Assembly: GCA_035283685.1 (NCBI GenBank)
Contig: DATETJ010000005.1
Span: 1-43,926, forward strand
Reading direction: 5' to 3'
DNA: 43,926 nt
From: Candidatus Bathyarchaeia archaeon
GTDB taxonomy: Archaea; Thermoproteota; Bathyarchaeia; Bathyarchaeales; Bathyarchaeaceae
How positions within the stretch are numbered: the first letter of the stretch is position 1; each line of letters opens with the position of its first letter. The notes below the pieces were generated by a model. The model was not told where the DNA came from, did not search any database, and worked only from the letters and a program-made list of their open reading frames with translations. Below are positions 1-43,926 of the stretch, piece by piece. The position numbers were made by a program, and so were the translations under genes.

Positions 1-1
1 T

Positions 2-379
2 GGTAAAATGGTTTGCACGGGAGCAAAATCGGAAAAGGAATCCCGCAGAGCTGTTATGACAGTTGTTAAAGAACTGAAAAAGAGCGGAATAATCATCATC
101 AGCAAGCCGGAGTTGAAGGTTGTGAACATCGTTGCTTCTGCAGGGTTAGGCGGAAAGATAGATTTGGAGAAGACAGTTTCCACGCTTGGAAAAACGATGT
201 ATGAGCCGGAGCAGTTTCCAGGACTGATCTACAGGATGGACGAGCCTAGGGTGGTAATTCTTCTGTTCGCAAGCGGGAACCTTGTCTGCACAGGAGCGAA
301 GAAAGAACAGGACGTTTATGATGCAGTGCATAAGCTTCACGCAAGCTTAGAGGAACAAAACCTCATATTCTACGAATAA
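2..379 (+). CDS. tbp: TATA-box-binding protein (TBP), 5'-truncated by window edge
   Basis: General transcription factor that binds TATA boxes and recruits TFB and RNA polymerase. The open frame continues upstream of the window, so only the C-terminal ~125 residues are present. The end of the first TBP repeat (GKMVCTGAKSEKE, then an amphipathic helix) is followed by a full second repeat: PELKVVNIVASAGLGGKIDL, YEPEQFPGLIYRM, LFASGNLVCTGAKKEQD and a final helix. The paired VCTGAK motifs mark the two symmetric saddle halves. The protein ends normally with TAA, without a long acidic tail. The identification is secure; the true start lies outside the window. Confidence 0.97.
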   Translation, partial: GKMVCTGAKSEKESRRAVMTVVKELKKSGIIIISKPELKVVNIVASAGLGGKIDLEKTVSTLGKTMYEPEQFPGLIYRMDEPRVVILLFASGNLVCTGAKKEQDVYDAVHKLHASLEEQNLIFYE

Positions 380-538
380 TAACTTCATACGTTATTCGCC
401 TATCGCCTTCGTTTGCATATTCCTCATTGTATACGGATACCAAGCATAAACACAGCAGTAGTTGTTTGGATAGAATTTCCATCCGACACAAAACAGGCTT
501 TATCTATTCGGGCTTAGTGGTATTGTCTGGACAGTTCA

Positions 539-2125
539 ATGACCAGAAACGCTTATCGCGAGATCATTCAACGCCTCATGCGGATTCCTAAACCTACAGT
601 CAAAGACGTAAACATGGTTAAGATGCAAGCTGCCCAAACCTATAACCTCCAGACTCTTCCACCCAACTCAATTCTGATAAGCAACCTAAAGCCCAAAGAA
701 AAACGTCTTGTCTCCGTTCTGCGCAGAAAACAGATTCGCACCATCTCAGGCGTAACCATCGTAGCCGTCATGACCAAGCCTTACCCGTGCCCTAAAACCA
801 CACCTTGCGCCTACTGCCCTGGCGGGCCTTCTGTTGGCTCACCTCAGAGCTACACTGGTTTTGAACCAGCTGCTATGCGTGGCATACAAAACCGCTACAA
901 CCCTTACAGGCAGGTGCGCAGCCGCATTAATCAACTAGAATCAATCGGACACACAGTAGACAAAGTTGAGCTCGTAATCATGGGTGGAACCTTCCCAGCT
1001 ACACCTAAGCAGTATCAGTCACGTTTTGTTCAACGCTGCCTAGACGCCATAACACAACAAAAATCCAAGTCACTAACAGAAGCAGAAAAACAAGCAGAAA
1101 CCAGCCGAACCCGCAACGTTGGCATTACAGTTGAAACACGCCCTGACTGGTCAAAGCAACAGCAAGTAGACCACATGCTAGCTATGGGTGTGACCCGAGT
1201 TGAACTGGGAGTCCAAAACATCCACGACGACATATACCAGCTAGTCAATCGAGAACACACAGTCAAAGACGTAGTAGAAGCCACACGCACACTCAAAGAC
1301 TCGGGTTTGAAAGTAGCTTACCACATGATGCCCGGCTTACCCGGCTCAAACCCCAAACGAGACCTAAACGCCTTCAAAACCATCTTCACCAACCCAGACT
1401 ACAAACCTGACATGATCAAGATCTATCCCTGCTTAGTCTTGAAAGGCACCAAAACACACGAATGGTGGAAAAAAGGCACATACCAACCCTACACAACCGA
1501 ACAAGCAGCCGAACTCATCGCGGAAATCAAGAAAACTATTCCACCATGGGTTCGCATCATGCGCGTTCAAAGAGACATACCAGCCCAATTAATTGAAGCA
1601 GGCGTCAAACACAGCAACCTCCGCCAACTCGCCCAACAAAAACTCCAAGAACAAAACATGCGCTGCAAGTGCATACGATGCCGAGAAGTAGGACACAGAT
1701 GGCTCAAAGACCACGTCAAACCAAACCTCAACAACATCCACATCCAAACCACAAAGTATGAGGCTTCCGAAGGCGAAGAAATCTTCATCTCAGCCGAAGA
1801 CACAGCCAACGACGTCTTAATCGGCTACCTACGCCTCCGCATCCCATCAGCCGAAGCCCACAGACCAGAAATCACAGCCGAACCGTGCAGCATAGTACGC
1901 GAACTACACGTTTACGGTCCAGTTGTGCCAGTTGGAAAACACCAAACCAAAGCATGGCAACACAAAGGCATCGGACAACAACTCCTCACAAAAGCCGAAC
2001 ACATCACACAGGAAGAATACAACCGCAGAAAGATTGTTATTATAAGCGCATTAGGAACAAAACAATACTACAAACGCTTCGGCTACCACCACGACGGACC
2101 ATACATGTCCAAAACGCTGAAGTGA
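539..2125 (+). CDS. elp3: Elp3-type tRNA uridine(34) acetyltransferase (radical SAM + GNAT)
   Basis: Archaeal Elp3, which makes the cm5U-type modification at the wobble uridine of tRNA from acetyl-CoA and SAM. It has 528 aa. The radical-SAM part carries Cys84, Cys90 and Cys93 (CPKTTPCAYCPGG) followed by the Elp3 hallmark SYTGFEPAAMRG and the VIMGGTFPATP block. A Cys-rich segment (about 375-385) links to the C-terminal GNAT domain (about 400-528; ELHVYGPVVPVG, KGIGQQLLTKAE, YYKRFGYHHDGPYMSKTL). A GNAT gene follows after 6 bp, suggesting co-transcription. A displaced copy of its last ~46 bp lies at 3671-3716. The coding strand is strongly A+C rich. Confidence 0.96.
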   Translation: MTRNAYREIIQRLMRIPKPTVKDVNMVKMQAAQTYNLQTLPPNSILISNLKPKEKRLVSVLRRKQIRTISGVTIVAVMTKPYPCPKTTPCAYCPGGPSVGSPQSYTGFEPAAMRGIQNRYNPYRQVRSRINQLESIGHTVDKVELVIMGGTFPATPKQYQSRFVQRCLDAITQQKSKSLTEAEKQAETSRTRNVGITVETRPDWSKQQQVDHMLAMGVTRVELGVQNIHDDIYQLVNREHTVKDVVEATRTLKDSGLKVAYHMMPGLPGSNPKRDLNAFKTIFTNPDYKPDMIKIYPCLVLKGTKTHEWWKKGTYQPYTTEQAAELIAEIKKTIPPWVRIMRVQRDIPAQLIEAGVKHSNLRQLAQQKLQEQNMRCKCIRCREVGHRWLKDHVKPNLNNIHIQTTKYEASEGEEIFISAEDTANDVLIGYLRLRIPSAEAHRPEITAEPCSIVRELHVYGPVVPVGKHQTKAWQHKGIGQQLLTKAEHITQEEYNRRKIVIISALGTKQYYKRFGYHHDGPYMSKTLK

Positions 2126-2131
2126 AAATCG

Positions 2132-3088
2132 ATGAAACTATCCTTCCGCGACTACGCCCAAGGCGACGAAGAAACATACGTCAACATCCACAACGAAAGA
2201 TACAAGACGTGTACATGGTTCAGCAAGCATGGCCCAATAACAGTCAGCAACGCTAAACAGGAAATCGAAGAAAAAAAGAAGAATCCTACATACAGGCTCA
2301 TTTTCGCCCTAACCCAAGACCAGCCAATCGGGTTCATAGAAGCAAGCATGGAAGACGCAAACACCGGTCAAATCCACCATTACTCACCCTGCATCTTGCC
2401 AACCTCTCCACAACTGGAAGTAAGCTCCGCCCTAGTTGAAGCCGCAATCAAGCATCTTGAGGAACAGGGCGCTCAGAAACTCAAATACTCAATAATGGGA
2501 AGACCCAGCGACACTACACCATACATCGAACTTTATCAAGCCCTCGACTTCAAGATTGTACGCAAAGCACTAATCATGTGGAAGAAACTTGACACTCCAC
2601 CAGAATACACAACACCTCTTCTCATCAAACTCGCAACCCTAAATCAAGTCAACGCAGACTGCTTCGTCGACCTATTCATGAAATGCTTTCAAGACTCAAA
2701 AGACCGAGACGCAGCTCAAATTGCATCCAACATCGAACAGACCAAGAAGTTCATACAGCAGCTACGCGAACGAGAAGGCTCCAACCATGACCCAGATGGT
2801 TGGATCGCAGCCTCACTCAACGGCGAATATGTGGGCTTCACAATCGCGGTTCAACAAGGCACCGACGGACTAATCGCTGAGGTAGGAGTTGCGCCACAAT
2901 TCCGCAGATCAGGCATCGGAACCTATCTCACACTGAAAGGGTTAGAGAGACTGAAAGAACGAGGATTTAAACAGGCGTCGCTGGGCGTTGATGTCGAAAA
3001 CACAGCCGCCATAGCACTCTACGATAAACTCGGCTTCGAAAAGCTACCATTCGAAGTCTACGAACTAGAAAAGGCAATAACTCCCTGA
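2132..3088 (+). CDS. Tandem GNAT-family N-acetyltransferase
   Basis: A 318-aa protein with two GNAT-like halves. The C-terminal half (about 165-318) is canonical: GYVGF-type strand (NGEYVGFTIAVQQG), the acetyl-CoA loop VAPQFRRSGIGTYLTLKGLE (V-x-P-x-x-R-x-x-G-x-G), and the ending NTAAIALYDKLGFEKL. The N-terminal half (about 1-160) is a degenerate GNAT with EASMEDANTG and a C-terminal LYQALDFKIV motif. The arrangement resembles the mycothiol-synthase-like class of double GNATs, but the substrate cannot be read from sequence. It starts 6 bp after elp3 on the same strand, so it is probably in its operon. Confidence 0.88.
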   Translation: MKLSFRDYAQGDEETYVNIHNERYKTCTWFSKHGPITVSNAKQEIEEKKKNPTYRLIFALTQDQPIGFIEASMEDANTGQIHHYSPCILPTSPQLEVSSALVEAAIKHLEEQGAQKLKYSIMGRPSDTTPYIELYQALDFKIVRKALIMWKKLDTPPEYTTPLLIKLATLNQVNADCFVDLFMKCFQDSKDRDAAQIASNIEQTKKFIQQLREREGSNHDPDGWIAASLNGEYVGFTIAVQQGTDGLIAEVGVAPQFRRSGIGTYLTLKGLERLKERGFKQASLGVDVENTAAIALYDKLGFEKLPFEVYELEKAITP

Positions 3089-3089
3089 A

Positions 3090-3314
3090 CTACTTCCGTT
3101 TAGCTTTAGGACTTTTCGAAACAACCTTCACAGGAAGCGAAAACTTCGAAGTGTCGATAGGAGCTGGACCAAGCACCTCCACTCCAACAATCTCCTTCTT
3201 ACGGTCCAGATCAAGAATCACGCAATCTGAGATGGGCTCGCTTTCGACAATCTTCCCTCTTCTAAGTCGAATGTAGAGCGCGTTGGAACTTGGGTCATAT
3301 TCTAGCAAAGCCAA
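3090..3314 (-). CDS. DUF2283 small protein
   Basis: A 74-aa protein with the DUF2283 pattern: YDPSSNALYIRLRRGKI near the N-terminus, then DCVILDLDRKKEIVGVEVL, a short beta-rich unit. DUF2283 genes commonly accompany DUF4258 genes, and here the start overlaps the upstream DUF4258 gene by 20 bp, so the two are translated as a pair. A toxin-antitoxin-like relationship is often suggested for such pairs; the antitoxin role of this protein is inference. It ends in a basic tail (SPKAKRK). Confidence 0.85.
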   Translation of the reverse strand: MALLEYDPSSNALYIRLRRGKIVESEPISDCVILDLDRKKEIVGVEVLGPAPIDTSKFSLPVKVVSKSPKAKRK

Positions 3315-3549
3315 TGCGCTGGAGCCTCCTTTCGTCTACCCATAACACTGTAATTACCTCTATTTTTCCGTTTTTCTTTTCATAAATGACGACAAGCTCT
3401 CTCCCACGGATTTTCCCATGAGCTGCCAACCTACCATAACGAACCAAGATAACCTCTGCTGGATTTTCTAAAATCTTGTAAACCTGCGCTTCTCTGATGC
3501 CTCGATCCAGCATTCTCATTTCAGCATGAGGCTTTATGATCACAATCAT
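3295..3549 (-). CDS. DUF4258 protein (possible RelE-like toxin)
   Basis: About 84 aa from the ATG at 3549. Its frame is open further upstream to 3621, but residues before the ATG look non-coding. DUF4258 features are visible: KPHAEMRMLDRGI (H-x-x-x-R-x-x-x-R-x-I), a central E-x-x-x-I helix, and the core strands GRELVVIYEKKNGKIEVITVL. The fold is related to small nuclease/RelE-type toxins. It precedes and overlaps the DUF2283 gene. The function is not demonstrated; the family call is good. Confidence 0.82.
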   Translation of the reverse strand: MIVIIKPHAEMRMLDRGIREAQVYKILENPAEVILVRYGRLAAHGKIRGRELVVIYEKKNGKIEVITVLWVDERRLQRIGFARI

Positions 3550-3670
3550 CCCAAACAGCCCACAAGCCTCAATGTGTCTTCCCTTCTTGCTTTTAAAGCT
3601 AATAAATAGAGGGGCAAGCACTGAATAAGAACTGCTTACGAAGTGTAGCTGGAGAAAACGAATTTAGACG

Positions 3671-3716
3671 AAACGCTTCGGCTACCACCATGACGGACCA
3701 TACATGTCAAAAACCT
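3671..3716 (+). pseudogene. Displaced copy of the elp3 3' end
   Basis: About 46 bp nearly identical to elp3 near 2074-2120. Two uninterrupted identical blocks of about 20 and 17 bp flank one C/T difference, followed by a few more matches. In frame it reads KRFGYHHDGPYMSKTLR, then APYS and a TGA. A TAG lies two codons upstream, so it is not expressed as a fusion. It looks like a relic of a second elp3 copy or a small segmental duplication, 1.6 kb from the intact gene. Confidence 0.8.
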
Positions 3717-3794
3717 TGCGTGCCCCATACTCATGACGCACCAAAGTCCAAGCATTTCATGGAATCTTCACACAACGATACGCCCTACCCGCGA

Positions 3795-5018
3795 TTACTT
3801 CCTTGTTGGGTCTCTGGCAAATAGGTAGAAGACTGTAGCAGCGACGATGCCGAATAATCCAAGTGCTGTTCCCAAACCCTCATAATCAAACCAGATAAGC
3901 GCCAGTCCGCCAACAGCCGCACCCAAAGCATAACCTAGATTCACAAAAGCGGAGTCCACCGACATCATAGTACCCCGATGTCCCGGAACCTGCTCAAGAG
4001 TCAAACTTATAGCCGCTGCAGTAACCATACCAAAAAGCAAAGCAGCCGTTAAGTTCAACAGCAAAGAAACCCAGAAATAAGGCACAAAAACGAAAGACAC
4101 CGTGAACACACCAGCCAGCAAAGCAGTCACCGCTGTTGAGGGCTTACGCCCAATCCTATCCACAAATCGACCACTGACCAAACTACCAACAGTGTAGCAG
4201 GAAGCTGCCACCAGAATTATGAGGGCTGCAACATCAGTGGACGCTTCGAACCGCTGCATAAAAAACGCCACGCCATAATACAAAACCGCTGCAAAAGAAG
4301 CAGCCCGAAAGGCGTCACCCGCCAAACAAGCCAAAGCAGACCTATTCGACAGAACTTCCTTGAAACCCGAAAGAAAACCACTCCGACTCATTGCTGTCCC
4401 ATGACTGTGAGAATCAGATGGAATGCCAAAGAACGCTAGTAAAAGACCAACAAACAAGAGAGGAGTAACAAAGCCCAAAAGCGAAAACCGCCAGCCTCCA
4501 AAGTCTGCAAGCAAATTCAAGACCAAAGGACCAACGACATAAGACATCGCACCCGCCCCAACAGTCCATGCAACGACTCTAGCCCTTTTCTCCAATGGAA
4601 AATGCTCTCCGACCAGCGCGTTAACCATCGGGTTAACCATCGCCAGCCCCAAACCACTTATAGAGTAAGCCAAGAGCATCCCAACGAAACCTGCCGCTAA
4701 GAAACACCCAACGGACGATACGGCAAAGAAAAGCAAACCCGTCATCAACAACGACTTGTGTCTAAAACGAACACACAGAAAACCCATAACCAACGCAAAA
4801 ACAACCGCAGCCACAGAAGAAAAAGTGTTAACCTGACCCATAATGCCAACTTCCACCCCGAACTCCGTGGCAATAGGATACAGAAAGAGCCCCATCAAAA
4901 CCGAAAGCGGACCAACAGAAAACGCACAGAACACCAACGTGGGAAGAAAAATCCTCTTTGAAGAAGCACTCGACTTTGAACCCACATCAGAGCCCATAAT
5001 AGAAACCTGAGGTAACAT
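3795..5018 (-). CDS. MFS transporter
   Basis: A 407-aa integral membrane protein with about 12 predicted hydrophobic helices and MFS loop signatures: FVDRIGRKPS after the seventh helix (G-x-x-x-D-x-x-G-R-x-x), the N-terminal half counterpart MGFLCVRFRHKS, and PLEKRARVVAWTVGAG in the central region. The start ATG at 5018 gives a short cytoplasmic N-terminus. The substrate is unknown; the type resembles drug/metabolite exporters of the sugar-phosphate/arabinose-efflux class. It stands alone and is divergent from gatD. Confidence 0.88.
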   Translation of the reverse strand: MLPQVSIMGSDVGSKSSASSKRIFLPTLVFCAFSVGPLSVLMGLFLYPIATEFGVEVGIMGQVNTFSSVAAVVFALVMGFLCVRFRHKSLLMTGLLFFAVSSVGCFLAAGFVGMLLAYSISGLGLAMVNPMVNALVGEHFPLEKRARVVAWTVGAGAMSYVVGPLVLNLLADFGGWRFSLLGFVTPLLFVGLLLAFFGIPSDSHSHGTAMSRSGFLSGFKEVLSNRSALACLAGDAFRAASFAAVLYYGVAFFMQRFEASTDVAALIILVAASCYTVGSLVSGRFVDRIGRKPSTAVTALLAGVFTVSFVFVPYFWVSLLLNLTAALLFGMVTAAAISLTLEQVPGHRGTMMSVDSAFVNLGYALGAAVGGLALIWFDYEGLGTALGLFGIVAATVFYLFARDPTRK

Positions 5019-5177
5019 CTTACCCTAATTAAACTATGGCTGCGCAGTTGCACGCGAAATGGGCTTTATTCTTCAATGCTGAAATACCCTCCTCAAGAAG
5101 ACCGGCCCAACACGAAAAACAGAATAACGCAACACGATTATGTGTAGTCGTACCATCGATTAGACAACCTCGCAGCG

Positions 5178-6524
5178 TTGGTGAAACAGGATTTGGATGA
5201 GAAAACAATGGGCTACAAAGGAGAAGCCCTACAGCATCTCAAACAAGCCCAAGCTGAGATAGGCGACATAATCAAAATAACAAAAAACACCGAAACCTAC
5301 GAAGGCATCCTGATTCCACGATCAGAATACAGCGACGACAAGCACATCGTCATCAAACTGAAAACAGGCTACAACATAGGCATCCACATAACCTCATCAA
5401 CAAAAATCGAGAAGACCGGCGCAGGAGCCAAACCGGCATTCGTTGCCCCAGCTCCGCCAACACAAAAGCCCAACCTGCCCAAAGTCACAATCATCAGCAC
5501 AGGCGGCACCATCGCTAGCAGAGTTGATTACCGCACAGGAGCAGTAAGGCCAGCGCTGTCAGCAAGCGACCTCTACAGCGTCGTACCAGAACTCTCAGAC
5601 ATAGCCACAATAGACGCAGAAATATTGTTCAGCATATTCAGCGAAGACATGACTGCGAAACACTGGTCGGAACTCGCCAAAGCAGTTGCCAAACGCATCG
5701 AGAAAGGCGAAGACGGAGTCATAGTGGCGCATGGAACAGACACCATGGGCTACACAGCCGCAGCCTTAAGCTTCGCATTGCAAGAACTACCCGTATCCGT
5801 CATACTAGTCGGCTCACAACGATCCGCAGACAGACCCAGCTCAGACGCAGCCACAAACCTAACCGGAGCCGTCACAGCCGCAGCTAAAGCACCTTTCGCC
5901 GAAGTCACATTAGCCATGCACGAAACCCCATCAGACACAGCCACAGTCCTGCACCGAGGCACAAAAGTCCGAAAATGCCACACCAGCCGCAGAGACACCT
6001 TCAAATCCATCAACACCGAACCACTCGCCAAAGTCGAAAACGGCAACGTAATCATGCTCACACAAGACTACCGCAAAAGAGACAAAAACAGAAAACTCGT
6101 CTTAAAGCCAAATTTCGAAGAAAAAGTAGCGCTACTAAAGTTTCATCCCGGCTTCAACCCTGAAATAATCGACCACCTCGTGGGTAATGGGTACAAAGGC
6201 ATAGTTTTTGAAGGCACGGGACTCGGGCACATCAGCCACCAGTGCCTAAACTCAGTTCGCGCAGCAGTGGAAAAAGATGTAATCGTAGCTATGACCAGCC
6301 AATGCATTTGGGGCAGAGTAGACATGAACGTCTACGACACGGGCAGAGACTTCCTCAACGCTGGCGTCACCCCACTCGAAGACATGCTCAGCGAAACCGC
6401 ACTAGTCAAACTCATGTGGACACTTGGACAAACTCGCAAGCCAGACGAAGCCAAAAAACTGCTCACAACCAACATTGCAGGCGAAATTTCGCCACGCACT
6501 CTGAGCGAAACCGACACAGGTTGA
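5178..6524 (+). CDS. gatD: Glutamyl-tRNA(Gln) amidotransferase subunit D
   Basis: GatD is the asparaginase-like subunit of the archaeal GatDE complex. It releases ammonia from glutamine to convert Glu-tRNA(Gln) to Gln-tRNA(Gln). The N-terminal ~75 residues form the GatD-specific barrel (IGDIIKITKNTETYEGILIP). The asparaginase domain has the catalytic TGGTIASRVDY motif, then VAHGTDTMGYTAA with the T-D pair near residue 189, and SQRSADRPSSDAATN. The 448-aa length fits the family. The start is uncertain: TTG 5178, GTG 5181 or ATG 5208. gatE starts 8 bp after the stop, so the two form an operon. Confidence 0.96.
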   Translation: MVKQDLDEKTMGYKGEALQHLKQAQAEIGDIIKITKNTETYEGILIPRSEYSDDKHIVIKLKTGYNIGIHITSSTKIEKTGAGAKPAFVAPAPPTQKPNLPKVTIISTGGTIASRVDYRTGAVRPALSASDLYSVVPELSDIATIDAEILFSIFSEDMTAKHWSELAKAVAKRIEKGEDGVIVAHGTDTMGYTAAALSFALQELPVSVILVGSQRSADRPSSDAATNLTGAVTAAAKAPFAEVTLAMHETPSDTATVLHRGTKVRKCHTSRRDTFKSINTEPLAKVENGNVIMLTQDYRKRDKNRKLVLKPNFEEKVALLKFHPGFNPEIIDHLVGNGYKGIVFEGTGLGHISHQCLNSVRAAVEKDVIVAMTSQCIWGRVDMNVYDTGRDFLNAGVTPLEDMLSETALVKLMWTLGQTRKPDEAKKLLTTNIAGEISPRTLSETDTG

Positions 6525-6532
6525 CACAGCCT

Positions 6533-8434
6533 ATGAGCATAGACTACGCTAAACTAGGCTTAAAAGTCGGCTTAGAAATCCATCAGCAACTCGACACAGC
6601 AGAAAAACTGTTCTGCAGCTGCAAACCCGAACTCTTCAAAGAAAACCCAGAAATCACGTTTCTCAGACGCCTACGCCCAACCCAGAGCGAGCTAGGGCAA
6701 ATCGATCCAGCAGCCTACTTCGAGTTTCAAAAAGGCGTCAAAATCCTCTACGAAGCCACTAAGACAACATCGTGCCTAGTTGAAATGGACGAGGAACCAC
6801 CGCACAACCTCAACCATGAAGCAGTTGAAATCGCCCTAACCGTGGCACTTATGGCAAACGCCAAACCAGCCGACGAAATCCACGTCATGCGCAAAACCGT
6901 CATAGACGGCTCAAACACCACAGGCTTCCAACGCACATGCGTCACAGCGCTCAACGGCGAAATCGAAGTCGAAGCCAAAAAAATCCCAATCCAACTCATC
7001 GCCTTAGAAGAAGACGCAGCCCGAAAAATGAACGAGGAAGAAAGCGGCAAAACAATACGCTACCGAATCGACCGCCTAGGCATACCACTAATCGAAGTCA
7101 CAACCGCCCCCGTCTTGTACACGCCGCAGGAAACCGAGAAAACAGCATTGGCAATAGGATGCATTCTGAGAGCCACGGGCAAAGTCAAACGAGGCTTGGG
7201 CACAATACGCCAAGACCTAAACATAAGCATACCAGACGGCGCATTAATCGAAATCAAAGGCGTCCAAGAACTCGAACTCGTCTCCAAGGCAGTGGAATAC
7301 GAAGTCCAGCGCCAGCTCAACCTCATCAAAATCAAAGAAGAACTCCAAAAACGAGGCACAACTAAAGACACCCTAACCGAAGAATTCACCGACGTATCAA
7401 AAGCCTTCCAAAAAACCCAAAGCAAAGTCATCAAAAAAGCCCTAAGCGAACACAAGCCGGTACTAGCTGTCAAACTTCCACGTTTCGCGAGTCTACTTGG
7501 AACCGAATTGATGCCCGGAGTACGACTAGGCACTGAAATGGCTGATCGAGCACGCTTCTGGGGCAGAGTCGGCGGCTTGTTCCACACCGACGAAATGCCA
7601 GCCTACGGAATAACCACACAAGAAGTAGAGGAACTGAGAAAACTAGCAAAGGCGGAAGAGCAAGACGCAGTAGTCTTCGTAGCCGACGCCGTGGAAAACG
7701 CCACAGACGCCCTAAAAGCCGTAATCGAAAGAGCCAAAGAAGCCCTCAAAGGCGTACCCGAAGAAACCCGCGCAGCCAACCCCGACGGCACAACAAGGTA
7801 CATGCGACCCAGACCCGGCGCTGCAAGAATGTACCCAGAAACCGACGTGCCACCCATACAAATCAGGGGAGACTACCTGAAACAACTGCGAACTCGGCTC
7901 CCAGAAATGCCCGAACAAAAAATGGAACGCCTAACCAAGGCTTATGGCTTAAACCAGAAACTAGCCAAACAAGTCCTAGACTCAGAGTACGCGCCACTCT
8001 TCGAGATCATCGTCAAAGAAACCAAAGTCTCACCCACAATAGTAGCAGCAGTCCTAACTGAAACCATAAAAAGCCTCAAACGCGAAGGCATCCAAACCGA
8101 AAACGTCACAGACCAGCAACTCCGCGAACTCTTCACCCAAATAGACGCTGGACAAACCACGAAAGAAGCCGTTCCCGACATCATCACTTGGCTAGCCACA
8201 CATGAAGGCGCATCAGCAAAACAAGCCGTAGACAATTTAGGCTTAGGCATGCTCTCCGAAAAAGAACTCGACCACCTCATCGACGAAGCAATTCAAGAAA
8301 ACAAAAGCCTAATCGAAAAAAGCGGAGAAGCCGCATTCAGCGCCTTAATGGGCCAAATCATGAAAAAAACACGCGGCAAAGCCAACGCTGAACAAATCGC
8401 CAACACATTAAAAAAGAAACTAAAGAAAACCTAG
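6533..8434 (+). CDS. gatE: Glutamyl-tRNA(Gln) amidotransferase subunit E
   Basis: GatE binds Glu-tRNA(Gln) and phosphorylates and transamidates the glutamate with ammonia from GatD. The ATG at 6533 (MSIDYAKLGLKVGLEIHQQL) gives 633 aa, the normal length; the open frame runs further upstream but overlaps gatD without GatE homology. Visible parts are GLEIHQQLDT, CSCKPELF, MDEEPPHNLNHEA, IDGSNTTGFQRT, the GatE-specific AspRS-like insert (about 280-400), MRPRPGAARMYPETDVPP and the C-terminal YqeY-like helical tail. It converges on the M20 gene; one CTAG at 8431-8434 supplies both stop codons. Confidence 0.97.
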   Translation: MSIDYAKLGLKVGLEIHQQLDTAEKLFCSCKPELFKENPEITFLRRLRPTQSELGQIDPAAYFEFQKGVKILYEATKTTSCLVEMDEEPPHNLNHEAVEIALTVALMANAKPADEIHVMRKTVIDGSNTTGFQRTCVTALNGEIEVEAKKIPIQLIALEEDAARKMNEEESGKTIRYRIDRLGIPLIEVTTAPVLYTPQETEKTALAIGCILRATGKVKRGLGTIRQDLNISIPDGALIEIKGVQELELVSKAVEYEVQRQLNLIKIKEELQKRGTTKDTLTEEFTDVSKAFQKTQSKVIKKALSEHKPVLAVKLPRFASLLGTELMPGVRLGTEMADRARFWGRVGGLFHTDEMPAYGITTQEVEELRKLAKAEEQDAVVFVADAVENATDALKAVIERAKEALKGVPEETRAANPDGTTRYMRPRPGAARMYPETDVPPIQIRGDYLKQLRTRLPEMPEQKMERLTKAYGLNQKLAKQVLDSEYAPLFEIIVKETKVSPTIVAAVLTETIKSLKREGIQTENVTDQQLRELFTQIDAGQTTKEAVPDIITWLATHEGASAKQAVDNLGLGMLSEKELDHLIDEAIQENKSLIEKSGEAAFSALMGQIMKKTRGKANAEQIANTLKKKLKKT

Positions 8435-9717
8435 CGCTTCGCCCCAAAATCAGCGATTACGTTGGCATACACTTTAGCCGCGTTCTTAATGTCTTTAACG
8501 TAGACGAATTCATCGTAGGTGTGGGCTAACTCGCCACAGCCCGGTCCAAACGACATAGCTGGAATGCCGAGCATCCTGCGGAAGAAGTGAGCGTCAGTGG
8601 TCGCAGGCATGTAAGTCGGAGGCGGCACATACCCAAAGACCGGCTTAGCACCTTTCTGAATAGCTTTGACTAGAGAGTCGTCGGCAGGCGTGTACGAAGG
8701 CAACGTCTTGTTGATGACCGAAACCTCAAAGTCTTCTGGAAGCAGGCTACGCACAAATTTTTCCACACCGTCAGGACTCCCCCCAGCAGGCACGCGGATG
8801 TCGACTTCAGCCCAGCATTTCTCAGGCACAACATTAGTTTTGGTTCCACCAGCTATGACACCGATATTAACCGTGTAATGCGTAAGCGTCCTCACCAGCT
8901 TACTCGGCGCGATACCATCCTTCAACGCTAACCTGCGCTGTTCCCTTTCCCCGTTCTTGACCAGAGCCTTTGCATCTTGCGGTGTCTCAACCGCTTCAGC
9001 CTCCAAAGCCTTCAACGTTGGCAAAAAACTGGTTAACATTTCAATGGCGTTTCGACCCCGCGGCGGCGTGCTACCATGCGCTGGCTTGCCGAAAGCAGTG
9101 ATATTGAGCCAACAGGTTCCACGTTCCCCAGCAACTATGGAATAGTGCCCGTCCAAGTAGCCAGTTGGCTCAGTGATTAAGCAGGCGTCGCCCGTCAACT
9201 TCTTGTTCTGCACCAGCCAGATGACGCCAGCGGGTCCCTGAGCCTCCTCATCTGGAACATTAGCAACAGTGATTCTTTCTGGCAGCTCGTCTTCGAAATC
9301 TTTTGCAGCTGCCGTCGCCATAAGCTGCGCGGCTACGCCTGCCTTCTGGTCGGTTGCGCCTCGCCCGTACAGTTTGCCCTGCTTGACTTCGCCCTTGTAC
9401 GGGGGCACAGTCCACTTAGTTGTGTCGCCAGCTGGAACTACGTCCATGTGTCCGCATAGAATCAGCGAAGGCTTGCCCTTTCCAACAGTGCCTATTACAC
9501 TGACGTGTCCCTCTTCCGGTTCAAGCTTCTGATAACTGATGCCCTCCTGTTTCAGAAAGTCTTCACACACTTTCGCAACGTCTGAGACATCTCCGGGGGG
9601 ATTCTCACTTCTCGCTTGAACCAGCTCGCTGCACAGTTTGGTTAATTCGTTCTGGCGTTTCTCAATGATGTCAGCCACTTTTTGGTTGAGTGATTTCAAC
9701 TTGTCGCACCTGCGCAA
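8431..9717 (-). CDS. M20-family metallopeptidase (ArgE/DapE/ACY1 type)
   Basis: A 428-aa zinc-dependent amidohydrolase of the M20 family. Metal ligands and catalytic residues are visible: LCGHMDVVPAGDTTKW (His and the D-x-V motif), YGRGATDQKAGVA, the general base pair in VPDEEAQGP, EPTG, and the dimerisation domain starting GERGTCWLNITAFGKPAHGS. The C-terminal THFF-type ligand is in TTDAHFFRRMLG. Substrates of this family include acetyl-ornithine/citrulline, succinyl-DAP and dipeptides; specificity cannot be chosen here. The start is a TTG at 9717, with other TTG codons close by. It is single and divergent from rps6e. Confidence 0.88.
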   Translation of the reverse strand: MRRCDKLKSLNQKVADIIEKRQNELTKLCSELVQARSENPPGDVSDVAKVCEDFLKQEGISYQKLEPEEGHVSVIGTVGKGKPSLILCGHMDVVPAGDTTKWTVPPYKGEVKQGKLYGRGATDQKAGVAAQLMATAAAKDFEDELPERITVANVPDEEAQGPAGVIWLVQNKKLTGDACLITEPTGYLDGHYSIVAGERGTCWLNITAFGKPAHGSTPPRGRNAIEMLTSFLPTLKALEAEAVETPQDAKALVKNGEREQRRLALKDGIAPSKLVRTLTHYTVNIGVIAGGTKTNVVPEKCWAEVDIRVPAGGSPDGVEKFVRSLLPEDFEVSVINKTLPSYTPADDSLVKAIQKGAKPVFGYVPPPTYMPATTDAHFFRRMLGIPAMSFGPGCGELAHTYDEFVYVKDIKNAAKVYANVIADFGAKR

Positions 9718-9753
9718 AGTTCTGCTTATGATTGTAGATAGGTTTCAGCAAAC

Positions 9754-9764
9754 GCTTAATAAAT
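9754..9764 (+). promoter_or_regulatory. Probable TATA box for rps6e
   Basis: A/T-rich TTAATAAAT box about 55 bp before the S6e start and in the divergent intergenic region. It could equally serve the M20 gene on the opposite strand, since its complement reads ATTTATTAA. Confidence 0.4.
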
Positions 9765-9818
9765 GGATACTTATCTTCTCTATGCCTAATCAAGTTTCAT
9801 GGAGAGACAGCTTCAACC

Positions 9819-10307
9819 ATGGCGAAGTTCAAGGTCATTGTCTCCGACCCGTCTGCCAAATCAAAAGTCGTCGAGCTAGAAGGCGCCCGAGCCGTGCCCC
9901 TAATCGGCAAACGCATAGGCGAAACCATAGACGGCACAGTTGTAGGCATGTCAGGCGCCAAAATGCAAATCACAGGCGGCTCAGACAAAGACGGCTTTCC
10001 CATGCGCCCCAACGTACACGGCGGCGTACGAATCAGCGTCATGCTAAGCAAAGGCATAGGATTCCACCCCACACACGAAGGCGAACGCCAACGCAAAACA
10101 GTCCGCGGAAACATCATAACCGAAGACATAGTCCAAATCAACATGAAAACGCTGGAAAAAGAGAAGAAAGCGGAGAAACCCAAGAAAACCAAGAAACCAA
10201 AAGTTGAAGCAGAAGCTGAACCCGAGTCTACTCAACCCGCACAACCCTCAACCGCCACAAGCGGAGGTGAAACCGCTGAAGAAACTGCCCAAACAACCGG
10301 AGGTTAA
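9819..10307 (+). CDS. rps6e: 30S ribosomal protein S6e
   Basis: Archaeal/eukaryotic-type small-subunit protein. The core (residues 1 to about 110) is typical: FKVIVSDPSAKSKVVELEG, GKRIGETIDGTVVGM, QITGGSDKDGFPMRPNVHGG, GERQRKTVRGNIITEDIVQIN. It is followed by a ~50-residue low-complexity tail rich in Lys, Glu, Ala, Pro, Ser and Thr, longer than needed for the fold. Its last 41 bp overlap the start of aIF2-gamma in another frame, so the two are translationally linked. Confidence 0.97.
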   Translation: MAKFKVIVSDPSAKSKVVELEGARAVPLIGKRIGETIDGTVVGMSGAKMQITGGSDKDGFPMRPNVHGGVRISVMLSKGIGFHPTHEGERQRKTVRGNIITEDIVQINMKTLEKEKKAEKPKKTKKPKVEAEAEPESTQPAQPSTATSGGETAEETAQTTGG

Positions 10308-11511
10308 CATAGGCACAATTGGACACGTGGATCACGGCAAAACCACACTTGTCCAGTCGTTAACCGGTGTTTGGGCATCAAGACACAGCGAAGAACTTCG
10401 CCGCGGCATCACAATCAAACTAGGCTACGCAGACACGCCTGTATACAAATGCCCCGACTGCCCGCCACCACAGTGTTATTCAACCGAACCCAAATGCAAA
10501 GGCTGCCCAAAACCAGGCGAATTCGTCAGAGCCGTCAGCTTTGTAGATGCACCCGGCCACGAAGCATTGATGGCCACGATGCTTTCAGGCGCAGCCGTGA
10601 TGGACGGAGCCATGCTTGTCGTAGCCGCCGACGAAACTTGTCCTCAACCCCAAACTAGAGAGCACTTGGCTGCTATTGAAATTGTGAACGTCAAGAACCT
10701 CATCATCATACAAAACAAGATCGATTTAGTTGACGAGAAAAGAGCGCTAGAAAACTACGAGCAAATAAAGAGCTTTGTCAAAGGCAGCATAGCTGAAAAC
10801 GCGCCCATCATTCCCATTTCAGCCCAGCACGGCGCGAACATTGACGTTTTGATCCAAGCCTTAGAAGAACACGTTCCCACACCCAAACGTGATTCGACAA
10901 AACCAGTAAGGATGTCTGTTCTCAGGTCTTTCGACGTGAACAAACCAGGCACAACTGTGGACGAATTGGCTGGCGGCGTTTTGGGCGGAACGATATTCCA
11001 AGGCGTACTCAAAGTTAACGACGAAGTAGAGATTCGCCCAGGAGTCAGAGTGGAAAAAGCTGGAAGAACCATTTATGAACCGTTGTACTCAGAGGTGACC
11101 ACCCTTCAAGCAGGCGGCAACGCCGTTGACGAAGCTCGACCAGGAGGTCTAGTGGGCATGGGCACACTACTTGATCCGTCTCTGACCAAAGCCGATGGCT
11201 TGACAGGCAACATTGTCGGAAAGCCTGAGACGTTGCCGCCCACGCTTTCAGAGTTAACAATGGAGACCCACCTGTTTCCACGCGCACTGGGAACCAAAGA
11301 GCTAATGGAGATCGAAAACGTGCGCGTCGGCGAAGCTCTTCTACTAGATGTGGGAACCACCATAACATCTGGAGCTGTTACATCGATAAGAGGCGAAAAC
11401 GCCACGCTGAAACTCAGTCGCCCGGTAAGTGCTGAAGAAGGCGCGCGAACCGCGATAAGCCGCAAAATCGCTGGAAGATGGCGACTCATAGGCTATGGTA
11501 TAATCACGTAG
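10267..11511 (+). CDS. eif2g: Translation initiation factor aIF2 subunit gamma
   Basis: GTPase subunit of aIF2, which brings Met-tRNAi to the small ribosomal subunit. I place the start at the GTG at 10267 (V-K-P-L-K-K-L-P-K-Q-P-E-V-N-I-G), giving 414 aa, the usual length. G1 is GHVDHGKTT, G3 is DAPGHEALMATML, and G4 is QNKIDLVDE. The gamma-specific zinc knuckle has CPDC and CKGC (about residues 60-80). Domains II and III follow, with KPGTTVDELAGGVLGGT and the terminal RWRLIGYG. It overlaps S6e by 41 bp; S6e-aIF2-gamma is a common archaeal order. Confidence 0.97.
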   Translation: MKPLKKLPKQPEVNIGTIGHVDHGKTTLVQSLTGVWASRHSEELRRGITIKLGYADTPVYKCPDCPPPQCYSTEPKCKGCPKPGEFVRAVSFVDAPGHEALMATMLSGAAVMDGAMLVVAADETCPQPQTREHLAAIEIVNVKNLIIIQNKIDLVDEKRALENYEQIKSFVKGSIAENAPIIPISAQHGANIDVLIQALEEHVPTPKRDSTKPVRMSVLRSFDVNKPGTTVDELAGGVLGGTIFQGVLKVNDEVEIRPGVRVEKAGRTIYEPLYSEVTTLQAGGNAVDEARPGGLVGMGTLLDPSLTKADGLTGNIVGKPETLPPTLSELTMETHLFPRALGTKELMEIENVRVGEALLLDVGTTITSGAVTSIRGENATLKLSRPVSAEEGARTAISRKIAGRWRLIGYGIIT

Positions 11512-11625
11512 TCATTAGGTAAGAGTGCACTTCACAGAGAGGCTTGCATATTTAGCGTCCTGATTTCTCCGTAAATCGTTAATGCAACTTCTTGTCTCTG
11601 TTGCTATGTTGCCAAATCGGCAGAG

Positions 11626-11635
11626 GGGGAGATGA
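11626..11635 (+). promoter_or_regulatory. Strong Shine-Dalgarno before the secreted dockerin-like gene
   Basis: GGGGAGATGAT lies 4-8 bases before the ATG at 11639 and is a near-perfect complement to the archaeal 16S 3' end, which fixes the start. A TATA-like CATATTTAG lies about 90 bp upstream near 11549. Confidence 0.6.
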
Positions 11636-11638
11636 TTT

Positions 11639-12169
11639 ATGAATGTAAAACAATTCATGATAGGAATGCTACTAGCGTTAGCCTTGTTGACTATGGCTCA
11701 CGCTCCGTTGTCGGGTCAACAGGGCAACGGTCGATATGATCCGTGGCTTGATTACGACGAAAACGGAATCATAGATGCCAATGAGCTTCAGCGATTGGGA
11801 GAGGCATACGGCTCCACAGGAGATCCCACGAAAAACATTACCATAGCTGGCCATGCAACACAGTATCTTAGACCGGGTGGCGTGAACATTATGATTCCGC
11901 CATCAGGTAGTTGGCTTTCAAGCATGATCTCAATCGATGGTTACGCCAAGGTAACAGTCTTAATCTGGTTGTCAACACCTGGAAACTGTTATTTCAAAAT
12001 ATATGCCGGCGACGACGCTGGTTATTCATGGCTCATAGAAACAGCTACCCCAAATGGCCAGAGCTGGGTCAAAACCTATGACGCCATGAGCCAGCGAATT
12101 CAAATAGAAATCTTCAATAGCAGTCCTAGCACCGTAACGGCACAGGTAAGCGTTTACCTCGTGGCATAA
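11639..12169 (+). CDS. Secreted protein with dockerin-like calcium-binding motif
   Basis: A 176-aa predicted exported protein. Residues 1-27 form a Sec signal peptide (MNVKQFMIGMLLALALLTM) with cleavage around AHAPLSG-Q. A dockerin/EF-hand-like loop follows (residues 33-62): Asp38, Asp40, Asn42, Gly43 and Asp46 in WLDYDENGIIDANELQRLG, then EAYGSTGDP. The rest (about 65-176) is a beta-rich domain with no recognised family. Similar D-x-D-x-N-G-x-I-D segments after a signal peptide occur in surface proteins, where they bind calcium. The gene is isolated and strongly Shine-Dalgarno-led. The function is unknown. Confidence 0.75.
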   Translation: MNVKQFMIGMLLALALLTMAHAPLSGQQGNGRYDPWLDYDENGIIDANELQRLGEAYGSTGDPTKNITIAGHATQYLRPGGVNIMIPPSGSWLSSMISIDGYAKVTVLIWLSTPGNCYFKIYAGDDAGYSWLIETATPNGQSWVKTYDAMSQRIQIEIFNSSPSTVTAQVSVYLVA

Positions 12170-12244
12170 AATGCCTATATGTCTCACGCCGTCCCATTGT
12201 AAACTGGAAGACGTCATCACAGAAGAACGCAGAGGAGCAGAGCC

Positions 12245-13492
12245 TCAGGCTTCCTTTATCTCGGGTTCTTTCACTTTACTAATTAGCAGCGCCGCGGCTG
12301 CGAGTTCAGTCGTGGCAAAGATGTAGAAGGGCACAGCTGGACCAAATGTCTGGTAAGCGAAGCCTCCTGCAAGCGCACCTAAGCCAACAGCGAGAAAGCT
12401 GCTCATATCCCACAGTGCGTTTACGCGTCCCCTGACTGGTCTTGGCGTAAGATCGGCTTGAAGAGCCTCATGCGCCGGCGCGTAATAGATTCCCGCTGCC
12501 ACAAGTAAGAGAGCGGACACCACGACTTGTGTAAGTGACTGTGACATAGTGAAAATTAGAATCATAGGAATTGTGAGCAGCAACGAAAACGCCATGGCTC
12601 TTTTCTTACCGAATTTGTCGCTGAGCCAGCCGCCTGGGATTCTCACAACGCTTGCCACCAAGATCTGAAGGCTGACGACTGCGCCCCAGTCGAAGGCGGT
12701 GAGCCCAACTACGTTTGACGCGTATAAGATGTAATACTGCGAGACTGCACCGTTGGCAAACACGACCAAAGCGTAGGAAGCCATTAGAGCTTTGAGGCTT
12801 TGAGGCAACCCGAGAAAGGAGGGCTTTTCAAAGCTCAGAATGCTGTTACGCGAAGGTGAACGATCTTTCTGTGCATCCTTAGGATGCAGTGTTTCTTTTA
12901 GCATTGCGAATAAGGGAATTATCGAGATCAGCGCAAAGACTGCTCCGTATATGCAAGCCACTTTGAACCCATCTTCTAAACCATATTTCAGAATGATCCA
13001 CCCTCCAATTGACGGCGAGATGATTGACGGAAGTGTTGAGACGACTTGAAGAGCAGCAATTCCAGTGGTCCGTTTCTCGGGTGGAATAGAGTCGACAACA
13101 GTGGCGCGGGTTGCTGGATTAGATATAGCTCCAATCGCGGCGAACACAGTTATTAGGCCAAAAACTCGCCAATCCTGAGCGACTGCATATAAAAAGGGAA
13201 ATACAGCGCCAAGCAAGGCTGCAGTAACCATGATCTTTCGCCTGCCATGATTGTCAGCTATGAAGCCTCCAATTGGGAGAAAGACTAGTTGAACCAGCGA
13301 TGCGGCAAATGTTAGCATACCTAACGTGAATGGGTCACCGCCGATTTGTACGAAGTATAGGGGGAGATAAACGCCTATGAACCCGCCCATCGCCCTTATG
13401 GCGCTGCTTAAAGCCAATGCGGAGATATTTCGACTGAACAAAGAGCTGTTTTGCTGCCGTTCCTGCTCGGTTGCAACTGTCACTTGCGACAA
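12245..13492 (-). CDS. MFS transporter
   Basis: A 415-aa 12-helix transporter. The MFS signature after helix 2 is GGFIADNHGRRKIMV, repeated in the second half as GGWLSDKFGKKRAMA; both are D-x-x-G-R/K-K/R type loops. A central loop is charged (KETLHPKDAQKDRSPSR). The substrate is unknown. The start is a TTG at 13492, only 4 bp after the TAG of the transglutaminase-like gene, so the two are probably one transcript. It is unrelated in detail to the MFS gene at 3795-5018. Confidence 0.87.
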   Translation of the reverse strand: MSQVTVATEQERQQNSSLFSRNISALALSSAIRAMGGFIGVYLPLYFVQIGGDPFTLGMLTFAASLVQLVFLPIGGFIADNHGRRKIMVTAALLGAVFPFLYAVAQDWRVFGLITVFAAIGAISNPATRATVVDSIPPEKRTTGIAALQVVSTLPSIISPSIGGWIILKYGLEDGFKVACIYGAVFALISIIPLFAMLKETLHPKDAQKDRSPSRNSILSFEKPSFLGLPQSLKALMASYALVVFANGAVSQYYILYASNVVGLTAFDWGAVVSLQILVASVVRIPGGWLSDKFGKKRAMAFSLLLTIPMILIFTMSQSLTQVVVSALLLVAAGIYYAPAHEALQADLTPRPVRGRVNALWDMSSFLAVGLGALAGGFAYQTFGPAVPFYIFATTELAAAALLISKVKEPEIKEA

Positions 13493-13496
13493 TTTA

Positions 13497-13979
13497 CTAG
13501 TCCTTTGCCAGCTTGTAGTTTCTTGTTATGTTTTCTATGGCGCCGTTTTCGAAGGCGTATATTTCTATTAGGTTCTTTTTCCAGTCTCTTTCATACATAT
13601 AGGGGTCGTCTACTCGTTTTTCGGAAGGATCAATGTGAATCCATCTTTTCTGCTGCTCATCCCACACCTCGGTCCACACGTGATCCGATATGTCAAGTAT
13701 CAATCTCGCTCGATACCAGTGCGCTAGGCACAAGCTGGTGAAGAGAATGCTGAATTCACCGCATCTACCACGGCCATAAGCTAGAATTTCCCCTGGATCG
13801 TTGTGGCGTTTTATGTCTCCTTTGTCGAACTTCAACCGTTCATGCATCCAATCGAGTAACTCGCTTATCGTGTATCTTCTTTCAAACAACGCCATCAATC
13901 TGACAAGCAAGGAAGGCTCAGCTAGGTTTTCGCTTATTTCACGATACTTATCAATGGAATTCTGATGCGCGGACACCAT
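13497..13979 (-). CDS. Transglutaminase-like protein resembling peptide:N-glycanase
   Basis: A 160-aa protein with a papain-like transglutaminase core and a full catalytic triad: Cys73 in GRGRCGEFSILF, His100 in DISDHVWTEVWD, and Asp117 in RWIHIDPSE. The spacing and the DHVWTEVW / W-x-H-x-D-P-S-E motifs are closest to PNGase (which removes N-glycans from misfolded glycoproteins) rather than to secreted bacterial transglutaminases. No signal peptide or membrane helix is seen, so it is probably cytoplasmic. It lacks the zinc-binding CxxC pair of eukaryotic PNGase. Activity on N-glycans is inference. Confidence 0.82.
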   Translation of the reverse strand: MVSAHQNSIDKYREISENLAEPSLLVRLMALFERRYTISELLDWMHERLKFDKGDIKRHNDPGEILAYGRGRCGEFSILFTSLCLAHWYRARLILDISDHVWTEVWDEQQKRWIHIDPSEKRVDDPYMYERDWKKNLIEIYAFENGAIENITRNYKLAKD

Positions 13980-14120
13980 GCTGTTAATCCTCGCTTCGTA
14001 GTTCTCTTTGGCTGCTGATCAAATGAAGAAGAAGGTTGCCGAATAGTTAGTAGTTGTGCAGCAAGAATCAATATTCACAATATCGCGCTTGACGGGGCAC
14101 GTGTCAATGATATTTCCAAA

Positions 14121-14128
14121 CTTATATC
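14121..14128 (+). promoter_or_regulatory. TATA box of the PIN-Rpo7-Spt4 operon
   Basis: CTTATATC centred about 30 bp before the ATG at 14155, preceded by an A-rich BRE-like stretch. The spacing predicts a transcript that starts at or within a few bases of the start codon, so the first gene is probably leaderless. Confidence 0.6.
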
Positions 14129-14154
14129 TGTAAAGAGCAGTGATTGGTAGAACC

Positions 14155-14553
14155 ATGGCTCAAAAAGTAATCATGGACTCCAACTTCTTCTTCATTCCCT
14201 CACAGTTTAGGATCGACATTTTCGAGGCAATGATGAACTTGCTTAACCAGAAATACGAGCCGATCCTGCTCTCGACAACGCTTCAGGAGCTGCAGAAAAT
14301 GGCGGAGAAGGGAGCGCCTGCACTTCGCAAACAGGCGCGAATCGCCTTGAAACTTGCGGAAAGATGCCAATTGGTCAATGTTGAAAGAAATAAAAGAGAG
14401 AGTGGTGACGACGTGATTGCCCGAGTTGCTGCAGAGTGGAAATGCGCAGTAGCTACAAACGACTCGGCGCTGAGGCGAAGATTAAGGGATATAAGCATCC
14501 CTGTAATCTATTTGAGGCAAAAATCCCGTTTGGAATTGGAGGGAAGCCTTTAA
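14155..14553 (+). CDS. PIN-domain protein, Fcf1/Utp23-like
   Basis: A 132-aa PIN nuclease-fold protein from ATG 14155 (MAQKVIMDSNFFFIPSQF). Acidic residues of the PIN active site are visible: Asp8 in MDSNFF, Glu in TTLQELQKMAEKG, and the pair of Asp in SGDDVIARVA and ATNDSALRRRL. The N-D-S/D-L-R-R-R ending is typical of the Fcf1 group, involved in pre-rRNA processing in eukaryotes. In archaea this gene commonly sits between aIF2-gamma and Rpo7, as here, which supports a role in ribosome biogenesis. No partner antitoxin is present, so a VapC toxin is unlikely. Confidence 0.88.
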   Translation: MAQKVIMDSNFFFIPSQFRIDIFEAMMNLLNQKYEPILLSTTLQELQKMAEKGAPALRKQARIALKLAERCQLVNVERNKRESGDDVIARVAAEWKCAVATNDSALRRRLRDISIPVIYLRQKSRLELEGSL

Positions 14554-14586
14554 CTAGCTAAAGGTAAACGTGGGTAGGGACAAATC

Positions 14587-15204
14587 ATGTTCAAGCTTGT
14601 TTCTCTTGAGGATACCATCCGTATTCCGCCTGAAAAGTTCGGCGACCCAATTGAAGCTGTAGGATATGCCCAATTGAAAAGCAAGTATGAGGGCATGGTT
14701 GACGAGGAACTCGGCTACGTCATAGCTGTTACCGACATACAAATCAACCCTGTGGGCAAGATTATTCCAGGCGAGGGCGCAACCTACAACCGAGCTGTGT
14801 TCTCGCTGTTGACATTTTATCCAAAGCTTCAAGAGGTGGTGGAAGGCGAAGTTGTGGAAATCGCCGAGTTCGGCGCATTCGTACGAGTGGGGCCAATAGA
14901 CACGTTGCTTCACGTTTCTCAACTCATGGACGATTTCATATCCTACGATGAAAAACAAGGCGTCTTAATGGGCAAAGAAACCAGACGCAAGCTGGCAACA
15001 GGCGACCACGTCAGAGTGCGCATCACAGCCGTCTCGTTGGGAAGGGGCGGAGGCTCAGGCAAAGTCGGTGTCACAGCGCGCCAACCCTTCTTAGGCAAGC
15101 TGGAATGGCTAAAACAGGATGTGGAAAGATTGAAGAGCGGCGCAGCAGAGAAACCCAAGAAAGCAGCGCCAACCGCTCCAGCAGCAAAACGAGCTAAGCG
15201 TTAA
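14587..15204 (+). CDS. rpo7: DNA-directed RNA polymerase subunit Rpo7 (RpoE1)
   Basis: Stalk subunit of archaeal RNA polymerase, partner of Rpo4, which binds emerging RNA. It has 205 aa. The N-terminal tip domain (1 to about 80) contains PPEKFGDPIEAVGYAQLKSK and EGMVDEELGYVIAV. The S1/OB domain follows, with EVVEGEVVEIAEFGAFVRVG and DTLLHVSQLMDDF. The core ends near residue 180. A K/A/P-rich tail of ~22 residues (EKPKKAAPTAPAAKRAKR) extends beyond the fold. Spt4 follows 24 bp downstream, the standard archaeal order. Confidence 0.97.
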   Translation: MFKLVSLEDTIRIPPEKFGDPIEAVGYAQLKSKYEGMVDEELGYVIAVTDIQINPVGKIIPGEGATYNRAVFSLLTFYPKLQEVVEGEVVEIAEFGAFVRVGPIDTLLHVSQLMDDFISYDEKQGVLMGKETRRKLATGDHVRVRITAVSLGRGGGSGKVGVTARQPFLGKLEWLKQDVERLKSGAAEKPKKAAPTAPAAKRAKR

Positions 15205-15228
15205 ACCGGCGGAGGAGAAGCCTAGTCC

Positions 15229-15414
15229 ATGGGCGGAAAAGCTTGCCGAGACTGCAACTACGTTACGACAGAAACCACCTGTCCAAACTGCAAATCCACT
15301 AGCTTCAGTGATGATTACTCTGGAATCGTCATCATTTTCGATCCGGAGACCTCAGCCATAGCCAAAGCCATGAAAGCCACGAAAAAAGGCAAATACGCCC
15401 TAAGAGTACGCTAG
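15229..15414 (+). CDS. spt4: Transcription elongation factor Spt4 (RpoE2)
   Basis: A 61-aa zinc protein that pairs with Spt5 to stimulate RNA polymerase processivity. Two CxxC pairs are visible: ACRDC at the N-terminus and TCPNCKS, followed by the Spt4 core SFSDDYSGIVIIFDPETSAIA and a basic tail ending RV. It lies between Rpo7 and the dephospho-CoA kinase. The length is normal for archaeal Spt4. Confidence 0.95.
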   Translation: MGGKACRDCNYVTTETTCPNCKSTSFSDDYSGIVIIFDPETSAIAKAMKATKKGKYALRVR

Positions 15415-15458
15415 AAAGTTACCTTTTCTGAATAGCATCAATACGGAGAATTAAGTAC

Positions 15459-16001
15459 ATGAGCGTTAAACCAAAACACACACTCGTCCTCAAACCAGAG
15501 CTACGCCAAGAACTGAAGAATCCATTGGGATTGCTGATCAAAGGCACGCCAGAACAAACAATGAAGCAGCTGAGCCTGCTGATCCAGAGAGAAAAACCAG
15601 AATACCTAATCTCGGTTGGAGATGTCGTTTCCCAAAACATGCTGAAGACCGGCGTTCAACCGCACCTTATGATTGTTGACGGCAAAGTCATGAGAGAAAA
15701 AACTCAGACCATCAAAACACAGAAGAGCCGGAAGATAAAAGCCGAAAACCCTGCAGGAACCATAACCGCTCAATCGTGGCTAGTCGTCAAAGAGGCTTTG
15801 AGGCAGAAACAACCGACGCAGATCATGATTGATGGTGAAGAAGACCTGTTGACCCTTGTTGCTGTGTTGATGGCGCCGCAAGGCTCGTACGTGGTTTATG
15901 GACAGCCCCATGAAGGTATTGTAGCCGTCAAAGTGGATGAAACAGCAAAACACAAGGTGAATCTCATCATAAAGGCTATGGAGCCTCTCCCAAAAAGCTA
16001 A
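15459..16001 (+). CDS. GTP-dependent dephospho-CoA kinase (DUF359)
   Basis: A 180-aa member of the former DUF359 family, which phosphorylates dephospho-CoA with GTP in the last step of archaeal CoA biosynthesis. Visible signatures are LRQELKNPLGLLIKGTPEQT, YLISVGDVVSQNMLKTGVQP, IVDGKVMREKT, AENPAGTITAQSW, MIDGEEDLLTL and APQGSYVVYGQPHEGIV. The conserved D-G-E-E-D near residue 127 matches the catalytic acidic cluster of this family. It sits in the Spt4-DPCK-S24e-S27ae order common in archaea. Confidence 0.93.
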   Translation: MSVKPKHTLVLKPELRQELKNPLGLLIKGTPEQTMKQLSLLIQREKPEYLISVGDVVSQNMLKTGVQPHLMIVDGKVMREKTQTIKTQKSRKIKAENPAGTITAQSWLVVKEALRQKQPTQIMIDGEEDLLTLVAVLMAPQGSYVVYGQPHEGIVAVKVDETAKHKVNLIIKAMEPLPKS

Positions 16002-16055
16002 AGTAACAGATGTCGCATCAAATCAACGAACTCACATCACGAAGAGGACGTTTAA

Positions 16056-16421
16056 ATGGAAGTTACAATCACGCAGCAGCAATACAACCCCTTGCTAAAG
16101 CGTAAGGAAATAGCCTTCACAGTTGATCATAAGCAGACGAGGGGCACACCAACACGCTTGGAAGTGCGCGATGAGTTGGCGCAAATACTCAAGGCAAAAC
16201 CCGAAGTCGTCTACGTCAAACGTATCGGAACCAAAGCTGGAACCATGACTGCCACAGGCGAAGCCAACGCCTACGACTCAGTTGAACAAGCCAAACGCAT
16301 CGAGCCAAAATACATAATCGAACGAAACACGCCAAAGGAAAAGAAAGAAGAAACCGAGAAAACCGAAGCTCAACCACCACCAACACAGAAGACTGAGCAA
16401 CCAGCTAAAACAGAGGGATAA
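16056..16421 (+). CDS. rps24e: 30S ribosomal protein S24e
   Basis: A 121-aa small-subunit protein. The core has NPLLKRKEIAFTVDHKQTRG, LEVRDELAQILKAKPEVVYV, GTKAGTMTATGEANAYDS and the RIEPKYIIER strand. After residue ~90 a low-complexity K/E/T/P/Q tail of about 30 residues follows, ending PAKTEG. The next gene (S27ae) starts 5 bp after the stop. Confidence 0.96.
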   Translation: MEVTITQQQYNPLLKRKEIAFTVDHKQTRGTPTRLEVRDELAQILKAKPEVVYVKRIGTKAGTMTATGEANAYDSVEQAKRIEPKYIIERNTPKEKKEETEKTEAQPPPTQKTEQPAKTEG

Positions 16422-16426
16422 ACTGC

Positions 16427-16762
16427 ATGGCAGAAAAACCCAAAGGAAAGAAAGAGCAACCATCGACAGAAAAGGCAGCACCCAAAGCTGCAACTGAAAA
16501 GCCAACAGCGGCACCAGCGCCAGCTGGGAAACCAGTTGAAAAGCCTGAAGAAGCCGCACCCGCAGCCAAACCCAAGGGAAAGAAGAGACTCAAGGTTAGA
16601 AAGAAAGAAAAAGGCGCATTCACCCGATACAAGGTTGATGCCACTGGAATGACAAGGCTTCGCCCCTACTGTGAACGATGTGGACACGGCTACTTCATGG
16701 CTGACCACGGCGACCGTTACGCTTGTGGTCACTGCGGTTTCACCCGGTACAAACGAGAATGA
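16427..16762 (+). CDS. rps27ae: 30S ribosomal protein S27ae with an N-terminal extension
   Basis: A 111-aa protein whose last ~60 residues are the S27ae zinc ribbon: Cys82, Cys85 (YCERCG), Cys100, Cys103 (CGHCGF), with the KKEKGAFTRYKVDATGMTRL leader. The first ~50 residues are a Lys/Ala/Pro/Glu low-complexity extension in place of the short or absent N-terminus typical of archaeal S27ae. Eukaryotic S27a is made as a ubiquitin fusion, but there is no ubiquitin-like fold here. It is co-transcribed with S24e. Confidence 0.95.
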   Translation: MAEKPKGKKEQPSTEKAAPKAATEKPTAAPAPAGKPVEKPEEAAPAAKPKGKKRLKVRKKEKGAFTRYKVDATGMTRLRPYCERCGHGYFMADHGDRYACGHCGFTRYKRE

Positions 16763-16824
16763 GTGGCAGACTTAAATTCACGAAAACATCAATTATTGAC
16801 TGAAAAAATGGGTTCTGATACATC

Positions 16825-17250
16825 ATGATAAGGGTCGGAGTTTTCATTCACTATCTGTCAGCTGAACGATTGTGGGATGTTGACAAGCCCATTCCGCCAG
16901 TGCAGATTGCGACCAATCTCAACTTGGTGGGTGTGGAGAAGAAGAGCGACGACTTGCTCGAAGTGCCGTTTGTTTTCACCATCAACTATAATCCTGCAGT
17001 GGCACAGATCAGCGTGAAAGGAAGAGCGCATGTGACAGGCGAAAGAGAAGAGCTGAAGCAGATTCACAGCAGTTACACAGAGAAGAAGCCGCCACCACCA
17101 ATCATCATACAGTCAATATCAAACGTGGCTTTCATAGAGTCCATCGTGATTACCCGAACCCTGAACATTCCGCCGCCGCTGCCGCTTCCTCAAATCCCGC
17201 CAGGACAAGCTGAAGGCAAAAAGCCTACCGAGCCATCCTACAGAACTTAG
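16825..17250 (+). CDS. Conserved hypothetical protein, beta-rich
   Basis: A 141-aa protein I do not recognise with confidence. Residues 1 to about 120 alternate hydrophobic strands: VGVFIHYLSAERLW, QIATNLNLVGVEKK, LLEVPFVFTINYNPAVAQI, ISVKGRAHVTG. There is a Pro-rich loop (KKPPPPII) and a long beta/helical segment (SISNVAFIESIVITRTLNI). The C-terminal ~20 residues are Pro-rich and polar. The beta-sandwich-like pattern loosely recalls SecB-type folds, but that is speculation. It lies 62 bp after S27ae on the same strand and may belong to that operon. Confidence 0.65.
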   Translation: MIRVGVFIHYLSAERLWDVDKPIPPVQIATNLNLVGVEKKSDDLLEVPFVFTINYNPAVAQISVKGRAHVTGEREELKQIHSSYTEKKPPPPIIIQSISNVAFIESIVITRTLNIPPPLPLPQIPPGQAEGKKPTEPSYRT

Positions 17251-17267
17251 AGCAAGGAACTCGGTTC

Positions 17268-17678
17268 TTACTTCAATGGAACGTACATCGATGAACGCGA
17301 GGCGCCTATTCCAGGAACGCCGTGTTTGACCGGCTTATTTGTTATGGCGAACTCGCCTGTATAGTGCCCAATCATTTCAGGCTTTATCTCAAAGGCTGCA
17401 AACTCTTTTCCAGTGTGCACAAGGATGGTGACGCCTACCATTTCAGGTAGAATAATCATGTCACGTGCATGCGTCTTGATCGATGGACCTTTCTGTGCCT
17501 CCACTGGAGGACTCTGCTTGATCTTTCGTATGGCTTCGAGCAGTTTACGTTGTTCAGGGCTTAAGCCGCGTTGTAGGCTGCGGCGTTGACGCGATGGTAA
17601 CAGCTTTATGAACTCGTCCATCGACATGGCTAACAGATCAGCAAAAGCGAAGCCACGGTAGTGGAATTCTCTCGGCAT
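17268..17678 (-). CDS. rps19: 30S ribosomal protein S19
   Basis: A 136-aa archaeal uS19. The N-terminal extension [20 protein letters not shown] is the archaeal/eukaryotic form. The core is [40 protein letters not shown] and [19 protein letters not shown]. In most archaea S19 is in the L2-S19-L22-S3 operon; here it is a single convergent gene facing the S24e-S27ae operon and divergent from the SRP RNA. The coding frame is intact and of normal length. Confidence 0.96.
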
Positions 17679-17761
17679 AGGCTTATCGTCCTCTGTTTTT
17701 TGAGTATGTTCGATTTGGGGTTAATTAACTTAGTGTTTGCACCTGCAACATGCTGTGTAAC

Positions 17762-17770
17762 TTTTATATG
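17762..17770 (+). promoter_or_regulatory. TATA box of the SRP RNA gene
   Basis: TTTTATATG centred about 27 bp upstream of the first paired base of the SRP RNA (17793-17794), the expected archaeal box A spacing. It lies in the divergent gap between S19 and the RNA gene. Confidence 0.75.
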
Positions 17771-17792
17771 GTCTGTGGGCTTGTTTGTGTTT

Positions 17793-18090
17793 AGCGGTGG
17801 GTCTAGGCGGGGGGCTAGGGGTCCCTTGAAAGGCGCCGAAAGGCGTCTTGACCGTAAACCCTCTATACGACGGGCTGAAGGCTGAGGTGAGGCGTCAAAG
17901 AGCGCCTTGTCTTTCAGTCTCTGGCTATGAGTGTCGGTCCCTTGGGGCTGACGGTCAGGCGAACCTGGCCAGGCCCGGAAGGGAGCAACCTAAACTTGGA
18001 CGTTCAGCGCTCAGGGGAGAGCCGACATGAGATAAGGGGCTGAACTGGCTGGGTGCAAACTGGGCGTCAAGCTTCAGTGATCCACCGCCT
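17793..18090 (+). ncRNA. ffs: Signal recognition particle 7S RNA
   Basis: About 298 nt, the usual archaeal length. The apical domain is diagnostic: GTCAGGC near 17954, then CCGGAAGGGAGCAACC (17975-17990), with the GGAA tetraloop and the asymmetric bulge bound by SRP54. The 5' end GCGGTGGGTC (17794-17803) pairs with the 3' end GATCCACCGC (18079-18088), closing the long helix 5/helix 1 stem. The GC-rich 5' hairpins (17800-17900) correspond to the Alu domain. A TATA box lies at the right distance upstream. The ends are placed by pairing and may be off by a few bases. Confidence 0.95.
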
Positions 18091-18137
18091 TCTGTCAGAG
18101 CAAGACACATCGATCTGAATGGAGTCTTGAAACTCAG

Positions 18138-18611
18138 ATGCCAACAAAGGAAATGACAACGGAAGAAATCGAACAGTTCCTCCTCAACTCGCGGGTAGGC
18201 AGGCTCGGCTTAACATTACCCGAAGGCCCGTACGTTGTTCCCCTCGGCTATGCCATTGCGGATAGCAAGGTCTTCTTTCACACATGCAACAAAGGCTTGA
18301 AAATGAAAGCACTCAAAAACCACCCTGACGTGTGCTTTGAGGTTGACGAGTCACTTTCCGATGCCTCCATGTACAAGAGCGTAATCATGTTCGGCAAAGC
18401 AGAAATCATCGACGACAAAGAAAGAATGATTCCCTACCTGCAAAAGCTCATCGACAAATATCGAGTCTCCGAACCCTTTGACGACTATATGAGCAAACCT
18501 GGAAGAAATCGCGATAAGGAATTGGCAGCAGTGCGCATCTGCGTGATAACTCCCACGAAAACCACAGAAAAGAAATTCATCGCGAAAAGCGATTTTCACT
18601 CTTCCACATAG
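18138..18611 (+). CDS. PNPOx-like flavin-binding protein
   Basis: A 157-aa split-barrel protein of the pyridoxamine-5'-phosphate oxidase/NimA class. Signatures: an N-terminal helix MTTEEIEQFLLNSRVGRLGL, GPYVVPLGYAIADSKVFFHT (the P-x-x-Y/F strand and H-T/S), KGLKMKALKNHPDVCFEVDE, and YKSVIMFGKAEIIDD. Members bind FMN or F420 and reduce small substrates, but the substrate is not readable. It begins 48 bp after the SRP RNA and may be transcribed with it or from its own weak promoter. Confidence 0.87.
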   Translation: MPTKEMTTEEIEQFLLNSRVGRLGLTLPEGPYVVPLGYAIADSKVFFHTCNKGLKMKALKNHPDVCFEVDESLSDASMYKSVIMFGKAEIIDDKERMIPYLQKLIDKYRVSEPFDDYMSKPGRNRDKELAAVRICVITPTKTTEKKFIAKSDFHSST

Positions 18612-18686
18612 CTTTTCTCTTCTCATAAAAAGAGTTAAGTCCAACAGTGCGCTGCTGTTTATTCTGGCAACAATGGCGATTCAACA

Positions 18687-19475
18687 TTGAAATCCAAAGG
18701 CTTAGTCATCGCGGTTTCAGGCAAAGGCGGCGTTGGCAAAACTACAACAACCGCCCTGATGGCCAAGATTCTAGGCGAGACTAACCCAGAAAAAAGTGTG
18801 TTGGTCATTGATGCTAACCCTGATTCTAACCTAGCTGACGTTTTGGGCATTCCTGTAACTCGCACTGTGGGCATTGTCACAGAGGAATTGAAGAAGTCTT
18901 TGGAAAAATCGGAGATTCCGCCCACAATGACCAAAGAGGACATCTTGGAGACGCGTATCTTTGAGATTCTGCGTGAAACACCGAGCTTCGATTTGCTTGT
19001 GATGGGACGCGGCGAAGGCGAAGGCTGCTACTGCCCCGTCAATGCTTTCTTAGCACACATTGTAGACCGGTTGATGAGCAATTATGATGTGACCCTGATG
19101 GACATGGAAGCAGGACTAGAACACTTAAGCCGCAGAACTGACCGAGACGTCGACATAATGCTTGTTGTAACCGATCCCAGTTCCATGGGCTTAATGACTG
19201 CTCGCCGCATCAAGGAAGTAGCCAAAGAAGTGCACATAGAATTCAAGAAATACTGCTTGATCGGAAACAGGTGGAAACCCGAATTGGAACCCATGCTTCA
19301 AGAGGAAGCCAAGAAACTAGGTTACGAATTCATGGGCATCATTCCAACCGACGATAACATATTTGCCCACAACTTGACTGGAAAATCATTACTCAATCTG
19401 CCATCGGAGAGCCCAGCCATACCAGCAGTGAGGCAAATACTGACCCGGATAGGTCTGTTGAATTCAACAAGCTGA
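18687..19475 (+). CDS. cooC: CooC-like nickel-insertion ATPase for CO dehydrogenase
   Basis: A 262-aa MinD/ParA-type P-loop protein. The deviant Walker A is SGKGGVGKTTTT (residues 11-22). The ATP-binding DANPDSNLADVLG and the switch region VGIVTEE are typical of CooC. Cys114 and Cys116 (GEGCYCPVN) form the CxC nickel/zinc site that defines CooC1, which loads nickel into carbon monoxide dehydrogenase. MDMEAGLEHLSRRT is the Walker B/switch II block. The start is TTG at 18687, since a nearby ATG is out of frame. No CODH gene is in the window. Confidence 0.9.
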   Translation: MKSKGLVIAVSGKGGVGKTTTTALMAKILGETNPEKSVLVIDANPDSNLADVLGIPVTRTVGIVTEELKKSLEKSEIPPTMTKEDILETRIFEILRETPSFDLLVMGRGEGEGCYCPVNAFLAHIVDRLMSNYDVTLMDMEAGLEHLSRRTDRDVDIMLVVTDPSSMGLMTARRIKEVAKEVHIEFKKYCLIGNRWKPELEPMLQEEAKKLGYEFMGIIPTDDNIFAHNLTGKSLLNLPSESPAIPAVRQILTRIGLLNSTS

Positions 19476-20219
19476 CTTGGAAATCCTAGCTTTCTCGGCA
19501 AACGTCGGCTTCTTAGCCTGCAACAGCTCTTCAACCAGTGACCATTGTCGCTGATAAATGTGGCAATTTTTTGAATGCATAATCATCTTCCCCGTATGCA
19601 CTTCTTCCCATCGGTTTCCACACTTGTCTTTACCTCGGCTATTGAGCTCCTTTACAAAGGCTTCACTGAAAAGCTGCAGTCCAGCTAAGTTCGCAGGCAA
19701 CGCAGCGTAGGCGTCCCAAGACCGCCAGTATCCTGTGAGAGCAAGTTTGAGCCTCTTGTCAGTCAAGTCTCGGGCAACCTCAGTGTCCAGAATCGTCAAG
19801 CACGGCGGCTCATGCCTTTTACCCCTGTGCACTTTTTGTATGTCTTCAGGAATCCGCACAACTAGGGTAACTTGACGGTCGAAAAGCTCCTCCCCATAAC
19901 GTTTGATTGCAGCTTCTATTTGATCGACAGGCAGGCGAAGTCGGCTGGAGTAAGTGTAGGTTTCGTCTGGTTTCTTCTCGCCGAACCACAAATACTCCAT
20001 GAAGTAATTCATCACGTACCGCATGTCACACGAAGCCTTCTCGTGCAGCAGCGGCTTGTTTTCAGGATGAAGAACCTCCAGAGTGACCTCCAGCTTCTTA
20101 GTCTCAGTTATCTCTGAACCATAACGGACGCTGAAATCCTCACCTTCTTCTGAAATTCTCTTCAGAACTTGATACCAAGCATCTGGCAGGTCGAAAGCTG
20201 TTATTTTAACGTGTTTCAT
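19464..20219 (-). CDS. Thymidylate-synthase-like protein (archaeal ThyA type)
   Basis: A 251-aa divergent member of the ThyA superfamily. Catalytic features appear in order: Cys140 in EPPCLTILD, Arg166-Ser167-x-Asp169 in GYWRSWDAYAALP, Asn177 in LPANLAGLQ (dUMP-binding Asn), and His220-x-Tyr222 in KNCHIYQRQW. These match the nucleophile and nucleotide-binding residues of thymidylate synthase or dCMP/dUMP hydroxymethylase. Length and divergence fit the methanogen-type archaeal branch, whose folate/pterin cofactor differs. It is convergent with cooC, overlapping its 3' end by 12 bp. Confidence 0.82.
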   Translation of the reverse strand: MKHVKITAFDLPDAWYQVLKRISEEGEDFSVRYGSEITETKKLEVTLEVLHPENKPLLHEKASCDMRYVMNYFMEYLWFGEKKPDETYTYSSRLRLPVDQIEAAIKRYGEELFDRQVTLVVRIPEDIQKVHRGKRHEPPCLTILDTEVARDLTDKRLKLALTGYWRSWDAYAALPANLAGLQLFSEAFVKELNSRGKDKCGNRWEEVHTGKMIMHSKNCHIYQRQWSLVEELLQAKKPTFAEKARISKSAC

Positions 20220-20266
20220 GTCTCGCGACGCCCTCTATTTCTCTCACAAACTACATAAAAAATCAG

Positions 20267-20276
20267 CATATAAACA
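20267..20276 (-). promoter_or_regulatory. TATA box for the ThyA-like gene
   Basis: On the minus strand GTTTATATG lies about 50 bp before the ATG at 20219, with an AT-rich leader after it. The spacing fits an archaeal promoter with a ~25-nt leader. Confidence 0.55.
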
Positions 20277-20360
20277 TGGTTAACATGAGCTCGAGAAAAA
20301 TCACTTTTCATTTAGAAGGCATCAGATGAGTTTTCATCTTCTCCTGAAGAGTAGCGGTTG

Positions 20361-21620
20361 CTAAGAAGGCCACAAGCCCAGAGTCTTAATGGCTTCAGCC
20401 ACTCTTCCCACGCCCAATATCAGCGCTGCAACACGCATATCAACTTTCTGCTTGCTCGAAATCCCATAGACATCGTTGAAAGCTTTGACCATCATCCGCT
20501 CTAGTCTCGCGTTGGCTTCCTTCTCGCCCCAACGTTCACGCGTCAAATTCTGCGCCCATTCAAAATAGCTTGCGGTGACGCCGCCTGAGTTAGCCAAGAT
20601 ATCAGGTATAATGAACACGCCTTTCTCGTTGAGGATCTTATCAGCCTCCGGCGTGGTTGGTCCATTGGCTGCTTCAGCTACAATCTTAGCATTGATCTTG
20701 CCCGCGTTCCTCTTGGTGATCTGGTTTTCGAGAGCAGCAGGAGCCAGAATATCACATGGCAACTCCAGCAGTTCTTCGTTCGTAACTTGCTTGGCATCTT
20801 TGTAACCATAGACCGAGCCTGTTCGATTCTTGAACTCCAAAACTTTGAGCGGATCCAAGCCTCTGGGGTTGTGTATCCCGCCTTTAGAGTCGCTTACAGC
20901 TATGACGCGGTATCCGTCTTCATGCATTATTCGCGCAAGGTTCCATCCCACGCTACCGAATCCCAAAATCGCAACAGTGTGACCTTTAGCCCTCATTCCA
21001 AGGTGTTTGACTGCCTCCCGAATGCAAAAGGCAACTCCTCTCGACGTGGACTCTTCCCTAAGTTTGAAGCCGCCCAAGATTGTAGGCTTGCCCGTGACTG
21101 ACTCAGGCACGCTGTAACCTTTGAACAGGCTATACGTGTCCATGATCCAAGCCATAGTCTGCTCATCAGTGTAAACATCAGGCGCTGGCACATCACGATA
21201 CGGACCAATATAATCCAAAAGCATGGTCGTGTAACGACGGGTCAAATGTTCCAGTTCGTGGCTCGACATTACCTTAGGATTGCAGCACACGCCACCCTTT
21301 GCACCACCGTATGGTATGTCCACAACAGCGCATTTCCAAGTCATCCACATGGCTAAAGCTGTGACTTCGTCTAAGGTTACGTCTGGGTGATACCTCAACC
21401 CGCCCTTGAATGGCCCGCGAGCGTCGTTGTGCTGAACACGGCATCCTAGGAAAACCTTGACTGATCCATTGTCCATTTTAACAGGAAGAGAAACGATCAA
21501 CGCTCTCTTCGGATACTTCAGAACTTCATGGATTCCAAGATCAAGGTTCAGGTATTCAGCTGCGAGGCTTAGCTGTTGAAGAGCTACATCCTTTGGATTC
21601 GGTTTCGTTTCTTTCAGCAT
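20361..21620 (-). CDS. gdhA: Glutamate dehydrogenase
   Basis: A 419-aa Glu/Leu/Phe/Val dehydrogenase that interconverts glutamate and 2-oxoglutarate with NAD(P). The ATG at 21620 (MLKETKPNPKDVALQQL) gives the family length; the frame continues upstream without homology. Active-site and substrate residues are visible in RGPFKGGLRYHPDVTLDE, AMWMTWKCAVVDIPYGGAKG (Lys pair), PAPDVYTDEQTMAWIMD, and the Rossmann motif GFGSVGWNLARIM. Asn/Ser in ANSGGVTASYFEW completes the site. The gene is isolated, 6 bp downstream of signal peptidase on the same strand when counted to the longer open frame. Confidence 0.96.
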   Translation of the reverse strand: MLKETKPNPKDVALQQLSLAAEYLNLDLGIHEVLKYPKRALIVSLPVKMDNGSVKVFLGCRVQHNDARGPFKGGLRYHPDVTLDEVTALAMWMTWKCAVVDIPYGGAKGGVCCNPKVMSSHELEHLTRRYTTMLLDYIGPYRDVPAPDVYTDEQTMAWIMDTYSLFKGYSVPESVTGKPTILGGFKLREESTSRGVAFCIREAVKHLGMRAKGHTVAILGFGSVGWNLARIMHEDGYRVIAVSDSKGGIHNPRGLDPLKVLEFKNRTGSVYGYKDAKQVTNEELLELPCDILAPAALENQITKRNAGKINAKIVAEAANGPTTPEADKILNEKGVFIIPDILANSGGVTASYFEWAQNLTRERWGEKEANARLERMMVKAFNDVYGISSKQKVDMRVAALILGVGRVAEAIKTLGLWPS

Positions 21621-21668
21621 AAGGACTGCACCTATTCGCTTCGTTAAGCCAGAAACAAACATAAAACA

Positions 21669-22253
21669 CTAGCGTTGTTCAGGCTGTTTTCGAGACAGAA
21701 CTGGCAGGTACTCTGCGAAAACAACGAGAAGAATCAGAATGACTATGAGGATGATGCCCTCGCGAGTTCTGATGTACAAGGGAATAAAGCCGATCCATGG
21801 AGCCTTACCAACCACCTTGCCAATAAGACGTCTCTCAGAAACCATGCCTTCCCACACATCGTCACCAAACCAACGGTCTTCACCAAAGTTCGCATCACCC
21901 TGAGTTCGGAAATACCAAAATCCCTCATGAAATTCCTTGTAGACTGCCCGATGCACGATTAGTTCACCATCCATACGAGGGCTTCTGAACACGATCACGT
22001 CGCCGTCCGGTTCTGGAGCCGCATTCAATGATGACGCGTCTGGAGCACCTTGAACCAGTATGAGGTCACCGACGTTCAATGTTGGAATCATGCTTCCCGA
22101 GGCAACAGTCAAAAGAGGATATTCCGTTCTTAAGCCTGCTCTTAAACCGAACCAGAAAGCCATGACGCCTCCAATTATGATGACAGCCAAGATTACAGTC
22201 TTCACGTAACCATGCTTCATAGCATTTGACAGTCTAGATCTCAAGGAAGCCAA
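21669..22253 (-). CDS. Signal peptidase I (Sec11 type)
   Basis: A 194-aa membrane protease that removes Sec signal peptides. An N-terminal helix (about 18-40) precedes the catalytic Ser54 in VASGSMIPTLNVGDLILVQG. The general base is His101 in GELIVHRAV, the archaeal/ER Ser-His arrangement in place of the bacterial Ser-Lys. The later GDANFGEDRW box and a C-terminal hydrophobic helix (about 166-185, REGIILIVILILLVVF) complete the Sec11-like architecture. It lies upstream of gdhA on the same strand. The gene is intact. Confidence 0.93.
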   Translation of the reverse strand: MASLRSRLSNAMKHGYVKTVILAVIIIGGVMAFWFGLRAGLRTEYPLLTVASGSMIPTLNVGDLILVQGAPDASSLNAAPEPDGDVIVFRSPRMDGELIVHRAVYKEFHEGFWYFRTQGDANFGEDRWFGDDVWEGMVSERRLIGKVVGKAPWIGFIPLYIRTREGIILIVILILLVVFAEYLPVLSRKQPEQR

Positions 22254-22522
22254 TCTTTCGCCAGCTTTTTTTGCCTCTTAATCATCGGCGTCGCAACTTA
22301 TTGTTGCAGAAGAGATACATCAATATGCTAAAAAACTTACCGCTGTTTCAACACATGAACCCTCATTTGTGAGAATCGAAGAAACGTTGAGTGTGGCCAT
22401 AAATAACATTGGATTTCAAACTATGGCACAAGAATCGAGAAAATAAATAGGGGAATGGCTGGATTCTTTAGCTGCACTTGTTGGTCCAAGAACGCTCTGT
22501 TGGCATGTTAGTAATCAACGCT

Positions 22523-22693
22523 CTAAATCTTGCGCTTATTCAAGACGACGCGGAATGGTTTGTGGCATTTAGGACAGTCGAAAAGCCCAATTTCAAGCTG
22601 CATTTTCTTGCCCGCTTTGTCCGGTCGACCAGCCATAGTCCATTTCTTTTTTGGAGAGCTAACTTCTGTTCCACATTTTGGACATTTAGCCAT
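22523..22693 (-). CDS. Small two-CxxC zinc-ribbon protein (56 aa)
   Basis: A short gene not captured by longer-ORF scans, on the strand opposite to spurious frames. It starts MAKCPKCGTEVSSPKKKWTM and ends FDCPKCHKPFRVVLNKRKI. Cys4, Cys7, Cys40 and Cys43 form a zinc ribbon around a Lys-rich loop (KKKWTMAGRPDKAGKKM). A GGAGG Shine-Dalgarno lies 7 bp before the ATG, and a TATA-like AAGTTATTTATCC is at 22738-22750. Its basic, one-ribbon form suggests an RNA or DNA-binding or ribosome-associated role, but I do not recognise the family. Confidence 0.8.
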   Translation of the reverse strand: MAKCPKCGTEVSSPKKKWTMAGRPDKAGKKMQLEIGLFDCPKCHKPFRVVLNKRKI

Positions 22694-23243
22694 AATGGTT
22701 CCTCCACCATGACTGGCTACAATGGTTAATGTTCAATGGATAAATAACTTATGGTATGTCTGAAGCACTCGAAAAGTTCATCATATATATGTAAACAGTC
22801 AACATAGGCGGCGACGAGGATACACGAAGTTTTTAAATGAATGAGAACATGGCAACAATGGCTCCATGGGCCATATTGATAAACACATTCATGGAAATCA
22901 TGGTAGATGAGCATGGTTGAAAGGGGTTCAAATCGTGTTTTTATGGGATTTTTAAGGCAAAATCTATCTGATTACTTCTAAAGACCATCAATATTCACGT
23001 AATAGAATGGAGAAATGGGAAAACTCGCAATTTTGCCGTGGATTACGCAAATCATGGATGCATCGCTTTGCTGTGAGCCATGAGAGTTCGAGGTTAACCT
23101 TGTGTAGAAAAGCAACAGGCAGGGAAGCGTGCTGTATCTAGGGAGGGAGTCATGCTCCATATAGTTTATTAGGTGTGTCGGAAACATTATTTCTTGCGAT
23201 ATCACACAGATTCATGTACGACACAGTTTGAGAGCGTTGAGCG
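22694..23243. other. 550-bp intergenic region without a convincing gene
   Basis: It holds the promoter of the zinc-ribbon gene (TATA-like at 22738-22750) and, on the plus strand, TATA-like boxes near 22829 (TTTTTAAATG), 22950 and 23165 (AGTTTATTAGG). The last is suitably placed for the pilus operon, which starts at 23244. Short frames of 27-75 codons exist on both strands but lack Shine-Dalgarno sites or recognisable composition. A small RNA is possible; I see no tRNA-like fold. Confidence 0.5.
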
Positions 23244-24749
23244 GTGATGTCACAAGCGGATAGCGTCGTTCAGAAGAAGTCAGCAGTCTTTCGGGAAGTC
23301 TACTCCATCGCCGAACCCAACGTGTACGCAGCTGTCGTCCGCGATCCCATGACACAAAAAATGCGCTACGAAGTCATCGAACCCACTCTTCTACAAGAAG
23401 AACAGAAGCATCTAGACGAGATCAAAGCGCTCCTCATGGAAGAACTAGACGTCAGCGTCAAAGACTTGGAAACCACAGAAAAGGCCACTGACTACCTCAG
23501 ACGCCAAGTCACTCAAGTGATCAAGGATTACAAGCTGAAAATTCCAGCAGAAGCCGTTAACAAACTCATGTACTATATTGTGCGTGACTACATCGGCTAC
23601 GGCAAGATTGACTCGCTCATGCGCGATCACATGATCGAGGACATTTCATGCGACGGCGTGTCGATTCCAATCTACATTTGGCACCGAGAGTACGAATCTT
23701 TACCAACAAACATCCTTTACAAAAGCGCGGAGGAGCTTAATTCATTCATAGTTCGACTTGCATTTCTTTCTGGCAAGCAGATTTCTATAGCGTCTCCTTT
23801 ACTAGACGCTTCTCTTCCAGATGGCAGTCGTGTCCAACTAACTTATGGTCGTGAAATTACTAGAAGAGGGTCAACCTTTACAATTCGTAGATTCCGTGTT
23901 GACCCGTTAACCATATCAGACCTTCTTACGTTTAAGACCCTTTCAGCCGAAATGGCTGCTTTCCTCTGGTTCGCCATTGAAAACAGGGCTTCAGTTCTTG
24001 TGGCTGGCGGAGTTGCATCTGGAAAAACCACCTTACTCAACTGCCTGTCGATGTTCATTAAGCCTGAATTCAAAATCGTCAGCGTAGAAGACACCGCTGA
24101 GCTAAACCTGCCCCACGAAAACTGGATTCCATCTGTGGTTCGAACCGGTAGCGAGAAAGAGCACACAGGCATCACTTTGTTCGATCTATTAAGAGCGGCT
24201 GTGCGGCAACGACCCGATTACATCATTGTAGGCGAGGTTCGAGGTGAGGAAGCATACACGCTGTTTCAAGCCATGGCGACAGGACACCTAGGAATGTGCA
24301 CCCTCCACGGCGAATCAGTTGAATCCGCTCTCAGACGCCTTGAAGCTGCGCCTATGAACATACCAAGATCGCTGTTGCCAATGATTGACATAGTGCTTGT
24401 TCAGGGCAGAACGGAAATCGCAGGCAAACCAGCACGAAGAGCGTTTTCAGCAACCGAAATGGTTGGTCTAGATCCGAGAACCAAGGAACTGCTTACAAAC
24501 GATGCCTATCGCTGGAATGCTGGCACTGACTCTTTCCTATACCTAGGTCGAAGCTACGTGCTAGAGAGAATTATGAAAAGACTGAGTGTTTCACAGCAGG
24601 ACGTTCAAAATGAGTTGGTGATGAGGAAAACCGTGCTTGAATGGATGGTGAAAAACAAGATTAGAAAATACAGCGACGTAGCCAACGTAATCCGTGAATA
24701 CAACGTTGATCCAATGCGCGTATACCATAAAGCCAAGGTAGGTGTCTGA
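23244..24749 (+). CDS. Type II/IV secretion (pilus assembly) ATPase, GspE/TadA/ArlI family
   Basis: A 501-aa hexameric motor ATPase for type IV pilus-like assembly. An N-terminal helical domain (1 to about 130) is followed by the core: IGYGKIDSLMRDHMIEDISC, RLAFLSGKQISIASPLLDAS, then Walker A GGVASGKTTLLN (about 255-265), the Asp box VEDTAELNLPHENW, Walker B DYIIVGEVRGEEA (about 325) and the His box MCTLHGES. These are the full family signatures. The start is GTG 23244 or the ATG at 23247. The gene heads a five-gene operon with overlapping neighbours. Confidence 0.95.
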   Translation: MMSQADSVVQKKSAVFREVYSIAEPNVYAAVVRDPMTQKMRYEVIEPTLLQEEQKHLDEIKALLMEELDVSVKDLETTEKATDYLRRQVTQVIKDYKLKIPAEAVNKLMYYIVRDYIGYGKIDSLMRDHMIEDISCDGVSIPIYIWHREYESLPTNILYKSAEELNSFIVRLAFLSGKQISIASPLLDASLPDGSRVQLTYGREITRRGSTFTIRRFRVDPLTISDLLTFKTLSAEMAAFLWFAIENRASVLVAGGVASGKTTLLNCLSMFIKPEFKIVSVEDTAELNLPHENWIPSVVRTGSEKEHTGITLFDLLRAAVRQRPDYIIVGEVRGEEAYTLFQAMATGHLGMCTLHGESVESALRRLEAAPMNIPRSLLPMIDIVLVQGRTEIAGKPARRAFSATEMVGLDPRTKELLTNDAYRWNAGTDSFLYLGRSYVLERIMKRLSVSQQDVQNELVMRKTVLEWMVKNKIRKYSDVANVIREYNVDPMRVYHKAKVGV

Positions 24750-25764
24750 TCTGAAACTAAAGGGAGTCAATAATGGCCTTAGAAAAGCCTGCGTTCGATT
24801 GCAGAGTCTGGCGCGTCCTCTTCTATCCTTTTTGCACAAGCGTTCAGACGTCGCAGACCACAAGCTCAGTGGCGATTCAAAGGGCACATCAAAACCCCAG
24901 GTTTTGGCTTACCGACTGCTCGGTGAGAGAACGGTCAGGTTGTTGCCACTTTTCAAAGATGTGGACACAAACCTAAGCAAATCGGGTTTGAAAGTCAGCT
25001 TTAAAGGCTATGTAAGTCTCGCCATCTTGACAACGCTGCTCGTGACAATTGCGGTTCTTTCTGTTGTGCCAATGGTTTCACTACTGGTTCTTCACTTTTC
25101 GCCGATGCTGACGCTTTTATATACTGCTGGCGCAACATTGTTGGCCGCGGCATCCTCAATCATTGGCTTCTACCTCTACCCCATCATAAAGGCTGACGGC
25201 GCAAAACGAAGCGTTGAGGAAGGTTTGCCCTTTACGACTGGTTATCTCTCGATTTTGGCGGGTGCAGGTGTCCCTCCAGCGCAGATGTTTCGTTCTTTGG
25301 CAAACATTGATGCTTCTTTGTCGATTTGTCAAGAAGCCAAAAACATCGTCAGAGATATTGAGTTGTTCGGAGTTGACGCAATCTCAGCTTTGGAATCTGC
25401 TTCCAAGCGCACTTCGTCGGAGAAGTTCAAAGAACTGCTCGAGGGCTTCATAGCCACGATGCATTCGGGCGGTGAGCTTAACAAGTATCTTTCAGATCGA
25501 TCGACGCAGTACATGAGGTTGAAGAGAATAGCACTTCGACGTCTCGGAGACACGTTGGGCGTTCTGGCTGAGTTCTACGTGGTGTTGCTGGTTGCGGGAC
25601 CTTTGATCATGGTTGTTATGCTAGCAGTTATGGCTATGCTGGGCGGAGGCATGCCTGGCCTGCTCAACCCCAGACTGCTCCTAAATCTCTTGACTTATTT
25701 GGGCATTCCTTTGGGCTCAATCGTCTTCTTAATCATGCTGGACATAGTTTCGCCGAAACGGTGA
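24742..25764 (+). CDS. Type II secretion F-domain membrane protein (TadB/ArlJ-like), first
   Basis: A 340-aa inner-membrane platform protein for pilus assembly. It starts at the GTG at 24742, overlapping the ATPase stop by 8 bp. Hydrophobic segments lie at about 92-110, 115-148 and in the C-terminal region (about 270-335). The GSPII_F domain is visible in the cytoplasmic loop: EEGLPFTTGYLSILAGAGVP and VRDIELFGVDAISALESASK. It is the larger of two adjacent platform genes, the usual TadB-TadC-like pairing. The N-terminal ~70 residues are basic and divergent. Confidence 0.88.
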   Translation: MSDLKLKGVNNGLRKACVRLQSLARPLLSFLHKRSDVADHKLSGDSKGTSKPQVLAYRLLGERTVRLLPLFKDVDTNLSKSGLKVSFKGYVSLAILTTLLVTIAVLSVVPMVSLLVLHFSPMLTLLYTAGATLLAAASSIIGFYLYPIIKADGAKRSVEEGLPFTTGYLSILAGAGVPPAQMFRSLANIDASLSICQEAKNIVRDIELFGVDAISALESASKRTSSEKFKELLEGFIATMHSGGELNKYLSDRSTQYMRLKRIALRRLGDTLGVLAEFYVVLLVAGPLIMVVMLAVMAMLGGGMPGLLNPRLLLNLLTYLGIPLGSIVFLIMLDIVSPKR

Positions 25765-25774
25765 TCAAAGAGAC

Positions 25775-26590
25775 ATGCCTAAGGTTGAGAAACGTGAGAA
25801 ACAAGTCGCTTGGATCGTTTCCTTAGCCTTAGCTACTGCTGTGCTCCTTACCGCTGTTGTTAGGCTTTGGGGCTTGCCGATCTTCGATGAGTACGTCGTT
25901 CTAGCCATGGTCATAACGTTGTTTCCATCAGCAGTTCTCGACTATGTGGATTATCGCTGGCGACGTTCAGTTGATGAGCATCTGCCAGACTTGTACCGAG
26001 CTATTGTTCAATCGGAGAAAACTGGCATGACTCTGACTCAGGCGGTTGAGGAAGCAAGCAAGCGTCGTTATGGTCCGCTGACTGCCGAGTTGAAGCGCAT
26101 GGTGGCGCAGATGTCGTGGGGCAAATCCTTCGAAGAAGCTCTGCAGTCCTTCGGCGCAAGAGTCAACACCTCCTTGACTAAACGGAGTGTTCCATTAGTC
26201 ATTGAAGCAAGCCGTTCAGGTGGTCACGTCGAGAAGGTTTTTGAACCTATGGGCAAATTTGTTCAGTCGACATTGCTGGCTGAGAAAGAACGCCAAGCGC
26301 AGACACGCCCATACGTCGCCATTGTCTATGTGGCCTTTTTCGTGTTTCTCTTCACTGTCATAATGTTGTTTACAACGTTTTTCGTGCAGATGAGCGAATT
26401 ACCCACTCTGAACGTTTCGCTTATGTCAACTGACGAGGCGAGGCGGCTTTTCTTCCACATGAGCACTGCTCAGGCTTTGTTCGGTGGACTAGTGGCTGGT
26501 AAAATGGGTGAAGGAACCGTAAGCGCCGGTTTCAAGCACAGCGTCATCTTATTGGTGGCAGGGTACATAGCGCTCAAACTCTTGATCTGA
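25775..26590 (+). CDS. Type II secretion F-domain membrane protein (TadC-like), second
   Basis: A 271-aa partner of the preceding platform protein. Membrane helices are at about 11-30, 38-58, 190-215 and 250-271. The F-domain loop is recognisable by DEHLPDLYRAIVQSEKTGMT, TQAVEEASKRRYGPLTAELK and SLTKRSVPLVIEASRSGGHV, and the later helix motif HMSTAQALFGGLVAGKMGEG. It starts 10 bp after the first platform gene. Together they anchor the ATPase at the membrane. Confidence 0.88.
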   Translation: MPKVEKREKQVAWIVSLALATAVLLTAVVRLWGLPIFDEYVVLAMVITLFPSAVLDYVDYRWRRSVDEHLPDLYRAIVQSEKTGMTLTQAVEEASKRRYGPLTAELKRMVAQMSWGKSFEEALQSFGARVNTSLTKRSVPLVIEASRSGGHVEKVFEPMGKFVQSTLLAEKERQAQTRPYVAIVYVAFFVFLFTVIMLFTTFFVQMSELPTLNVSLMSTDEARRLFFHMSTAQALFGGLVAGKMGEGTVSAGFKHSVILLVAGYIALKLLI

Positions 26591-26603
26591 GGAGGCAAAG
26601 GAC

Positions 26604-27005
26604 ATGCTCAAACTGTGGCGCAACAAAAGGGCGATTACACCAGTGCTGAGCAATGTCTTACTGTTGGTCATCGCTGTAGCAGGCATGTCCATTTCAATAA
26701 CAGCGACGTACGTTATTACAGGCAACTTGCGCGAAACAATGGGAGAACGCTTCATAGTCGAAGATGTATGGTTCATATCAGGGGGCATATCCATCTATTT
26801 GCGCAACACCGGTAAAACAGGCATAAGCGTTGTCGGAGTCTATGTGGATTACATCACGCAATCGTTTACGCCTCTTCAGTTAGAGCCGCTTGAGCAAGGC
26901 TGGACAAACCTAACCTACACATGGACTGCAGACACAGCTTACTACATGAAAATCGTCACGAGTAGAGGCACCCAAGTTGCAGACCATTATAAATCGCCTA
27001 CATGA
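26604..27005 (+). CDS. Archaeal type IV pilin-like protein
   Basis: A 133-aa pilin subunit candidate. The class III signal peptide is MLKLWRNKRA, cut by an archaeal prepilin peptidase (PibD) probably after Ala10. It is followed by the hydrophobic assembly helix ITPVLSNVLLLVIAVAGMSI, matching the archaeal pilin N-terminal domain. The rest is a small beta domain ending KSPT. A GAGG Shine-Dalgarno sits just upstream. It is the fourth gene of the pilus operon; its 3' end overlaps the next start. Confidence 0.9.
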   Translation: MLKLWRNKRAITPVLSNVLLLVIAVAGMSISITATYVITGNLRETMGERFIVEDVWFISGGISIYLRNTGKTGISVVGVYVDYITQSFTPLQLEPLEQGWTNLTYTWTADTAYYMKIVTSRGTQVADHYKSPT

Positions 27006-27873
27006 TTTCAGGCAGAACCGAAAGGGATTGAGCAACATAATAGTGGTGGTCCTCAGTCTCGTAATTCTGGTTGTTATTGTTGCCAACGTAATCTTATGGA
27101 GCTACCAGATGAACCAGTTGGACTGGGAGAGGACACAGGAGAGCTTTGTCATAAGCAGCGTTACGCCGATAACTCGTTCTTCATGGTTTGCGGCGCAGGG
27201 CGAGTACCAGCTACTTCAAGGCAGTCGAATAAGCGGGACCTATTTGGATACGCAACTCGTTGATGGCGTTTACGAGAGATTCCGAGAGTCACCCCCGCCG
27301 CGTGAACTCAATCTTAACGGAACGTTTTCAATCGACGTTTCGACCTATCCCTTGTCGACCATTCAGAGTGTTGAAATTCAACTAAGATATGCGGTTGATG
27401 ACGTCGGCGAAAGATGGTACATAAGGGCTTACAACTGGACATCCCGAACATACAGCGACAACGGCTTCAATTCAACTGCAGGTCACTTACCCAGTGTTGG
27501 ATGGAATTACTATGCAGTCAACCTAACGAGCAAATGGCGCAGCTACGTGTGGGACGACGGCAGAATCATCGTCCAAGTTCGTGATCAAGGACCCGATTCA
27601 ACACGCACAAACATTGACATAGACTATCTAGCCGTCAGAGCCGCAGTCAACGGCGCCACCTTCAGTTTCGAGAACGAAGGCTCGCGCACAGCGCATCTAG
27701 TGTCTATTTGGGTTAACAATGCCACAACACACAGACGATACGAGACAGACATATTTGTGAATTCAGGTGACACATTCTCTTATACGCGCTTGGATATTCC
27801 GTTGCCAACTGGACAGTATACAACAAAAGTTGTCACTGAACGAGGCAACATGGCAATCTACACTGGCGGCTAA
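26977..27873 (+). CDS. Larger pilin-like surface protein
   Basis: A 298-aa protein starting at TTG 26977 (GAGG 8-10 bp upstream), overlapping the first pilin gene by 29 bp. Its N-terminus has a basic leader MQTIINRLHDFRQNRKG, a probable PibD site after Gly17, and the hydrophobic helix LSNIIVVVLSLVILVVIVAN. The large C-terminal domain (about 50-298) is beta-rich with Asn-x-Ser/Thr sequons (NLNGTFS, YNWTSR, NLTSKW, NNATTH), compatible with a glycosylated tip or minor pilin. No prepilin peptidase gene is in the window. It shares its stop region with the convergent gene. Confidence 0.83.
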   Translation: MQTIINRLHDFRQNRKGLSNIIVVVLSLVILVVIVANVILWSYQMNQLDWERTQESFVISSVTPITRSSWFAAQGEYQLLQGSRISGTYLDTQLVDGVYERFRESPPPRELNLNGTFSIDVSTYPLSTIQSVEIQLRYAVDDVGERWYIRAYNWTSRTYSDNGFNSTAGHLPSVGWNYYAVNLTSKWRSYVWDDGRIIVQVRDQGPDSTRTNIDIDYLAVRAAVNGATFSFENEGSRTAHLVSIWVNNATTHRRYETDIFVNSGDTFSYTRLDIPLPTGQYTTKVVTERGNMAIYTGG

Positions 27874-28880
27874 GACAAGCTAGGTTCAGAGGTAATCTTA
27901 ACTAGACCCATAGTCTTCTCTAAGGTTTTCAAAGCTTCCTTCTGACCTTTACCCTCAATCAACTCAATCTTGTACAATCCAGCCAGTTTCCTTCCGTTTT
28001 CGCTCATTCGAGGAATAGCGATAAGTATTGCCCTGTCTGGAGCCACATCGTAGACTTTGGCGAACATTGCGATGATAGCTTGCTCCGAGACAGCATCCTC
28101 TCCTGAAGTAGCCAAATCAATGACTATAACTTGACGCATTGTGTCGCCCTTCCATGCGGCAATGTCGAACATGTGGCTTGCGCCTGATTTGCCTTTCAAG
28201 AACCCAGGGCTTTCAACGTCAAATCCAAGGCCCTTAAAGAATTCCCGGAGCGGAGCCACCAAAATGTAGCCAACGCCAGCCTCTTTTATCACGTCTTGAT
28301 TCAATGTGTAGGAATATACATCTCTGTAAATAGCGTCTTCAAAAACGAAGATGTTCTTGCACTCACGACAGAAGTGTGAAGTAACAGGGATGTCAAAGTT
28401 CTTGTTGCACTCGTTGCATGCGCACCAGACACCAGCCTTTCTGTAGTTAACATCAGGCTTGTCCAAGTCGTTGTGGCAACGAGGGCAGACAAGTCTCTCT
28501 TTCTGTTTGAAACGGTCTTCCACATCAATATAACCGCACTGAATGTGCTCAACAAGAGAGCTCTTTTTCACGTTGAAGGATTTGCAGTAGGGGCAGCAAT
28601 ACCTGACAGAAACACTGCTGGAGCTACATTTGGGACAGCTTATTACTTTGTCGATAACCTCCCTTATTAAGATGCCAATTTCATGAAGGCGGTTCAGGAA
28701 TTCTTCAGCAGCAGCCGCATCGCCTGTTACCGCTTCAACCAGAGGATAAGTGTATCCATGTTTTGAGTCGAATATCGGATCAAGTTTGTCAATCTCACCG
28801 CTGAGGAGCTTGCCGAGAATCAGTTGGGCGCGGTGATCCCGATAGATTTCAGATCGCTCCGCGCTCAAACTCTTAGCCAT
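27870..28880 (-). CDS. wHTH-TackOD1-like zinc-ribbon regulator with a C-terminal nuclease-like domain
   Basis: A 336-aa three-part protein. Residues 1-80 resemble a winged helix (YPLVEAVTGDAAAAEEFLNR, IGILIREVIDKVIS). Residues 80-190 hold a dense series of zinc-ligand pairs (CPKC, CCPYC, CPRC, CACNEC, CREC), resembling the TackOD1 (Thaumarchaeal output domain 1) zinc-ribbon. The C-terminal domain (about 205-330) has alternating strands and helices, HMFDIAAWKGDTMRQVIVID and IMFAKVYDVAPDRAILIAI-type segments, reminiscent of a restriction-endonuclease-like or receiver-like fold. The V4R-like gene lies just upstream, 58 bp away. Confidence 0.65.
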   Translation of the reverse strand: MAKSLSAERSEIYRDHRAQLILGKLLSGEIDKLDPIFDSKHGYTYPLVEAVTGDAAAAEEFLNRLHEIGILIREVIDKVISCPKCSSSSVSVRYCCPYCKSFNVKKSSLVEHIQCGYIDVEDRFKQKERLVCPRCHNDLDKPDVNYRKAGVWCACNECNKNFDIPVTSHFCRECKNIFVFEDAIYRDVYSYTLNQDVIKEAGVGYILVAPLREFFKGLGFDVESPGFLKGKSGASHMFDIAAWKGDTMRQVIVIDLATSGEDAVSEQAIIAMFAKVYDVAPDRAILIAIPRMSENGRKLAGLYKIELIEGKGQKEALKTLEKTMGLVKITSEPSLS

Positions 28881-28938
28881 TTGCCTTTTCTCCTCAGGTC
28901 AGGCGCTCTTGTTCAACCTCACTTTTCAATATCTTTTA

Positions 28939-29478
28939 TCACACTGTGACTCTGCAGTTGAACTCGTCTTTCTCAGCATCGTAACCCATGTTCTTGCTCG
29001 TCAATTGCCGATTGAAGTATCTTGAAAGAACGCCAGCCCAGAACGAACCAATGATTAGTTTTTGTGAACCTTTCAGAGTTTTGACAGGCGGATTCTTAAT
29101 CACAATACCCACCATCGGAGGATCCGTGTGAAGAATGCTCAGTGAGGCATAACCCCATCCGGTGTACGGTTGTAGATCAACCAGCGCCTTGAGCATCTCT
29201 CCTTGGCTTTTATTCGTGTTGTTTCTTGTCATTACATCGAATGTATCTCGACCAGATTCAAATAGCATGTAGTGAACGATAGCTTCAGCGCCGCTTCCAA
29301 ACATTTTGTCCAGTTTTTCACACATCGCTAGCGGGTTCATTATCAGACCGCGTGCGCCATAAAATCGTAGTTCACCGTTCGTGGCATGACCCGGTATTCC
29401 TTGCTTCTCATCTTTGGGTTGTCCTTCGTCGCTTTTTTGCGTTGCATCATACTCCATGGTTTTTGTTGCTTTTTGCAT
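28939..29478 (-). CDS. V4R-domain-like sensor protein
   Basis: A 179-aa protein with an acidic/Lys-rich N-terminal tail (1-30), then a V4R/Bet3-like fold: ELRFYGARGLIMNPLAMCEK, GSGAEAIVHYMLFESGRDTF, GYASLSILHTDPPMVGIVIK, GSQKLIIGSFWAGVLSRYFN and a closing AEKDEFNCRVTV. V4R domains bind small hydrophobic ligands in regulators and BchJ-type proteins. An RBS-like GAGGGAG precedes the ATG. It lies just upstream of the TackOD1-like gene and is probably co-transcribed, suggesting a ligand-sensing input to that regulator (inference). Confidence 0.6.
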   Translation of the reverse strand: MQKATKTMEYDATQKSDEGQPKDEKQGIPGHATNGELRFYGARGLIMNPLAMCEKLDKMFGSGAEAIVHYMLFESGRDTFDVMTRNNTNKSQGEMLKALVDLQPYTGWGYASLSILHTDPPMVGIVIKNPPVKTLKGSQKLIIGSFWAGVLSRYFNRQLTSKNMGYDAEKDEFNCRVTV

Positions 29479-29684
29479 GTCAAAACTCCCTCGTATGGAT
29501 TAACAGATCTGCTGTATCTATCATGTAACTCAGCAACCAGAGCACATCAAACACTGCGTTGTGTTTGCTAATGTTAGCGTTTAATAATAGATTTGTTAAG
29601 TCTGAATATTCAGCGGGAATCAGTATCCTAAAACACTTGACCTGACATTGTTGGAAGCCCGCGGGCACTCAGATTGCACGCTGG

Positions 29685-30125
29685 CTAACGATAGCTTTTC
29701 TGATCCTTGGCTCTGGCGCCTGGTCCGCCAGACTTCTTTGGTTCGCGTCGACGAGGGTCGCCAGCGATTAGCGTACGGTCGTACTCAGTGAACAAAGTCT
29801 GCAAGTGTGAGCTTTTTGTCCAGCGCAACAGTGCTCTTGCCACCGCTGTGCGTGAAGCGTCAGCTTGACCCATGAATCCGCCGCCAGACACTCTTATATC
29901 AATGTCGAGTTGTCCCCACACATTGTCGCCTGCAAGACGTAGGGGTTCAAGAATTTTGTTTCGAGCAATTTGCGGCTCGAAAATCTCAACTGGAACATTG
30001 TTGACTCGCACCCTGCCTTTGCCAGCCCTTACTGTGGCTCTTGCGACCGCGGTCTTGCGTTTGCCGCTGGTTAGAAGAACCTTGGTTGTGCTTGACACTT
30101 CATTCACCTTCAGGTTTGTATCCAA
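29685..30125 (-). CDS. rps9: 30S ribosomal protein S9
   Basis: A 146-aa small-subunit protein. The core is [60 protein letters not shown] and the basic terminus [24 protein letters not shown]. It ends with the universal Arg C-terminus. Its start overlaps the L13 stop by 26 bp, so a shorter start (for example a non-ATG codon just before [10 protein letters not shown]) cannot be excluded. It is the last gene of the S13-to-S9 operon; RpoN, RpoK, enolase and S2, which follow in many archaea, are absent. Confidence 0.96.
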
Positions 30126-30549
30126 TCTGTTTAGCGAATTCTTCTATAGTGACATATGGACATTTTAGTTTGCCAACATGAGCATCAGGAATAGTCTGCA
30201 TCTTTGCAGTTTTCAGTTCAGATGGAACCCCTAGGAAGACTCTGAGTCGTCTCAACGCGTTTGCTCCCTTCGGCTTTCGGCGTGGAAGCATGCCTCTCAC
30301 AGTTCTTCGCACGATTTGGTCTGGGCGTCTGGGGTGAAATGGCCCCTTACCCGGATGCCCAACTTTGAGAAATTCTTTAGCTTCTTTCACGCGGCTAAGT
30401 CTTCTGCCTGACAAAGTTGCTTTCTCAGCGTTAACAATAATAATGGGTTCGCCGAGAAGCAAGCGTTTGGCCACTTTGCTGGCCATTCGTCCGAGTATCA
30501 GACCTGACGCGTCGATGACTGTGCTTTCCGCTGCATCCTTGGTGGTCAC
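30100..30549 (-). CDS. rpl13: 50S ribosomal protein L13
   Basis: A 149-aa large-subunit protein. Signatures: [60 protein letters not shown] and [20 protein letters not shown]. It starts 7 bp after L18e and overlaps the following S9 gene by 26 bp, in line with tight operon packing. Confidence 0.97.
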
Positions 30550-30556
30550 GGCTTTC

Positions 30557-30919
30557 CTACTCCATTATCCTCACATTGCCGCCTTTCGGATTGTCCTCAA
30601 GAAGCTGTGATATAGGGATACACTTGCCTTTAGCCTGTGCAATCTTGGCACGAGCTTCGTCTGAAAATGCAAATGCGGCAATAACTAGAGGGTGCTCCAG
30701 TTTGCCAGCGGCCAAAACCTTGCCAGGAACTACCACGATTTCCTTTTCCTTCGTGTGCCTGTTCAGGCGGCTCAGGTTCACTGCCACGCGTCGGCGTTTC
30801 GAAGCAGACAAGCTGTGGGCTACGTCTCGCCAGATGGCCGCCTCGTTCTCCTTAGCCTTCTTTCTCAGAGACCGAATGAGTGTGAGAAGCTCAGGATTCT
30901 GCGACTTGACTTGCCTCAT
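30557..30919 (-). CDS. rpl18e: 50S ribosomal protein L18e
   Basis: A 120-aa archaeal/eukaryotic-type large-subunit protein. The L15/L18e fold shows LLTLIRSLRKKAKENEAAIW, RRVAVNLSRLNRHTKEKEIV, VVPGKVLAAGKLEHPLVIAA and the ending NPKGGNVRIME. Its 5' end overlaps rpo3 by 29 bp. Confidence 0.97.
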   Translation of the reverse strand: MRQVKSQNPELLTLIRSLRKKAKENEAAIWRDVAHSLSASKRRRVAVNLSRLNRHTKEKEIVVVPGKVLAAGKLEHPLVIAAFAFSDEARAKIAQAKGKCIPISQLLEDNPKGGNVRIME

Positions 30920-31736
30920 CCTTCTTCACCGCTAACTGTTCCAGAAAGGATTCGAACTTGCGATCAAGAATTTTGACTGCTTCGAGCAATATTCGATCAA
31001 TGGGAAGGGCGCCTGTAGACTCTATGTCCATGACAAAAACATCTTTGTCCAAGGATACTTCAACTGCGGGTGGACTCTTAGGGCACGCTTCCACACAGTC
31101 ACGACAAACAGTGCACTCCATCACGTTGCGAAGCTCAAGTTTCTTTCCACCCTCTGAAACCGACAGAACACGTTTTGGGCAAATGTCTGCGCATTTGCCG
31201 CATGCGTCACATTCTTTCTCGTTTATCTTCACTTTTGGAAAATTCCTGTAAACGCACATTGAAACTGGCTGCCACTTTGCGTGTTTTCCGCCTTTTCCAA
31301 GCCTCGCGTAGCTTTCCAATTTCAAGTGTTGTTCTGGCGTCAGTTTAACGAGGGGTATTCTGTCGCTCACAGGCGTGATGTTAGGATTTTCTGACATCAT
31401 ATCGCCTGAATAAACGGTTCTAACGCTGTCCTCAGCTTCGACGTTAAGAGTCAATGAGACTCGGCATAGGTTGCAGCCCAGCTCGCTTTTGCACGAGCAT
31501 TCCTCAGGCAAATTGTAGGAGTCCAGATCAGTTTTCAAAGGGACAAAACCTAGTCGATGGGCCAGAATCTCGTCGTGAAGCATAGAAGAGTTTTCGATTA
31601 CCACAATTTCGTCGATTGCCATGGCTGGAACTTCAGCGACTATAATACGGCGCAGCGAATTCATGAACGCCGCGTCAACGCCTTCAATGGTCAGACGAGC
31701 GAAAAGATCATTCTTGTCGACAATTTTGATTTCCAA
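30891..31736 (-). CDS. rpo3: RNA polymerase subunit Rpo3 (RpoD) with two ferredoxin-type clusters
   Basis: A 281-aa subunit that dimerises with Rpo11 to start polymerase assembly. The alpha-like domain has MNSLRRIIVAEVPAMAIDEI and LAHRLGFVPLKTD, then a zinc-type loop with Cys80, Cys82, Cys88 and Cys91. Residues 170-222 form a ferredoxin-like insertion with two complete C-x2-C-x2-C-x3-C-P motifs: Cys176/179/182/186 and Cys208/211/214/218. These can hold two [4Fe-4S] clusters; many archaeal and eukaryotic orthologues have kept one or none. It sits between S11 and L18e as in other archaea. Confidence 0.96.
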   Translation of the reverse strand: MEIKIVDKNDLFARLTIEGVDAAFMNSLRRIIVAEVPAMAIDEIVVIENSSMLHDEILAHRLGFVPLKTDLDSYNLPEECSCKSELGCNLCRVSLTLNVEAEDSVRTVYSGDMMSENPNITPVSDRIPLVKLTPEQHLKLESYARLGKGGKHAKWQPVSMCVYRNFPKVKINEKECDACGKCADICPKRVLSVSEGGKKLELRNVMECTVCRDCVEACPKSPPAVEVSLDKDVFVMDIESTGALPIDRILLEAVKILDRKFESFLEQLAVKKDEASQVAES

Positions 31737-31754
31737 GCCGGGCAGTTTCTCCTG

Positions 31755-32150
31755 TTACACTCTACGGCCTCTGCGTCCGCCCTTCCTTCGTGTGCCATCA
31801 TGCGGAACCGGTGTGACTTCTTCAATGCGCCCTATGCGGAATCCAGCTCTAGCCAAAGCGCGGATTGCAGCTTGAGCTCCGGGTCCCGGGGTTCTCGGTC
31901 CTGAACCGCCTGGCGCTCGGACTTTTATGTGTATGGCGGTGATGCCCTTGTCTCTAGCCACTGTAGCTACATGACTTGCACATCTCATGGCTGCATAGGG
32001 AGAGGATTCAAGTCGGTCGGCCTTGACGAACATGCCTCCGCTGGCTCGAGCGATGGTTTCCGCTCCAGATAAGTCGGTGGCGTGGACGAGGGTGTTGTTG
32101 TAAGAACTGTAAACGTGAACGATTGCCCATTTGTCGGCTTTCTTGCTCAA
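31755..32150 (-). CDS. rps11: 30S ribosomal protein S11
   Basis: A 131-aa platform protein. Signatures: [60 protein letters not shown] and the basic end [16 protein letters not shown]. It overlaps the S4 stop by 4 bp. Confidence 0.97.
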
Positions 32151-32731
32151 GCCTTCTCCTCCATCCCTCTTCGCCTTGGTCCGGTTCGCAGTTCGGGTTT
32201 CCCTGGGCCTTCAGCGCTTATCGATGTCCTAACTGGATGATCAGGTTTTGTAAGATTGCTTGTTGGTGCATAGGCAAGTTTTGTTTCATCGTCTTTCAAA
32301 ACAAGGTAGCTGGGGGAAGGCACACGCCTTCCATCGATAGCGATGTGCCCGTGAGTGACAAGTTGTCGGGCCTGATAAATAGATTTAGCTAAGCCCTTGC
32401 TAAAGACCATTGTTTGCAGCCGTCGTTCAAGAATGTCTTCTAAAGCAAGATCCAAAACATCGTCCAGAACTGCAGTCCCAGGCAGGATACCCAGACGACT
32501 GAGTCTATCTAGGAGTTGCTTCTCCATTTTCTCGCGTTGTTCAGCAGGCATGCCTAACAACGATCGGGCGATTTCGCGAAATCTTGACAATGTTGTCTTG
32601 TGACGCCACAACTCGCGTTTGTTTCGCAGCCCATACTGTCCGAGAAACCTAAGTTCAGATTGGAGAGTGTCAGTCCGCCACGGAAAGCGCGGAGTTTCAT
32701 ATTTTCGACGCTGTTTTCTTGGATCACCCAT
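32147..32731 (-). CDS. rps4: 30S ribosomal protein S4
   Basis: A 194-aa archaeal S4. N-terminal [20 protein letters not shown], then [20 protein letters not shown] and the S4 RNA-binding domain [40 protein letters not shown]. It lies directly after S13 and before S11. Confidence 0.97.
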
Positions 32732-32732
32732 T

Positions 32733-33209
32733 TTAAGTAGCCGCCGCTCCTCTCTTGATTAGGTCCTTCTTCTTCACGCCCATGGCTTTGCCTGATCTCC
32801 CTGTTGTCTTGGTGTGTTGTCCTCTGACTCGTAGGCCGTAGGCATGGCGGTAGCCTCGCCATGATTTTATGTCTTTCATTTCTTCTATGTCGGTTTTGAT
32901 CTTAAGTGTGAGATCTGCTCCGATGAGGTGGATGTCTTTTCCTGTTTCCATATCTTTGGCGCGGTTTAGCATCCAAGCGGGTATGCCGTGTTTGGATGGG
33001 TTGGTTACAATGTCTTCGAGTCTTTCGACGTCGATCTCGGTTAGGAAGCCAACGCGTGTTTCAGGGGGTATGTTGGCTTTGCGTGTTATGGCGTTGGCTA
33101 ACGGTATGCCTATTCCGTTTATGTTGGCTACGGCAAAGTTGAGCTTCAGGGTGCCATCTAGGTCTTTGCCTGCGATTCGAACGATGTGTCGAAACTCCTT
33201 AGTTGACAT
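32733..33209 (-). CDS. rps13: 30S ribosomal protein S13
   Basis: A 158-aa head protein and first gene of the operon. Signatures: [80 protein letters not shown] and the basic tail [19 protein letters not shown] strong TATA box lies upstream at about 33261-33268. Confidence 0.97.
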
Positions 33210-33259
33210 GGTTTGGCGTCCGTTTTATAGATCGGGCTATCTACCATGACAGGAGTATT

Positions 33260-33270
33260 TTATTTAAACT
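33260..33270 (-). promoter_or_regulatory. TATA box of the S13 operon
   Basis: The minus strand reads AGTTTAAATAAAAT, a near-consensus archaeal TATA box about 55 bp upstream of the S13 start, preceded by an A-rich BRE. It probably drives the whole S13-S4-S11-Rpo3-L18e-L13-S9 operon. Confidence 0.65.
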
Positions 33271-33428
33271 TTGCTGGTTTCATGTTGAAGAGTTTCTGGG
33301 GGCGTTAGTATGAGTGCTGAAAAATTTTTTTGCGGTGAAAGTTAGACTTTTTTGTTTGTGTTCTGAGGGCTGTTTTTGTTTCGGTTTGGGAGTTGGGTTC
33401 TGTTTGTGTGTTTTTTGCGTGGTGTTCT

Positions 33429-33472
33429 ATGTTGCTATGCGTGACGTTTAATGTTGGCATGCGTGACGTTTG
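33429..33472. repeat. 22-bp tandem direct repeat (two units)
   Basis: Two adjacent 22-bp units (33429-33450 and 33451-33472) differ at about 3 positions and share the block ATGCGTGACGTTT. A partial third unit may begin near 33475 (TATGTTGACG). It lies in the gene-poor gap between the S13 operon and the YegP-like gene. The function is unknown. Confidence 0.65.
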
Positions 33473-33777
33473 AGTATGTTGACGTGGCTCTGTGGGAAAG
33501 AGAATTTCAAGAGAAGAAGAAGGCAATCGCTTAGCGCCTTCTTCACCTATTAAGCCCACCGTGTCAAATAGGAAAGCAGGTACAGAGCGATAAATAACAC
33601 TCCCGCCTTCTTATCCAAGTTTTTCCTCAATGCTAACATTGATATAATCACCGTGGAAGAAAGCAGCGCGGTGGGATGCCAAGGATCATGTAAGCCTCTC
33701 GACTTGATTATTGGATTCTAGCCTGACGCCCGGGCTAACCATAGAATATCGCGCGCAAATGAGTTGGCAAGGATAAA

Positions 33778-33785
33778 TTTATAAA
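33778..33785 (+). promoter_or_regulatory. TATA box of the YegP-like gene
   Basis: TTTATAAA about 40 bp before the ATG at 33824, placing the transcription start near 33808, so the mRNA would have a leader of roughly 15 nt. Confidence 0.6.
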
Positions 33786-33823
33786 GGTTAGATGCTATAC
33801 TTATCGCCGAATGGTGAACATAA

Positions 33824-34012
33824 ATGTCCGCAACACCGAAATTTGAGATCTACAAGGATGCAGCAGAGAAATTCCGATTCAGACTGAAGGCAGCGAACGG
33901 TGAAACCATAGCGGAAGGCGAGGCTTACGAGTCGAAAGACAGCTGCAAGAATGGCATTGAATCGGTAAAAACGAATGCTCCAATAGCAGAAATCGTCGAT
34001 CTGACACAATAA
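33824..34012 (+). CDS. DUF1508 (YegP-like) small protein
   Basis: A 62-aa single-repeat DUF1508 protein: FEIYKDAAEKFRFRLKAANG, ETIAEGEAYESKDSCKNGIE, SVKTNAPIAEIVDLTQ. The family forms a small alpha/beta domain, often tandem in bacteria but single here. The function is unknown; some members are linked with stress. It has its own strong promoter and stands alone. Confidence 0.88.
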   Translation: MSATPKFEIYKDAAEKFRFRLKAANGETIAEGEAYESKDSCKNGIESVKTNAPIAEIVDLTQ

Positions 34013-34159
34013 GAACACGTCCCCCCATCAGAGAACTCGCACTCCCTTTTTTCTGTGACAAACATCTTTAGCGCACGCTGCTTGCTCTTTTGAATCTGCG
34101 TTCCCTGTGGCGTTATCAGAATTGGATTCTTGGGGCTGTGGTTGGGTATGTTTCAGCAA

Positions 34160-34576
34160 TTAGACGCGCGTGTTCTTTGTGCCAGCTTTCTTGACTCGTA
34201 TTGTCTGAAGGTTCGTCGTGGCCATGTCTTTCGGTCTTTCGATGTCGGCTTTGGGCGTCAATTCTAGCAACTCAGTCCCTTTGAAGACAAATGGGATATG
34301 CCCCGGTGCGAGATAGTACGCTTCCTTTGCCTTGATTACTTCCTCGTGGTCTTTGTAGCGTACGATCATCTTGCCCTTGAGAACGAAGCCCCAGTGGTGC
34401 CCATGACACCTACCATCAGGTTCTTCCTTGTTTAGTGGCGCAAAGTCAACGTCAGCAACCGCCTTCTGAAAAGAAACGTAAAATCCACCCCATTCGGCTG
34501 ATCTCCACTGATATTTGCCGTCAATAGACTCCATCGGGAGCTGCCGTTTCAGCGCATGAGTTTCTTTGAGTTTCAT
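34160..34576 (-). CDS. Cupin-domain protein
   Basis: A 138-aa cupin-like protein. The first metal motif region is DGRCHGHHWGFVLKGKMIVR (His-x-His-His then G-x-x-x-x-G), and the second is AKEAYYLAPGHIPFVFKGTE (P-G-H). It lacks a second obvious enzyme domain. Cupins of this size range from small-molecule dioxygenases and isomerases to ligand sensors, so the specific role is open. It stands alone. Confidence 0.78.
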   Translation of the reverse strand: MKLKETHALKRQLPMESIDGKYQWRSAEWGGFYVSFQKAVADVDFAPLNKEEPDGRCHGHHWGFVLKGKMIVRYKDHEEVIKAKEAYYLAPGHIPFVFKGTELLELTPKADIERPKDMATTNLQTIRVKKAGTKNTRV

Positions 34577-34777
34577 GTTCGTCGATTCCGCGCAACTCTC
34601 TATTATGAATTACGGCTGACCTGCTACGCTACGCACTGGCAAATGCGGCTTTACTCGAATTCATTTAGACCATAATGTTGAAGTCTATCCGTCTTCCGCG
34701 CCGGAAATGACTGAGTCTTTATCTAGGTAGTTATTGGTAAATAGCAGAATTGCGTGAGCGGAGACCAGGATTGACAG

Positions 34778-36088
34778 ATGGGACCTATTATTGGACGCAT
34801 CGGAGGACGTCTCCAGTTCGAAGGAATCGATGTCCAGGAGCTGTGCGAAAGCCTAGGAACCCCCATATTCCTCATCTCCGAAGGGCTTTTGAGAGACAGG
34901 TTTAGACAATTCAGAAATGAATTCCAAAAGCGATACTCAAACGTTGCTGTAGCATATTCATACAAGACGAATTACCTGCCCAGCGTGTGCTGCATATTAG
35001 ACAAAGAAGGAGCATGGACAGAAGTCGTGTCTTTGCTTGAACTCAGCATTGCAGAGATGATTGGCGTAGATCCTAAGAGGATCATTTTCAACGGTCCAGC
35101 CAAAACGAATGACGGGCTTCTCAAAGCCATGGAACTGGGCGTGCGTGTGCTAAACGTCGATTCCATAAGTGAACTAAAGAGAGTAGTCAGTTTAGTGCGT
35201 GACACCGATCTTAGGGTCAACGTCGGCTTCAGACTTTCCTACCCTGGAAGGGTCCCTTCAAGGAATAAGTTCGGCATTACAGCTGAGCAGATACTTGATG
35301 GCTGTAGCATAATCTCCAAAGAGAAAAGGATGCACTACAGAGGATTGCACACGCACATCGGTACAGAGACTACGCAGATCGGCAAATATGAAAAAGCTAT
35401 AGAGCTTTTGACAGATTTGGCATCATCGATCTACAAAAGATACGGGTTCCAGACAGAGATAATCGATCTTGGCGGAGGCTTCGCGTTTAAAGAAGTCGCC
35501 CCATACTCACACAGAGGTCGTTGGTCACCACCATCGTTTTCTGAATATGCTTCCAGAATCTGTTCGAAGTTAATGCTTGCTTCAACCGACAGATTATCAA
35601 AACCTCCAACACTTGCTCTCGAACCCGGAAGAGCATTGGTAGGTCCGACTGCTTTGCTGGCAACGAAAGTGATTGCAGCGAAGCAAGTCTCAGGGATAAG
35701 GTGGGTCATAACTGATGCTGGGCTCAACCTGATTCCCGAGGCAGAACTAAATCAACACAGGGTTGTCCCGACGGTTTTGAGAAAGGGAAAGCCAGAGAGA
35801 GTAAACGTTGCCGGACCATTATGCGTTTATGAGGACGTTATAAGATACGGTCTCGAAATGCCCCAGATCAAAGAAGGAGATATACTAGCGATTCTTGATG
35901 TTGGCGCCTACAGCATATCGTTGTCTTGGCAATTCATCAGGCTAAGGGGCGGGGTCTGCCTTCTTTGCGATGGGAAATACGAGACAATTCGAAGACCTGA
36001 GACAGTCGAAGACGTTCTTAGGCTAGATACAATTCCTCCTCACCTGACGAACAGGAGAGAAAAGAAATCCAATGACCAATATGAGTGA
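34778..36088 (+). CDS. PLP-dependent decarboxylase, divergent LysA/ODC-fold protein
   Basis: A 436-aa fold-III PLP enzyme. The PLP lysine is Lys63 in VAYSYKTNYLPSV. His191-x-His193-x-Gly (LHTHIGTET), GGGFAFKE and Glu-Pro-Gly-Arg (near residue 281) are cofactor-binding motifs. The acidic active-site loop has Cys349 in AGPLCVYEDVIRYG, which keeps the Cys and Asp of the diaminopimelate decarboxylase CESGD motif but not the Glu-Ser-Gly. The usual N-Y-N-S box is replaced by LSWQFIRLRGG. It is probably an amino-acid decarboxylase, but the substrate may not be meso-diaminopimelate. Confidence 0.85.
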   Translation: MGPIIGRIGGRLQFEGIDVQELCESLGTPIFLISEGLLRDRFRQFRNEFQKRYSNVAVAYSYKTNYLPSVCCILDKEGAWTEVVSLLELSIAEMIGVDPKRIIFNGPAKTNDGLLKAMELGVRVLNVDSISELKRVVSLVRDTDLRVNVGFRLSYPGRVPSRNKFGITAEQILDGCSIISKEKRMHYRGLHTHIGTETTQIGKYEKAIELLTDLASSIYKRYGFQTEIIDLGGGFAFKEVAPYSHRGRWSPPSFSEYASRICSKLMLASTDRLSKPPTLALEPGRALVGPTALLATKVIAAKQVSGIRWVITDAGLNLIPEAELNQHRVVPTVLRKGKPERVNVAGPLCVYEDVIRYGLEMPQIKEGDILAILDVGAYSISLSWQFIRLRGGVCLLCDGKYETIRRPETVEDVLRLDTIPPHLTNRREKKSNDQYE

Positions 36089-36233
36089 AGTCTACGTACG
36101 CGTGTCTGTGGATGACGCGCGCAATGCTCCTATACGCCGCTCGTTGTGGGGATAGATGAGCGCATGGTCGCGCACGTCAGAAGCGAAAAATCTTTTATTC
36201 ATTGTGGCGTTGAGGAAGGTTTTGTGATTTGTC

Positions 36234-37430
36234 TTGAATGACTCCGTTTCTTTGGCTCTAGTAGTCAGCGCCCTAATCATAGTGATAGGATTCTTAAGCA
36301 ACTACCTTTTCGAGCGCACAGGGTTACCTGACATGCTGTTTTTGATAATTCTTGGATATGTAGTTGGGCCTCTGCTGCGTCTTCTTGACTCATCTGTCTC
36401 AACATTGGCTCCGTATCTAGCCGCTTTGGCGTTGGTCTTCATTTTGTTTGACGGTGGCATGAAGATGAACATTCGTCAAGTTTTGTCTCAGAGTCCTAGA
36501 GCAATACTGCTTGCTGTGTTGGGCTTCTTGTTCAGTTTGTTGGTGATTGCTCTTTTTATGAGGTATCTTGTCGGAGTTCCATTACGTTATGGAATCTTGT
36601 TTGGAAGCATCTTCGGCGGCAGCAGTTCCATCGTGGTAGTTTCGCTTGCCCAAAAGATTGACGTCAGTGAGAAGTGTTCCACGATACTCACTTTAGAGTC
36701 AGCAATTACTGACATATTGTGTATCGTGGTTTCTTTGGCTGTTATAGGAGTAATCTTGACAGGACAAGTAAATTACATCGTTGTGACCGCAGACATCGTT
36801 ACCAAATTTTTAATTGGAGCTTTTGTCGGTGTAGTCTTAGGGTTTGCATGGCTAATTTTGCTTAAAGGAGTGGTTAAACTGCCCTTTTCATACATGCTGA
36901 CACTGGCCGTTGTGCTGTTTGGATACACGGCGGCAGAATATCTAGGCGGGAGTGGAGCGTTGAGTTCACTGCTCTTCGGTCTGATACTGGGTAATGAAAG
37001 TGAAATACTTAGGGCGTTTAAACGTGAAAGACAAAGTGAAGTTGCTGTTGATGCAGGCTTGAGGCGTTTTGAGTCGGAGATAGCGTTTTTGATAAGAACG
37101 TTCTTCTTTGTTTTCTTAGGCTTGATAGTAATGATTTCTAACGTGTGGGTTCTGTTCCTTGGAGCGATTTTGTCGCTTCTGCTTTTGCTCGTTAGATTTG
37201 GAGCAGTGACACTCGCGACTCTTCACAGTGAACTGCGTGAAGAACGACCTATCATGGGCGTAGTTCTGACTCGAGGTTTAGCTGCCGCTGTTTTGGCAAC
37301 ACTACCACTTCAATACGGCCTACTCTACTCAGACGTTTACATCAACCTAGCAGTGATCGTTATAATCTCCACCGCAGTCATCGCAACCGTAGGCACATTT
37401 GCACTACGTACAAAAAGAGGGAGGCGCTGA
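36234..37430 (+). CDS. Cation/proton antiporter (CPA family)
   Basis: A 398-aa integral membrane protein with about 12 predicted helices. The early motif NYLFERTGLPDMLFLIILGY, followed by a small residue-rich VVGPLLRLL, matches the sodium/potassium-proton antiporter family; LFDGGMKMNIRQV and SAITDILCIVVSLAVIG contain the family-conserved acidic residues. Later GGSGALSSLLFGLILGNES precedes a hydrophilic loop with RERQSEVAVDAGLRR. The start is TTG at 36234. It probably exchanges Na+ or K+ for H+ at the cell membrane. It stands alone. Confidence 0.87.
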   Translation: MNDSVSLALVVSALIIVIGFLSNYLFERTGLPDMLFLIILGYVVGPLLRLLDSSVSTLAPYLAALALVFILFDGGMKMNIRQVLSQSPRAILLAVLGFLFSLLVIALFMRYLVGVPLRYGILFGSIFGGSSSIVVVSLAQKIDVSEKCSTILTLESAITDILCIVVSLAVIGVILTGQVNYIVVTADIVTKFLIGAFVGVVLGFAWLILLKGVVKLPFSYMLTLAVVLFGYTAAEYLGGSGALSSLLFGLILGNESEILRAFKRERQSEVAVDAGLRRFESEIAFLIRTFFFVFLGLIVMISNVWVLFLGAILSLLLLLVRFGAVTLATLHSELREERPIMGVVLTRGLAAAVLATLPLQYGLLYSDVYINLAVIVIISTAVIATVGTFALRTKRGRR

Positions 37431-37638
37431 AATAAATAAGCAGATTACCTTTGACTCGAAGCTTCGTATGTCCTTCAGTTTCAGTTGATTTGTGTCATGA
37501 AATGCAAAGCTTCGCCTACTAGCAGTTTGTTGGTAACTCTGTATGTTCATTCAAAGTAAAAAATCGCTTGAACTTTTGTATGCAACTCTTTTTGAACAGG
37601 ATTTTTTATGAGTGGCAAAAATGAATGCGTGAAGCAAA

Positions 37639-37648
37639 TTTTAAATAG
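37639..37648 (+). promoter_or_regulatory. TATA box of the 15-aa Lys-rich peptide gene
   Basis: TTTTAAATAG, 36 bp before the GTG start, within AGCAAATTTTAA (37632-37643) that is identical to the block upstream of the second copy at 42112-42123. Confidence 0.65.
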
Positions 37649-37683
37649 AAATTGTTTCCTATTGTCGGTTTGAGGTTGCAATA

Positions 37684-37731
37684 GTGCCGAAGAAGGCAAA
37701 AGGGAAGAAGAAAAAGGGCGGAAAGAAGTAA
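37684..37731 (+). CDS. 15-aa lysine/glycine-rich micropeptide, copy 1
   Basis: Below normal ORF thresholds. It starts at a GTG with a TGAGG Shine-Dalgarno 8 bp upstream and reads MPKKAKGKKKKGGKK, then TAA. Nine of 15 residues are Lys. Its codons, Shine-Dalgarno and TATA are conserved in a second copy at 42164-42226, which supports real expression. A T-rich run after GC (37763-37776) could terminate it. The likely role is a charge-based interaction with RNA or DNA; no family is recognised. It resembles tails of ribosomal or chromatin proteins, but no body domain exists. Confidence 0.7.
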   Translation: MPKKAKGKKKKGGKK

Positions 37732-37762
37732 GCAATTAAGAGACTAACAACGTCTAAACTAA

Positions 37763-37776
37763 ACCCCGTTTTTTTC
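37763..37776 (+). terminator. Probable T-run terminator after the 15-aa peptide gene
   Basis: CCCCG followed by a run of seven T between the two micropeptide genes. Archaeal transcription ends at such T-runs, and the next TATA box (37788-37797) follows at once, so each peptide is a separate transcript. Confidence 0.4.
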
Positions 37777-37787
37777 TGAATAACACA

Positions 37788-37797
37788 TTTATATTTA
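37788..37797 (+). promoter_or_regulatory. TATA box of the 29-aa basic peptide gene
   Basis: TTTATATTTA about 27-36 bp before the TTG start at 37824, so the mRNA would have almost no leader. Confidence 0.55.
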
Positions 37798-37823
37798 GCA
37801 TACGTTAGGTGCAGTGAAGAAAT

Positions 37824-37913
37824 TTGCCGTTCAAGAAGAAAGCTAAGAAGAAAAAACGCAGGGCGCGTGCACGCGCTAAGAAACAGAAAAGAAAGAAATC
37901 CGCGCCACGATAA
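37824..37913 (+). CDS. 29-aa lysine/arginine-rich basic peptide
   Basis: A very small ORF starting at TTG 37824, in a frame closed by a TGA three codons upstream, ending TAA. It begins MPFKKKAKKKKRRARAR, continues with AKKQKRKK and ends SAPR. Twenty of 29 residues are Lys or Arg. The size and charge recall ribosomal protein eL41, a 25-37-aa basic helix, but the Trp typical of many eL41 proteins is absent. It has its own TATA and follows the 15-aa Lys/Gly peptide. A role at the ribosome or on nucleic acid is inference. Confidence 0.6.
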   Translation: MPFKKKAKKKKRRARARAKKQKRKKSAPR

Positions 37914-38015
37914 AACCAAACTTTTCTTTCTGACGATTTAATAACACATAAAATTTATTAGTTGCCAATCTTGAGTTTGGGTCGCAAGTGGTGACTCCGG
38001 GCACTGTCATTTGAA

Positions 38016-38840
38016 GTGCAAGAATTACCCGACATTATAAGATTAATCATCTTACTAAGTTTTAAGAGAGGAGAACATCTCACAAAAGACCAAATCATTC
38101 ATAGAATTGACAAATATTTAGCACGTAACACCGCCATTGAACCCGCGGATCTAGAAGAAGCTCTGACCGAGATGGCATCTGAGAATGTCGTGGCTTTCAC
38201 TAATGAAGTTTTTACTCTAACAAATGAGGGAATTAGGCTCAGCAAGCACTGGAAAAACTTGCTAACTAAGAGAGAACATATACTTGAATTCATTGCCGGA
38301 TTGGCGGATGGCACTATCACTGGTCTTGTTATCGTCCTTTCAGCGCTTCTAGTGAGTTTGACATCGCGTACAATGATATGGACTGCTCTTCTGGGCTTGT
38401 CAGCAGTATCGATAACAAACTTTTCAAGTTTTATGCTAGGTAGCAAAACAGAAGACATCGCGGACGCGCTTTCTCTCAGGGCCTTAATGGAATACAGTGT
38501 GAATGACATATTAGACAAAAGGGAAAGAACAAAATCCCTCAGGCTCGTCAAGGATTTATTTTCAATCCTTAGAAGGCGAAGAACCAGAACGAATTTGCGG
38601 GCTGCGTTGACCTGTAGCATTACAACATTTTCTGTAGGCATACTGCCAGTAGCGTTTTTCTCAACTCTTCCGGCTCCTTTTAATGTATTCTTCTCATTTG
38701 GCGTGATAGTTGCAATGTTGGGAATCCTCATTCGTTATCGCTCGGAGAAATCGAAAGTACACTGGAAAACAACCTTGGGAGAAACACTTATCATCATAGC
38801 AATCGCAGTTATCGCGTCATTAATACTTGGGAGCATTTAG
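38016..38840 (+). CDS. wHTH-VIT/CCC1-like membrane protein fusion
   Basis: A 274-aa two-part protein starting at GTG 38016. Residues 1-80 look like a winged helix: PDIIRLIILLSFKRGEHLTK, EEALTEMASENVVAFTNEVF, TLTNEGIRLSKHWK. Residues 85-274 are a five-helix membrane domain with the VIT-type motif LADGTITGLVIVLSALLV, then NFSSFMLGSKTEDIADALSL, followed by helices at about 205-225, 228-245 and 255-272. VIT/CCC1 proteins move Fe2+ or Mn2+. The wHTH fusion suggests a metal- or redox-linked DNA-binding switch on the membrane, which is inference. Confidence 0.7.
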   Translation: MQELPDIIRLIILLSFKRGEHLTKDQIIHRIDKYLARNTAIEPADLEEALTEMASENVVAFTNEVFTLTNEGIRLSKHWKNLLTKREHILEFIAGLADGTITGLVIVLSALLVSLTSRTMIWTALLGLSAVSITNFSSFMLGSKTEDIADALSLRALMEYSVNDILDKRERTKSLRLVKDLFSILRRRRTRTNLRAALTCSITTFSVGILPVAFFSTLPAPFNVFFSFGVIVAMLGILIRYRSEKSKVHWKTTLGETLIIIAIAVIASLILGSI

Positions 38841-38875
38841 GCTTATATATGCTGTTTAGGTGGTTTAAGCTTTTG

Positions 38876-39382
38876 TCAATCCTGCAAGAACCCCTGCAAA
38901 ATCTTAGAAGATAAAATTGATAGGATTCTTAATGCTAGGAAGAAAATCCAAATTAGAATGACTATTAAAACAATGCCGCTGATCGCAAAGTGAAAACTTG
39001 TTAAGAACGGAAAATATAGCGCGTAAACGATGAGAACAAAGATGACGTAAAAGACATATTTGAAAAGAGTCAATGCGTCCTCTTGGTTTATTCCCCGTTT
39101 TGAACCGTATTTCCTTGCCGGAAAAAAAGAAAACGCATCAATCAGTTTTTTGAAACCGAGGACAGCTCGAAACATAAAGATTGTGAATGCTGTGAAAACG
39201 ACCAGGGAACATAGCAGTCCAGTTTGCCAGTTTAAGGAGTTAGCTAATGGTATGAAAACCAAGATTCCGAAAAGCCATATTATGATGGCGGTGAGGAAAT
39301 TATGAAACGTAGCTGGGCCATGGCTTCTTAAACATTGAGCAAGGTCATCGATTTCGCGTCTTATTTGGGTTGACATATTCAA
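38876..39382 (-). CDS. Small four-helix membrane protein, paralogue of 39661-40275
   Basis: A 168-aa membrane protein, last of a three-gene operon. The start could be the ATG two codons in (MSTQIRREI). Hydrophobic helices lie at about 28-47, 52-72, 105-128 and 130-152. It aligns along its length with the first gene of the operon: AIIIWLFGILVFIPL against AIVIWLVGQMVFIPI, and IVLIVILIWIFFLALRIL against IVLILIVIWAIFALWRSC. The family is not recognised. The first helix pair is linked by the loop AFSFFPARKYGSKRG. Confidence 0.68.
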   Translation of the reverse strand: MNMSTQIRREIDDLAQCLRSHGPATFHNFLTAIIIWLFGILVFIPLANSLNWQTGLLCSLVVFTAFTIFMFRAVLGFKKLIDAFSFFPARKYGSKRGINQEDALTLFKYVFYVIFVLIVYALYFPFLTSFHFAISGIVLIVILIWIFFLALRILSILSSKILQGFLQD

Positions 39383-39393
39383 TATCCTCTCCT

Positions 39394-39657
39394 CTAAAGT
39401 GGTTTTGCAACCTTTTCCACTAATCTATAAATGAAGTATAAGATCACGGGCACACAGATCAATACAATGACAAAACCTGCGATGATGAATAATGATCTTG
39501 TAATCTCAAGAGAGATTCCAGTCTGATAACTTGTCGTCGCGATGATCCAATCGTAACTTTCCGGAAAGTATTGCTTTATGACAATGAAAAATGCAAGATC
39601 AACTGTGAGGATGGTCAAAAAAATGGAGATTTTTGATAATACCCGCAATGCTATCAC
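39394..39657 (-). CDS. Small two-helix membrane protein
   Basis: An 87-aa protein starting at a GTG (39657), four bp after the stop of the upstream gene. Helices are at about 8-27 (SIFLTILTVDLAFFIVI) and 53-80 (SLFIIAGFVIVLICVPVILY). The order helix-extracellular loop-helix resembles half of its two larger neighbours, so it may be a cut-down relative. The function is unknown. Confidence 0.6.
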   Translation of the reverse strand: MIALRVLSKISIFLTILTVDLAFFIVIKQYFPESYDWIIATTSYQTGISLEITRSLFIIAGFVIVLICVPVILYFIYRLVEKVAKPL

Positions 39658-39660
39658 TGC

Positions 39661-40275
39661 TTATGCTTTCTTTGCGCGGCTCTCTAGCTCGTCAGCCCAT
39701 TTTGAGGTGTATCGACCGATCTCCGCAGCTATTGCTCTGCAGCTTCTCCATAATGCAAAGATAGCCCAGATTACAATGAGGATCAAGACGATTGCAGGTA
39801 TCGCTGGGTGAATGTCTCCGAGATATTGCGCGAACAGCAGATAGGTCAATGACACAATGATGACGTATAGTACGCCGTCTAAGGCTATTCTATAGTGTCT
39901 AAAGGATTCCACATTGACTTCACCGCTCGCCTTACCGAATTGGTACGCCAAGACGCCTGCGATTCCACCAGTTAATCTTCGAATGTCAATGAATACCGTG
40001 AAAATTATGATGGCCAATGCTACCACGAAGATGAAGCTGATGATTGCGTGCACTGGATAGCCGAGAAACACTTCCTCCATTCCTTTCGAAATGGGTATGA
40101 ACACCATCTGTCCGACGAGCCAAATCACTATTGCGGCTCCGATGGAGAGGGCAACTCTGGCGCCGACTTCGCGCATAGCCCTTGCAGATTCAGTGTATGC
40201 TTCCGAGCCAAAAGTCTCTATTCTTCTCTCTTCGCCTCTAGGTTCCTCTGCTTTCGGTTCTTCTTTCTTAGCCAT
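39661..40275 (-). CDS. Four-helix membrane protein with charged N-terminal tail
   Basis: A 204-aa protein, first gene of the operon. I place the start at the ATG at 40275 (MAKKEEPKAEEPRGEE); the frame runs three codons further to a GTG. After a charged tail (1-35) come helices at about 44-66, 78-98, 130-150 and 155-175. IWLVGQMVFIPISKGMEEVF and IVLILIVIWAIFALW are shared with the paralogue at 38876-39382. A GTGATA-like Shine-Dalgarno is next to the ATG. The family is not recognised. Confidence 0.72.
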   Translation of the reverse strand: MAKKEEPKAEEPRGEERRIETFGSEAYTESARAMREVGARVALSIGAAIVIWLVGQMVFIPISKGMEEVFLGYPVHAIISFIFVVALAIIIFTVFIDIRRLTGGIAGVLAYQFGKASGEVNVESFRHYRIALDGVLYVIIVSLTYLLFAQYLGDIHPAIPAIVLILIVIWAIFALWRSCRAIAAEIGRYTSKWADELESRAKKA

Positions 40276-40308
40276 TTTTATCACTGAGCAATAAACATCA
40301 CTGTTAAC

Positions 40309-40319
40309 TTATAAATATT
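40309..40319 (-). promoter_or_regulatory. TATA box of the membrane-protein operon
   Basis: TTATAAATATT, read on the minus strand as AATATTTATAA, about 35-45 bp before the ATG at 40275. Confidence 0.6.
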
Positions 40320-40374
40320 CCTTATTTACTATACTATACTCCCAAAGGTTGGAAGTATAGGTCAGGACCTACAG

Positions 40375-40554
40375 TTATCCCCGTCCGCGACATTCCCGAA
40401 CTTTAGAAGGCCAACAGCCATAAGCATGACTCCTAATTGCAACAGGGCTAATCAGAGGTTCGACTTTTATGGAAAGGACAGCGTCGGCAACATTGTCACC
40501 GATGATGAAAACCGGCATCACCCTTCGAAAATGGCGCAATTTTTTCCTTGTCAT
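40375..40554 (-). CDS. Possible small protein (59 aa), uncertain
   Basis: An open frame just under the usual length cut-off, 33 bp after the stop of the Ca/Na antiporter on the same strand. It begins MTRKKLRHFRRVMPVFIIGD, with a hydrophobic stretch (MPVFIIGDNVADAVLSI) and then EPLISPVAI, and ends VRECRGRG. No Shine-Dalgarno or family was recognised. The residue mix is reasonable for a protein, but it could be a chance ORF. The opposite-strand frame covering the same DNA is also open, which lowers confidence. Confidence 0.3.
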   Translation of the reverse strand: MTRKKLRHFRRVMPVFIIGDNVADAVLSIKVEPLISPVAIRSHAYGCWPSKVRECRGRG

Positions 40555-40587
40555 ATCAAGGCTCGTTCTCGTTCAGACTCGGCTTGA

Positions 40588-41574
40588 CTATGGGCGTAAA
40601 GATATTATGCCGAGAGTTGTCGCCAAGAAAAGTACGTATATGAAGAGCAGAATCGCGCCCTCTTTCCAGCCCAACCTCTCCATCGACAAGAAATACCATA
40701 AAAATAGGTTGGCGATGAGAGAAAAAATGACCAAATCGGTGAAAAAGACCATGTCCTTCACCGTAAACGGCGAAGCAATCAAAGTAACCCCCAAAATCAA
40801 TGTTATGTTCATGAAGCCGCTTCCTATGATGTTACCTAAGGCTAACGCTGAGTGTCCCTTAAGAAAAGCCTTCACGCTAATGGAGAATTCTGGCAGACTG
40901 GTGCCAAACGCAATAACAGTGGCGCCGATCAAGGCCTTTGACAAGCCTGCAAATTCCGCTATAACAACTGCGGACTCAACTATAAAATAAGCGCTTAGAA
41001 TAACGCCTGCGACACCCACGAAGGTGAGCGCGACGTATAGGCGCAATTTCCTCCTCATATCCTCAGAAACCTCTTCACTCTCTCCAGCTGGGATTCTAAT
41101 CTTGGACAACTGATATGTGTATAAGCCAAAAATCAACAACAAAATCAAGCCAACAAACCAACTTGCATAAGCTAGATACACCAACGACAAGGGAATGATC
41201 GAAGCCACGAAGAGACCGAAGTAGAGGCTTCCAAACTCTCTCTTAGCCATGGTAGGGATCATTTTCACATTACGTGAACGCCCCAATGAAGCAACGAGAA
41301 GAGCAGATAACCCGACTATTAGACAAACGTTCACAACGTTTGAGCCAATGACGTTTCCAACCGAAATCGCACCCTCGCCGCCAAACGCGGCGAAAACAGC
41401 CACACTCAACTCGGGCAAAGACGTAGAAAAGGCTATCAAAATAAAACCTACGGTCATTTTTCCAAGCCCAGTTATGTCCGAGACTTTGATTGCGTTAGTG
41501 ATAGTCACGTGACTAGAGTAGTTAAGCACTATCAAAAAAATGCCGAGAAGGAGCAAGCTTACTATTATGTCCAT
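40588..41574 (-). CDS. Ca2+/Na+ antiporter (CaCA family)
   Basis: A 328-aa cation exchanger with ten hydrophobic helices in two inverted repeats. Both alpha-repeats are visible: GFILIAFSTSLPELSVAVFA with the following GNVIGSNVVNVCLIVG, and GATVIAFGTSLPEFSISVKA with GNIIGSGFMNITLILG. The G-T/S-S-L-P-E and G-N-x-x-G-S motifs hold the ion-binding Glu. A cytoplasmic loop (KIRIPAGESEEVSEDMRRKL) separates the halves. It exchanges cytosolic Ca2+ for Na+ or H+. Confidence 0.94.
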   Translation of the reverse strand: MDIIVSLLLLGIFLIVLNYSSHVTITNAIKVSDITGLGKMTVGFILIAFSTSLPELSVAVFAAFGGEGAISVGNVIGSNVVNVCLIVGLSALLVASLGRSRNVKMIPTMAKREFGSLYFGLFVASIIPLSLVYLAYASWFVGLILLLIFGLYTYQLSKIRIPAGESEEVSEDMRRKLRLYVALTFVGVAGVILSAYFIVESAVVIAEFAGLSKALIGATVIAFGTSLPEFSISVKAFLKGHSALALGNIIGSGFMNITLILGVTLIASPFTVKDMVFFTDLVIFSLIANLFLWYFLSMERLGWKEGAILLFIYVLFLATTLGIISLRP

Positions 41575-41778
41575 GCTAAACCCTCACAAAGATTGGCAAA
41601 AACAAGTGCGGCGATAGAATGTGCGCCATTCGCTTTCATCCTCGAAAGTGCCAGACGTTTGGTTAGCTTATAACTATTACTAAAAGGTTATAAGTATTCT
41701 CATTAAACTATATTGATTGAGTCATGAAAATCTTATAGGGTGGTTCTCGAATTCCATATACTATAAGAAGGCGTCTAT

Positions 41779-42060
41779 TTGGCTTCAGGGGAATTGGTGG
41801 CCACAGGCGAAGAGGCGTTAAGAGTGGCTGATGCGCTGACTTCGGCGAGCTTCAGGATACTGCGATTGCTTTCGAAGGAGCGCCTGGATGTTTCGAGGAT
41901 CGCCGAAAGGTTAGAGCTGAGCGAGGCCTACATAAGTGAGCAGGTACGCGTCCTCGAAGAATTGAAGTTAATCAAAGTGGGCTACCAGCGGGGCAAAAGG
42001 GGAATTAGAAAGATGTGCGAATTGGCAGTCAAAAAAATCACCATAGTGATTACGCCGTGA
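41779..42060 (+). CDS. Winged-helix (ArsR/MarR-like) DNA-binding regulator
   Basis: A 93-aa protein from TTG 41779. The helix-turn-helix is clear: EEALRVADALTSASFRILRL, SKERLDVSRIAERLELSEAY, ISEQVRVLEELKLIKVGYQR, followed by a wing (GKRGIRKMCELAVKKITIVI). Length and pattern fit ArsR-type or archaeal Lrs14-like regulators. The ligand is unknown. It lies upstream of the Lys-rich peptide/PRC-barrel pair on the same strand, 104 bp away, and downstream of the CaCA gene on the opposite strand. Confidence 0.82.
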   Translation: MASGELVATGEEALRVADALTSASFRILRLLSKERLDVSRIAERLELSEAYISEQVRVLEELKLIKVGYQRGKRGIRKMCELAVKKITIVITP

Positions 42061-42118
42061 TTTTGTCTATCTGTCTACTTGAGTAAGGGCACAAGCTTGG
42101 TTCTTAATTTGCAGCAAA

Positions 42119-42128
42119 TTTTAATAAA
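42119..42128 (+). promoter_or_regulatory. TATA box of the 20-aa Lys-rich peptide/PRC-barrel transcript
   Basis: TTTTAATAAA, 36 bp before the GTG at 42164, the same spacing as at 37639-37686. It lies inside the shared block AGCAAATTTTAA. Confidence 0.65.
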
Positions 42129-42163
42129 AAAAAATTCCCAATTGTTTGTTTGAGGTCGCAATC

Positions 42164-42226
42164 GTGTCGAAGCGCGCAAAAGGAAAGAAGAAAAAGGGCG
42201 GAAAGAAATTCGCACTGCAGAAATGA
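42164..42226 (+). CDS. 20-aa lysine/glycine-rich micropeptide, copy 2
   Basis: A GTG-started ORF reading MSKRAKGKKKKGGKKFALQK, with the same TGAGG Shine-Dalgarno and TATA arrangement as copy 1. Codons of the AKGKKKKGGKK core are almost identical in both copies. Copy 2 has an extra FALQK end, and its TGA overlaps the ATG of the PRC-barrel gene as ATGA, so the two are translationally coupled. The dependence of the PRC-barrel gene on this peptide suggests a joint role (inference). Confidence 0.7.
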   Translation: MSKRAKGKKKKGGKKFALQK

Positions 42227-42537
42227 GTTTGGAGGAGGTGAATGAGAAGTTGGTTAATGTGAACACGCTCTTAGGAAAGAATGTGATAGGCGCCGGCGCT
42301 AAACTGATCGGCAACGTAATCGGCGTCGAGGCAGAGTTGCTTCCAGAATGGAAAATCACTCACTTGCACGTAAGCCTAACGGAGGAAGCCACAAGAGACC
42401 TCGGGTACAAAAAACCATTTTTTGGCTCGGTTGGAGTCCTGCTTCCAGTATCCCTCGCTAAAGCAGTTGCAGACGTAATAACTCTAGACAAGAAACTTGA
42501 AGAACTCAGAGACGTAGTTGAGCCGATGAAAAAATAA
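42223..42537 (+). CDS. PRC-barrel domain protein
   Basis: A 104-aa protein starting at the ATG inside ATGA. PRC-barrel pattern: LLGKNVIGAGAKLIGNVIGV, EWKITHLHVSLTEEATRDLG and KKPFFGSVGVLLPVSLAKAV, then a helix ITLDKKLEELRDVVEPMKK. PRC barrels bind RNA or proteins (RimM) or act in cell division (archaeal CdpB). Translation is coupled to the 20-aa basic peptide. Confidence 0.82.
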   Translation: MSLEEVNEKLVNVNTLLGKNVIGAGAKLIGNVIGVEAELLPEWKITHLHVSLTEEATRDLGYKKPFFGSVGVLLPVSLAKAVADVITLDKKLEELRDVVEPMKK

Positions 42538-42731
42538 GCAAATCCTTTTGTCTGCTTAAAGGGGCAAAAGAAGAAGGAGACAGTGGTGTTTCTTCCCATG
42601 CTCTAACAGGATTTGTCGCGGCTGCAATTTCCATGGCGCATGTCTACTGTTTTGTCTTGGACCTTACGGTTATGTCGTGGGAGTCAAGCTTTATCCGAGT
42701 GAAAGCTGAAACAGTCTGAGAAGTTGGTTTA

Positions 42732-43244
42732 ATGAGGCTCAGAACAAAGAGAGTGGCGCTTGCAACCCTGTTTGGCGTTGTGGTGTTTCTCTCAGATGTT
42801 GTTTTGCCCTCTCCGTTGAAGTATATGTTCTTCGTTGTTCACGCTACTCTACTGTGTTTGGGAGCGATTATTCTGCGAAGGATGGGTGCCACCTATGTCG
42901 CTTTGATTGGAGGCAGTTTAGCTGCGGTTTGGCAGTTTGCCACTGCGCCTTTCACGTTTGCTTTTGCAGTGCTTTATGGTTTGCTTCTGGACGGCTTGTT
43001 TGTGGTTTTTAGGGTCATAGCGGATGATTATGTGATGAAAGGAAGGTTAATTGCAGCGTCAACTGTGAGCACAGTCGTGGTTGGAGGGGCCAGCTTCTAT
43101 ACGACCGTTATTGTCTTTGGTTGGTTCCCTAGGAACGTGTTGATAGAAACCGCAATCCTAGTTGGCGGAACCTTGAATGGGGCAGCCGCAGGGTACCTTG
43201 CCTCACTCGTATGGAACAAGTATCTGAAGAACATTGCACTCTAG
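42732..43244 (+). CDS. ECF-transporter S-component-like membrane protein
   Basis: A 170-aa protein with about five to six hydrophobic helices (8-28, 32-50, 55-70, 74-95, 106-128, 136-160). The opening RVALATLFGVVVFLSDVVLP and the small-residue-rich GGSLAAVWQFATAPFTFAFA and GGTLNGAAAGYLASLVWNKY resemble substrate-binding (S) components of ECF vitamin or metal transporters. No EcfA or EcfT gene is in the window, so it would work as a shared-module subunit. The substrate is unknown. Confidence 0.5.
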   Translation: MRLRTKRVALATLFGVVVFLSDVVLPSPLKYMFFVVHATLLCLGAIILRRMGATYVALIGGSLAAVWQFATAPFTFAFAVLYGLLLDGLFVVFRVIADDYVMKGRLIAASTVSTVVVGGASFYTTVIVFGWFPRNVLIETAILVGGTLNGAAAGYLASLVWNKYLKNIAL

Positions 43245-43474
43245 ACACTTCAACGGCGACGATTTTCAAACTTTTTTCCTCGAATATCTTGCCTTTCGTG
43301 CATTTTCTTACCTCATCATTAAGAAGGGACTCGTCAAAGTGGTAGCCGAGATAACGGCAACGAACGCCACATAAACGTTTTTGTTCTAAGCAGTGCACGG
43401 TTTGTACTTGCGTTGGACTCGAATTCGGTTAGGGTTTTACAAATGATTTTTAATTAGGCAAGCAGAATTAGGGC

Positions 43475-43700
43475 TTGGTTAAGTTGAATTCAACATGGTA
43501 TGCGATGGAAGTTGAAGAGGTTCTGCGTGCTTTACAATCTGACCTGAAAGGCTTGAGTGACGAAGAAGTTGAGCGGAGACTGCTGAAGTTTGGATACAAT
43601 GAGTTAAAGAAGCGAAAAAAGGGTAACTCCGCCGCAGATTTTTTTGGCTCAATTTAAGAACATTTTCGTTATTATGCTGATAGTCGCCATCATAATTTAG
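43475..43700 (+). pseudogene. P-type cation ATPase remnant, frameshifted and truncated
   Basis: The frame from TTG 43475 (or ATG 43505) encodes the N-terminal domain of a P-type ATPase: STWYAMEVEEVLRALQSD, KGLSDEEVERRLLKFGYNEL, KKRKKGNSAADFF, then a stop. In the next frame after a run of seven T (43639-43645) the family sequence goes on (LAQFKNIFVIMLIVAIII), matching the first transmembrane region, until TAG at 43698-43700. The rest of the pump is missing. It is a decayed gene or a truncated transfer. Confidence 0.75.
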
Positions 43701-43828
43701 CGCGCGAATAGTGGCTTGATGAATCGGTCTGGCGAGATGCTGGGTTAAAGTGTGTTCGGTTTCGTAAAGGTTAATAGTAATGCGGGATAAGTGCTCTCTG
43801 AACCTGAATTTGACTGGAGATAGAAGTC

Positions 43829-43926
43829 ATGGGTTTCTTGGATGACCTGCTTTCCCACGTCCCCTATCTGTTAACTTTGCTTGAAATTGCGATCGTAGTC
43901 GGGGTTGCGATTGTTTTGGAGCGTTT
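43829..43926 (+). CDS. Start of a membrane protein, cut by window edge
   Basis: Thirty-two codons before the end: MGFLDDLLSHVPYLLTLLEI then AIVVGVAIVLERF. One hydrophobic helix is visible after a short amphipathic N-terminus. The pattern would fit the beginning of a mechanosensitive-channel-like or other small membrane protein, but too little is present to name it. Confidence 0.55.
   Translation, partial: MGFLDDLLSHVPYLLTLLEIAIVVGVAIVLER

Follow-up and report, generated by a model that had tools for sequence, protein, structure and literature searches.

Very short and strongly basic proteins are known from the ribosome, where the arginine-rich eL41 is highly conserved and occurs as a single copy in most genomes. 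In chromatin, the histone tails and the C-terminal domains of linker histone H1 are disordered and rich in Lys, Ala, Pro and Thr. Lysine-containing N-terminal tails have been described in a few archaeal histones, from Bathyarchaeota B23 and Heimdallarchaeota (PMC6136690), and the bacterial H1-like proteins AlgP and PhaF carry KPAA-repeat tails, that is, domains of more than 100 aa on a folded part, with KPAA peptides binding DNA (PMC9239181). A 74-aa lysine-rich candidate nucleoid protein has also been described in the archaeon Methanomassiliicoccus luminyensis (PMC7613761). The Bathyarchaeal genes analysed here are filed under the same heading, as small basic nucleic-acid-binding proteins cut down to the bare tail and encoded as separate genes, and our search of the literature, mainly outside subscription journals, turned up no account of peptides like these in Bathyarchaeia. 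Standard gene callers apply a minimum of about 30 codons and are hence blind to genes of this size, which would rank among the smallest autonomous protein genes conserved family-wide.

The predicted micropeptides share with the histone tails and H1 domains a composition rich in Lys, Ala, Pro and Thr together with the expected disorder, and one subfamily is encoded head-to-head with genes of tailless histones; they differ from those tails in being separate products of 15–20 aa with their own promoter, unfused and lacking the histone fold, and most of their loci lie away from histones. The archaeal histone fold (PF00808) takes about 65 residues against 15–20 aa here, and the PF00808 matches are separate genes. 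The composition of the AlgP and PhaF tails is likewise shared, and charge-based DNA binding is expected here too, but in place of a long repeat tail on a folded domain, the whole product measures about 16 aa and has no anchor domain. The M. luminyensis protein is also small, basic, lysine-rich and archaeal, whereas the micropeptides have about one-fifth of its length and are too short to fold. As to eL41, the likeness lies in the very short length and strong basicity; in contrast, the micropeptides are lysine/alanine-rich, variable and often multi-copy.

The window, meaning the whole stretch of 43,926 nucleotides that was analysed, is contig C5 of a 2.28 Mb source genome in 12 contigs (G000). 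An earlier note on this DNA had pointed to two tiny ORFs, and both are present with GTG starts: gene A (37684..37731, plus strand, TAA stop), encoding MPKKAKGKKKKGGKK, and gene B (42164..42226, plus strand), encoding MSKRAKGKKKKGGKKFALQK, whose TGA stop overlaps the next ATG (ATGA). The ungapped alignment claimed for them holds as well, giving 78/96 identities at an offset of 4480 with the promoter counted in, of which 39/51 fall upstream (37633-37683) and 39/45 within the ORF, and AGCAAATTTTAA is identical in both; outside the unit, the identity drops to 17/73 on the 5' side and 28/72 on the 3' side. When A was scanned against the window, the runner-up after B reached only 44/96 on the plus strand and 45 on the minus strand, and the top score in 100 Markov-shuffled windows was 47, so the similarity of A and B is not due to chance. 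A wider promoter pattern was seen three times in the window, a count that none of 100 shuffles reached. Upstream of A lies a BRE/TATA-like promoter, AGCAAATTTTAAATA (37633..37647, plus strand), strongly conserved in 49 aligned units, followed by the Shine-Dalgarno TTGAGGT (37670..37676, plus strand) 7 nt 5' of the GTG, and the T-run TTTTTTTCT (37769..37777, plus strand), 37 nt past the stop, is a putative archaeal intrinsic terminator. For B, alignment and pattern search place the promoter, AGCAAATTTTAATAA, with a variant TATA, at 42113..42127 (plus strand) and the same TTGAGGT at 42150..42156 (plus strand), again 7 nt before the GTG. The genome holds a third copy, C, at C2:193306, with the peptide MAKKAKGKTKKGGKKK preceded by CAACAAATTTTAAATACAAAA, and with up to one mismatch CAAATTTTAAATAVAAAW occurs in the entire 2.28 Mb only at copies A and C. 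A 29-aa Lys/Arg ORF near A (37824) was considered as a relative or eL41 and rejected, since searches of 257 genomes at E<0.05 returned no homologue and neither Pfam nor PDB gave a match.

Within the order, searches with the peptides and with degenerate codon patterns brought up copy C as well as members of families f6 and f7; these relatives all have a similar TATA region and GAGGT-N7-RTG. Two sequence-only unit profiles, R1 from 11 copies and R2 from 49, were then searched against 257 Bathyarchaeia genomes, and at E<1e-7 they matched 46 of them, 44 in f7, one in f6 and one in f1; matches at E of about 1e-6 to 1e-3 mix plausible Lys-rich peptides with unrelated proteins and were excluded as members. 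The genomes with family members belong to Candidatus Bathyarchaeota, including Candidatus Bathycorpusculum species, and the copy number per genome ranges from none detected to at least five. Across 84,980 species with one genome each, the exact pattern TTTTAAATA-N22-26-GAGGT-N7-RTGNCNAAR occurs in 43 stretches, and every Bathyarchaeal one, some of them titled Crenarchaeota or Nitrososphaerota, opens a Lys-rich ORF of 16–19 aa except L133, a degenerate copy in G154; no such ORF follows the pattern in bacteria or other archaea, where it leads into ordinary proteins of greater length or into fragments only a few residues long. A mobile element was rejected, with no viral contig showing the exact promoter-start pattern. 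Judged by sequence, A and B are thus members of a real micropeptide gene family across many Bathyarchaeia, and the dispersed family of free-standing polycations foreseen in the earlier note is borne out by homologues in at least 45 genomes, and it proves larger and older than could be foreseen there. The promoter-to-start profile thereby recovers micropeptide genes that are lost to protein searches.

The architecture of the 50 units collected is uniform. A GAGG-type site lies exactly 7 nt from the start at 50 of the 52 places measured, the spacing being 7 nt wherever the site is present, and copy C is the only intact member without a recognisable Shine-Dalgarno. In most units, the BRE/TATA stands about 44 nt 5' of the start codon, which is GTG in 46 and ATG in 4, and a T-run follows the stop in 49/50, mostly starting 27–32 nt on, with T5 after the stop in 45/50 compared with 18% of random background windows at the same loci. 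Together, the T-run, TATA, Shine-Dalgarno and micro-ORF indicate that the usual unit is an autonomous gene of about 150 bp, consisting of an apparently strong promoter, a short leader, GAGGT-7 nt-GTG, an ORF of 15–20 codons and a T-run terminator.

The 50 units encode 44 distinct peptides of 15–20 aa, composed almost exclusively of Lys, Ala, Gly, Thr and Pro (58% Lys, 19% Ala, 5% Thr and 4% Pro over the 50), with a net charge of +6 to +10 and hydrophobic residues nearly absent. Given this low hydrophobicity and high charge, folding or membrane insertion is unlikely, and the peptides are expected to be disordered. In the 16-residue type, lysines 3, 6, 11, 14, 15 and 16 never vary and lysine 10 hardly ever does, while positions 4-5, 8-9 and 12-13 vary between relatives and are sometimes acidic. 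Beside MPKKAKGKKKKGGKK and MAKKPVKKEEKKAPAKKK, a further family peptide is MAKAAKKETKKAKKKK. The coding test used 29 distinct 16-codon ORFs, in which 44% of the codon differences are synonymous, compared with 15 ± 5% in shuffled columns (at most 31% in 200 trials) and with 13% and 5% in the remaining two frames. Changes at third codon positions are about twice as frequent as at either of the other two, indels within the ORF are multiples of three (whole codons), all three stop codons occur in the family, and both lysine codons are in use. Translation of the family ORFs is strongly supported by these comparisons, and expression of the peptides is presumably high. The earlier claim of expressed, selected genes gains from the synonymous bias, the conserved Shine-Dalgarno and the frame-kept indels; homologues combining synonymous changes with that site were indeed found, and among the copies only the degenerate one in G154 has a frame-breaking change.

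The neighbourhoods of the units are diverse. A is preceded by a Na+/H+ exchanger gene (36234..37430, plus strand; PF00999, E 9e-41), and the same exchanger, at 58–62% identity, lies 5' of units in G144, G148, G158 and G165 and 3' of units in G149 and G150. The commonest f7 unit stands 5' of pyrD-pyrK or of a ferritin-like gene and is often preceded by the gene of an ECF-type transporter or of a pterin-binding enzyme, and copies B and C and the units of G047 and G161 have other neighbours. No histone gene adjoins the f7 main locus or loci A, B and C. Units of the MAKKPVKKEEKKAPAKKK type, however, are encoded divergently, head-to-head with archaeal histone genes, in six cases from three genomes (G111 C27, C43, C44 and C79; G110 C23; G112 C47), with G111 having four of its five histones paired in this way and the two start codons lying about 125 bp apart in G111:C44. 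The paired histones are short and tailless, as in MNELEIAVAPMHRLCKKAG... of G111:C44. This pairing is known from one genus only, g29, and the six cassettes are paralogous and therefore count as one or few origins; the pairing may have arisen only once or twice in an ancestor and then been multiplied by duplication. For the other histones in the ten genomes checked with R1, no unit was found within 1.5 kb, a check that could miss weak units, as the G111:C43 unit was found by R2 only.

In the reading that we prefer, the peptides would act by charge, binding nucleic acid backbones in trans, and would neutralise and compact DNA like a histone or linker-histone tail, as a separate molecule alongside the tailless archaeal histones. 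Binding to polyanions through charge is close to unavoidable for such peptides. DNA would be the main target and compaction the effect, and DNA is favoured by the histone pairing, by a composition like that of H1 and by the published finding that KPAA peptides bind DNA. That a translated polycation is also part of chromatin is an inference from these three points, and on the sequence evidence we consider the chances evenly balanced that these are expressed polycations acting on chromatin. If so, the tail is uncoupled from the histone, and adding or removing one tiny gene would show what a bare polycationic tail does. A narrower version, in which histone tails exist as separate genes, with free Lys peptides of 16–20 residues serving tailless histones in trans and the cassettes multiplied in some genomes, is tentative and on the unlikely side; if true, the dose of tails could be adjusted independently of the histone core. 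What weighs against DNA as the target is that lysine-rich peptides bind it no more readily than RNA or polyphosphate.

The alternative that survives best, although we regard it as doubtful, is that the peptides are polycations binding RNA or the ribosome, for example very small ribosomal proteins peculiar to the lineage, or assembly factors, of a size comparable to eL41. The size, the charge and the apparently strong promoter fit a ribosomal protein, and the window has just one more promoter similar to those of A and B, with three mismatches (33255-33275, minus strand), which lies immediately 5' of the S13 ribosomal protein operon. Against such a role, however, the copy number ranges widely between genomes, the sequence varies at the three pairs of positions given above, and no translation genes appear among the identified neighbours. 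The longer members tested also have no Pfam or PDB match, and neither copy B (20 aa) nor a 26-aa relative matched any Pfam family, eL41 included, by hmmscan, although HMMER has little power for sequences this short. Nor do the peptides derive from the lysine-rich N-terminus of S25e: the S25e gene of G000 (C4:223706-223990) differs in its N-terminus and upstream sequence, and the units end after 15–20 codons with no winged-helix domain (PF03297). The codon-pattern matches in G038 and G050 are S25e proteins.

General polyanion binding, either as polyamine-like charge buffering or as the organisation of polyphosphate granules or condensates, seems improbable. The lysine-rich tail of AlgP, similar in composition, belongs to a protein that associates with polyphosphate granules and DNA (PMC9239181), and the loci next to transporter and ferritin-like genes suggest no fixed pathway; on the other side, an unsystematic look at the identified neighbours found no polyphosphate genes, and the histone pairing points toward DNA. 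We give distinctly less credit to cis-acting Lys leader peptides, in which the translation of lysine codons would control read-through of the T-run terminator into the next gene. The T-run does stand at a near-constant distance past the stop, and the next gene is frequently on the same strand about 200 bp beyond the unit, but the downstream genes vary (pyrD, ferritin-like, exchanger and others) and include no lysine-metabolism gene, in G110b, G111c and G145 the following ORF is read from the other strand, and no conserved alternative RNA structure was found in the units. The use of both lysine codons and the lack of a T-run in B also speak against a leader.

Short cationic peptides can act on membranes, which is what recommends secreted antimicrobial or signalling peptides, a reading we hold to be very improbable: the products are too short for a signal sequence, the hydrophobic and aromatic residues needed for an amphipathic helix are nearly absent, and export or immunity genes do not appear among the identified neighbours. 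Barely credible is the reading that there is no gene at all, and that low complexity has produced a chance likeness or a conserved promoter drives a noncoding RNA. Lysine-rich stretches are indeed low in complexity, and unrelated proteins turn up among the weak model matches (E above about 1e-5), but the synonymous bias, frame-preserving indels, fixed Shine-Dalgarno spacing and terminator recur in dozens of divergent units. A structured RNA was rejected with a consensus energy of -0.07 kcal/mol, no compensatory pair and no match in Rfam up to an E of 0.1.

As for the age of the window copies, A matches the unit of G051, from another family, at 75/96, nearly as well as it matches B, which makes A and B either old paralogues or strongly constrained sequences. 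The "duplicated" gene of the earlier note therefore stands as a paralogous pair but not as a recent one, and a recent tandem duplication was rejected on the same comparison. Within f1, strong members are known from G000 only. The exchanger next to A has no match in 25 of the 26 other f1 genomes and a weak partial match in one, and owing to this near-absence, A is untraceable by synteny in f1, whereas it is traced in f7; the unit may have been lost in the f1 relatives or acquired by transfer from f7. B is atypical in its altered TATA, in having no T-run, in a frame extended by a few codons and in a stop overlapping the downstream ORF of 104 aa (42223..42537, plus strand), which gave no Pfam match and no credible NCBIfam match. 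This ORF is probably cotranscribed from the B promoter, and unit B would now form the first cistron of an operon, with promoter capture by the 104-aa ORF probably offering the simplest account of B.

Within the window, and apart from copies A (37684-37731, plus strand) and B (42164-42226, plus strand) of the Lys-rich micropeptide gene, the sole site resembling their promoters is found on the minus strand at 33255-33275, with three mismatches, and because it precedes the S13-S4-S11-RNA polymerase operon by about 50 nt, it hints that the micropeptide genes are driven by promoters of the same strong type as ribosomal operons. Immediately past copy A lies a second tiny basic ORF of 29 aa (MPFKKKAKKKKRRARARAKKQKRKKSAPR; 37824-37913, plus strand), which starts with TTG, has a TATA-like ATTTATATTTA belonging to itself, and gave no homologues at E<0.05 in the 257 genomes of the class searched.

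Among the altered family members, a degenerate copy in genome G154 (contig C17; L133/L073) has a broken or shortened reading frame and still carries the promoter, Shine-Dalgarno and terminator of the unit. Another member, MAKKTEKKTTAKKPVKKAAKKTTKKK (L183, G153:C23:135963-136063), is expanded to 26 aa and has a promoter of the same kind upstream. In the 3.5 Mb genome G111, four of the five histone genes are each paired divergently with a micropeptide gene in a cassette (loci noted: L092, L179, L180 and L104).

Beyond the core family, Lys-rich micro-ORFs that match weakly occur in deeper Bathyarchaeia, that is, in other families of the class (L184, L185, L186, L192 and L196; for example MASKKAKKAKKKK, MAKKKAKKTKAKTKKKKKAC and MPRKCKGKKTTSKKKSSTKKTTKKKTTKKKK), and their likeness may reflect either homology or convergence. 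Small Lys-rich ORFs occur in other classes of the phylum too (L188, L189 and L190, in G310, G479 and G257), among them MAEKKPEKKGKKKK, MSKKAEKKKEEKKEEKKK and, in G479, a longer and H1-like one, MARKRAKKTTKKRAKK...; genes of this sort may be widespread and unannotated.
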